From: Gammaproteobacteria bacterium
GTDB lineage: Bacteria; Pseudomonadota; Gammaproteobacteria; Arenicellales; Poriferihabitantaceae
DNA: 43,490 nucleotides
Assembly: GCA_030590945.1 (NCBI GenBank)
Contig: JAUVBY010000007.1
Location: 1-43,490, forward strand
Direction: 5' to 3'
The position numbers were made by a program, and so were the translations under genes. Position 1 is the stretch's first letter. Each line of letters begins with the position of its first letter. Positions 1-43,490 of the stretch are shown in pieces. A model generated the notes under the pieces. The model did not search any database. It was not told where the DNA came from and was given only the letters and a program-made list of their open reading frames with translations.

Positions 1-56
1 CCCGCATACGCGAGGATGACGATAAAACGGGATTTGGGTTTTAAGTCTCTAAACAT
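1..56 (-). CDS. 5' end of an unidentified CDS running off the left edge
   Basis: An ATG on the minus strand at 56 opens a frame that reads MFRDLKPKSRFIVILAYAG and is still open at the window edge. The charged start followed by a hydrophobic run looks like a signal peptide or first membrane helix. Only 18 codons are visible, so no family can be named. The gene would be divergent from the VOC gene, with a shared ~100 bp promoter region. The open frame is seen; that it is a gene is inference. Confidence 0.35.
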   Translation of the reverse strand, partial: MFRDLKPKSRFIVILAYA

Positions 57-158
57 TAGTGTCTTCTGCAAACATTGTTGTACTGCCGTTTATCGTGATC
101 CTACGAAAATTAAACCGGACAGTAGTACTTCCTTATGTTTAATATCCGGGAAATGAAC

Positions 159-644
159 ATGAACATCCAAGGATTACACCATAACGCCTACCGCTGTCAG
201 GACGCCGAAGAGACTCGAAAATTCTATGAGGACTTCCTGGGCCTGCCCATGGTGAATGCCTTTGAGATTGGCGAGACCAAAACAGGCCGTGGCACAAACA
301 CCCTACATTTTTTCTTTCAAATGCAGGACGGCTCGTGTCTGGCCTTTTTTGAAAGCAACGATTTCCCATTCGAATTCAAGGAGCAACACGACTACGACTT
401 ACACATCGCATTGGAAGTCCCCCTGGAAGATTTACAACCGTGGCTCGACAAAGGCAACGCGGCGGGTATTAATACGCGGGGTATAGCCGATCACGAATTC
501 ATTCGTTCGATCTACTTTCGCGACCCGAATGGTTACGTCATCGAATTAACCGCTAAAATGCCCAGGCACGACGAGGCGATGGACCCGATCAAAAATGGAG
601 CGGCATTGACCCTGAAAAAGTGGCAAAAGGGCAAACACAAATAG
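159..644 (+). CDS. VOC (glyoxalase/dioxygenase superfamily) protein
   Basis: A single-unit vicinal oxygen chelate protein of about 161 residues. The start GLHHNAYRC, then LAFFE, DLHIALEV and the terminal DPNGYVIELTA motif give the usual H/E metal-ligand pattern of two paired beta-alpha-beta modules. Members of this superfamily include extradiol dioxygenases, glyoxalase I and resistance proteins; the substrate cannot be read here. Two upstream in-frame ATGs (135, 153) exist. I prefer 159 because a CCGGGA element sits about 8 bases before it and the conserved sequence begins right after. A weak T-tailed hairpin follows the gene. Confidence 0.8.
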   Translation: MNIQGLHHNAYRCQDAEETRKFYEDFLGLPMVNAFEIGETKTGRGTNTLHFFFQMQDGSCLAFFESNDFPFEFKEQHDYDLHIALEVPLEDLQPWLDKGNAAGINTRGIADHEFIRSIYFRDPNGYVIELTAKMPRHDEAMDPIKNGAALTLKKWQKGKHK

Positions 645-667
645 TGTGCGATTTAGCGCCCGGAACA

Positions 668-695
668 AATAAAGACACTCTGAAGTCTTTTTATT
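668..695 (+). terminator. Candidate terminator after the VOC gene
   Basis: The arms AAAGAC and GTCTTT flank an 8-base loop and are followed by a short T-rich tail (TTATT). The outer AAT/ATT bases can also pair with a two-base bulge. It is AT-rich and weak, but well placed 24 bases after the stop codon. Confidence 0.4.
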
Positions 696-759
696 GTCTG
701 CGGTAAACCTGACGCAAATGATTGTAATATACGGGTAACAAATTTCAGGAGGCTTAATC

Positions 760-1887
760 ATGCCCCATATAACCATTGTAGGCGCGGGCTTTGGCGCGCT
801 AACCGCCGTGCGGAAACTGCGTAAGGCTGACAAAGACTGCCATATTGACGTGGTCGCACCCAAGCCTGAATTTATCTATTTCCCCGGCACCATCTGGATC
901 CCAACCAATCTGCGCAAACCGGACGATCTGGTTATAAAGCTGGAAAACTTCTTTCGCCGCATGAACGTGACCTTCCACGCGGCCGAGGCAACCGGTCTCA
1001 AAGATGCCGGCCGGACACTGGAAACTACGGCAGGCGATATTTCAAACGATGGCCTGATTATCGCTTCCGGTGGCCGGTTTCTTCGTAAACTACCCGGAAT
1101 CGAGCACGCCATTATTCCCTGCGGCGGCATTTCTGCTACGGTAGAAATTCGAGACCGTCTGGCCAAAATGGAAGACGGTACGCTGGCTTTTGGTTTTGCG
1201 GGCAACCCAAAAGAGCCCTCGGCTATGCGCGGCGGGCCAGTTTTTGAATTCCTGTTCGGCATCGACACCTGGCTGAGAAAACAGGGCCGCCGGGATAAAT
1301 TCAAGCTGGTGTTTTTCTCGCCTGCACCCAAACCCGGCGCAAGACTGGGCGAAAAAGCCGTCACAGGCTTACTTAAAGAAATGGCAAAACGTGATATTGA
1401 AACGTACCTTGGCCATAAGATGAAGGGCTTTGAGGAAAATAAAGTTAAAACCGAAGGCGGAGAATTTACGGCTGATTTAATTTTGTTCATGCCCGGCATG
1501 ACCGGTAACCAATGGTTTGACAATACCGATCTTGCACGCTCTGATGGTGGCATGCTCAAGGCAACTATTCACTGCCAGGTAGAAGGAGCAGATAAAGTAT
1601 ATGTAGCGGGCGACTCCGGCAGCTTTCCCGGCCCCGACTGGCTGCCCAAACAGGCACATATGGCGGACCTGCAGGCGGCGGCAGCGGCAAGCAACCTGCT
1701 GGGGGAGTTTTCAGGAAAAATTCCTGAGGCAAGCTACAAAGCAGAACTGATGTGCATTATCGATAGCCGCGATAAGGGCATGCTAGTCACACGCACTGAA
1801 AAACGCAGCGTTCTTTTGCCATCAACGATATTGTTTCATTGGGCCAAGCGCTTTTTCGAGTGGCTTTACCTGCGCAAATATCGTTAA
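760..1887 (+). CDS. SQR-like FAD-dependent pyridine nucleotide-disulfide oxidoreductase
   Basis: A 375-residue flavoprotein of the sulfide:quinone oxidoreductase / flavocytochrome c sulfide dehydrogenase group. The N-terminal ITIVGAGFGAL is the FAD dinucleotide-binding fold, and VYVAGDSGSFPGP (about 280-292) is the second FAD motif. The C-terminus IDSRDKGMLV then FHWAKRFFEWLYLRKYR resembles the amphipathic membrane-anchor tail of SQRs. True SQRs use a cysteine pair in the active site. Here the segment equivalent to the first one (EPSAMRGGPVFEF, about 152-164) has no cysteine; C121, C272 and C332 are the only others apart from C27. It may therefore not oxidise sulfide in the standard way. A perfect AGGAGG lies about 6 bases before the ATG. 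Confidence 0.8.
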   Translation: MPHITIVGAGFGALTAVRKLRKADKDCHIDVVAPKPEFIYFPGTIWIPTNLRKPDDLVIKLENFFRRMNVTFHAAEATGLKDAGRTLETTAGDISNDGLIIASGGRFLRKLPGIEHAIIPCGGISATVEIRDRLAKMEDGTLAFGFAGNPKEPSAMRGGPVFEFLFGIDTWLRKQGRRDKFKLVFFSPAPKPGARLGEKAVTGLLKEMAKRDIETYLGHKMKGFEENKVKTEGGEFTADLILFMPGMTGNQWFDNTDLARSDGGMLKATIHCQVEGADKVYVAGDSGSFPGPDWLPKQAHMADLQAAAAASNLLGEFSGKIPEASYKAELMCIIDSRDKGMLVTRTEKRSVLLPSTILFHWAKRFFEWLYLRKYR

Positions 1888-2058
1888 GCACAAACCATTG
1901 TCCGCGTCGCTGCCTTTAAAAATAGTACAGCAATAAATAGTAAAGCGCGCGGATTGCGGCATTCAAGCCGTGAATAGATTAGAGCAACTATCATGCCTAC
2001 AGTACCAGCGACTGATTAGCCTGGCCATCATACTCGCCTGCGTACTATTGGCTATTAA
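1888..2058. other. Intergenic stretch before the MFS remnant
   Basis: Nothing convincing is visible. A GTG at 1970 opens a frame with a hydrophobic patch (LISLAIILACVLLAIN) that reads out of frame into the MFS remnant and stops near 2147. It could be scrambled transporter DNA, but no family is recognisable. Confidence 0.3.
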
Positions 2059-2229
2059 CTGGGCTCATTTACGGGCGTCTGGCTGGGTGGTTACTTATTT
2101 GACAGCACGGGATCGTACGATGTCGTCTGGTGGGCGACCGCGGTAATCGCGGCAATCACGGCTTTAGTTCATGTATTTATAGACGAGCGCCCCGTGGCCC
2201 GTATGAGGCAAATTCAAGCCACGGTGTAA
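2059..2229 (+). pseudogene. 3' remnant of a major facilitator superfamily transporter
   Basis: The frame ending at the TAA at 2227-2229 encodes about 56 residues: LGSFTGVW, then LGGYLFDSTGSYD, then a hydrophobic helix and IDERPVAR near the end. This is the last transmembrane segment and tail typical of one MFS group (GVWLGGYLFDxTGSYD..., IDERPVAR). An in-frame TAA (2056-2058) lies directly upstream. The preceding ~170 bases show no recognisable MFS sequence, so the rest of the gene is gone. It converges on the SLC13 gene. Confidence 0.75.
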
Positions 2230-2235
2230 CCCTGC

Positions 2236-3576
2236 TCAGGACATCAGCCACCAGCCGATTGTAGAAATCAAGAACGCAAAACAGAGGTTTAGCACCAGTC
2301 CCGCGCGCATCATTGTTTTCTGCGGTATACAGCCTGAAGAGTACACAATAGCGTTGGGGGGCGTAGCAACAGGCAGCATGAACGCGCAGGACGCACTCAG
2401 CGCAATCACCACCGCCATCCCGACTTCCGAAAGATTTAGTTCGACTGCGACACCCACAAATAGCGGAATTAGCAAGGCTGCACTGGCCGTATTACTCACC
2501 AGCTCGGTCAAAAATATTACAAACAGGCAAACCACTAATAACAATAACCAGCTATTGTGCACAGGCAGTTGCGTGCTGATCTGGCCCGCCAACCACGCGC
2601 TGGTGCCTGAGCTTTGTAACACCGCGCTTAATGTCAAACCTCCGCCAAAAAGTATCAATATCCCCCAGTTAGTTTTCTCAACAAACTCATCGAACTTCAA
2701 GATTCTGCTGCCCGTCAAAAGCACGATCGCCAGCACCGCAACCAGGGAGTCAAAGCCTGAGGTGATGCCTAGCGCTGACGCAAGTGGTGCACTGAATAAC
2801 CAGCCTGCGGCAGTCAAAGCGAATATCACCAACACGGAAATTCGCGCTGGCGTCATTCGCCGCGGCTCATAACTAAAATGAAGCGAGCCGCTAAAGTCGG
2901 GGCGAAATAGCAGGTACAGCAACACCAGCATAAGCGGGAACATCAGTAAAAACATAGGCACGCCCCAGCTCAGCCAATCCCTGAAACTAAGCCCCATCAG
3001 CGACGCAGCGATGGCATTGGGGGGGCTTCCAATCAGGGTTGCGATACCGCCCAGGTTGCCGGAATAGGCCAGCCCTAACAATACGAACAAATAAAGCGAA
3101 TGGTCTTTTTTTAAACTACGCCCGGACAATAAGCTCATAGCCAGGGGCAACATCATCGCCACCGTTGCGGTATTGCTGATCCACATGGATAATACTGCGG
3201 TTGTGATGAAAAGCAACAAAATAGCGGGTAAGGTGCGACCACCGGAAAAGGACAATATTTTCGAGGCAAAGGCCTGATCCAGTTGATACTTTTGTAATCC
3301 CGCCGCCAGGGCAAAACCGCCCATAAATAAAAATATTACCGGGTGGGCAAAATTGCTAAACGCCGCACTGACGGGAAACAGGCCACTGGCTACCGCCAAT
3401 ACCGGCACCAGAAGCGCGGTAACACTGATGCTTAAGGCTTCGCTGACCCACAACCAGCCAATAACAATAAACAGCGACAAACCTAATTGAATTGATGTAT
3501 CCGCATCTACCCAGTATCGGACAGAGTAAGCCGCGCCGAAGGCCAGCAGCAAATGGATAATGTTTTTATGCTTCAT
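2236..3576 (-). CDS. SLC13/DASS family sodium:anion symporter
   Basis: A 446-residue polytopic inner-membrane protein with about 11-12 hydrophobic helices. Two internally repeated signature stretches, SNTATVAMMLPLA and SNTASAALLIPLF, are the paired SNT motifs that bind Na+ and substrate in the divalent anion:Na+ symporter family. ATPPNAIVYSSG near the C-terminus is also typical. Family substrates are di- and tricarboxylates, sulfate or related sulfur anions; nothing in the sequence separates these. The length is normal for the family. The gene lies 92 bases beyond the SulP gene on the same strand, so co-transcription is possible. Confidence 0.85.
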   Translation of the reverse strand: MKHKNIIHLLLAFGAAYSVRYWVDADTSIQLGLSLFIVIGWLWVSEALSISVTALLVPVLAVASGLFPVSAAFSNFAHPVIFLFMGGFALAAGLQKYQLDQAFASKILSFSGGRTLPAILLLFITTAVLSMWISNTATVAMMLPLAMSLLSGRSLKKDHSLYLFVLLGLAYSGNLGGIATLIGSPPNAIAASLMGLSFRDWLSWGVPMFLLMFPLMLVLLYLLFRPDFSGSLHFSYEPRRMTPARISVLVIFALTAAGWLFSAPLASALGITSGFDSLVAVLAIVLLTGSRILKFDEFVEKTNWGILILFGGGLTLSAVLQSSGTSAWLAGQISTQLPVHNSWLLLLVVCLFVIFLTELVSNTASAALLIPLFVGVAVELNLSEVGMAVVIALSASCAFMLPVATPPNAIVYSSGCIPQKTMMRAGLVLNLCFAFLISTIGWWLMS

Positions 3577-3668
3577 CTCTACCCGCGACCATGAATGCGA
3601 CGAGGTTTAGCCATAATTAAAATTCGCGTGTGCAAAGAGTATCGAGCTATCGTAAAAATCTCGCAAGC

Positions 3669-5324
3669 TCAGGTATCTTTCGGCTCGGCTTCCAGTAACT
3701 TTTGCGCATACCGCAAGGCGGAAAGACGGCTAATATGACGATATTGCATGGCCAGGGCATCCAGAGCCTGCTCACGCTCCAACAACACGCAAGGTTTATC
3801 CTGCGGCAGTGCAATCACCACGTTTCGGCCCGCATCAAGCGTACCACTGATCATATCCTTAATTGCCTGGCACGAGGTGTAATCCAGTGATGGGACATCG
3901 CTCATATCCAGCACCAGAACGCGATAGTCCTGTTGATACGCGAGCATTTTCACCATTTCTTTGGCGGCACCAAAACTCATCGGTCCGCCGATATGAAACA
4001 ACAATAAATGCCCTTCTGAGCCGTTCAGAATACCCACTTCTTCTGCCGACATCGGCGACTCTTCATCCACGCTGCGCAAAATATTTATTTTGGATAATTG
4101 CAACTCGGAATGACGCTTGAGGTGCAGCATGGATGCCATGGTCATACCCGCGGCAACGGCGATGATGAGATCTACAAACACCGTCATCAGCAGCACGGTA
4201 AACATGATCACCACGCCCGGCGCGGGGGAAATATGTACGCGCTTTAAGTAATCCCAGTCGATGATATCCGTGCCCACTTTGATCAGGATGCCCGCCAGCA
4301 CGACGTGCGGGATAGTACTGGCAATCGGCCCAAGGCCCAGCACGATAGCAAGCAACACCAGGGCATGCAAGGAGCCGGAAATAGGCGTGAGACCGCCTGC
4401 ACGAACATTGACTACGGTGCGCATGGTTGCGCCTGCACCCGGCAATCCACCGAAAAAACCAGCGATGGCATTGCCGATACCCTGCCCGATCAGTTCCCGG
4501 TTTGATTCATGATGGGTGCGTGTAATATTATCTGCCACCAGCGACGTCAGCAGCGAATCAATAGTACCCAGCAGGGCGAGGATCAGAGCAGATTTGACCA
4601 TGCCGGGCAACAGAGCCAGACTTATATCCGGCAGCATGAATTGCGGCAGGCCGGTCGGGATATCGCCCAGCACAGTTACACCCTCATTTGGCAAAACAAA
4701 CCAGAGCAGCGTACCGATTAGCAGGGCTAGCAGCGGGGAGGGAATAAGGCGGCCGAGTTTCGCCGGGGTCAGGTAAACAACCCCGATGGCGATTGCCCCG
4801 AGGGTCAACGCAGCCACATTCAAGTCGGCTAGCGCAGCAGGGAACGCCAGCAATGCCGCCATCGGACCACTGGAGGCCGCCTGACCCAACAACGGGCCAA
4901 TTTGCAGCAAAATGATAATCACTCCAATACCACTCATGAACCCGGAGATCACCGGTATGGGAACATAGTTTATATAACGCCCGATACGAGCTAAACCAAA
5001 ACCGATCTGGAACAGGCCACCCATGATAACCACGGTAAAGGCCAGCACCGGCCCCTGCACCGGATCCATGGACGTGTATTCTGTAAAGATAACCGCCATT
5101 ACAACCGTCATCGGCCCGGTCGGGCCCGAGATCTGAGCCGGTGTACCTCCGAACAGCGCGGCAAAGAAGCCAACGAAAATAGCCCCGTATAGACCTGCAA
5201 TGGGTCCCGCACCGGAAGACACGCCGAATGCCAGCGCCAGTGGCAACGCCACCACAGCAGCGGTCAGGCCGCCGAAAACATCACCGCGTATATTATTAAA
5301 ATGTAAGCCGTTTACGATTTGCAT
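3669..5324 (-). CDS. SulP family anion transporter with C-terminal STAS domain
   Basis: A 551-residue protein. The N-terminal ~400 residues form the SulP membrane domain (GGLTAAVVALPLALAFGV, AQISGPTGPMTVV, GLPGAGATMRTVVNVRAGG). The last ~120 residues form a cytoplasmic STAS domain (LVLDMSDVPSLDYTSCQAIKDM). Family members move sulfate, bicarbonate, chloride or dicarboxylates; the start resembles bicarbonate/sulfate-type bacterial SulPs, but the substrate is not decidable. The start lies only 3 bases after the stop of the flavin reductase gene, so the two are almost certainly translated from one mRNA. Confidence 0.9.
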   Translation of the reverse strand: MQIVNGLHFNNIRGDVFGGLTAAVVALPLALAFGVSSGAGPIAGLYGAIFVGFFAALFGGTPAQISGPTGPMTVVMAVIFTEYTSMDPVQGPVLAFTVVIMGGLFQIGFGLARIGRYINYVPIPVISGFMSGIGVIIILLQIGPLLGQAASSGPMAALLAFPAALADLNVAALTLGAIAIGVVYLTPAKLGRLIPSPLLALLIGTLLWFVLPNEGVTVLGDIPTGLPQFMLPDISLALLPGMVKSALILALLGTIDSLLTSLVADNITRTHHESNRELIGQGIGNAIAGFFGGLPGAGATMRTVVNVRAGGLTPISGSLHALVLLAIVLGLGPIASTIPHVVLAGILIKVGTDIIDWDYLKRVHISPAPGVVIMFTVLLMTVFVDLIIAVAAGMTMASMLHLKRHSELQLSKINILRSVDEESPMSAEEVGILNGSEGHLLLFHIGGPMSFGAAKEMVKMLAYQQDYRVLVLDMSDVPSLDYTSCQAIKDMISGTLDAGRNVVIALPQDKPCVLLEREQALDALAMQYRHISRLSALRYAQKLLEAEPKDT

Positions 5325-5327
5325 GAC

Positions 5328-6269
5328 TTATATTTTTCGTTCTGCGATTTGTTCAATATGACCCTGATGTTCATCACCCACATAAATTCCAAACTGTCCG
5401 GTATTTTTCTCTTCAAGGTATCGACGCAGAACATTCCCAAGCTCCGGGCGGCTGAGCTTATCAAATGGCAGGTCTTCAGGTTTAAAATACCTTGCTGTGG
5501 GCGGTAAAGCTTCGCCCGGCTCCACATTGCATCGATAATAGATGGATATTCGCTGGTGATGGCGGCCTTCAACCACGGAAAAAAGCACCTTGTTATGCAC
5601 CTCAATACCGAGCTTGGTCATAGCCGCTTTGATGCGCGATTCCTCACCCTCGCCCCCGGGTTCCGTGCGCGGCACGTCATAGCGACCATCACTTTGCTCA
5701 ATGAGTAAAAGTTGATCATGATAATCAACCAGAACACCGGTGGTTGAATGGACTGATTTTCGATGTTCCAGTAAGCTGAGCGTTTCTTCCGGTAAATCAA
5801 TCGCGCAGTAACGCCCCTGATAATACCCGAGCGGATTGCGCGCGGTTTTTTTCGCATCCTGAATATTACCAATGAGAATAATATGATCACCGGCAATAAT
5901 TTTCTCGTACATTTCGCAATCCAGCCATGCCGCGCATCCTTTTATGATCGGGCTGCCGGTCGATTTACTTTGCCAGTCTACGCTGGCAAATCGATCCGCA
6001 TCTTTGCGCGCAAAGCCGTTGGAGACGGCTTCCTGTTCGGTGGATAGAATGTTAATCGCGAACGAAGTGGCACGCCGAAATACCGGCGCCAGCCCGGCCG
6101 ATTGCGCCAGACACACCAGCACCAGGGGCGGGTCCAGGGAAACCGAGGTAAAGGAATTAGCCGTAAACCCTACTGGTACACCGTGTTGATCAATGGTGGT
6201 CACGACCGTGACCCCGGTTAAAAATTTACCGAGTATCTGCCGCAGATCCTGTTTCGTTGACTGATTCAT
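5328..6269 (-). CDS. Flavin reductase-like protein fused to a degenerate Nudix-like domain
   Basis: 313 residues. Residues 8-158 are an FMN-binding split-barrel flavin reductase domain (GKFLTGVTVVTT, VGFTANSFTSVSLDPPLVLV, GDHIILIGNI). Residues ~175-290 look like a Nudix fold (TGVLVDYHDQLLLIEQSDGRYDVP, later YFKPEDLPFDKL). The Nudix box at ~205-224 reads GGEGEESRIKAAMTKLGIEV and lacks the REUxEE glutamates that bind the metal, so hydrolase activity is unlikely. The domain may instead sense a nucleotide or flavin. It is the first gene before SulP (3-base gap). Flavin reductases supply FMNH2 to monooxygenases, but no partner monooxygenase is visible nearby. Confidence 0.8.
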   Translation of the reverse strand: MNQSTKQDLRQILGKFLTGVTVVTTIDQHGVPVGFTANSFTSVSLDPPLVLVCLAQSAGLAPVFRRATSFAINILSTEQEAVSNGFARKDADRFASVDWQSKSTGSPIIKGCAAWLDCEMYEKIIAGDHIILIGNIQDAKKTARNPLGYYQGRYCAIDLPEETLSLLEHRKSVHSTTGVLVDYHDQLLLIEQSDGRYDVPRTEPGGEGEESRIKAAMTKLGIEVHNKVLFSVVEGRHHQRISIYYRCNVEPGEALPPTARYFKPEDLPFDKLSRPELGNVLRRYLEEKNTGQFGIYVGDEHQGHIEQIAERKI

Positions 6270-6294
6270 GATTGCACCGAATTATACGGATAAA

Positions 6295-6846
6295 TTACTT
6301 ATTGTCGCCCAATTCATTCTCGCGATGCTCGCTCAACCGTATGACGCGGCTGGTAATCAGCATGATAAGTAAAACCGCGGCACCGAACACATACAAACCG
6401 TAATGAATTTGCAGGCTGGCAATGGTACCCAACTTTACAGCAACGATTAGAATCGCGACCACCAGAACATCCAGCATGGCCCATCGACCGTATTCGTGCA
6501 TTAAATACAGGGTGCGTTTCAATGTCGAACCCGACATCGGATATGGTGATGTCAGCCTGAACAATACCCCTAGCTTCATTAACGGTAACACGATGCTAAA
6601 CCCGGCCACCACCAGGAACAATAGATACTGCCCGTTACGGAGCAACTCGACGATGCCGGAGTAAATCGAAAATGAGGCGCTGATTACGATTAATTGCGAG
6701 ATGGTCATCATTGGTGCAAAGATACCCACTGCAAACAACCCTATAGCGATGTAAATCAGGAAACGAAGGTTTCGGGTTTCGGTCAGGTTTACGGGGTTTG
6801 TAGTATTTTTTCTCAAGACTGCCTGGCTTAAAAAACGAGATCGCAT
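6295..6846 (-). CDS. PqiA family inner-membrane protein
   Basis: 183 residues with four predicted membrane segments, matching a single PqiA domain: APMMTISQ after the first helix, then MKLGVLF, and the signature YGRWAMLDVLVVAILIVAVKLG. Classical PqiA proteins carry two such domains with zinc-ribbon cysteines and partner with MCE proteins PqiB/PqiC in lipid trafficking. This one has one domain, no zinc ribbon and no pqiB neighbour. Its stop is 25 bases before the flavin reductase start, suggesting the same transcript. No clear ribosome-binding site is visible before the ATG. Confidence 0.8.
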   Translation of the reverse strand: MRSRFLSQAVLRKNTTNPVNLTETRNLRFLIYIAIGLFAVGIFAPMMTISQLIVISASFSIYSGIVELLRNGQYLLFLVVAGFSIVLPLMKLGVLFRLTSPYPMSGSTLKRTLYLMHEYGRWAMLDVLVVAILIVAVKLGTIASLQIHYGLYVFGAAVLLIMLITSRVIRLSEHRENELGDNK

Positions 6847-6887
6847 TGTAGGGTGAGACTAGCGATCGTGCATCATAATTTGATCAC

Positions 6888-7811
6888 CTACAAATTAAAA
6901 ACATCGATAAAGATTTGTCTTATCAGATCAACTTTAGCGTTCTCTTTGGCTGCTTTTTTATAAACCAGCGATAAATCAAACTGGTAGCTTAGCGAGCCTG
7001 GTTGAATGATTCTAACATCGCCTAGATTAAGCTCCCGCTGAATTGTGCTCTGTGGTAAATAACCTATGTAACGGCCTGATAAGATCATCGCTTTGCGCGT
7101 ATCAAATTGATAGGCTTTGGCGGCCAGGTTGAGCTTGGTTAATTGCTCCCGGCCTCTGGCATCAATATCGATACCCGGATGAATTGCGGGTGCTGCTGCG
7201 AGCGTTTCAGGGCCGATTTCATGATCCACCTGATTAAAAAATACATGGCTTTTAGCGCAGCACAGGTAAATGGGCTCACTGAACAGTGTTTGGTAATGCA
7301 GACCTTCAACGGGCTTATAGTTTGGGAATAAACCAACATGGGCTTTATCCTTAAGTAACTGCTTTTCAATGCTGGCAATAGAGTCGGTATCTAACACCAG
7401 GTGCAAGTCAGGCGCCCGATCATTCACTTTCTCGACCACTTTGGCCATTTTTTCCTGCTTGGCCTCATCCAGCGGGTCAGAGCACAATATCACCAGCTCG
7501 CCACTTAATATTTTTCCCAGGCCACCAACAAACAAAGAAAAATCATAAAGCGAGTCAAACAAATCCAGTATCGCATGATAAACCGCCTGGCCATCTTTGG
7601 TAAGCGAAAAACCACCCCGCCCACGCAAGCAAAGCTTGAGCTTCATCCGCGCTTCAAGATTGGACATATGCACGCTAATGGTTGAGCGAGTTACACCCAG
7701 TTCGTTTTCAGCCGCTGCAAAACCGCCGTTTTCGACCACCACTTTGAAAACACGCAAAAGCCGTAAATCGTATTCAGTAATGCTTTTTGGAATAATAGAT
7801 TGTGCTTGCAA
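6888..7811 (-). CDS. LysR family transcriptional regulator
   Basis: 307 residues. The N-terminal winged helix-turn-helix spans about 14-75 (LRLLRVFKVVVENGGFAAAE, then VTRSTISVHMSNLEARM). The rest is a periplasmic-binding-protein-like effector domain. The frame opens with TTG at 7811 preceded by GGTAAA; no ATG lies before the helix-turn-helix, so TTG is the likely start. It is divergent from the gabD fragment and gabT, the standard arrangement for a LysR regulator and its target, so a role in controlling GABA catabolism is likely by context only. Confidence 0.85.
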   Translation of the reverse strand: MQAQSIIPKSITEYDLRLLRVFKVVVENGGFAAAENELGVTRSTISVHMSNLEARMKLKLCLRGRGGFSLTKDGQAVYHAILDLFDSLYDFSLFVGGLGKILSGELVILCSDPLDEAKQEKMAKVVEKVNDRAPDLHLVLDTDSIASIEKQLLKDKAHVGLFPNYKPVEGLHYQTLFSEPIYLCCAKSHVFFNQVDHEIGPETLAAAPAIHPGIDIDARGREQLTKLNLAAKAYQFDTRKAMILSGRYIGYLPQSTIQRELNLGDVRIIQPGSLSYQFDLSLVYKKAAKENAKVDLIRQIFIDVFNL

Positions 7812-7913
7812 TGTTTTACCGTCATAAAACTTATAGTGTAATGTTTAATATTTAAACCTGTTTCAATTTGATATTCAATAGCAGTATTGATAATTTATGC
7901 TCTTGAGACAAAC

Positions 7914-8111
7914 ATGCACCAATTAAACGATCCCCAGTTACTAAAAAACTATTCTTATATCAACGGCAGCTGGCATAGCAGCGCCAGTGATATTGCGGTA
8001 AACAATCCCGCTACAGGCAAATTAGTTGCCATGGTGAGTAATGCCGGAACTACTGAGACCGAACTGGCCGTGAAAGCCGCAAAAGATGCTTTTAGAGCAT
8101 GGGTGGATTAG
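7914..8111 (+). pseudogene. gabD: gabD (succinate-semialdehyde dehydrogenase) truncated to its N-terminus
   Basis: From the ATG at 7914 the product is MHQLNDPQLLKNYSYINGSW... and ends at AAKDAFRAWVD, about 65 residues. This is the N-terminal arm of GabD-type aldehyde dehydrogenases (E. coli GabD also starts with a LNDPxLL segment and an INGxW motif). Full-length proteins have about 480 residues; the NAD-binding and catalytic cysteine regions are absent and the following 60 bases show no dehydrogenase sequence. It sits in the normal gabD place before gabT, so an in-place deletion of about 1.2 kb is the simplest explanation. The short peptide cannot be an enzyme. Confidence 0.85.
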
Positions 8112-8171
8112 ATAAATAGCCTTTTGCAGTAGCCGTTTTCCCCAATATTCAAGTTTAAAGTGAGAAATAAA

Positions 8172-9455
8172 ATGACACAAACAAATGCGCAATTACAGGC
8201 ACGTAAAACAAAGATTATAGCCCGCGGTCAGGGCAATATTTATCCTGTGTATGTAGAACAGGCCAAAAATGCTGAGCTTTGGGATGTAGAAGGCAATCGT
8301 TTTATAGATTTTGGCACAGGCATAGCCGTATGTAATACCGGCCATAGCCACCCGAAAGTGGTAGCAGCGGTAAAAAAACAAGTCGAAAAATTTAGCCATA
8401 CCTGTGTAATGGTAAACCCTTACGAGGTTGCGGTAGAGCTGGCAGAAAAACTAACGCAGCTTGCACCCGGGAATAGCGACAAAAAGGCCATTTTTGTCTC
8501 AACAGGGGCAGAAGCGGTAGAGAACTGTGTGAAAATAGCACGTGCCCATACAGGTCGTCGCGGCGTGATCGCGTTTAACGGCGGGTTTCATGGCCGCACT
8601 AATATGACGATGGCGCTAACGGGAAAGATTACCCCGTATAAAAACTTATTTGGTCCGTTTCCCGGCGACATTTTTCATGCGCCATTTCCAATTGAACTGC
8701 ATGATATTTCAGTAAAGGACTCGTTGACTGCGCTGGATTATTTGTTCAAAGCAGATATTGCGCCTACCGACGTTGCTGCCATCCTGGTTGAGCCAGTACA
8801 GGGCGAGGGTGGTTTTTATCAAGCACCCGCAGAGTTTTTACAAGCCTTACGCACACTATGTGACACGCACGGTATCGTTCTAATTGCCGATGAAATTCAA
8901 ACCGGCTTTGGCCGCACGGGAAAAATGTTCAGTTTCGAGCATGCTGGCGTTGAAGCAGACTTGATGACGATGGCTAAAGGAATTGCTGGCGGATTTCCTA
9001 TTGCTGCAGTCGTGGGCAAAAGTGAAATAATGGATGCCCCCCTGCCGGGCGGTTTAGGCGGCACCTACGGTGGCTCACCTGTTGCGTGTGCGGCTGCGCT
9101 CGCGGTACTTGAAGTAATAAAAGAAGAAAGCCTTGTTGAGCGCGCCAGGCAAATTGGCACACTATTTAGCGAACGTTTATCGGCACTGCAAGCCAGGCAC
9201 CCGAGCCTTATCAGTGATGTAAGAAACCAGGGCGCAATGATTGCTATTGAATTAATGATAGATGGCGATGTTGAAAATGCTAACACGGAACTAACTCAGG
9301 CAATCATCGGTAAAGCGGCGGAGTACGGTTTGGTGTTATTAGCCTGTGGTTTTTACGGAAACGTTATTCGGTTTTTGCCAGCATTAACCATGCCTGATGA
9401 CATCGCTAACGAAGGTTTGGATAAATTTGAGCAATTGTTTGCTGATTTAGTTTAG
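8172..9455 (+). CDS. gabT: 4-aminobutyrate aminotransferase
   Basis: A class III PLP-dependent aminotransferase of 427 residues that transfers the amino group of GABA to 2-oxoglutarate, giving succinate semialdehyde and glutamate. Visible motifs are FGTGIAVCNTGHSHPKVV, FVSTGAEAVENCVKIAR (cofactor phosphate), LIADEIQTGFGRTG (the Asp that contacts the PLP ring nitrogen, about D240) and MAKGIAGGFP (Schiff-base Lys, about K269). I choose the ATG at 8172 over the in-frame GTG at 8160, because GTGAG then sits where a ribosome-binding site should be and the protein matches GabT length. The normal partner gabD upstream is broken, so succinate semialdehyde must be handled by another gene. Confidence 0.9.
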   Translation: MTQTNAQLQARKTKIIARGQGNIYPVYVEQAKNAELWDVEGNRFIDFGTGIAVCNTGHSHPKVVAAVKKQVEKFSHTCVMVNPYEVAVELAEKLTQLAPGNSDKKAIFVSTGAEAVENCVKIARAHTGRRGVIAFNGGFHGRTNMTMALTGKITPYKNLFGPFPGDIFHAPFPIELHDISVKDSLTALDYLFKADIAPTDVAAILVEPVQGEGGFYQAPAEFLQALRTLCDTHGIVLIADEIQTGFGRTGKMFSFEHAGVEADLMTMAKGIAGGFPIAAVVGKSEIMDAPLPGGLGGTYGGSPVACAAALAVLEVIKEESLVERARQIGTLFSERLSALQARHPSLISDVRNQGAMIAIELMIDGDVENANTELTQAIIGKAAEYGLVLLACGFYGNVIRFLPALTMPDDIANEGLDKFEQLFADLV

Positions 9456-9538
9456 GTAGCGAACAAACACCCTATACCCTGTACAACTGAGGAACTTTGG
9501 ATAATCAAGCGTTAGCCTTTTATTAAATTAATAATTAA

Positions 9539-9618
9539 TTAAGCTGCTTTGAGCATCGTTCCAGGCGGTATGCCTCCAACTCACTGAATGCGGGCATTCG
9601 TTGTTGTACCACAGGGCC
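9539..9618 (-). pseudogene. C-terminal scrap of an IS3-type transposase
   Basis: On the minus strand the bases read EALWYNNECPHS, then after a frameshift GGIPPGTMLKAA and a stop (TAA, 9539-9541). This matches the extreme C-terminus of IS3-family OrfB proteins (YNxxRPHxxLGGxTP...). Only ~26 codons survive, in two frames. No terminal inverted repeats or upstream transposase sequence could be found, so the element is long dead. Confidence 0.6.
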
Positions 9619-9624
9619 TCGAAT

Positions 9625-9653
9625 CAGGCTCGGCGTTAATATCGCCGAGCCTG
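9625..9653. other. Perfect 11-bp-stem hairpin between gabT and ahcY
   Basis: Arms CAGGCTCGGCG and CGCCGAGCCTG pair perfectly around a 7-base AT loop. Neither strand has a run of T after the stem, so it is not a standard intrinsic terminator. It lies 38 bases past the ahcY stop and could protect the 3' end of either convergent mRNA or be left over from the dead IS. Confidence 0.6.
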
Positions 9654-9690
9654 GTGCAAGAAATAAAGCGCCCGGGAAAGTAAACAGAGC

Positions 9691-11088
9691 CTAGTAACGA
9701 TAGTGCTCCGGCTTATAAGGACCTTCCACTGCAACGCTGATGTAGCTTGCCTGTTCTGCGCTCAGGGTTGTCAGGTTCGCACCGATACGGCCCAGGTGCA
9801 ATCTTGCTACTTCCTCATCAAGGTGCTTGGGCAAAATGTACACTTCGTTCTGGTATTCGTCCGGTTTGCCCCACAGCTCCATTTGTGCCAACACCTGGTT
9901 GGTGAAACTGTTGGACATCACGAAACTTGGGTGCCCCGTAGCACAACCCAAATTCACCAGGCGGCCTTCAGCCAGCAGTATAATTTTATTCCCGCTCGGC
10001 AGGGTGATGTGATCAACCTGTGGTTTGATGTTGTCCCACTCCAGCGCCTTCATACCGGCCACATCAATTTCATTGTCAAAGTGGCCAATGTTGCACACGA
10101 TGGCTTCGTGACGCATCTGTAGCATGTGGTCCTTTGTAATCACGTTAAAATTCCCGGTCGCAGTCACGAAAATATCTGCTTGCGAGCAGACATCATCCAT
10201 TTGTACCACACGAAAGCCTTCCATTGATGCCTGCAGGGCACAGATCGGGTCAATCTCGGTGACCCAGACTGTGGCACCCAACCCGCGCAAGGATTGCGCG
10301 CAACCTTTACCGACATCCCCGTAACCCAGCACCAGGCAAACCTTGCCCGCGATCATCACATCAGTGGCGCGCTTAATGCCATCGACCAGCGATTCACGGC
10401 AACCGTACAAATTGTCAAACTTAGATTTGGTAACCGAATCGTTGACATTGATGGCTGGAAAAGGCAATTCGCCCGCCGCCTGCATCTGATACAAACGATG
10501 TACGCCCGTTGTCGTCTCTTCAGTCACGCCCTGAATATTGGCCAGGCGCACGCTGTACCACTCAGGCTCATTCTTCAGGCGCGCTTTGATGGAATTAAAC
10601 AGGCAAACTTCTTCTTCGCTGCCGGGATTATCCAGAACGCTAATATCAGTTTGCGCCTCCGTACCCAAAACCAGTAACATGGTAGCATCCCCACCATCAT
10701 CCAGAATCATATTGGGGGTACCACCGTCATCCCATTCCATGATGCGATGCGTATAAGCCCAGTATTCATCCAGGGTTTCGCCTTTGACTGCAAAAACGGG
10801 GATACCCTGATCTGCAATGGCCGCGGCAGCCTGATCCTGTGTCGAATAGATATTGCACGAAGCCCAACGGACTTCAGCACCCAGCGCAACCAGGGTCTCG
10901 ATCAAGACCGCGGTTTGAATGGTCATGTGCAAAGAGCCGGCAATACGCGCGCCTTTTAGCGGCTTGCTATCGCCGTACTTTTTTTGTAAAGACGCCAGGC
11001 CGGGCATTTCTGTCATCGCGATCGAAATTTCTTTGTGGCCCCAGTCCGCCAGTGAAATATCCTGGATAATGTAGTTTTCAGTTGTCAT
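9691..11088 (-). CDS. ahcY: Adenosylhomocysteinase (SAH hydrolase)
   Basis: 465 residues. NAD-dependent hydrolysis of S-adenosylhomocysteine to adenosine and homocysteine, clearing the by-product of methylation. Visible landmarks are [19 protein letters not shown] (substrate and NAD contacts), the Rossmann motif [29 protein letters not shown], and the conserved terminal KPEHYRY, so the protein is complete. It lies 31 bases after metK on the same strand, forming a metK-ahcY operon in which synthesis of the methyl donor and disposal of its product are coupled. Confidence 0.97.
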
Positions 11089-11119
11089 GGTAAGTAGTCG
11101 TTAAGTGTTCATCACAAAA

Positions 11120-12289
11120 TTAAAGAGATTTGGCAGCATCACGCAAGAGATCAGCCTTGTCGGTACGCTCCCAGGTGAATTCCAGTTCGGTACGGCCAAA
11201 GTGGCCATAAGCAGCAGTATTACGATAAATCGGACGCAATAAATCCAGCATCTGGACGATGCCCTTGGGGCGCAGATCAAAATGTTCGGTAATCAACGCC
11301 TCGATCTTGTCATCATCGATGGTCCCGCTTCCATAGGTATCCACCATGATAGATACAGGCTCCGCCACGCCGATGGCATAGGCAATCTGTACCTGGCACT
11401 GGCTCGCCAGACCTGCAGCGACAATATTTTTGGCGACATACCGGGTAGCATACGCCGCCGAACGATCGACCTTTGATGGATCTTTGCCGGAAAACGCACC
11501 CCCCCCGTGTGGAGCCGCACCACCGTAGGTATCCACGATAATCTTTCGACCGGTTAAACCACAATCACCTACCGGCCCGCCAATCACAAAGCGCCCTGTG
11601 GGGTTCACCAGAAAACGGGTTTTATCGGAAATCATATTACCCGGCAGTACCGGTTTGATAATTTCTTCGATCACCGCTTCTTCAAGCATTTTGTGATCCA
11701 CTTCTTCGCTATGCTGGGTAGATAACACCACGGTTTCAATACCCACCGGCTGGCCATCTTCGTAACGAACCGATACCTGTGATTTCGCATCCGGTCGCAA
11801 CCAGGTCAAGGCCCCGGATTTACGTACGTCGGCCTGTTTTTTGACCAGGCGATGCGCGTAATCAATCGCAAAAGGCATCAGGGTGTCTGTTTCATCACAG
11901 GCATAACCAAACATCAGGCCCTGGTCTCCGGCGCCCTGGTTCAAATCCAGGCCTTCTCCCTCGTTCACCCCCTGCGCGATATCCACAGATTGCTTGTCCA
12001 GCGCTACCAGTACCGCGCAGCTTTTGTAATCAAAGCCCATATCACTATGGTTATAACCGATGTCTTTGATCGTGCTTCGCACCACATCCTGATAGTCAAT
12101 GTTTGCGTCAGAGGTGATCTCGCCGGCGATCACCGCCATGCCGGTGGTCACCATAGTTTCGCAGGCAACGCGCGACGCAGGGTCTTGTGCCAGCAAGGCA
12201 TCGAGCACCGCATCAGAAATTTGATCGGCTACTTTATCCGGGTGTCCTTCAGATACTGATTCTGAGGTAAATAAGAAATTTCTGGCCAT
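11120..12289 (-). CDS. metK: S-adenosylmethionine synthetase
   Basis: 389 residues; makes S-adenosylmethionine from methionine and ATP. It shows [23 protein letters not shown] (ATP and metal site), [16 protein letters not shown], and the active-site loop region [25 protein letters not shown]. The length is usual for the family. The ATG is preceded by AGGAG at a 6-base spacing. A near-perfect palindrome about 70 bases upstream (12360-12381) is the likely operator for the metK-ahcY operon. Confidence 0.97.
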
Positions 12290-12359
12290 GATGGCTCCTG
12301 AATGAATCGTCTAATTAAAATGGTATCTGTGATTACCTGTCGAAGCCTCAACATATAAT

Positions 12360-12381
12360 CACATAAAGAAGTCTTTATATG
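12360..12381 (-). promoter_or_regulatory. Palindromic operator, probable SahR-type, upstream of metK-ahcY
   Basis: Arms CACATAAAGA and TCTTTATATG are separated by AG; 9 of 10 positions are complementary. A second, wider inverted pair (AACATATAA at 12350, TTATATGTT at 12375) frames the right arm. It lies about 70 bases before metK. ArsR-type SahR regulators are known to control SAM-cycle genes from AT-rich palindromes near metK/ahcY in Proteobacteria. The structure is seen directly; the assignment to SahR is inference from position. Confidence 0.55.
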
Positions 12382-12482
12382 TTTTGGATGATACCACAAA
12401 GTACCCAAAATTGCATTGGAAATGCTTATCCACTTGTCGACTTTAGAGGCTAAAATCTGCGAAGTGCCAGCTACAAACTAAT

Positions 12483-12553
12483 TTCACGGACACAAAGACC
12501 GCAGAGGACACGTAGAAAAGCAATATTTATTTGTGCTGCGATCTCTGTTTTTA
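12483..12553. repeat. Degenerate member of the ACACAGAG dispersed repeat
   Basis: ACGGACACAAAGACCGCAGA on the left and ATCTCTGTTTTT on the right form an imperfect, partly decayed version of the intergenic repeats at 13469 and 39411. It lies in the gap between divergent metK and the DMT transporter gene. Confidence 0.4.
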
Positions 12554-12570
12554 ACTTATACAATCAGAAA

Positions 12571-13470
12571 ATGAACGACCAGAAACAATCCATGATAAAA
12601 GGCGTCTTCTCAGGTTATATGATGATGTTGCTGACTGCCGTCATCTGGGGTTTTGCTTTTGTGGCGCAAAAAAGCTCGATGGACTATATGGGGCCGTTTA
12701 CATTCAATACAGCACGTTTTGTGTTGGGTGCCACGTGCCTGCTGGTGCTGCTGCCAATGTTTAAACCCAGGCACGGTGCGTTGGGAAAATCAGGCTGGTT
12801 TAGCGCGACCGGGATGGGTGTATTATTGTTTCTGGGCTCCATCACCCAGCAGATCGGCCTGGTCAGCACTACCGCGGGTAAAGGCGCGTTCATTACCGGA
12901 CTGTATATCGTTTTCGTGCCACTGATACTCGCCCTGTTTGGCCAGGCTTTATCGCGGCTGGTCTGGATTGCGGTGGCACTGGGTTTGAGCGGCTTATATC
13001 TGCTCAGCATGCAGGGCGCGACAATGAAACCGGTCACGGGTGATATGTGGGTACTGGCGTCAGCGGTCTTTTTTGCGCTGCATATCGTTGTCATTGGCCG
13101 TGCCTCACTGGAACACGATGCGCTGCGTCTTTCAATTGTTCAATTTTATGTCTGTGCTCTGCTGAGCATGGTCGGCATGCTGATTTGGGAAACGCCCAGC
13201 CTGCAAGCCATTTCGGACGGTAGCATTGAAATTTTATATGCCGGAGTGTTATCGGTTGGCATCGCCTATACCCTGCAGGTTTTTGCGCAGATACGCATTC
13301 CACCACACGCAGCAGCACTGGTTTTGTCGCTGGAAACTGTATTTGGCGCCATTGGCGGCGTGTGGTTGCTGGGCGAGGAAATGACCACGCGTATGCTGAT
13401 TGGCGCGGGGCTGATGATGGCCGCGATTATCGTGGCGCAGTTCAAGCGTTCTGTAGACAGTGATGTTTAA
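12571..13470 (+). CDS. DMT superfamily (EamA) transporter
   Basis: 299 residues with about ten hydrophobic helices arranged as two EamA repeats. AVIWGFAFVAQKSSMDYMGPFTFNTARF is the typical first-repeat entry; ALHIVVIGRASLEHDALRLSIVQF begins the second, and EPVFGA-like SLETVFGAIGGVWLLGEEMT is the family's late motif. Members export amino acids, metabolites or drugs from the cytoplasm; the substrate is unknown. It stands alone, divergent from metK and convergent with the rnm end of the mla operon. Confidence 0.85.
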   Translation: MNDQKQSMIKGVFSGYMMMLLTAVIWGFAFVAQKSSMDYMGPFTFNTARFVLGATCLLVLLPMFKPRHGALGKSGWFSATGMGVLLFLGSITQQIGLVSTTAGKGAFITGLYIVFVPLILALFGQALSRLVWIAVALGLSGLYLLSMQGATMKPVTGDMWVLASAVFFALHIVVIGRASLEHDALRLSIVQFYVCALLSMVGMLIWETPSLQAISDGSIEILYAGVLSVGIAYTLQVFAQIRIPPHAAALVLSLETVFGAIGGVWLLGEEMTTRMLIGAGLMMAAIIVAQFKRSVDSDV

Positions 13471-13522
13471 CACAGAGAGCAAAGAGATTATTTTTCTCTG
13501 TGTACTCTATGATATCTGTGTT
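13469..13522. repeat. ACACAGAG-type palindromic intergenic repeat
   Basis: AACACAGAGAGCAAAGAGA on the left and TTTCTCTGTG...ATATCTGTGTT on the right pair imperfectly. It starts within the stop codon of the DMT gene and could end transcripts from both convergent genes. It is the same family as 39411-39471. Confidence 0.65.
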
Positions 13523-13560
13523 CAAATTAAGATTTTAGGGCACTCAATACCACGCCTCAG

Positions 13561-14409
13561 CTAGGATATTTTTAACCCGGCCTCCCAGATCGGCGTGCAG
13601 CGATAATGCATCGGCGGCAATCGACCCAGCTGAACCCAGGGTTTGTCCGGGCCATGATAATCAGATCCCTGCGAAGCGGGAAATCCGAAATCCAGGGCGT
13701 GTTGCGCCATGGTCTGGTTTTCATCCTTGCTGTGGCAACCGGACACCACCTCAATACCATCTGCACCCAGCGTCTTTAGTTCTTTAAACAGGCTACGCAG
13801 CTTCGTGCGGCTTAAATTGTAGCGTGCGGGATGAGCCAGAACGGCTACGCCGCTGGATTGATGAATAAGATTTATGCCGGCCTCCAGGCTCATCCACTCG
13901 CCGCGTACATGACCCGGCTTTCCTTTAACCAAAAAGCGTTTGAACACCTGGCGGAAATCTTTGGCATGCCCCTGTTCTACCAGGTGACGCGCAAAATGCG
14001 AGCGGCCGATCAGGTCCGTTCTGGCCATCTTGCGGGCGCCATCCAGCGCATTTTCAACACCAATATCTTCCAGCTTTCGGGCAATTTCTTTGGCACGCCA
14101 GCGCCGAAAATCAAGCACCTTTTGCAGCGCAATAGTCAGATCAGAGTTGCTTGTATCGATATTCAGCCCAAGCAAATGCAAGGTGCGCCCGGACCACATG
14201 ACGGACAACTCGATTCCGGGAATAAGCTTGATATCGTTTTTGTCCGCAGCGAGCTGCGCTTCTGCAATGCCCGCAACACAATCATGATCGGTTAAAGCCA
14301 GCGCCGTGACACCCGCCTTCGAGGCCTGCAATACCAGATCTGCAGGAGATAAAGTGCCATCAGAAGCAGTCGAATGCGTATGTAAATCAATCACGGTGAG
14401 ACTCGACAA
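13561..14409 (-). CDS. rnm: PHP-domain phosphoesterase, RNase AM / 3',5'-nucleotide phosphatase type
   Basis: 282 residues. The PHP start IDLHTHSTASDGTLSP and LALTDHD supply the clustered metal-binding His/Asp. LIPGIELSVMWSGRTLHLLGL, GVAVLAHPARY and GSDYHGP complete the trinuclear site. It matches the E. coli YciV (Rnm) family, which trims 5' ends of RNA and hydrolyses 3',5'-bisphosphate nucleotides. The start is probably TTG at 14409: AAGGTG overlaps the stop of mlaB and lies 5 bases before it. It is the last gene of the mla operon. Confidence 0.85.
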   Translation of the reverse strand: MSSLTVIDLHTHSTASDGTLSPADLVLQASKAGVTALALTDHDCVAGIAEAQLAADKNDIKLIPGIELSVMWSGRTLHLLGLNIDTSNSDLTIALQKVLDFRRWRAKEIARKLEDIGVENALDGARKMARTDLIGRSHFARHLVEQGHAKDFRQVFKRFLVKGKPGHVRGEWMSLEAGINLIHQSSGVAVLAHPARYNLSRTKLRSLFKELKTLGADGIEVVSGCHSKDENQTMAQHALDFGFPASQGSDYHGPDKPWVQLGRLPPMHYRCTPIWEAGLKIS

Positions 14410-14416
14410 CTACACC

Positions 14417-14722
14417 TTAAACGCGCAATTCGAAAACAGACTTTAGGCGCATTATGTTGATGAGTTGCAGCACCTGTACGCTGGCACCGCGCAATTTTAT
14501 TTTCTGATCTGTCGCCAGATTACGATTGCCCCAATGAATCAGGAATGCCAGGCCGGCACTGTCAACCCTGGTGGCAGCACTCAAATCAAGCTCCATTTCG
14601 GATGAAGCTGATTCAGGTACCGCTTCGAGCAACGCCGGTACGCTCTGAAAATCGATGACGCCAAAGAACGCCAGACCCGTTTCAGTCTTCTCCACACGAG
14701 ATAATGATGACGCTTTAGACAT
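14417..14722 (-). CDS. mlaB: MlaB-type STAS domain protein
   Basis: 101 residues, one STAS domain. LDLSAATRVDSAGLAFLIHW is the conserved DSAGL helix cap that docks on the ATPase in the MlaFEDB complex. MlaB is the small cytoplasmic subunit that stabilises and regulates MlaF. It starts 4 bases after the mlaC stop. Confidence 0.85.
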   Translation of the reverse strand: MSKASSLSRVEKTETGLAFFGVIDFQSVPALLEAVPESASSEMELDLSAATRVDSAGLAFLIHWGNRNLATDQKIKLRGASVQVLQLINIMRLKSVFELRV

Positions 14723-14726
14723 GACC

Positions 14727-15341
14727 TTAACCGCTGGTTTTAGCGTTGATCGAATCGATCAGGGAATCGATGCCTTTAGCCGCAATGATCTGGCCGTAGG
14801 AGCTGCGGTACGTAGTGACCAACGATATCCCGGCAGCAGAAATATTATAGATACGCCACGCACCATCATGATCCAGAAACATGGAAAACGACAGAGGAAT
14901 CGGCTCAGAACCATCGCCCAGATTACCGTTCGCATTTACCACTGCACGCTTGTTGCTCGCGCCTTTATAGATTGGCGCATCAAGCTCAAGCGCCTCTCGA
15001 CCGGTATACTTAAACATGGTGGTTGAATAGGTTCGCACCATTAGCCTTTTAAAAGCCTCGGTAAACCGCAGCTTCTGATCATCGTCAACGCGGCGCCAGT
15101 TTTTACCCAGAACCAGCTGCGCCATTTTGGCGAAATCCCAGTTGTCGTCTATCGCGCGTTCCGCAAAATCATATAGCTTATTCTTATCCGCCTCAAACTC
15201 AGCCCGGCGATTGGTAAATTCCATAATCAGCTCATCGAGCGAGGCTTGCAAGGCCTGCTGTGGATCACTTTGCGCCAGCGCAAAAGGTGATATAAATACG
15301 CACAGCGCCAATACTAGTGTTCGAAATAATGTAATTTTCAT
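14727..15341 (-). CDS. mlaC: Periplasmic phospholipid carrier MlaC
   Basis: 204 residues from the ATG at 15341. An open frame continues upstream to 15437 but overlaps mlaD; MKITLFRTLVLALCVFISPFALAQ is a clear signal peptide and fixes the start. The mature part has the MlaC/Ttg2D fold with FTEAFKRLMVRTYSTTMFKYTG and WRIYNISAAGISLVTTYRSSYG. It ferries phospholipids between the outer-membrane MlaA complex and the inner-membrane MlaFEDB complex; mlaA itself is not in the window. Confidence 0.9.
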   Translation of the reverse strand: MKITLFRTLVLALCVFISPFALAQSDPQQALQASLDELIMEFTNRRAEFEADKNKLYDFAERAIDDNWDFAKMAQLVLGKNWRRVDDDQKLRFTEAFKRLMVRTYSTTMFKYTGREALELDAPIYKGASNKRAVVNANGNLGDGSEPIPLSFSMFLDHDGAWRIYNISAAGISLVTTYRSSYGQIIAAKGIDSLIDSINAKTSG

Positions 15342-15393
15342 AGTCCGATATCTGGATCTCGTTAAATTAGTGCGATTGCCGGCCAGGCTTAGC

Positions 15394-15858
15394 TTACTCT
15401 GAATCACTTTCCGGGCCGCTGAACATAAACCGGCCAATCAGGTTCTCAAGCTGTATGGTCGATTGGGTCAATTCAATTTCATCACCATCAGCCAGGTACT
15501 CGAAATCGCCCCCGGGTAACAGCCCGACAAACTGGGCACCGAGCAGACCGGAGGTTAATATAGCCGCAGAAGTATCGATCGGTAGTTCACTGTAGGTAGC
15601 TTCAATGGTCATGGTAACACGGGCACTGTATAACTCGGTATCCAGTTCTATCGCGGTCACGCGCCCGATACGCACGCCACCAATTGACACTGGCGCCCTC
15701 ACATTGAGCCCACCAATATTCTCAAAATTTGCCGTTAAATCGTAGGAATCGGTGTTTCCGAATGTGGCGTTGCCCACCTGTATCGCCAGCACGGCCAACG
15801 CGGCCAGGCCAAGCAACACAAACAATCCGACAATAAATTCCAGAGCTTTTGAAAACAT
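15394..15858 (-). CDS. mlaD: MlaD, MCE-domain lipid-binding subunit
   Basis: 154 residues. One N-terminal membrane helix (FIVGLFVLLGLAALAVLAIQ) anchors a periplasmic MCE domain (FENIGGLNVRAPVSIGGVRIGRV, LTSGLLGAQFVGLLPGGD). MCE subunits form a hexameric ring over the permease through which lipid passes. It sits in standard order between mlaE and mlaC. Confidence 0.92.
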   Translation of the reverse strand: MFSKALEFIVGLFVLLGLAALAVLAIQVGNATFGNTDSYDLTANFENIGGLNVRAPVSIGGVRIGRVTAIELDTELYSARVTMTIEATYSELPIDTSAAILTSGLLGAQFVGLLPGGDFEYLADGDEIELTQSTIQLENLIGRFMFSGPESDSE

Positions 15859-15908
15859 AGTGTTCTACCTTAAATTAACATTCGAGTGACTGCATTAGAC
15901 TTCATTCG

Positions 15909-16694
15909 CTAAGCAGGGCCGGCAAACATGAGTGAAGTCAGCAAATAATCCAATGCCAGAATGCACAATGAAGAATTCACTACGGTGCGCGTCGTGGCCC
16001 GGCTCACGCCCTCTGAAGTTGGCTTTGCATAATAACCCTCAAACAGAGCGATACCAGTCACTACGACCCCAAAAATAGCGCTTTTTACTACGCCATTTAG
16101 AATATCTTCGCCAAAATCGACCCCGGCCTCCATCGTAGACCAGAAGATGCCGTGATCAATTCCAAATTGCCCCACTCCAACCAGCCAACTACCATAAATC
16201 CCCACGACGCTAAACATTGCTGCCAATAAGGGCATAGAAATTATACCCGCCCAGAAACGGGGCCCGATCACGCGCTCGTACGGATTAACTGCCATCATTT
16301 CCATCGCCGCCAATTGTTCGGTAGCCCGCATCAAGCCAATTTCTGCGGTCAACGCGGAACCGGCACGCCCGGCAAACAGCAAGGCGGTCACCACCGGACC
16401 CAATTCCCGGGACAGCGTCAACGCCACCCCCAGGCCGAGTGCGGATTCCGCTTTATACGCGGACAATTGAATATACCCCTGCAGGCCCAGCACCATACCG
16501 ACAAAAAAACCGGCGATCACGATGATCACCATCGACAGCACACCCACCGAGTACAGTTGCTGAATAATTAGTCGAGGGCGGCGCAATACCGCCAGCATAC
16601 CGAGAAAACTCGGCAGCAGAAACCCGGCACCCTTACCCGCCCAACGCACCATACCGACGGTGCGAGCGCCCAGTTCACCTATTGTTCTAATCAT
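15909..16694 (-). CDS. mlaE: MlaE, permease of the phospholipid ABC transporter
   Basis: 261 residues from the ATG at 16694 (MIRTIGELGARTVG). An open frame runs further upstream inside mlaF, but the conserved sequence starts here and gives the usual size. Five or six helices with the MlaE signature ELGPVVTALLFAGRAGSALTAEIGLMRATEQLAAMEMM. The start overlaps the mlaF stop by 8 bases, indicating coupled translation. Confidence 0.93.
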   Translation of the reverse strand: MIRTIGELGARTVGMVRWAGKGAGFLLPSFLGMLAVLRRPRLIIQQLYSVGVLSMVIIVIAGFFVGMVLGLQGYIQLSAYKAESALGLGVALTLSRELGPVVTALLFAGRAGSALTAEIGLMRATEQLAAMEMMAVNPYERVIGPRFWAGIISMPLLAAMFSVVGIYGSWLVGVGQFGIDHGIFWSTMEAGVDFGEDILNGVVKSAIFGVVVTGIALFEGYYAKPTSEGVSRATTRTVVNSSLCILALDYLLTSLMFAGPA

Positions 16695-17514
16695 GGCGTA
16701 AATCATCGGCATAGGGATTAGCCGGGTACTGATACGGTACCGGACCATCGGGCAAACCCTGAATAAACTGCCGCACCATCGGATCTTCACTATTCTGTAT
16801 TTCTGACGCAGTGCCATGCCCGAGCACATTTTGATCGCCGAGGATATACACATAGTCTGCAATACTCAGACCTTCCTGTACATCATGCGTCACCACCACC
16901 GAGGTCAGGCTCAATGCGTCATTGAGTTCACGAATTAATTTGACAATCACACCCATCGAAATGGGATCCAGCCCCACAAAGGGTTCATCATACATCACAA
17001 GTCTCGGATCCAGTGCGATGGCACGCGCCAGCGCGACCCGGCGCGCCATGCCGCCCGATAATTCAGCTGGCTGTAACTCAGCCGCACCACGCAAACCAAC
17101 CAGCTCCAGCTTCATTTTAACGATAATCCGGATAATCTCTTCCGGCAATGCGGTTTGTTCGCGCAAGGGAAAGGCAATGTTTTCGAAGGTGTCTAAATCG
17201 GTTAGCAGCGCGCTATTTTGAAACAACATGCCCATTTCACGGCGCAGCGCATACAAATTTTTGCCGCGCGCTTTATCCACACGCCTGCCTGCAAAATTAA
17301 TACTTCCCCGTTTGGGCTTTAAGCGTCCACCGATCAATCCCAGCAAAGTTGATTTACCACAGCCGCTCGGCCCCATGATCGCCGTCACTTTGCCGCGCGG
17401 TATGATCAGCGACATTCCCTTGAAAATCAGCTCCCGGCTGAAACCAAATTCGAGATTCTCGATGGTGATCAGAGCATCTTCTGCGCTGGAATTATTTGTG
17501 GTCCTTGCGTTCAT
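16687..17514 (-). CDS. mlaF: MlaF, ATPase of the phospholipid ABC transporter
   Basis: 275 residues. Walker A GPSGCGKST, signature LSGGMARRVALARAIALDP, Walker B LVMYDEPFVGLDP and the switch His in VVVTHDV are all present, so it should be active. First gene of mlaFEDCB-rnm. MlaF powers lipid movement between the inner membrane and MlaC, maintaining outer-membrane asymmetry. Confidence 0.93.
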   Translation of the reverse strand: MNARTTNNSSAEDALITIENLEFGFSRELIFKGMSLIIPRGKVTAIMGPSGCGKSTLLGLIGGRLKPKRGSINFAGRRVDKARGKNLYALRREMGMLFQNSALLTDLDTFENIAFPLREQTALPEEIIRIIVKMKLELVGLRGAAELQPAELSGGMARRVALARAIALDPRLVMYDEPFVGLDPISMGVIVKLIRELNDALSLTSVVVTHDVQEGLSIADYVYILGDQNVLGHGTASEIQNSEDPMVRQFIQGLPDGPVPYQYPANPYADDLRHD

Positions 17515-17684
17515 TACTTATTCCGAAATGGAACAACGATTCTATGAAAATTGGCTGAGCAAAAGATGAATAGCATTCGAATAAATACGACAGCCCCGGT
17601 CAGCTGTCATTTAGCAGGGTATTGTAACGTAATTCCGACTAACCGGAACAGATGTTATCAAGGGAAAGACATTTGCGGACCGGT

Positions 17685-19280
17685 TCAATCTTCGGCGTCC
17701 AGACCCAGCATCAGCTTGTTTATTTGTGCCAGCGGTACACCTAAATTGGACCCACCGTACTCGGGCAGTATAGCCGCATTAACGGCAACCAGCTCACCGG
17801 CTGAGGTCAGAACCGGGCCGCCTGAACCACCCTTGGTCGTATCCGCATCATAGGCTATGGCGTCTATGCTGACCTGCCCGACAATTCCCCGGCTCGCCAG
17901 AGGTTGAATAAGGTTTTTCTCGGCCAGCGCCCGGGCGATTGACCAGAAATCCAGGCCTTCTTCTGTAATTCGATCGATGAATTGCTGGCTGCTTCTCGCT
18001 ACCAATGCGCGCAATCCGGTGGGGTAACCCAGTACAAACACCTCATCTCCGGGGCTCGGCTGCTGGCTTGAGATAACGATGTGTGGAATGTCGTCGGTTA
18101 CCCCGGAGCACCTTAAGATAGCCAGATCCGCATCGCTACTGAGCTTCTCCTGCACGACGTCAAACGGTTCTTTTATGCCAGGCAGATAACCAATAAATTT
18201 TTCAAGCACCGGCTCAATATCATTGCCTTGCATTACCTCCAGAGCCGGGTCCTCGCCCCAGGGGCGAGCCACATGCCGGTTGGTCATCAAACGCCCGGAT
18301 GATGAAATCACAAAAGCCGTACCACTAAATTGATTGGACGCCACCGGGCCTTCTCCGTCAAAAGACATGACCGGCCGACCATCAAGCGTTAATATCGGGC
18401 CTCCCGCCTCAGAAATCACATAGCGCATTTTCCGACCGGTTTCACGCTCCTGGTAAACCCATGCGCCCTGTAGAAACACGATCGCACGTGAGGCTTCGGT
18501 TACAACACGCTGCGCCGCGCCGGACTTAAGCTCCAGCGCCGTGACACGCTGCCTGGCCTCGGACAGGCCGGAACTGATAAGCAGGCTAAGATCATTGAGC
18601 TCATTTCGTGAGATAAATTCAGCCTGTTGTTTTCTCACCCAGTCGGTGGCCGAACTGAGTTCCGCCAATTGGGCGGCCAGATTTTGTTCCGTGATTCGGC
18701 TGGTATTCCATTGCATCAGGACCAGACCCGCCAGTACCGCCAGAATAGCGATAACGGATAACCTGAATATCAGCCCGCTGCGGACGGAAATATCCGTTAC
18801 CATGTTGACCGGCAATCGTACGGCAAACCCGGCCCAGCCCGTCGATTCAAAGCGGGTACGTTTTACGCAATCAGTAAACAGGCCACCCAGCTCGACTTCA
18901 TTGCCACCGGTCGCTGAAGCGAACCCGTATTTGAGCAACAACGGAGGTTCTTCAATTTCTATAATATCCCCGCGACTCAGGACCGCACTCAAAACCAGCG
19001 CGCCATTCAGGCGTATGGCGGCCTCGCGATTACTTTCGAGTTCAAAGCCTCCTTCGGCGGGGTGAAAACGAGCCAGCGTCTCGCGTGCGTCTGGTTCTGT
19101 GGCATCTTCACTAATCACCGCGCCCTGTACCGGATCCAGCTTCAGGTGATAAGTTTGATCTTCTTCCAGCCTGAAGATTTTACCGCGATGAACACCAGAC
19201 AGACAGGTGAGTGCCGGAATATCCTTACTACCGGACGTATTCCCGGAACGCTCCTCTTGTTTGCTTGTTGCACTCAACAT
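17685..19280 (-). CDS. FHA-like / transmembrane / trypsin-like serine protease
   Basis: 531 residues. Residues ~22-120 resemble a forkhead-associated domain (LTCLSGVHRGKIFRLEEDQ, then LNGALVLSAVLSRGDIIEIEE), but the GR and SxxH residues that bind phosphothreonine are absent. One membrane helix lies at ~168-189, followed by a probable coiled coil (~195-265). Residues ~315-528 form a trypsin-like domain with the triad H336 (MTNRHVA), D385 (DADLAIL) and S486 (KGGSGGPV). The likely topology is a cytoplasmic FHA-like part and a periplasmic protease. There is no PDZ domain, unlike DegP/DegS. It stands alone, and the substrate is unknown. Confidence 0.75.
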   Translation of the reverse strand: MLSATSKQEERSGNTSGSKDIPALTCLSGVHRGKIFRLEEDQTYHLKLDPVQGAVISEDATEPDARETLARFHPAEGGFELESNREAAIRLNGALVLSAVLSRGDIIEIEEPPLLLKYGFASATGGNEVELGGLFTDCVKRTRFESTGWAGFAVRLPVNMVTDISVRSGLIFRLSVIAILAVLAGLVLMQWNTSRITEQNLAAQLAELSSATDWVRKQQAEFISRNELNDLSLLISSGLSEARQRVTALELKSGAAQRVVTEASRAIVFLQGAWVYQERETGRKMRYVISEAGGPILTLDGRPVMSFDGEGPVASNQFSGTAFVISSSGRLMTNRHVARPWGEDPALEVMQGNDIEPVLEKFIGYLPGIKEPFDVVQEKLSSDADLAILRCSGVTDDIPHIVISSQQPSPGDEVFVLGYPTGLRALVARSSQQFIDRITEEGLDFWSIARALAEKNLIQPLASRGIVGQVSIDAIAYDADTTKGGSGGPVLTSAGELVAVNAAILPEYGGSNLGVPLAQINKLMLGLDAED

Positions 19281-19366
19281 ATTTATTCATGGCTTATGTA
19301 ACCATTTGAGTGGATTTCCCGCAATAGGTTCAGTGGCCCAAACCTGCTTGTGCAGGCAATATAGCT

Positions 19367-19795
19367 TTAGTCCTGAACGCGCACCGCCAGCACATCGCAC
19401 TTTGCGATATGCAATACACCGGTCGCCGTAGAACCCAGCAATAAGCCAAAGCCATGCCGCCCATGACTTCCAAGGACAATTAGATCGGCCTCGATCTCAG
19501 CAGCGTAGTCGATGATCACCCCTTTGGGTGGGCCGTGCCCGATGTGCGTGTTCTGGAACTTGATACCCAGCCTCGCCACACAGGCATCCATGTCCTCCTT
19601 TGCCTTTTCATTTAGACGCTCTTCAATGTTCGGCAGCATTGCCAGACCACCTTCAAGTTGCATGCTGGGGTAATAGTCCACCACATGCACCAGGCTGAGT
19701 TGTGCACCGTATTTTTGTGCCACTTCAACCGCGCGCCTTTCCGCGCGCTCAGCCTCAGGGGAAAAATCACTTGCCAGAAGAATATTTTTATACAT
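19367..19795 (-). CDS. Universal stress protein (UspA family)
   Basis: 142 residues, single Usp domain. It begins KNILLASDFSPEAERAERRAVEVA and ends with the ATP-binding loop GSHGRHGFGLLLGSTATGVL, so it should bind nucleotide. A perfect AGGAGG precedes the ATG. An FNR/Anr-like box lies about 85 bases upstream, which would fit induction at low oxygen as for many Usp genes. Confidence 0.92.
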   Translation of the reverse strand: MYKNILLASDFSPEAERAERRAVEVAQKYGAQLSLVHVVDYYPSMQLEGGLAMLPNIEERLNEKAKEDMDACVARLGIKFQNTHIGHGPPKGVIIDYAAEIEADLIVLGSHGRHGFGLLLGSTATGVLHIAKCDVLAVRVQD

Positions 19796-19879
19796 CGTTA
19801 TGCCTCCTTAGTTAGCATCGGTTTAATTGATAAAGCCTTTTCAAGCTTTATAGTATGCCTGATAATTAAGCAGTATATG

Positions 19880-19893
19880 CTGATGCAGGTCAA
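19880..19893 (-). promoter_or_regulatory. Candidate FNR/Anr box upstream of the usp gene
   Basis: The minus strand reads TTGACCTGCATCAG, 8 of 10 conserved positions of TTGATNNNNATCAA. A possible -10 element TACTAT follows 24 bases later (19850-19855). This is close to the class II activator spacing of about 22. The match is seen; control by an FNR-type protein is inference. Confidence 0.45.
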
Positions 19894-19969
19894 TTATTTC
19901 TTGAATGAAGAATCAGGAGCCTGCCGGATTTAACCTCTTTCGTTCAAAACGCCTAAGCCCGACAGACGC

Positions 19970-20662
19970 CTAAGCGAGGCCCATCAGTTCGGTCAGTGTT
20001 CGCGCTTCCATCGCCCGATGAACGCTTTGCTTCGCTGGTTCAAAAAACAGGCCGGCCCGGATATTCTTCTCGATGGATGGCCGAAGCCGATGCAACACGG
20101 ATTTTATATCGCGTAAGCTTTGACAGGGCAGGAAAACCACCTGATAGTCAGCGGGTAAACTGGGCGCATCTGATTGGCGCGGATCCCAGACAAGGCCCGC
20201 TCCACATGTTTGTGCAAGAGATTTTTGTGTTTGAATATCCAGTGTTTTACTATAAATATTAATCACATAACACGCTGAAATTGCGGAATAAGCCGCCATT
20301 CGTTCCGGCGTCGAATTGTCATCTACATTGACCACAATGCAGGCGATATTTTGTGCCAGAGGCGCAAGCGCGGATAACGCGGTTTTTATATCCTGCGCAT
20401 CTGTCAGCGGCGGCCACTCGATGATGAGTTCAAAGCGATCATCCATCTCAGACGCAATCTCGGCAATCTTCGCCTCGGGCCCGAACCAGCTCGCGCAGGA
20501 AAGATACACGGCCCCAAAATCGTTCATAAAATAGGCCAGACGCCATTCTTCCGGACAGTTTTCAGGATAATACTGATCGTCCCACAGCGGGTTTTCAAAT
20601 CCCATGGTACTGCAAACGCACCGCGCGCACGAAGACAGAAAAGGCGGATTATCGAGACTCAT
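19970..20662 (-). CDS. Unrecognised protein, weakly DUF72-like, coupled to traR/dksA-like gene
   Basis: 230 residues from the ATG at 20662 (MSLDNPPF). The frame opens further up only with TTG. The start overlaps the end of the TraR-like gene by 14 bases. WDDQYYPENCPEEWRLAYFMNDFGAVYLS resembles the opening of DUF72 TIM-barrel proteins (YPE...W..Y...F..VE), and FELIIEWPPLTDAQD suggests a second strand, but the DUF72 catalytic-like residues are not clear. A second possible start is MGFENP at 20605, after a short cysteine-containing leader. No function can be assigned. Confidence 0.65.
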   Translation of the reverse strand: MSLDNPPFLSSCARCVCSTMGFENPLWDDQYYPENCPEEWRLAYFMNDFGAVYLSCASWFGPEAKIAEIASEMDDRFELIIEWPPLTDAQDIKTALSALAPLAQNIACIVVNVDDNSTPERMAAYSAISACYVINIYSKTLDIQTQKSLAQTCGAGLVWDPRQSDAPSLPADYQVVFLPCQSLRDIKSVLHRLRPSIEKNIRAGLFFEPAKQSVHRAMEARTLTELMGLA

Positions 20663-20990
20663 TTTTCTGCGCACATGTAATGCAAAATGGTGCAGCAGGG
20701 TCAAGCATCAAACGCCCGTGCGCAATTTCTTCTCCACAGTCCTCACAATAGCCGTAATCACCCTCAGCCATATTTTTGAGCGCGGCATCCAGGCGGCTAA
20801 TCTCAATTTTGCGTCGGCGCTGTGCTTCCTGGTTCATCGCCTGAGATTGCATCGCGTCCATCCGGGATAAACGCCCTACACGGGTTTGGTCCAGAACAAC
20901 CGTATCACAGCCAGCTTCTGCCTGCGCCTGAAGAGCCTGTAATTCTTTTATCCTGCTTTGAGTTTGAATTTTGAGTTTTGTAGTTTGCAT
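20649..20990 (-). CDS. TraR/DksA family zinc-finger protein
   Basis: 113 residues. An N-terminal helical region (~1-75) precedes a C4 zinc finger, YCEDCGEEIAHGRLMLDP...FCITC, with all four cysteines. DksA-family proteins enter the secondary channel of RNA polymerase and alter initiation together with ppGpp. At 113 residues it is shorter than DksA (about 150) and longer than TraR (about 73), and the DxxDxA tip motif is not obvious. The next gene overlaps its end, so the two are likely made together. Confidence 0.85.
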   Translation of the reverse strand: MQTTKLKIQTQSRIKELQALQAQAEAGCDTVVLDQTRVGRLSRMDAMQSQAMNQEAQRRRKIEISRLDAALKNMAEGDYGYCEDCGEEIAHGRLMLDPAAPFCITCAQKNESR

Positions 20991-21031
20991 GCTGGAAGTT
21001 TACATGAGTGCAAAACGGCTCCGGTCTATTT

Positions 21032-21110
21032 TCCATGACTAAAAGAGACCTAAAGCCACGGCTCCCGTCTACACCCGGGCAATGGAAGCGGGGTTTCAAG
21101 CCCGCCAAAT
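21032..21110. other. Hairpins in the traR-msbA divergent gap
   Basis: Two hairpins are visible: GGTCT with AGACC (plus inner TTTT/AAAA), and GCGGG with CCCGC around an 8-base loop. Neither has a terminator tail. They lie between two divergent genes, so they may belong to a leader RNA. Confidence 0.35.
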
Positions 21111-21179
21111 TCACTCACAAGCGACCCCCTGCACGGAATAAACCAATCGCCAGGAATACTTTACGGTAGAATTCGCGGC

Positions 21180-22961
21180 ATGCCTTCAGTCCAAGCCCCC
21201 AGCCAGACCAGCAGCGAGCTATATCGGCGTTTACTGCGCTACGTTTTACCTTATAAGTGGGTATTTGTCGTTGCTATAATTGGCATGTTTGTGGTTGCCC
21301 TGGGTGAGACTGCCTTTGTGGCACTACTTAAGCCGATCATGGATGATGGTTTTGTCAACCGGGATCAGTTTTTGATTAAATGGTTGCCATTGGCGTTGGT
21401 GATAGTGATGTTCCTACGCGGCCTGGGCCAGTTTGTTGATACCTACACCATGGCCTGGATCGGGCGGCGAATTGTGTATGACTTGCGTACCCAGCTATTT
21501 GATCGTCATTTACACCTGCCCGAATCGTATTTCGACACCCATCCGACCGCGAATCTTGTCTCACAACTTGTGTTCGACTGCGAGCAAGTTTCCAAAGCCA
21601 GCACCCAGGCTATTCGCGTTCTGGTACGCGACAGCATTAATATTATCCTGCTGTTGATCTGGATGTCTTATCTCAGCTGGAAAACAACACTAGCCCTGTT
21701 ACTCATCGTACCCGTCGCCTGGGTGATTATTCGATTCTCGAGCAAAAAATTAAGAAAAGCCAGCAGCGAACTACAACGCACGGTCGGTCGTATTACGCAG
21801 GTGGCTGGCGAGGCATTGACAGGGCACGAACTGGTCAAGGCCTTTAACGGCTTTGACCAACAAAAACACCTGTTTGATCTGAGCAATAACCGTAACCGGC
21901 AACAGTTCATGAAACGCATCATGGTGGTCGCGATCAGCGTACCGCTGATCATTTTTGTCGCCGGCCTCGCGCTGGCCATGATTGTCTGGTATGCCCTGCA
22001 ACAAACGGGCGAAAGCCAGGTAAGCGCCGGAACCTTCATTTCCTATATATCGGCAACCGTCATGCTGATGCAACCGATTCGCCGTTTATCACGCCTCAAC
22101 GAGGTGATACAAACCGGCCTGGCTGCATCTGAATCTATTTTCAGCACCCTGGATCTAGAGCCCGAGCAGGATTCGGGTTCGCGCCTTCTGGATGTACCGG
22201 TATCCGGCAGCTTAACGTTTGAACAGGTTTCATTTAGCTATGCCGGTGGCGAACAGCCCGCGCTGGCGGACATCAGTTTTGAAGTACCTGCGCGCTCCAA
22301 GGTTGCATTGGTGGGTGCATCGGGCAGCGGAAAATCGACGGTAGTAAAACTGCTGATGGGCCTGTATCGCGCCAACATCGGCTCGATCAAAATCGATGGG
22401 CAGGAAATAGATGAGTTAAGCCTCACTTCACTGCGCGAAGCCATCGCCTTCGTACCGCAAAAATCGGTGTTATTTAACGACAGCCTGCAGGAGAATGTTC
22501 GCTATGGCTCAGCGGAACTCGACCCGACACGCTTTGCTGAGGTCATCGATGCTGCGCTGTTAACGCAAGTCGTGGAGTCCCACCCCGATGGCGTTGACCA
22601 GAATATCGGTGAAAATGGTGACCGGCTTTCCGGAGGGCAGCAACAACGCATCGCCATTGCTCGCGCCTTGTATAAAGATGCCCCGATACTCATTCTGGAT
22701 GAAGCCACCTCGTCGCTCGACTCCGAAGCTGAAAACAAAATCCAGACCGCCATTGATGCTCTGCTGCAGAACCGTACAGCGATGATCATCGCGCACCGCT
22801 TGTCGACTATTCGCAATGCCGACCTGATCCTGGTGTTTGACCAGGGTCGTATCGTAGAGCAGGGATCACACGCCTCACTGCTCGAAAAGAAAGGCGTGTA
22901 TGCCAATCTGGTTAAAGCGCAGGAATACAGGCAAGACACGGATACCAGCGGGAGCACCTGA
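21180..22961 (+). CDS. msbA: MsbA-type lipid A exporter (ABC transporter)
   Basis: 593 residues, a half-transporter with six membrane helices (~20-320) fused to an ATPase domain (~345-580). Walker A GASGSGKST, signature LSGGQQQRIAIARAL, Walker B ILILDEATSSLD and H-loop IAHRLST are intact. It flips core-lipid A across the inner membrane. lpxK follows after 2 bases, the classical msbA-lpxK pairing, which supports the name. Confidence 0.95.
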   Translation: MPSVQAPSQTSSELYRRLLRYVLPYKWVFVVAIIGMFVVALGETAFVALLKPIMDDGFVNRDQFLIKWLPLALVIVMFLRGLGQFVDTYTMAWIGRRIVYDLRTQLFDRHLHLPESYFDTHPTANLVSQLVFDCEQVSKASTQAIRVLVRDSINIILLLIWMSYLSWKTTLALLLIVPVAWVIIRFSSKKLRKASSELQRTVGRITQVAGEALTGHELVKAFNGFDQQKHLFDLSNNRNRQQFMKRIMVVAISVPLIIFVAGLALAMIVWYALQQTGESQVSAGTFISYISATVMLMQPIRRLSRLNEVIQTGLAASESIFSTLDLEPEQDSGSRLLDVPVSGSLTFEQVSFSYAGGEQPALADISFEVPARSKVALVGASGSGKSTVVKLLMGLYRANIGSIKIDGQEIDELSLTSLREAIAFVPQKSVLFNDSLQENVRYGSAELDPTRFAEVIDAALLTQVVESHPDGVDQNIGENGDRLSGGQQQRIAIARALYKDAPILILDEATSSLDSEAENKIQTAIDALLQNRTAMIIAHRLSTIRNADLILVFDQGRIVEQGSHASLLEKKGVYANLVKAQEYRQDTDTSGST

Positions 22962-22963
22962 CC

Positions 22964-23959
22964 GTGCAAGCGTTCATTCGTGCGCAGTGGAATAAACGCG
23001 GGATTTGGGCCTGGCTCTGGCTGCCGCTGAGCCTGCTGGTATGTGCACTAGCGTCTCTTAAACGAAAAGCGTATGAAGAAGGCCTGTTTACAGCAAGCCG
23101 GGTAAACGCCCCAGTGATCGTGATTGGCAATCTAAGCGTAGGCGGGACTGGCAAAACACCCCTGGTAGCTCACATTGCACAATTACTAGACAAACAGGGC
23201 TATCAACCCGGCATTATTAGTCGAGGTTATAAAGGTTCTGCGCGTCGTTGGCCGCAAAATGTCACACCCGAAAGTAATCCGCAAAAGGTAGGCGATGAGC
23301 CGGTGATGCTTGCCGGCCTGACGGGTTGCCCGGTTGTAGCTGGCCCCGATCGTATACGATCTGCGCAACAGCTAATCGATCAAAACAAATGCGATGTCAT
23401 TCTCAGTGATGACGGCTTTCAGCATTTAAAACTCGTGCGCGACATTAACATACTGGTATTCGATGCAGCGTTAAATGACGGACTGGGCAATCGCTGGTGC
23501 CTGCCATCGGGGCCTCTTCGGGAACCGGCCGGTGCTCGCCGGGCGGCCGATATGCAGGTCTTCCACGAAAATGTTCCGGGATCAACCAGGGGGGCGACCT
23601 ACGCGATGACACTAATACCCGGAGAGATTTACGCACTGAATGATAATACAATCGCTAGCATGGACTTGCTCAAACAACAGCCATTACATGCTGTTGCAGG
23701 AATAGGTAATCCGGGACGCTTTTTTGAAAGTGCGCGCGGCTTAGGTTTAAACATTCTGGAACAGTCTTTTGATGACCATCATGTATTTACCACAAAAGAC
23801 CTTGCTTTCGATGACGAATATGATGTCATCACAACGCAAAAAGATGCGATAAAATTAGCGAACATTGAAACCCGTAGAGCAATATGGGTTTTACCGGTTC
23901 AAGCCGATCCGGGCACACGCTTTGATGCTGATTTACTGGACAAACTGAGGACGCTCTAA
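22964..23959 (+). CDS. lpxK: Tetraacyldisaccharide 4'-kinase
   Basis: 331 residues with a GTG start 2 bases after the msbA stop. An N-terminal membrane-associated helix is followed by the P-loop VIGNLSVGGTGKTPLVAHIA, then ISRGYKG, VGDEPVML and SDDGFQHLKLVRD. It phosphorylates the 4' position of the lipid A precursor at the inner membrane. Confidence 0.95.
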   Translation: MQAFIRAQWNKRGIWAWLWLPLSLLVCALASLKRKAYEEGLFTASRVNAPVIVIGNLSVGGTGKTPLVAHIAQLLDKQGYQPGIISRGYKGSARRWPQNVTPESNPQKVGDEPVMLAGLTGCPVVAGPDRIRSAQQLIDQNKCDVILSDDGFQHLKLVRDINILVFDAALNDGLGNRWCLPSGPLREPAGARRAADMQVFHENVPGSTRGATYAMTLIPGEIYALNDNTIASMDLLKQQPLHAVAGIGNPGRFFESARGLGLNILEQSFDDHHVFTTKDLAFDDEYDVITTQKDAIKLANIETRRAIWVLPVQADPGTRFDADLLDKLRTL

Positions 23960-23964
23960 AGACT

Positions 23965-24702
23965 ATGGCCGAATTTACCGTCATCATTCCCGCCCGCTAT
24001 GGCGCCAGCAGGCTACCGGGTAAGCCCATGCTTGATCTTGCCGGAATACCGGTTGTACAGCACGTCATCAATCGCGCACACGACAGCGGGGCGACGCGCG
24101 TCATTGTCGCCACGGATGACGCGCGCATCAAAAACGTAGCGCTAAACGCCGGCGCAGAAGCCGTCATGACGCGTGCGGACCACCCGTCCGGAACCGATAG
24201 AATTGCGGAAACCGCACAGATACTTTCCCTGCCCGACGAAGAAATTATTATTAATGTGCAGGGTGATGAGCCCGATATGCCGCCAGAACTCATCCGCCAA
24301 ATGGCCGATTCGCTTGCCGACCGGCCCGAGATTTCGATGTGTACTGCCTGCACCCCGATCATCCATGCGGATAGCATCAATAATCCCAATGTAGTTAAGG
24401 TTGTACGTGATAAAAACGATATTGCGCTGTATTTCAGTCGCGCTCCAATTCCGTTTGAACGAGATGAGGGGGGTGAGTTTGCATATCGACGACATCTGGG
24501 TATTTACGCCTACCGCGCAAAATATTTGATTGAGTTTGCCAAAACCCCCGCCTGCGCACTGGAACAAAGCGAAAAACTCGAACAGCTACGAGTTTTGTAT
24601 CGCGGTGATAAACTGTATTGCCCCGACGCCATTAAATCGCCGGGAATCGGCATTGATACCCAGGCCGATATCGTGCGAGCCCGGGCAGAGTGGCCTAAAT
24701 AG
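23965..24702 (+). CDS. kdsB: 3-deoxy-manno-octulosonate cytidylyltransferase
   Basis: 245 residues. Activates Kdo with CTP to give CMP-Kdo. IPARYGASRLPGKPMLDLAG is the nucleotide-binding start, followed by MTRADHPSGTDRIAE and NVQGDEPDMPPELI. It begins 5 bases after lpxK and completes the lipid A/Kdo transcription unit. Confidence 0.95.
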   Translation: MAEFTVIIPARYGASRLPGKPMLDLAGIPVVQHVINRAHDSGATRVIVATDDARIKNVALNAGAEAVMTRADHPSGTDRIAETAQILSLPDEEIIINVQGDEPDMPPELIRQMADSLADRPEISMCTACTPIIHADSINNPNVVKVVRDKNDIALYFSRAPIPFERDEGGEFAYRRHLGIYAYRAKYLIEFAKTPACALEQSEKLEQLRVLYRGDKLYCPDAIKSPGIGIDTQADIVRARAEWPK

Positions 24703-24998
24703 TGCGCCCGGGCTTCAGCATCGACGTCGTATATTGCGAGCGCGACCAGCAACATTGTGTCACGCTGCAGGTAGAGGAAGGGTGTTCGGCTGCGCAGGCC
24801 ATTGAACTATCAAACCTGCTGCAGCGCTTTGACTTAAAGATTGAGGGCACGCAAGCGTCTCCCATTGGAATTTTTGGTAAAAAAGTTTCGCCGGATACGG
24901 AGTTAAACCACGGTGACCGGCTTGAAATATACCGCCCGCTACTACTGTCGCCCACCGAAGCCAGGCGATTGAGAGCCCGGACTCTGGCAACGTCTTAA
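24702..24998 (+). CDS. rnfH: RnfH family ubiquitin-like protein
   Basis: 98 residues with a GTG start that shares one base with the kdsB stop (TAGTG). The beta-grasp fold is indicated by IDVVYCERDQQHCVTLQVEEG, IGIFGKKVSPDTELNHGDRLEIYRPL and the tail TEARRLRA, all typical of RnfH (UPF0125). Its function is unclear; it is usually found beside rnf genes or ratA/smpB, so the coupling to kdsB is less usual. Confidence 0.88.
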   Translation: MRPGFSIDVVYCERDQQHCVTLQVEEGCSAAQAIELSNLLQRFDLKIEGTQASPIGIFGKKVSPDTELNHGDRLEIYRPLLLSPTEARRLRARTLATS

Positions 24999-25037
24999 GG
25001 GCGGCATTAGTGCAATATTCTGGCTCTACAAACTGTT

Positions 25038-25068
25038 AGAATAACGCCCCTAATTAGCAAGTTATTCT
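25038..25068. promoter_or_regulatory. Inverted repeat just upstream of the epimerase gene
   Basis: AGAATAAC and GTTATTCT are exact complements separated by 15 bases. The second arm ends 6 bases before the ATG. It could be an operator or a leader hairpin hiding the ribosome-binding site (CTTCCTCT gives no Shine-Dalgarno sequence). Confidence 0.35.
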
Positions 25069-25074
25069 TCCTCT

Positions 25075-26094
25075 ATGCACGTACTCATCACCGGAGGCGC
25101 GGGGTTTATCGGCTCTACGCTGGCACACCGTTTGCTGGACCGCGGCGACACCGTCACCGCGATCGATAACCTCAATGATTATTACGAAGTCAGCCTCAAG
25201 GAGGCCCGCCTGGCGCGCTTGAGCGAACGAGAAGGGTTTAGCTTCAAACGCATGGACCTGGTTGATGAGGCAGGCCTGAATACCCTCTTCGCCGACAATA
25301 AATTTGACGCGGTAATGAACCTCGCCGCGCAAGCCGGGGTGCGCTATTCCATTGACAATCCGGGCACTTACGTCTCTTCAAATCTGGTTGGTTTTGGCTA
25401 TCTGCTGGAGTGCTGCCGGCATCATAAAATTAAACACCTGGTATTCGCCTCCTCCAGTTCGGTTTACGGCGCCAACACCAAGCTGCCCTTCTCCGAGGAT
25501 GATCCGGTTGATCACCCCGTATCTTTGTACGCCGCGAGTAAAAAAGCCAACGAATTGATGGCGCATACTTACGCACATCTATACAACGTGCCTTGCACAG
25601 GCTTGCGGTTTTTTACGGTATACGGCCCCTGGGGACGTCCCGATATGGCCTTTTTCAAATTCACGCGCATGATGCTGGCAGGTGAATCCATTCCCGTATT
25701 CAATAACGGAAACTTGAGCCGCGATTTTACCTATATCGACGATATCGTTGAAGGCGTGATTCGCGTAATTGATCGACCGGCTAGCGCCGATGAGAACTAC
25801 AATTCGAGTCGGCCAACCCCGGCCACCAGCAGCGCACCGTTCAGAATTTATAATATCGGCAATGGCAGCCGCGTAAAACTGATGGATTACATCGAGACCC
25901 TGGAAGATTGCCTGGGTATAAAGGCGAATTACGAGATGTTACCCATGCAGGACGGTGATGTGCATGCCACCAATGCGGATATTACGCGACTGAAAGCAGA
26001 ATTTGGTTTCGAACCCAAAACCGATGTGAAAACCGGCCTGCAGGCCTTTGTGGACTGGTATCGTGAGTATTATCAGGTTCCGGTGAAGCCATAG
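25075..26094 (+). CDS. NAD-dependent nucleotide-sugar epimerase, UDP-glucuronate 4-epimerase type
   Basis: 339 residues of the extended short-chain dehydrogenase family. ITGGAGFIGSTLAHRLL binds NAD; SSSSVYG and SLYAASKKANE give the Ser and Tyr-x3-Lys catalytic set; RFFTVYGPWGRPDMA and FTYIDDIVEGVIR are shared with CapI/UDP-glucuronate 4-epimerases. The product would be UDP-galacturonate for surface polysaccharide. No other sugar genes are adjacent apart from the lipopolysaccharide cluster upstream. Confidence 0.85.
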   Translation: MHVLITGGAGFIGSTLAHRLLDRGDTVTAIDNLNDYYEVSLKEARLARLSEREGFSFKRMDLVDEAGLNTLFADNKFDAVMNLAAQAGVRYSIDNPGTYVSSNLVGFGYLLECCRHHKIKHLVFASSSSVYGANTKLPFSEDDPVDHPVSLYAASKKANELMAHTYAHLYNVPCTGLRFFTVYGPWGRPDMAFFKFTRMMLAGESIPVFNNGNLSRDFTYIDDIVEGVIRVIDRPASADENYNSSRPTPATSSAPFRIYNIGNGSRVKLMDYIETLEDCLGIKANYEMLPMQDGDVHATNADITRLKAEFGFEPKTDVKTGLQAFVDWYREYYQVPVKP

Positions 26095-26113
26095 GCCAAA
26101 AAATAATACGATT

Positions 26114-27598
26114 TTAAGGCTCCCACAAAGCCAATAAATCACGCGTTGCTTTTGCGTAATCCGCGGCCCGGGTGATTGCAGAAATCATCGCCACTGAACC
26201 TACACCGGTTTGCTTCAATATACGGGCGCGTGCGAGATTGATACCGCCTATTGCCACCAGCGGGATTGTGCCATCAAACAGATCAACCCACTGCTTAACC
26301 GCCGCCGCACCTTGTGGCACCCAGGGCATTTCTTTGCTGGTGGTGGCGTAAATCGGCCCGAGCGCCAGGTAGCCCGGCTTGATGGCCAGCGCGCGCGCCA
26401 CTTCTGACCAGCAATGACTAGACAGGCCCAGACGCAGGCCGGCGTCTGCAATCGCCTGCAAATCAGCCGTTTCGATGTCTTCCTGGCCCAGGTGTACGCC
26501 GTAGGCACCATGTTTAATCGCAAGCGCCCAGTGATCATTAATAAACAGACGAACTTTTCTCGATGCGCAATACCGCACCGCGTCTAGAATTTGTTGCTCA
26601 ATATCATCGGACGGGCCTTCTTTGATTCGCAGCTGAATGGTGGTCACGCCTAAGGGCAGCAGTTTTTTGATCCAGTCTACCGAATCCACAACGGGGTAAA
26701 TACCCAGGTCGCGGGTTCCACAATCGGGAAATATTGGTACAATCGCATCTTCAATACGGCGCTGTTCAGGCACGTAGCGAACATGTGCGGGCATACCATG
26801 ATGGCGCGCCCAATACGCACTCCCATCCGTCACCGCCACTGCCAGATCAATCGACTGACTTACTGCAGCCCGGGCCATCACTAGAGCATCGGCCATGCGC
26901 GCACCCTGATTCAGAAAACAGGCGATTGCAGTAGCCAGGGCGCAACCCGTGCCGCGCACATTCACCCGATTTGGCCATCGGGTGCCCGATAAGGCGTAGT
27001 GCTGAGTGGTATCGGCATAAATATCGGTACAAACATCCTCCAATATTTTGCTATGGCCACCCTTGGCGAAAACGGCAGCTGCACCCAGGGATAACAATTC
27101 CCGGCTTGCTGCCAGTATCGATTTCGTATCATCGGGTGCAATGCCACTCAATGCTCTCAGTTCGGCGGAATTGGGAGTAATCAGCGTTGCGCGTGGTATC
27201 AGCAGCATTTTCAGCGCGACCACGCCGGATTTAGTTAATAAGGCACCACCGCTGCTGGCACCTAACACCGGGTCGAGCACAATACGCACATGCTCTGGTA
27301 TCAGCGCAGCCACGGTTTGAACGATTTTAGCTGACCCCAGCATACCAATTTTAACCACCGATACATACGTAAAATCAATACACTCTAGTTGCCTGGCGAC
27401 GTGTTCTGCGCTCATCAAACCTGAATCCAGCACCCGATCATGGCTTTGGGCGGTTACCGCCGTCACCACCGGCAGAACGCTACACCCTATACTTTGAGCG
27501 ACCTGAATATCGGTACTTAGACCCGCACCACCGGGATCGGTACCCCCGATAATCACGATGGGAGAGTGCGCAGGTGAGCCCACAGAAAGACGGCTCAC
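26114..27598 (-). CDS. thiDE: Bifunctional ThiD-ThiE: HMP(-P) kinase / thiamine phosphate synthase
   Basis: 494 residues. ThiD part (~10-265): [34 protein letters not shown] and [12 protein letters not shown]. ThiE part (~290-490): [67 protein letters not shown] and AIGGI. The fusion makes HMP-PP and joins it to the thiazole phosphate. GTG start overlaps the thiG stop by four bases (GTGA). Last gene of the thi operon. Confidence 0.93.
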
Positions 27599-28425
27599 GC
27601 TTTATTATCGTGCCAGAACGGTGTGCCCGGGACAGGGGTGCTGGGCCTGGCTAGATTGCGCGATGGCATCATCCCGCCAGCGTAGGCTTTGCGCCCAGCA
27701 CTAACCGCATCCGAAAAAGCAGCGGCCATCACTTCGGGGTCTAAAGCCTGCGCCACGGCGGTATTGAGCAGCACGCCGTCAAAACCCAGCTCCATCGCCT
27801 GACAGGCATCTGAAGGTTTACCAATACCGGCATCCACCAGTAAATTCACATCCGGCAAACGCGCTCGCAACACTTCCAGCGCATAGGGGTTAATCAGGCC
27901 CTTGCCCGTGCCAATCGGTGCACCCCAGGGCATCAGAACTTCGCAGCCCAAATCTTGCAGACGCTGGCATAAAACCAGGTCATCGGTGCAATAGGGAAAC
28001 ACCTTAAAGCCGTCTTGAATTAGCTGCCCGGCCGCCTCTAACAAGCCAAAGGGGTCGGGTTGAAGGTTATAGTCATCTCCAATGACTTCGAGTTTTATCC
28101 AGTCGGTCTCGAATAATTCCCGCGACATTTTCGCGAGTGTAACCGCCTCCTGTGCAGTATGACAACCCGCAGTGTTGGGCAGCAATAAGCAGCCCGAAGA
28201 CTGTATATACTTCCAGAAGTGATCGCCGCTTTTAGAATCTGGAGCTTGCCTGCGTAACGATAGCGTCACCACATCGGCACCCGATGCTCGTATAGAGTCC
28301 AGCATAATGCGCGGCGAAGGATACAGCGCTGAACCAATAAATAAACGACTGCGCAGGGTCTTTCCATACACGCTCCAGCTATCCGCCGGGGTTTGATCCG
28401 GCGCTATCGGCTTATGCGTCATCAT
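27595..28425 (-). CDS. thiG: Thiazole synthase
   Basis: 276 residues, TIM barrel. [44 protein letters not shown] (Schiff-base Lys) and [31 protein letters not shown] are characteristic. It assembles the thiazole ring from deoxyxylulose phosphate, ThiS-thiocarboxylate and the dehydroglycine made by ThiO. ATG shares one base with the thiS stop (TAATG). Confidence 0.95.
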
Positions 28426-28631
28426 TAACCTCCACTGATGGCCTGCACAATATCAACTTCGTCTCCGTTGCACAGAACCCGTTTTTCATAGTTTGTTTTC
28501 GAAACGAATTCCCGATTTACCGCCACGGCAAACATCGCGTCATGCTCGTACCCCCAAACCAGTAGGGCCTGCGCGAGGGTTTGATCAACATCGAGGTTTT
28601 GCGGCTGATTATTCACGCTGATTTTGATCAC
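28425..28631 (-). CDS. thiS: Sulfur carrier protein ThiS
   Basis: 68 residues, beta-grasp, ending in the essential Gly-Gly (VQAISGG) that is adenylated and converted to a thiocarboxylate. GTG start, overlapping the thiO stop as GTGA. The thiF activating enzyme is not in the window. Confidence 0.93.
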
Positions 28632-29689
28632 GAATGTAATACCTCAGGAAATTGCATGGTTTGCCCGCCCATCAGAGCCATCGCCTCTTCAACCAGGGTC
28701 GGCGCAAACAAAAATCCGTGCCGATATAAGCCGTTGATTTGTATTAGTCTGTTATGTTTTCCCAAACGAGGCAGGTTGTCGTCATAAGCTGGTCTGCAAC
28801 CCACATCCAGGCTAATAATTTGTGCCTCAGCAAAGCCTTTGTGCAAGCTATACAAGGCGCTCAATAATTCCAGCCCCGAACGCACCGTAACCGGCGTGTC
28901 ATGCTCACTCTCGATCTGTGTGGCCCCAATTACGAATTGGTGATCAGGCCGGGGGGCAATATACAGGGGATATCTGGGGTGCATCAGGCGCACTACGTGT
29001 TTGATATTGACTTCCGGCGCGTACACACGAATCACCTCTCCACGTACCGAGCGCAACGTGTTCTGCGGGCTGCGGGCGCCATTTCCGCGGCAGTCGAACA
29101 CCCAGTCAAACGCCTGATCAAAGCCGTTTAACACACCATCCTCAGGGGGCGATTCAATAGCCATGTTCTCAAGCCAGGCAACCGCATTCTGATCGAAGTA
29201 CTGCGCCAATGCTGCGTACAGGTGCTCATTATCCAGCACGGCTTCGTCGGGAAAGTAAGCCGCCTTATCAAAGCTACGCGACAACTCCGGCGCCTGCGCC
29301 TCTAGTTCAACGCGATCAAGATGCTGATACGCATCCTCGCCCAGTTTAGCCTCAGCATGCTGCATAAACCTCTGCCAAACACCTTCATCCTGAGCATGCG
29401 CGACCACCATGGTACCCGAGTTATTGAAATAAATACCCTGCCCGGTGGCCTCACCAAGCTGCTCCAACCACAACGGCCAAACCGACATCGAACATCGGCC
29501 GAGCCTTTCCACCAGGGGTTCACTGCTAACCGCTTCGGTACCCGGTGCAATCATCGCCGCCGCCACCAAACCCGTGCCTTTATGATCGCGCGCCTGTGCA
29601 TCGAGCAAAGTGATGTCAGCACCCTGCTCGCACAAACGCCAGCCCAGCAAACGCCCGACCAAACCCGCTCCGACAATTGCTACACGCAC
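28628..29689 (-). CDS. thiO: Glycine oxidase ThiO
   Basis: 353 residues, FAD-dependent amine oxidase fold. VAIVGAGLVGRLLGWRL is the FAD site and YRHGFLFAPTLVEEA the terminal FAD motif. It oxidises glycine to the imine used by ThiG and replaces the anaerobic tyrosine lyase ThiH, so the pathway as encoded needs oxygen. GTG start, 22 bases after thiC. Confidence 0.9.
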   Translation of the reverse strand: MRVAIVGAGLVGRLLGWRLCEQGADITLLDAQARDHKGTGLVAAAMIAPGTEAVSSEPLVERLGRCSMSVWPLWLEQLGEATGQGIYFNNSGTMVVAHAQDEGVWQRFMQHAEAKLGEDAYQHLDRVELEAQAPELSRSFDKAAYFPDEAVLDNEHLYAALAQYFDQNAVAWLENMAIESPPEDGVLNGFDQAFDWVFDCRGNGARSPQNTLRSVRGEVIRVYAPEVNIKHVVRLMHPRYPLYIAPRPDHQFVIGATQIESEHDTPVTVRSGLELLSALYSLHKGFAEAQIISLDVGCRPAYDDNLPRLGKHNRLIQINGLYRHGFLFAPTLVEEAMALMGGQTMQFPEVLHS

Positions 29690-29711
29690 CCTGAAATACT
29701 CGTGACCAGGC

Positions 29712-31622
<1,911 letters not shown>

Positions 31623-31693
31623 TTAAGATAATCGAGCAGGGCGACAAAACTGAGATTTAAAGCAATCACAAAAACTCTTGCAAGCGCTTAACA

Positions 31694-31765
31694 TGTTCCC
31701 TGCGTCGGTACTAACCGCATCAGGTTCAACGGGTATTAATCTCAGCCTGTACAGGCACCCCGACA
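31694..31765 (-). ncRNA. TPP riboswitch (THI element)
   Basis: Read on the minus strand: GGGGTGCC, then GGCTGAGA, then ACCCGTTGAACCTGAT, then GGTTAGTACCGACGCAGGGAA. These are the conserved P2-P5 segments of the thiamine-pyrophosphate aptamer, in order and well spaced. It lies about 93 bases before thiC, and binding of TPP should shut the operon down. A perfect 12-base palindrome GCTGACATCAGC at 31791-31802 lies just upstream, in the probable promoter region. Confidence 0.95.
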
Positions 31766-31802
31766 AATTTGAAAATAGATACTAACACAAGCTGACATCA
31801 GC

Positions 31803-32030
31803 GTAGGTGAATTTGTCGTGGCTACATAACTAATTGCTGGAACCAGGATCATTCGAGCTGGCATTGCGACAGGGAATACCGTAGAAGAATCAGGCTATGA
31901 TTAATATAGTGTAGATGCCACATGTTCAAACCGCTACAATGCCTGTATTCCTATCTATCACGGACCATATCAAATCGACACCAAAAACCACGCCAGCTGG
32001 ATACCACCCTCGCTGACCATCACACGATAT
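31803..32030. other. Divergent promoter region between the TPP riboswitch and the TPK-like gene
   Basis: About 230 bases with no convincing feature. In the frame of the TPK-like gene, codons are open from 31905 but contain no ATG. A separate ATG at 31939 opens only a 25-codon frame. Confidence 0.4.
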
Positions 32031-32618
32031 TTGCATGACTACGCTGCGCGAAAATCGGTTTTTCTGGTCGGCCCCCTATACAGTGGCAAAGCAATGTTTC
32101 ACGACCCGGTTATATATATTGACGGAGGTGCCCAATTTCGCAGGCAAGACGAAGGGCTGGCAGTGGGCGATGGCGATTCTCACGACGGCATACTCGACGA
32201 AAAGCTGAACCCCATTAAGGACTATTCAGATTTGGCCTACGTGCTGGCCAGCCTGCCGGCGCATTTTAATGAGATTTGTTTATACGGCTTTCTAGGCGGG
32301 CGCCGTGATCACGAATGGGCGAACCTGGGTGAAGCACATGCTTTCTTAAAGCAACGTCATCAGGCCACACAATTACATTTTGGGTCCCGAATCAGCGGAT
32401 TTTCAAGCGGGCGATGGCAACTGGAGATCGATGAATCATTTAGCCTGTTGTGTCTGGAAGCGTCGAAAGTAAAACTAGACGGTGAATGTCGCTATCAGTT
32501 GAAACAGAAAACAAGTATGGAGCCGCTTTGCTCTCACGGCCTGAGTAACGTAGGGCATGGGGCCGTTATCCTGCAAACCGACAAACCGGTATTTATTATT
32601 TACCCGGACCGGACATAA
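32031..32618 (+). CDS. Thiamine pyrophosphokinase-like protein
   Basis: 195 residues from TTG at 32031. VIYIDGGAQFR, VGDGDSHDG, IKDYSDLAYVLA and LYGFLGGRRDHEWANLGEA parallel the TPK motifs (GD-DS, KD-TD, G-GGR-DH--AN), which transfer pyrophosphate from ATP to thiamine. The C-terminal part (GLSNVG, PVFIIY) also fits. The start is uncertain: no ATG and no Shine-Dalgarno sequence are visible, and the open frame extends to 31905. The position beside the thiamine operon supports the assignment. It would allow salvage of thiamine. Confidence 0.75.
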   Translation: MHDYAARKSVFLVGPLYSGKAMFHDPVIYIDGGAQFRRQDEGLAVGDGDSHDGILDEKLNPIKDYSDLAYVLASLPAHFNEICLYGFLGGRRDHEWANLGEAHAFLKQRHQATQLHFGSRISGFSSGRWQLEIDESFSLLCLEASKVKLDGECRYQLKQKTSMEPLCSHGLSNVGHGAVILQTDKPVFIIYPDRT

Positions 32619-32645
32619 CTTTATACGCGGGGCTAAAGAGTACCT

Positions 32646-33233
32646 CTACAATAGTCTTTTGACGCGCTCAACAATATCTTGTGGCGTGGCGCCATGATTT
32701 ATGACACCCGCCAATTTACCCTGTTGATCAACGATGTAAATACGTGAGGTATGGTCTATCAGATAGTCTTTTTCATCACGTTCTACCTTTTTGTAATATA
32801 CACCGTAGCGCGTCGTAACTTCCAGAATGCGCGGCGCGCTTGAGGTCAGACCGGTAATCTCGGGATGAAAATAGGGCGCATAATTTTTGAGTTTTTCGGG
32901 CGTATCCCGCTCCGGGTCAAAACTGATAAACAGGCCTTTTATATTGGCTTTACTCTCGAGTAGCTTCATGGCCTGGCCCATTACAGACAGCGACGTCGGA
33001 CATACGTCGGGGCAATAGGTATAACCAAAATAGATCAGCACGACCCGCCCTTCAAAGTCGTGCAATGATGCCTCGCCATCCGGGCCTTGCAGGGTAAAAT
33101 CGCCGCCGGTATAGCCCGCATACTCGGCCATAATTTGCTTGTTTTCCAATTGCCATCGATAAGCCTTAGCGCCTCCGTAAGCCGCAAGAAACGCCAGGCT
33201 GATCACTATCAGCGCTTTAACCAGCCCTTTCAT
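32646..33233 (-). CDS. SCO1/SenC family copper chaperone / thiol protein
   Basis: 195 residues from the ATG at 33233, which overlaps the upstream stop as ATGA and has TAGGA before it. An N-terminal helix (LVKALIVISLAFLAAYGG) anchors a periplasmic thioredoxin fold with YFGYTYCPDVCPTSL (Cx3C) and the distal His in YLIDHTSRIYIVD, the full copper-ligand set. SCO proteins help load the CuA site of cytochrome oxidase or act as thiol reductases. Its coupling to a molybdoenzyme gene, with no oxidase gene near, is unusual. Confidence 0.9.
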   Translation of the reverse strand: MKGLVKALIVISLAFLAAYGGAKAYRWQLENKQIMAEYAGYTGGDFTLQGPDGEASLHDFEGRVVLIYFGYTYCPDVCPTSLSVMGQAMKLLESKANIKGLFISFDPERDTPEKLKNYAPYFHPEITGLTSSAPRILEVTTRYGVYYKKVERDEKDYLIDHTSRIYIVDQQGKLAGVINHGATPQDIVERVKRLL

Positions 33234-35284
33234 AATCCTACCCGGCGCATCCATACGGCCGCATCATGAAACGCCACGCCACCACTGGGTTTGGCCGCAT
33301 CTGCGCCAATCAGTACATTGACGCCTACACCACCTTCAAAGGCATCGCCCGGCCATATCCCTCTGACTTCAAGCACGCCGGGGCGAATTGATTCCCTGAC
33401 TTCAGCATGGAGCTTGATTGCACCCAGCTGATTACCCAGCTCAACCTGTTGGCCGCTGCTAATGCTGGCCTTTTGTGCATCCAGTGGATGGATCGTTACT
33501 ACCGGGCGGCGTTCTTTTTTCAGCGCGCACGGAGACTGGGTAAAGCTACTATTCAGGAAATAACGGGCCGGCGGGGTTGTCAGGCGATATGGCCTGTCCT
33601 CGCTGGTTTTCAGCGTTACATCCCAATGCCCGGGCCAGGGAGGCATGCCCTCATGATCAACGCCAACCGCAGACCAGTCCGCTTTAAAACGAAACTTTCC
33701 ATCCGGCCAGTCGAACCCTTCTGCAAACTGCATATCTACGCCAACTGCGCAATCAAGCCATTTCTGATCCAGTAACGCTGAATAATCCGGGTAGCCTGAT
33801 AGCGCCAATGATTTATCAATCATGCTTTTGGCATCCATCTGAAAGCCCGGCTCGTCCGAACCCAGGCGCCGCCCAAGCTCGCAAATCACCTCGTGGTTTG
33901 ACCGGCAATTGGCATAGGCTTGAATGACCGGCTCGGAAACCTGTAAATGCACCTGACCATACGAAGTATAAATGTCATGGTGCTCCATACACGTGGTGGC
34001 TGGTAGAAGGACATCCGCCATTTTAGCGGTCTCCGTCATGAACTGCTCGTGCACACAAACAAACAGATCTTCGCGGGCCAACCCCTGGTGCACCATTGTT
34101 AAATCCGGCGCTACGGCCATCGGATTGGTGTTTTGAATCAGCATGGCTTTGACCGGGGGGCCACCTTTTAAGTCTGCCGGTTGTCCGGCGAGTATTGCGC
34201 CAATGCGCGACATATCCAGATCACGGCTATTTCCATTGTCCAGCCCTGTGCCTTCAATGAGCGATTTATTCAGCCTGAAGATCGCGGAAGTCCCGAGCAG
34301 AGCACCACCACCCGGGTGCTGCCAGGCGCCGGTTACAGCGGGCAGGCACGCTACGGAGAAGACATTATGAGCGCCATTTCGACTACGTGAGAACCCGATT
34401 CCAAGGCGGATAAAACTGCGCTGAGTACGACCGTATAAATCAGCAAACTGTTCAATTTGTTCGATGGTCAGGCCCGTGGTTTCCGCAGCCCAGGCCGGTG
34501 TTTTATCGGCCAACTCCTGTTCCAGTCCCTGTGCATCATTTGTAAATCGCGCCAGGTAGTCCCGATCCGCATAACCATCCCGAAACGCGCAATGCATTAT
34601 GGCCGCAGCCAGCGCACCGTCAGAGCCCGGATTAAGCGCCAGATGAATATCCGCTTTCTTAGCGGTACCTGTCGTTGCCGGATCAATAACCACCAGGGCC
34701 GCACCGCGCTCGTGTTGCGCCTGCGCCACCAGCTTCATCAGATTAATCTGCGTGGCTACCGCATTGCAGCCCCAGATAACAATCAAATCACTGTTGCGCA
34801 TATCACGCGGGTCGGCTCCCCGTACTGCACCCACGCCCGCCGTCCAGCCGGCATAGGCAATCTGAGTGCAGATTGTTTTTAACATGCCCGAATAACCCAG
34901 GGCATTTTTCAGGCGGATAATACCATCACGCTGTATCTGCCCCATCGTGCCGGCATAGTAATACGGCCAGACTGACTCGGCGCCAGATTTCTCAGTAGCC
35001 TGCTTAAATTCATCCGCAACCCGGGTCAGCGCTTCCTCCCATGAAACGACTTTAAACTCACCGCTGCCTTTTTTCCCCACACGCACCATCGGTTCGCGCA
35101 GGCGATCCGGATGGTGAACACGCTCGGCGTATTTCGCTACTTTGGTGCACAGCACACCCTGGGTATAGTTATTACCTTTTGCTCCGCGCACCTTGCCGAT
35201 GGTGTTCTCATCCAGAATTTCAACTTCAAGCGCGCAGGCAGAAGGGCAGTCGTGGGGGCAAACACTTGCTTTATAGGTACTCAT
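33230..35284 (-). CDS. Molybdopterin-dependent oxidoreductase (DMSO reductase family)
   Basis: 684 residues. C9-x3-C13-x3-C17-x28-C46 (CPHDCPSAC... GVLCTKV) is a [4Fe-4S] site of the formate dehydrogenase/nitrate reductase type. WEEALTRVADEF, WGCNAVATQINLM, IDPATTGTAKKADIHLALNPGSDGALAAAI and the C-terminal dinucleotide-binding domain (YRLTTPPARYFLNSSF) follow. There is no Tat signal peptide, so it acts in the cytoplasm. The substrate is unknown; formate is one possibility. No electron-transfer subunit is adjacent. It is followed by a four-base-overlapping SCO1-type gene. Confidence 0.88.
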   Translation of the reverse strand: MSTYKASVCPHDCPSACALEVEILDENTIGKVRGAKGNNYTQGVLCTKVAKYAERVHHPDRLREPMVRVGKKGSGEFKVVSWEEALTRVADEFKQATEKSGAESVWPYYYAGTMGQIQRDGIIRLKNALGYSGMLKTICTQIAYAGWTAGVGAVRGADPRDMRNSDLIVIWGCNAVATQINLMKLVAQAQHERGAALVVIDPATTGTAKKADIHLALNPGSDGALAAAIMHCAFRDGYADRDYLARFTNDAQGLEQELADKTPAWAAETTGLTIEQIEQFADLYGRTQRSFIRLGIGFSRSRNGAHNVFSVACLPAVTGAWQHPGGGALLGTSAIFRLNKSLIEGTGLDNGNSRDLDMSRIGAILAGQPADLKGGPPVKAMLIQNTNPMAVAPDLTMVHQGLAREDLFVCVHEQFMTETAKMADVLLPATTCMEHHDIYTSYGQVHLQVSEPVIQAYANCRSNHEVICELGRRLGSDEPGFQMDAKSMIDKSLALSGYPDYSALLDQKWLDCAVGVDMQFAEGFDWPDGKFRFKADWSAVGVDHEGMPPWPGHWDVTLKTSEDRPYRLTTPPARYFLNSSFTQSPCALKKERRPVVTIHPLDAQKASISSGQQVELGNQLGAIKLHAEVRESIRPGVLEVRGIWPGDAFEGGVGVNVLIGADAAKPSGGVAFHDAAVWMRRVGL

Positions 35285-35370
35285 CAGCTAATCCAGCTCT
35301 TAATATGAAGTCGGTTAAGGGGGTGTCTCTGTGCTAGAAAATAAAGCTTTCGACTTGCGTTATACAGTCA

Positions 35371-35391
35371 ATAAAAGCCGCTATCGCGGCT
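35371..35391 (-). terminator. Intrinsic terminator downstream of the narL-like gene (distal)
   Basis: On the minus strand AGCCGC-GATA-GCGGCT is followed by TTTATT. A tight GNRA-type tetraloop and a T-rich tail make a good intrinsic terminator. Confidence 0.65.
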
Positions 35392-35392
35392 C

Positions 35393-35409
35393 CTTGCCCA
35401 CGTGGCAAG
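35393..35409. other. Hairpin between two terminators
   Basis: CTTGCC and GGCAAG pair around a 5-base loop. No T tail on either strand. It abuts the distal terminator. Confidence 0.4.
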
Positions 35410-35477
35410 CCATAAACAGTCAGTCGAACGCCCGCCCGGGTTTCTTACCAAACGCTTTAGCTGTCATCGCCAGAAGG

Positions 35478-35499
35478 CAAAAGCCCGTAAGCGCGGGCT
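35478..35499 (-). terminator. Intrinsic terminator downstream of the narL-like gene (proximal)
   Basis: On the minus strand AGCCCG-CGCTTA-CGGGCT is followed by TTTG. Reading from the narL-like stop, it is the first of two terminators in a row. Confidence 0.55.
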
Positions 35500-35529
35500 G
35501 CATCAGATTTGCACCTGTTAAGGCAGTCA

Positions 35530-35553
35530 ACCACATCCAGTTTGGACTGTGGT
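35530..35553. other. Bulged 10-bp hairpin after the narL-like gene
   Basis: ACCACATCCA pairs with TGGA-c-TGTGGT around a GTT loop. It lies about 50 bases past the stop codon of the narL-like gene and has no T tail. It is the fourth hairpin in this 319-base gap. Confidence 0.5.
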
Positions 35554-35603
35554 AATGCGTCAGAAAATGCCAATACTAATCGATCAATACTTATTTGATG
35601 ACC

Positions 35604-36269
35604 TCAGTCTTCCATCATTTTGCGATTACACAGGCGACGCTCTACCGCCATCACCGCCGCTTCTACGCGAGAATGAACTTCCAGTTTACGCAAAATCGCC
35701 TTCACGTGCAGCTTAACGGTACCATCTGAAATATTCAGATTTCTCGCGATCACCTTGTTGCTCTCCCCTTCAGCCAGATGACAGAGAATCTCCATCTCAC
35801 GCGGCGTCAAACTGCTAAAGGGAGAAGCGGCCACCCTCGACTCAGCAGAGTCTCCGTCTTTCACCAGGTTAGCCAACGCCGAGGTCAGATCCGGGGCGAC
35901 CACGGTTTTACCTTTTACGATGTCACGTAGCGACGAAATCAACTCGTCGGGCTCCATGTCTTTTAGCAGATAGCCTTTTACCCCGTTGCGCAACGCATCG
36001 GATAAATCACGATCATCCGCGCTGGTCGTCAACATGACAACCGGTATTTCATTTCCCAGTTCGTTGAGTTTTTGCAGCACTTCAATGCCATTCATTTCAG
36101 GCATGCGTAGATCCAGCAGTATAACGTCCGGCTTGCTCGAGGTGGCCAGTTCGATACCTTCACTGCTATCTCCCGTCGCATCAATCTCGATACCACGTGT
36201 TTCCAGTAAACCTACAATACCCTCTCGAAACAAGGCATGATCATCAATTAAAAGAACGCGCACGTTCAA
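35604..36269 (-). CDS. NarL/FixJ-type response regulator
   Basis: 221 residues. CheY-like receiver with DD at 9-10, phospho-acceptor D53 (VILLDLRMPEMNG), and K103-region LLKDMEPDEL. The C-terminal LuxR-type helix-turn-helix is LTPREMEILCHLAEGESNKVIARNLNISDGTVKLHVKAILRKL. It is closest in layout to NarL/NarP. It lies 47 bases after the kinase gene, so the two form a pair. Confidence 0.92.
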   Translation of the reverse strand: MNVRVLLIDDHALFREGIVGLLETRGIEIDATGDSSEGIELATSSKPDVILLDLRMPEMNGIEVLQKLNELGNEIPVVMLTTSADDRDLSDALRNGVKGYLLKDMEPDELISSLRDIVKGKTVVAPDLTSALANLVKDGDSAESRVAASPFSSLTPREMEILCHLAEGESNKVIARNLNISDGTVKLHVKAILRKLEVHSRVEAAVMAVERRLCNRKMMED

Positions 36270-36316
36270 ACCTCCGCAATATAACTAAAGTTCGTGTATA
36301 AGCTGTCGAGAATGAC

Positions 36317-37522
36317 CTAAGTGGGAGAAAAGGTCAACATAATCCGAGTACCTTCGCCTTTTTCACTTTCAATGCTAAACGTAGCACCGATCTGTTTCGC
36401 GCGCTCTTCCATAACTGACAGGCCGATATGCATACCCTCGTGTTCGCGCTCAGGGAGGCTGTCAAAACCAACCCCGTCATCTTCAATCAGCATCATACAC
36501 TGAGTATCGGACAGCTGGCGCATCAGGATCCGCACTGTTTCCGCCTGTGAATGCTTACAAATATTCTTTAGTGATTCCTGAGCTACGCGAATAATGGCCA
36601 CTTCGGTTTCTTCCGGCAGCTGGATTTCCTCACACTGGTTCTGAAAAAAAGCTGGTATACCGGATTCGGTTCTAAAGCGAGCCAGTATTTTTTTCATCCC
36701 GCTGCTCAGATTTCCGATTTCGATTGGCGCTCTGAACTGACCAATTAAACTGCGCAGTTCCTGATGCGCCAGGTCGACCAGTTTTTCCACGGTCTCCATT
36801 TGCGTCCAGACACGAGCTTGCGTTACATCCTGTAGCAAGCCATCCAGTATACGAACCTGAAAACGCAATGAGGCGAGCGTCTGCGCCATAGAGTCATGCA
36901 GCTCATGCGCGAATGCGGTACGTTCAGCCATCCGCCCCAGCATCGTAGAGTCCTGCGCCTGTTCCTGCTTTTCCAGAGCCATGCCCAGGTTCAGCCCGAT
37001 ATTTGACAACAATTCACGCGTACTGGCCGAAAATTCAGCAGCGGGTTTATTCATATATAAATGATACTCACCGTACAATCGGCCCTTTACCGACAGGGGA
37101 ACCACGATACAATTTTTGACAGCTCGCTCGAATTTGCCGCCATCTGACAGACTGGCCAGCAAACTTTCTTCGCCTTCGTTATTGTGTAAATAGGCGTCGG
37201 CGTGCTGTGCACCCGACAGCTCCTTAAACGTCCCAAGATATTGGGAGATAAAATCTCTGGCGTCGTAAGTCTTGTTCAGGCCGGAGGTGATATCGTATAC
37301 CAGCTTCAAGGAGTCGGACTGACGCCGAATGAGCCGTTCTCGATTGCTCAGTTCTTCCTGGCTTTGCCTGGCGAGACTCTGCAACCACTCGGCCAGACGA
37401 TTGATGTCATCCTCTGTTGCAGAAAACTGCGTATCGCTCAGGGTTAGTCGAGCTGAAAAATCCCCCTCACGAAATCGGGATGCCCAGTCGGTAATTTCCT
37501 GCAACGGGTCTTTAAGCGACAT
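36317..37522 (-). CDS. Soluble NarX-like sensor histidine kinase
   Basis: 401 residues from the ATG at 37522 (MSLKDPL); the frame also has a TTG at 37555. The order is a HAMP-like stretch (~5-60), a GAF-like domain (~75-190) with few cysteines, a HisKA_3 box AFAHELHDSMAQTLASLRFQV (phospho-His ~209) and HATPase (ESLKNICKHSQ, EDDGVGFDS, GLSVMEERAKQIG). NarX-type motifs are clear, but the two membrane helices and the nitrate-binding periplasmic domain are absent, so it must sense something in the cytoplasm. It starts ~57 bases after dnaG. Confidence 0.88.
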   Translation of the reverse strand: MSLKDPLQEITDWASRFREGDFSARLTLSDTQFSATEDDINRLAEWLQSLARQSQEELSNRERLIRRQSDSLKLVYDITSGLNKTYDARDFISQYLGTFKELSGAQHADAYLHNNEGEESLLASLSDGGKFERAVKNCIVVPLSVKGRLYGEYHLYMNKPAAEFSASTRELLSNIGLNLGMALEKQEQAQDSTMLGRMAERTAFAHELHDSMAQTLASLRFQVRILDGLLQDVTQARVWTQMETVEKLVDLAHQELRSLIGQFRAPIEIGNLSSGMKKILARFRTESGIPAFFQNQCEEIQLPEETEVAIIRVAQESLKNICKHSQAETVRILMRQLSDTQCMMLIEDDGVGFDSLPEREHEGMHIGLSVMEERAKQIGATFSIESEKGEGTRIMLTFSPT

Positions 37523-37579
37523 ATATTTTATTGCTCTCTCTGGTACTTTAATCAACTTGGGTGATGGCGAATTCGACTC

Positions 37580-39346
37580 TTATAACTGCTTATATTTATA
37601 TACTCTGGCGTTTAATTCGTTTAATTTCTTGCGCTCTTCATCCGTCGTTTTTCGCTGTGTCATACTATTCAGCAGCGTGGTTACCTGTGTTTGCAGTGAC
37701 GCCAGATCGATCCTGGACATTAGATCGCGCAAATGGTCCTGACGTTTATCTTCTTCCAGATCAAACTCCCGGGCAGCAAGGTTTTCCAACACCGAATGCT
37801 GTGCATTATATCGCAGCCTTTCGAGCAGGCGGGCGGTATTAATCCGCGGGTTCACGTTGATCATGCCAATCAACTGATCCAGTAATTCCAACCAGCTATC
37901 CGCGTCGGTGAGCAATTCAAATTCGTTCGCCACTTCAACCAGTTCCGGATATTGCAATAATAGCCTGAGCGAATCGCGCACGTGATGGGAGATCGGCTGT
38001 ATAGCAACGGCATGAGTTGCACGCTCAGGGTTTAACTCCGGTGCCTGTTCTGGTGCCGGGGAGGATGTACTCTGCTCCTGACGCTGGTCCACCCCTACCA
38101 GCTCACTTAAATGCGCATACATCATGGTTTTATAATTGCCCGGTGGCAAGGTCTGCAACAAAGGCCGCGCCAGGCTGGCCAACTTTGCCCGTTGATCCAT
38201 CTGGCTCAGATCCAGTTCACGCGTCAGGCTATTGAACAAAAAGGCGTCCAGCGACAGAGCTTCTTCCAGGCGACTCAAAAAAGCCTGATGGCCTTCCTGA
38301 CGTATCAATGAATCCGGGTCTTCTCCATCGGGCATCAGCAAAAATTTAATCTGCCGTCCATCCTCCATAAACGGCAGGGCAATCTGCATCGCACGCCAGG
38401 CCGCTTTGCGCCCTGCGCGATCACCGTCGAAACAAAACACCACGCCAGGCGCTGCACGAAACAGCCGCTGTAAATGTACAGGCGTGGTAGCAGTACCCAG
38501 GGTTGCGACCGAATTTCGAACTCCGTTTTGCGCCAGACCGACCACATCCATATAACCTTCCACTACCACCGACTCGTCGAGCTTACCCATCTCGCGCCGG
38601 GCTTTGTACAGGCCATATAACTCCGAACCTTTATGAAACAGAGGCGTTTCCGGAGAATTTAAATATTTGGGCTCTCCTTTGCCCATCACGCGCCCGCCAA
38701 AACCAACCAGCTTACCGCGATGATCTTCAATGGGAAACATAACTCGCCCGCGAAAACGATCATAATAACCGCCCTCATCTTTTTTGATAACCAGCCCGGC
38801 TTCTGCCAGCAATGCCAGGCTCTGTGCATCCTTGCCCAGCTCATTGATTAGATTATCCCATCCATCCGGAGCAAAGCCAATGCCGAACTCAACCGCGGTG
38901 GCGCCATCCAGGCCCCGGGCTTTTAAATACTCTACCGCCCGGGGGGCATCGGGGTGTTGCTTGAGTTGTAATTGATACCAGCGGTTTGCAGATGCAACCA
39001 TCTCAAAAAGAGCCGCCTGTTTTTCCCGACTTTTATCATCGGGCCGTGAATCTTTGGGAACCTGCATGCCCGCCTGGGCAGCCAGCACATCCACCGCATC
39101 CAGAAACTCCATGTTGTCATAATTCATCAGGAAACTGATCACCGTGCCATGCGCCCCGCAACCAAAACAATGATAAAACTGCTTCGCCGGACTAACATAA
39201 AACGACGGTGATTTTTCATTATGAAACGGACAGCAAGCCTTAAATTCACTACCCGCTCGCTGTAACGGCACGCGGTGATCGATCAGCTCAGCGATATCGG
39301 ATCGCGAAATGAGCTCATCGATAAATTGTTCAGGAATTCTGGCCAT
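37580..39346 (-). CDS. dnaG: DNA primase
   Basis: 588 residues. N-terminal CHC2 zinc ribbon (CPFHNEKSPSF, HCFGCGAHG), catalytic core (AVEFGIGFAPDGWDNL), Toprim motif VVVEGYMDVVGLAQ and FDGDRAGRKAAWRA, then a helical DnaB-binding C-terminus. Makes RNA primers for replication. Usually followed by rpoD; here a two-component pair follows and neither rpsU nor rpoD is in the window, so the macromolecular-synthesis operon is broken up. Confidence 0.97.
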   Translation of the reverse strand: MARIPEQFIDELISRSDIAELIDHRVPLQRAGSEFKACCPFHNEKSPSFYVSPAKQFYHCFGCGAHGTVISFLMNYDNMEFLDAVDVLAAQAGMQVPKDSRPDDKSREKQAALFEMVASANRWYQLQLKQHPDAPRAVEYLKARGLDGATAVEFGIGFAPDGWDNLINELGKDAQSLALLAEAGLVIKKDEGGYYDRFRGRVMFPIEDHRGKLVGFGGRVMGKGEPKYLNSPETPLFHKGSELYGLYKARREMGKLDESVVVEGYMDVVGLAQNGVRNSVATLGTATTPVHLQRLFRAAPGVVFCFDGDRAGRKAAWRAMQIALPFMEDGRQIKFLLMPDGEDPDSLIRQEGHQAFLSRLEEALSLDAFLFNSLTRELDLSQMDQRAKLASLARPLLQTLPPGNYKTMMYAHLSELVGVDQRQEQSTSSPAPEQAPELNPERATHAVAIQPISHHVRDSLRLLLQYPELVEVANEFELLTDADSWLELLDQLIGMINVNPRINTARLLERLRYNAQHSVLENLAAREFDLEEDKRQDHLRDLMSRIDLASLQTQVTTLLNSMTQRKTTDEERKKLNELNARVYKYKQL

Positions 39347-39410
39347 CCAGCTCTATAGTTAAAAGAAATCTCAACGAGATTATACGCGAGCGGCCCTCAT
39401 GTTATTTATT

Positions 39411-39471
39411 AAACACAGAGGTGACAGAGACTCAATTTCTTTTCTCTGTGCTCTCCGTGACCTCTGTGTTT
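39411..39471. repeat. ACACAGAG-type palindromic intergenic repeat
   Basis: AAACACAGAGGT pairs perfectly with ACCTCTGTGTTT; inside, GACAGAGA and TCTCTGTG also pair. It is the best-preserved copy of the repeat seen at 13469 and, decayed, at 12483. It sits between divergent dnaG and rlmH, so it is not simply a terminator. Confidence 0.75.
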
Positions 39472-39513
39472 AAATATGTGCTCTAAATCATACCTTAAGG
39501 CCCTACTTTCCCT

Positions 39514-39984
39514 ATGCTCAAAATAAAGCTGCTTTCAGTAGGCGATAAATTGCCCGCCTGGGTGAACGAAGGCACGCGTGAATATATCAATCGTATTCGA
39601 GGAAACACCTCTGCGGAGCTAGTCGAAATTCCCGCACAAAAGCGCGGCAAACACGCTGATGTCCCGAGAATTCTGGCACGCGAAAGCGAAGCCATTCTCA
39701 AGCAACATACTCCGGGGGCACGCCTGATTTGCCTCGACCGTCAGGGCAGGGCTTATGATTCACTAACCTTCGCCGATAAAATACGCGATTGGCAACAGCT
39801 CGGACAAAATATCAGCTTTGTCATCGGCGGGCCGGAAGGTCTTGACACAAATCTATTGGCACGCGCTGATGAAACATGGACTTTATCTAAAATGACTTTT
39901 ACCCATCATGTGGCGCGAATTATGCTGGCCGAACAACTATACCGGGCCTGGTCGATTACCGAAGGCCTGCCCTATCATCGCTAA
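39514..39984 (+). CDS. rlmH: 23S rRNA pseudouridine-1915 N3-methyltransferase
   Basis: 156 residues, SPOUT fold. FVIGGPEGLD is the knotted SAM-binding loop and the end LSKMTFTHHVARIMLAEQLYRAWSITEGLPYHR is diagnostic, including the terminal YHR. It modifies helix 69 of the large subunit. First gene of rlmH-maf-rng. Confidence 0.97.
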   Translation: MLKIKLLSVGDKLPAWVNEGTREYINRIRGNTSAELVEIPAQKRGKHADVPRILARESEAILKQHTPGARLICLDRQGRAYDSLTFADKIRDWQQLGQNISFVIGGPEGLDTNLLARADETWTLSKMTFTHHVARIMLAEQLYRAWSITEGLPYHR

Positions 39985-39999
39985 GTTCGTGCATATTTT

Positions 40000-40581
40000 A
40001 TGAAATTATCTATGCCCTTGATTCTCGGATCTGCTTCGCCACGGCGAAAAGAACTGCTGGCACGCCTGGGGGTTGAATTTAGCGTGATGGCCGCGGATAT
40101 TGATGAAACACCGCTGCCCGGTGAACTCCCCGGCTTGATGGCCGACCGCCTTGCTGAGGAAAAAGCTCGGGTCATCAGCGATTCGCTGGACCAATCAGCC
40201 TGGGTGCTTGGCTTTGACACCACGGTTGCGCTGGATAAACGTATCTTTGGAAAACCCATATCTCGACAGGACGCCATTGACACGCTTAAGCTGCTTTCCG
40301 GCAATACGCACCAGGTAATCAGTTCAGTTTGCTTGCTGGGCGCAGGGCAGGCACTCAAGCGTAGTGTTGTTTCACAAGTTCGATTCGGCGCCCTGACAGA
40401 TCAGCAAATCACCGCATATTGTGATACCAATGAGCCCTATGACAAAGCTGGTAGTTACGGCATTCAGGGCGCAGCGGGCGCCTTCGTCGAGCACATTAAC
40501 GGTGATTACAGCGCCATTGTCGGCCTGCCACTTTGGGCTACTTCAGAACTTTTACGCACCGCCGCGCAACTAGACAGGTAA
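40000..40581 (+). CDS. Maf family nucleotide pyrophosphatase
   Basis: 193 residues. LILGSASPRRKELLARLGVEF is the Maf signature; FDTTVALDKRIFGKP and YDKAGSYGIQG are the other conserved blocks. It hydrolyses non-canonical or canonical nucleoside triphosphates; sub-family (YhdE or YceF type) is not certain, although QGAAGAFVEHINGDYSAIVGLPL favours YhdE (dTTPase/UTPase). ATGs at 40000 and 40012 are both possible; the second gives the usual family start. It lies 15 bases after rlmH. Confidence 0.92.
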   Translation: MKLSMPLILGSASPRRKELLARLGVEFSVMAADIDETPLPGELPGLMADRLAEEKARVISDSLDQSAWVLGFDTTVALDKRIFGKPISRQDAIDTLKLLSGNTHQVISSVCLLGAGQALKRSVVSQVRFGALTDQQITAYCDTNEPYDKAGSYGIQGAAGAFVEHINGDYSAIVGLPLWATSELLRTAAQLDR

Positions 40582-40602
40582 AATAAATCCATTCCAATTC
40601 CA

Positions 40603-42126
40603 ATGACAAAAATGAATCAGGCACGAAACGAAGAAATACTCATAAACGTTACCCCCCAGGAGACTCGCGTAGCCATTGTTGAAAATGGGATGCTACAAGA
40701 ATTGCACATCGAGCGCAGCGACGCCAAGGGTATGGTGGGTAACATTTACAAAGGCAAGGTGGTGCGTGTTTTGCCGGGCATGCAAGCCGCGTTTGTCGAA
40801 ATTGGCCTGGAGCGTACTGCTTTTTTGCACGCACACGATGCCAAACCCATGTTAATCATGGGTGACAGGGAAAACGATCGACCCAAGGACCGCCCGGAAG
40901 AAGGCAACAACGAAAAACCCATCAGTGAGCTGGTCAGGGAAGGGCAGGAGATCCTGGTCCAGGTAGTCAACGACCCGCTTGGCAGCAAAGGCGCACGCCT
41001 CACCACCGAGATCTCGATTCCCTCGCGTTATCTTGTTTACCTTCCGCACAGCAAGGTAACGGGGATTTCCCAGCGCATAACCGATGAAACAACCCGTGAG
41101 GGCTTGCGGTCGATTATTGATACCATCAAACAGCAGAAAAATTGCACTGGAGGGTATATCGCCCGCACTTCCGCCGAAACTGCGCAAGTTGGCGAGATAC
41201 AACAGGACATGTTAATTCTGTGCCGGTTGTGGGAAAAAGCTTCCGAAAAAGAAAAAAACTGCCGCGCCCCGGCGTTGGTCTATGAGGATTTGCCTCTGGC
41301 GCTACGCGCATTGCGGGATTTCGTGCGTAGCTCAGTATCAAAAGTTTTGATTGATTCAAGCGAAACTTACGACAGGGTTCGTGCTCTCGCCGGTGACCTT
41401 ACGCCTGACGCGGTGCATATTATTGAGCACTATCCCGGCGAACGACCCATTTTTGATTTGTACTCAGTCGAAGACGAAATTGAGCGCGCCCTGCAGCGAC
41501 GCGTACCGCTTAAATCAGGCGGCCACCTGGTAATCGACCAAACCGAAGCGATGACCACGGTCGATGTGAACACCGGTGGCTTTGTGGGCAAAAAAACTCT
41601 GGAAGAAACGGTTTTTAAAACCAACCTGGAGGCCGCGCGGGCGGTTGCCCGTCAATTGAGGTTGCGTAATCTCGGCGGGATTATCATCATCGATTTTATT
41701 GACATGCAGCTTAAGTCTCACCAGAACCAGGTCCTGGGCGCGCTTGAACGTGGCCTGGCTAAAGACAGCACCAAAAACAATATGACCGAAATGTCGACTC
41801 TGGGCCTCGTCGAAATTACGCGCAAACGCACACGAGAAAGTTTGGGACACCAGCTTACGGAAGACTGCCCGGTATGCGACGGCCGCGGCACGCTGAAAAC
41901 GGCGCACACCATATGCAACGAAATATTCCGCGAAATATTGCGCGAAGCACGCCAGTATGAAGAAGCAAGCACCTATATGGTGATAGCCTCACAGGATGTA
42001 ATTGATCGATTACTGGATGAAGAATCAGCCAACCTGGCGGATCTACAGGAATTTATCGGCGCGGCCATTCAATTGCATGTTGAGGCAACATTTTTTCAGG
42101 AAAATTACGATATTGTTTTGACTTAA
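40603..42126 (+). CDS. rng: Ribonuclease G
   Basis: 507 residues. ILINVTPQETRVAIVENGMLQELHIER opens the protein, with an S1 domain at ~40-130 (GNIYKGKVVRVLPGMQAAFVEIG). The catalytic part has DVNTGGFVGKK and IIIDFIDM (metal-binding Asp), and the Zn-link CPVCDGRG is at ~420. At this length it lacks the long RNase E scaffold tail, so it is RNase G, which matures 16S rRNA 5' ends and decays some mRNAs. maf-rng adjacency is conserved. Confidence 0.95.
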   Translation: MTKMNQARNEEILINVTPQETRVAIVENGMLQELHIERSDAKGMVGNIYKGKVVRVLPGMQAAFVEIGLERTAFLHAHDAKPMLIMGDRENDRPKDRPEEGNNEKPISELVREGQEILVQVVNDPLGSKGARLTTEISIPSRYLVYLPHSKVTGISQRITDETTREGLRSIIDTIKQQKNCTGGYIARTSAETAQVGEIQQDMLILCRLWEKASEKEKNCRAPALVYEDLPLALRALRDFVRSSVSKVLIDSSETYDRVRALAGDLTPDAVHIIEHYPGERPIFDLYSVEDEIERALQRRVPLKSGGHLVIDQTEAMTTVDVNTGGFVGKKTLEETVFKTNLEAARAVARQLRLRNLGGIIIIDFIDMQLKSHQNQVLGALERGLAKDSTKNNMTEMSTLGLVEITRKRTRESLGHQLTEDCPVCDGRGTLKTAHTICNEIFREILREARQYEEASTYMVIASQDVIDRLLDEESANLADLQEFIGAAIQLHVEATFFQENYDIVLT

Positions 42127-42177
42127 CCGGACCCGGGGCTTTAAGGCTTAAAATTCGGGACTGAAGAGCACCCTCAT

Positions 42178-42304
42178 AAACCTCCCCCTTTGAAAAAGGG
42201 GGATAGAGGGAGATTTAGAATGACAGGTAAAATGTTAATAGTGATGCATTTTATCTGGCATGCAAATCTCCCCCAACCCCTCTTTGATAAAGAGGGGAGC
42301 TTTT
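42178..42304. repeat. MITE-like inverted-repeat element after rng
   Basis: Two arms of about 40 bases (42178-42218 and 42262-42304) are imperfect inverted copies. Each arm also folds on itself: CCCCCTTT with AAGGGGG, and CCCCTCTTT with AAAGAGGGG. No coding capacity. Similar AAATCTCCCCC...AACCCCTCTTT sequences are a widespread class of short non-autonomous repeats in bacteria. The right arm is followed by AGCTTTTA and may terminate rng. Confidence 0.7.
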
Positions 42305-42399
42305 ACGACAACCTCTGTTAAAAAAAAGGGGGGTATTTGGCGGCTCAACAGTGTCCTGATATGATTCTGCTTGCTACGGTTGAGTAGGGAAGACCTCCT

Positions 42400-43490
42400 T
42401 TACAGTTGAAAGATTTCCACTTCCGGTTTAAATGCCAACCAGGCGAAGGCGAAATGAATGCCGCTTTGCGTCAGGCTTAAGGATTGGCCTTTGAGTTCGC
42501 CGGATATAGCCTGGCCCAGCAGGTTCCAGCTTGAGCCGGTTTGCTGATCGACAATCTCGCCATTGCGCGTTTCAAAATCCAGCGTTTTCCCGTTTAAATC
42601 ACGCTCAAACGCTGTTACGGCCTGGATAGATCGCGAATCTTTGATCGACCTCGAATCGAGCACCGACAACAGGCCATCGCGGCTAAACAGCACCACCGGC
42701 GTATCGCCCACGCGGTCATTTACCACGCCTGTTTCTTTGAGCTGTGAGAAAGGATAGAGCTTCTCTGCATCGCCTGAGCGAATATGTATAACGCGTTCCA
42801 TCGGCGGCAGACGAGGGTCCAGTTTATCGCGAAACAGGAACGGTGTCTGTCCCACATTATCGTATCCGCGATACGGATTATTACCATAAGGGCGGGAATG
42901 CCCGGTCTTGCGATTGACAATCTTGCCATCGGGACTGGCTTCAGCAAAATCCGCGAAGCTGACCACGCTGGATGGTATTTGAGTTAAGCTAACCCCGGCA
43001 TATTCACCAATAATGCCCATACCGATTATTTGCTGCCACCAGCTTTCGGTTTGCCGGTCGTACATCACCATATCGCTCTTACGCAACAAACCAGTCGTGC
43101 CAAAATCCAGCACCCGGCCATTCAGGCGCCGATCGAACACCACTGAAGAGTTGCACAATGGGCAAAACGTGACGCTGATCGGTATATCGCCAATCTGGTC
43201 GTTGATAATTTCATGATAGATCAATAACTGCAAAGGATAGGCTCGCGCCTCACCGTTAAGTTCAACACGAATCACCGGCTCGCGCGCATCCAGCCATTTC
43301 CCCGCCTGCCCCACACTGTCAAACTCAGGGCTATCAATCGATGGGATGCCATCTTTGGGTGGCCCACCCGACATGATCTCACTAAATTCAATAATGGCGT
43401 TTTCAAAATCAGTTTCCGGCCACTGAGCTTTTAGAAATTCACTGGCGGATACGCTGAAGCTGATTAATAACAGCCCAAAGGCAACGAAGC
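42400..43490 (-). CDS. DUF3179 family secreted protein, N-terminus cut by the window edge
   Basis: The frame is open through the right edge, so the true start is outside. The visible N-terminal part FVAFGLLLISFSVSAS is the end of a signal peptide, so an internal ATG at 43374 is not the start. The mature protein shows SGGPPKDGIPSIDSPEF, ARAYPLQLLIYHEIIND and VTFCPLCNSSVVFDR, the DUF3179 core with its CPLC motif, and GSSWNLLGQAISGELKGQ near the end. Its function is unknown; a CxxC-like pair suggests metal or redox chemistry. Confidence 0.85.
   Translation of the reverse strand, partial: FVAFGLLLISFSVSASEFLKAQWPETDFENAIIEFSEIMSGGPPKDGIPSIDSPEFDSVGQAGKWLDAREPVIRVELNGEARAYPLQLLIYHEIINDQIGDIPISVTFCPLCNSSVVFDRRLNGRVLDFGTTGLLRKSDMVMYDRQTESWWQQIIGMGIIGEYAGVSLTQIPSSVVSFADFAEASPDGKIVNRKTGHSRPYGNNPYRGYDNVGQTPFLFRDKLDPRLPPMERVIHIRSGDAEKLYPFSQLKETGVVNDRVGDTPVVLFSRDGLLSVLDSRSIKDSRSIQAVTAFERDLNGKTLDFETRNGEIVDQQTGSSWNLLGQAISGELKGQSLSLTQSGIHFAFAWLAFKPEVEIFQL

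Follow-up and report, generated by a model that had tools for sequence, protein, structure and literature searches.

Related systems and layout of the window protease

HtrA/Deg proteases (DegP, DegS, HtrA1; S1C) carry a chymotrypsin-type domain with a His-Asp-Ser triad that is followed by at least one C-terminal PDZ domain. The HtrA proteins studied to date assemble into homo-oligomers with the trimer as their basic unit, N-terminal truncation of the H. pylori HtrA abolishes trimers, and DegS is anchored in the membrane by its N-terminus (PMC11642142). A cytoplasmic FHA fold with a degenerate phosphothreonine (pThr) pocket, one transmembrane (TM) helix and a periplasmic C-terminal part are found in YscD, PrgH and CdsD (SctD; PMC3635987). 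Mutations of the PrgH/YscD pThr pocket had no effect on secretion; assembly, in contrast, requires the FHA-type domain, as its deletion from PrgH resulted in immature basal bodies (PMC3635987). Finally, an FHA-FHA-trypsin layout was catalogued in 2008 for NP_811686.1 from Bacteroides thetaiotaomicron (PMC2605481).

The window, i.e., the whole stretch of 43,490 nucleotides that was analysed, encodes a 531-aa protease on its minus strand (ATG at 19280, stop at 17685-17687). From the N- to the C-terminus, the protein is composed of an FHA fold (residues ~20-122), a TM helix (~170-193), a coiled coil (194-264) and an HtrA-like protease domain (267-531), as listed in Table 1. The AlphaFold2 model of the full-length protein shows an N-terminal beta-sandwich followed by helices, a long helical stretch and the protease. 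The same domain order is found in homologs with 28-48% identity, which excludes a chance ORF or a mis-assembly. Conservation was assessed in the alignment A1 (13 rows, identities to the window protein of 28-84%) and in a larger homolog alignment (24 rows).

Table 1. Features of the protease gene and its upstream neighbour (positions refer to the window).
Feature	Position	Strand	Basis
Universal stress protein (Usp) gene, 86 bp upstream, same strand	19367..19795	-	Usp E=1.1e-35
Whole protease gene, 531 aa	17685..19280	-	ORF; homologs match along full length
FHA-fold domain, predicted cytoplasmic, residues 20-122, pThr pocket residues absent	18915..19223	-	AF2 model, Foldseek, homolog Pfam matches, pocket columns
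Linker helices, residues 123-169, D137 invariant	18774..18914	-	model, conservation
Single TM helix, ~residues 170-193, predicted N-in, F172 and R173 conserved	18702..18773	-	hydropathy, flanking charges
Predicted periplasmic coiled coil, residues 194-264	18489..18701	-	model helices; heptad pattern around 228-260
RhxxhE putative trimerization motif R245-V-T-A-L-E250	18531..18548	-	25/25 homologs covering motif
HtrA-like protease domain, residues 267-531, no PDZ after	17688..18482	-	Trypsin_2, Foldseek, PDB profile search
Extension before His-bearing strand, residues 279-312, length variable	18345..18446	-	alignment
Catalytic His336 (TNRHVA)	18273..18275	-	alignments
Catalytic Asp385 (DADLAIL)	18126..18128	-	alignments
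Helical insertion, residues 422-458, between GYPTG and SRGIVGQ	17907..18017	-	model helices 422-428, 432-441, 445-454
Catalytic Ser486 (GGSGGP)	17823..17825	-	alignments

The initial annotation had called this layout non-standard compared to DegP and DegS, and our analysis confirms that the combination of FHA fold, one TM helix, coil and trypsin-like domain without PDZ is real. Its description of the individual parts was equally borne out: a single segment (170-188, KD 2.7) is strongly hydrophobic, the coil is predicted as long helices, parts of which are modelled at low confidence, and the triad H336/D385/S486 is intact and invariant in A1 as well as in the larger homolog set. No PDZ domain was found by Pfam, neither in the window protein nor in the family matches of the 13 members, and the chain stops 45 aa past Ser486.

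With regard to topology, the N-side flank of the hydrophobic segment has a net positive charge in 23/24 homologs. Given the positive-inside rule, this points to an N-in orientation with a cytoplasmic FHA domain and a periplasmic protease. That is, the protein would be an inner-membrane protease whose catalytic domain lies outside the cytoplasm and whose FHA-type domain faces inwards, which is a rare and apparently unstudied combination of familiar parts. Among the open-licence papers searched, no literature on an FHA-TM-coil-HtrA layout was found beyond the 2008 catalogue entry, which the initial annotation had missed. NP_811686.1, likened here by its catalogued domain order only, shares the FHA domain N-terminal to the trypsin domain but has two FHA domains and stems from another phylum. 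We consider it reasonably likely that the protein is an HtrA-like protease which lacks a PDZ domain, acts as a membrane-tethered trimer and uses its FHA domain for docking independently of phosphorylation.

That the protease is HtrA-like was missed by the initial annotation. Beside the Pfam Trypsin_2 match (320-500, E=6.2e-18), Foldseek groups the protease domain with HtrA1, DegS, DegP and the H. pylori HtrA (E ~1e-12), and the A1 profile search against the PDB retrieves HtrA, HTRA1 and the membrane-associated protease 3k6z/3k6y, which we take to be Rv3671c/MarP. The latter, a membrane-associated serine protease, resembles the window protease only weakly in sequence; it has several TM helices and, to our knowledge, neither an FHA domain nor a coiled coil. 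With HtrA/Deg, the window protein shares the protease fold, the motifs GxxF/TN.HV, DlAvl and G.SGGP and the triad as well as, with DegS, the N-terminal membrane anchor, but it differs by the missing PDZ, the N-terminal FHA fold and coil, the insertion 422-458 and a low overall similarity. None of the NCBIfam equivalog cut-offs for DegP, DegS, HhoA and MarP is reached (best 34.2 bits vs. a cut-off of 450). The genome's own DegP shows 27% identity to the window protease over 194 aa, and the insertion 422-458 is much shorter or missing there. DegP and a smaller HtrA-like protein are the two other Trypsin_2 proteins of this genome, which also encodes an RseA_N protein, such that the window protease is an additional protease.

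Some variation was observed around the active site elsewhere. The homologs at L064:8627-10249 and L065:8741-10363 show the Ser motif variants GGSGGA and GASGGA and the His motifs LLTTRHVA / LLTARHVA, with His and Ser kept. Close to the FHA-less homolog, L030:12526-13500 (minus strand) encodes an HtrA-like protein whose C-terminal region resembles a PDZ domain; in place of the catalytic His and Ser motifs it reads LTIGYIV and PSWGGAAL, such that both appear to be lost and the protein is a possible pseudoprotease. A defence system was also considered and rejected, since the PADLOC matches (RT-Protease_XI, 6e-11) span the protease domain only.

Distribution and gene neighbourhood

A search for the same architecture in other genomes, as proposed by the initial annotation, found the family in part of the order, in the class sample and on a Ruegeria plasmid. 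Within the order, 19/109 genomes carry it, and in the class sample 7/369 do (own genome counted). For the phylum-wide sample of 398 genomes, only the own genome matches at E<=1e-15. The family is thus sparse, the plasmid copy of Ruegeria sp. THAF33 (31.6% identity over 98%) notwithstanding. The reading frame of this copy (L079) covers the FHA part: the match begins at 12001, the annotated CDS (12460-13599) at 12460. One contig (C63 of genome G052) holds two family copies far apart, at ~20 kb and ~186 kb.

In the window, the protease gene is located between the Usp gene and mlaFEDCB. The same gene order is found at L022, the only same-genus copy detected in a contig scan of the genomes, and the Usp arrangement was seen only within the genus. 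The initial annotation had further pointed to conserved neighbours as a check. Neighbours differ between lineages, and none of them points to a partner or substrate. A conserved operon was rejected, since clustering the neighbours of 24 loci revealed conservation mainly within genera. Likewise, Usp was dismissed as a partner, given that 1 to 23 Usp matches per genome make proximity weak evidence.

Other features of the loci were noticed in passing. Hsp20 genes lie within ~8 kb of the protease gene at L033, L063, L070, L071 and L079 (Ruegeria), an observation made post hoc; at L079 the Hsp20 gene is directly upstream of it. A 244-aa protein without Pfam match is encoded at 19970-20704 (minus strand) of the window and overlaps a DksA/TraR-type zinc-finger gene (20649-20990, minus strand); both genes are conserved at the same-genus locus. 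The promoter scan remained at chance level, and 6 terminator-like sites were found where 3.3 are expected.

The FHA-fold domain and its lost phosphothreonine pocket

For the isolated N-terminal domain (residues 1-123), the AlphaFold2 model reaches a pLDDT of 88.4. With E-values up to 0.001, Foldseek yields 25 PDB matches; each of the listed ones is either an FHA or SctD-type domain itself or a complex or fragment that contains one (GarA, OdhI, YscD, CdsD, Ki67, KIF13A, DgcB). By model and Foldseek, these residues form an FHA beta-sandwich, and no alternative fold was seen among the matches listed. Pfam reports no FHA match for the window protein by itself. Among the 13 members, Yop-YscD_cpl is the commonest N-terminal Pfam family (6/13, best 3e-6), and FHA is matched by 4/13 (best 8.9e-5). 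The FHA fold suggested by the initial annotation is therefore well founded, and so is the loss of pThr-binding residues noted there, which turns out to be family-wide. We mapped the pocket positions via an alignment through the Rv1747 match. The pocket residues GR, S, H and N (GR, SxxH, NG) correspond to K47-L48, R66, L69 and A87 in the window protein, i.e., none is kept.

Comparison with the same-genus homolog results in dN values of 0.091 for the FHA domain and, close to it, 0.060 for the protease against a dS of ~1.8 (saturated), so that both domains are under constraint. Such strong purifying selection argues against a vestigial FHA domain, as estimated from these sequences, and it also speaks, along with the positions R32, G33, N92, L101 and D105 that are invariant in the homologs covering them, against a plain membrane-anchored quality-control protease whose FHA domain only folds and anchors, without regulatory or docking role. 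On the other hand, such a plain anchor would fit the homolog L011, which consists of TM, coil and protease without an FHA domain, as well as the lack of conserved neighbours. We regard this explanation as possible but unlikely.

The protease might also be controlled by phosphorylation, i.e., its FHA domain would still read pThr produced by the genome's Ser/Thr kinases and switch periplasmic proteolysis from inside. The own genome has three Pkinase genes above the cut-off, and a kinase is found in 19/19 family-bearing genomes of the order compared to 64/90 others (Fisher p=0.003), but genome size and phylogeny act as confounders here (3/3 vs. 6/21 within the own family, p=0.04). Among the homologs, the R of GR is present in 7/21 and His in 6/21, but Ser only in 1/21 and Asn in 2/22, and a complete pocket is absent from every homolog examined (21-22 per column). 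Because the pocket is lost, pThr control becomes less likely, and we judge it to be rather improbable. We consider it highly improbable that the protein is a building block of a YscD/PrgH-related envelope machine in which the protease would be a passenger: the topology is the same (FHA, one TM, periplasmic part) and Yop-YscD_cpl has the most N-terminal member matches, but the triad is intact and invariant, the periplasmic part is a serine protease and not ring-building domains, the flanking genes are Usp and mla, and no T3SS or other secretion-system genes were recognised among the neighbours examined.

Coiled coil and proposed mode of action

For the helical stretch, the model shows helices at 170-218, 225-252 and 254-264, with low pLDDT (42-49) in parts. 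Between R173 and F269 of the 24-row alignment, conservation reaches 85% or more at R245, L249 and E250 only; at position 246, every sequence has a large hydrophobic residue. Together they make up an R-h-x-x-h-E motif, with the registers R(g)-h(a)-x-x-h(d)-E(e) inside the predicted coiled coil. All homologs that extend over this region (25/25) contain it, at a constant distance of 23 residues ahead of F[LIV]QG. This invariant motif was missed by the initial annotation and is an addition to its account. About 6% of shuffled coil sequences contain RhxxhE anywhere, and the 25 homologs are related by descent, i.e., they are not 25 independent events. What gives the motif's conservation its weight is that the rest of the coil is variable. 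R-hxxhE is a determinant of parallel three-stranded coiled coils, yet it is also found in some dimers (PMC3653964; also PMC5940361). Given the sequence pattern, the motif suggests a trimeric protease, probably held as such by the conserved coiled coil.

We thus return to the preferred reading of a tethered trimer with an FHA docking domain. Fixed by its inner-membrane tether, the HtrA-like protease domain would reside in the periplasm. HtrA enzymes depend on trimer formation; in this PDZ-less protein, the coil with its invariant RhxxhE would probably secure the trimer or bring it into register. The FHA domain, with its pThr pocket lost, would most likely serve phosphorylation-independent docking as in YscD/PrgH of type III secretion, for which PrgH is, by analogy, the closest working model. 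Docking would set the protease beside a cytoplasmic or membrane partner, and the state of this partner may be passed across the membrane. The initial annotation had suggested a scaffold or sensor that controls the protease across the membrane, a role that stays hypothetical here. If the enzyme is active, it would likely serve the quality control of envelope proteins at its site or cleave in a regulated manner, side by side with the canonical DegP. The partly low-confidence model of the coil, the lack of a conserved neighbour indicating partner or substrate and the FHA-less homolog L011 count against this reading. More speculative, and in our view doubtful, is an inside-out device, i.e., a cytoplasmic partner would bind the degenerate FHA domains of the trimer, the coil would relay this across the membrane and the periplasmic protease would be switched, which would be the reverse of DegS.

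In the sole annotated public record found (Ruegeria), the predicted gene start has been placed past the FHA half; this may partly explain why the layout went unnoticed. Normally, HtrA enzymes are under the control of PDZ domains, which sense signals of the compartment where these domains themselves reside. A family without PDZ, with a trimerization signature and a putative cytoplasmic docking domain, would therefore provide a simple system for asking whether the cytoplasm can control a periplasmic protease.
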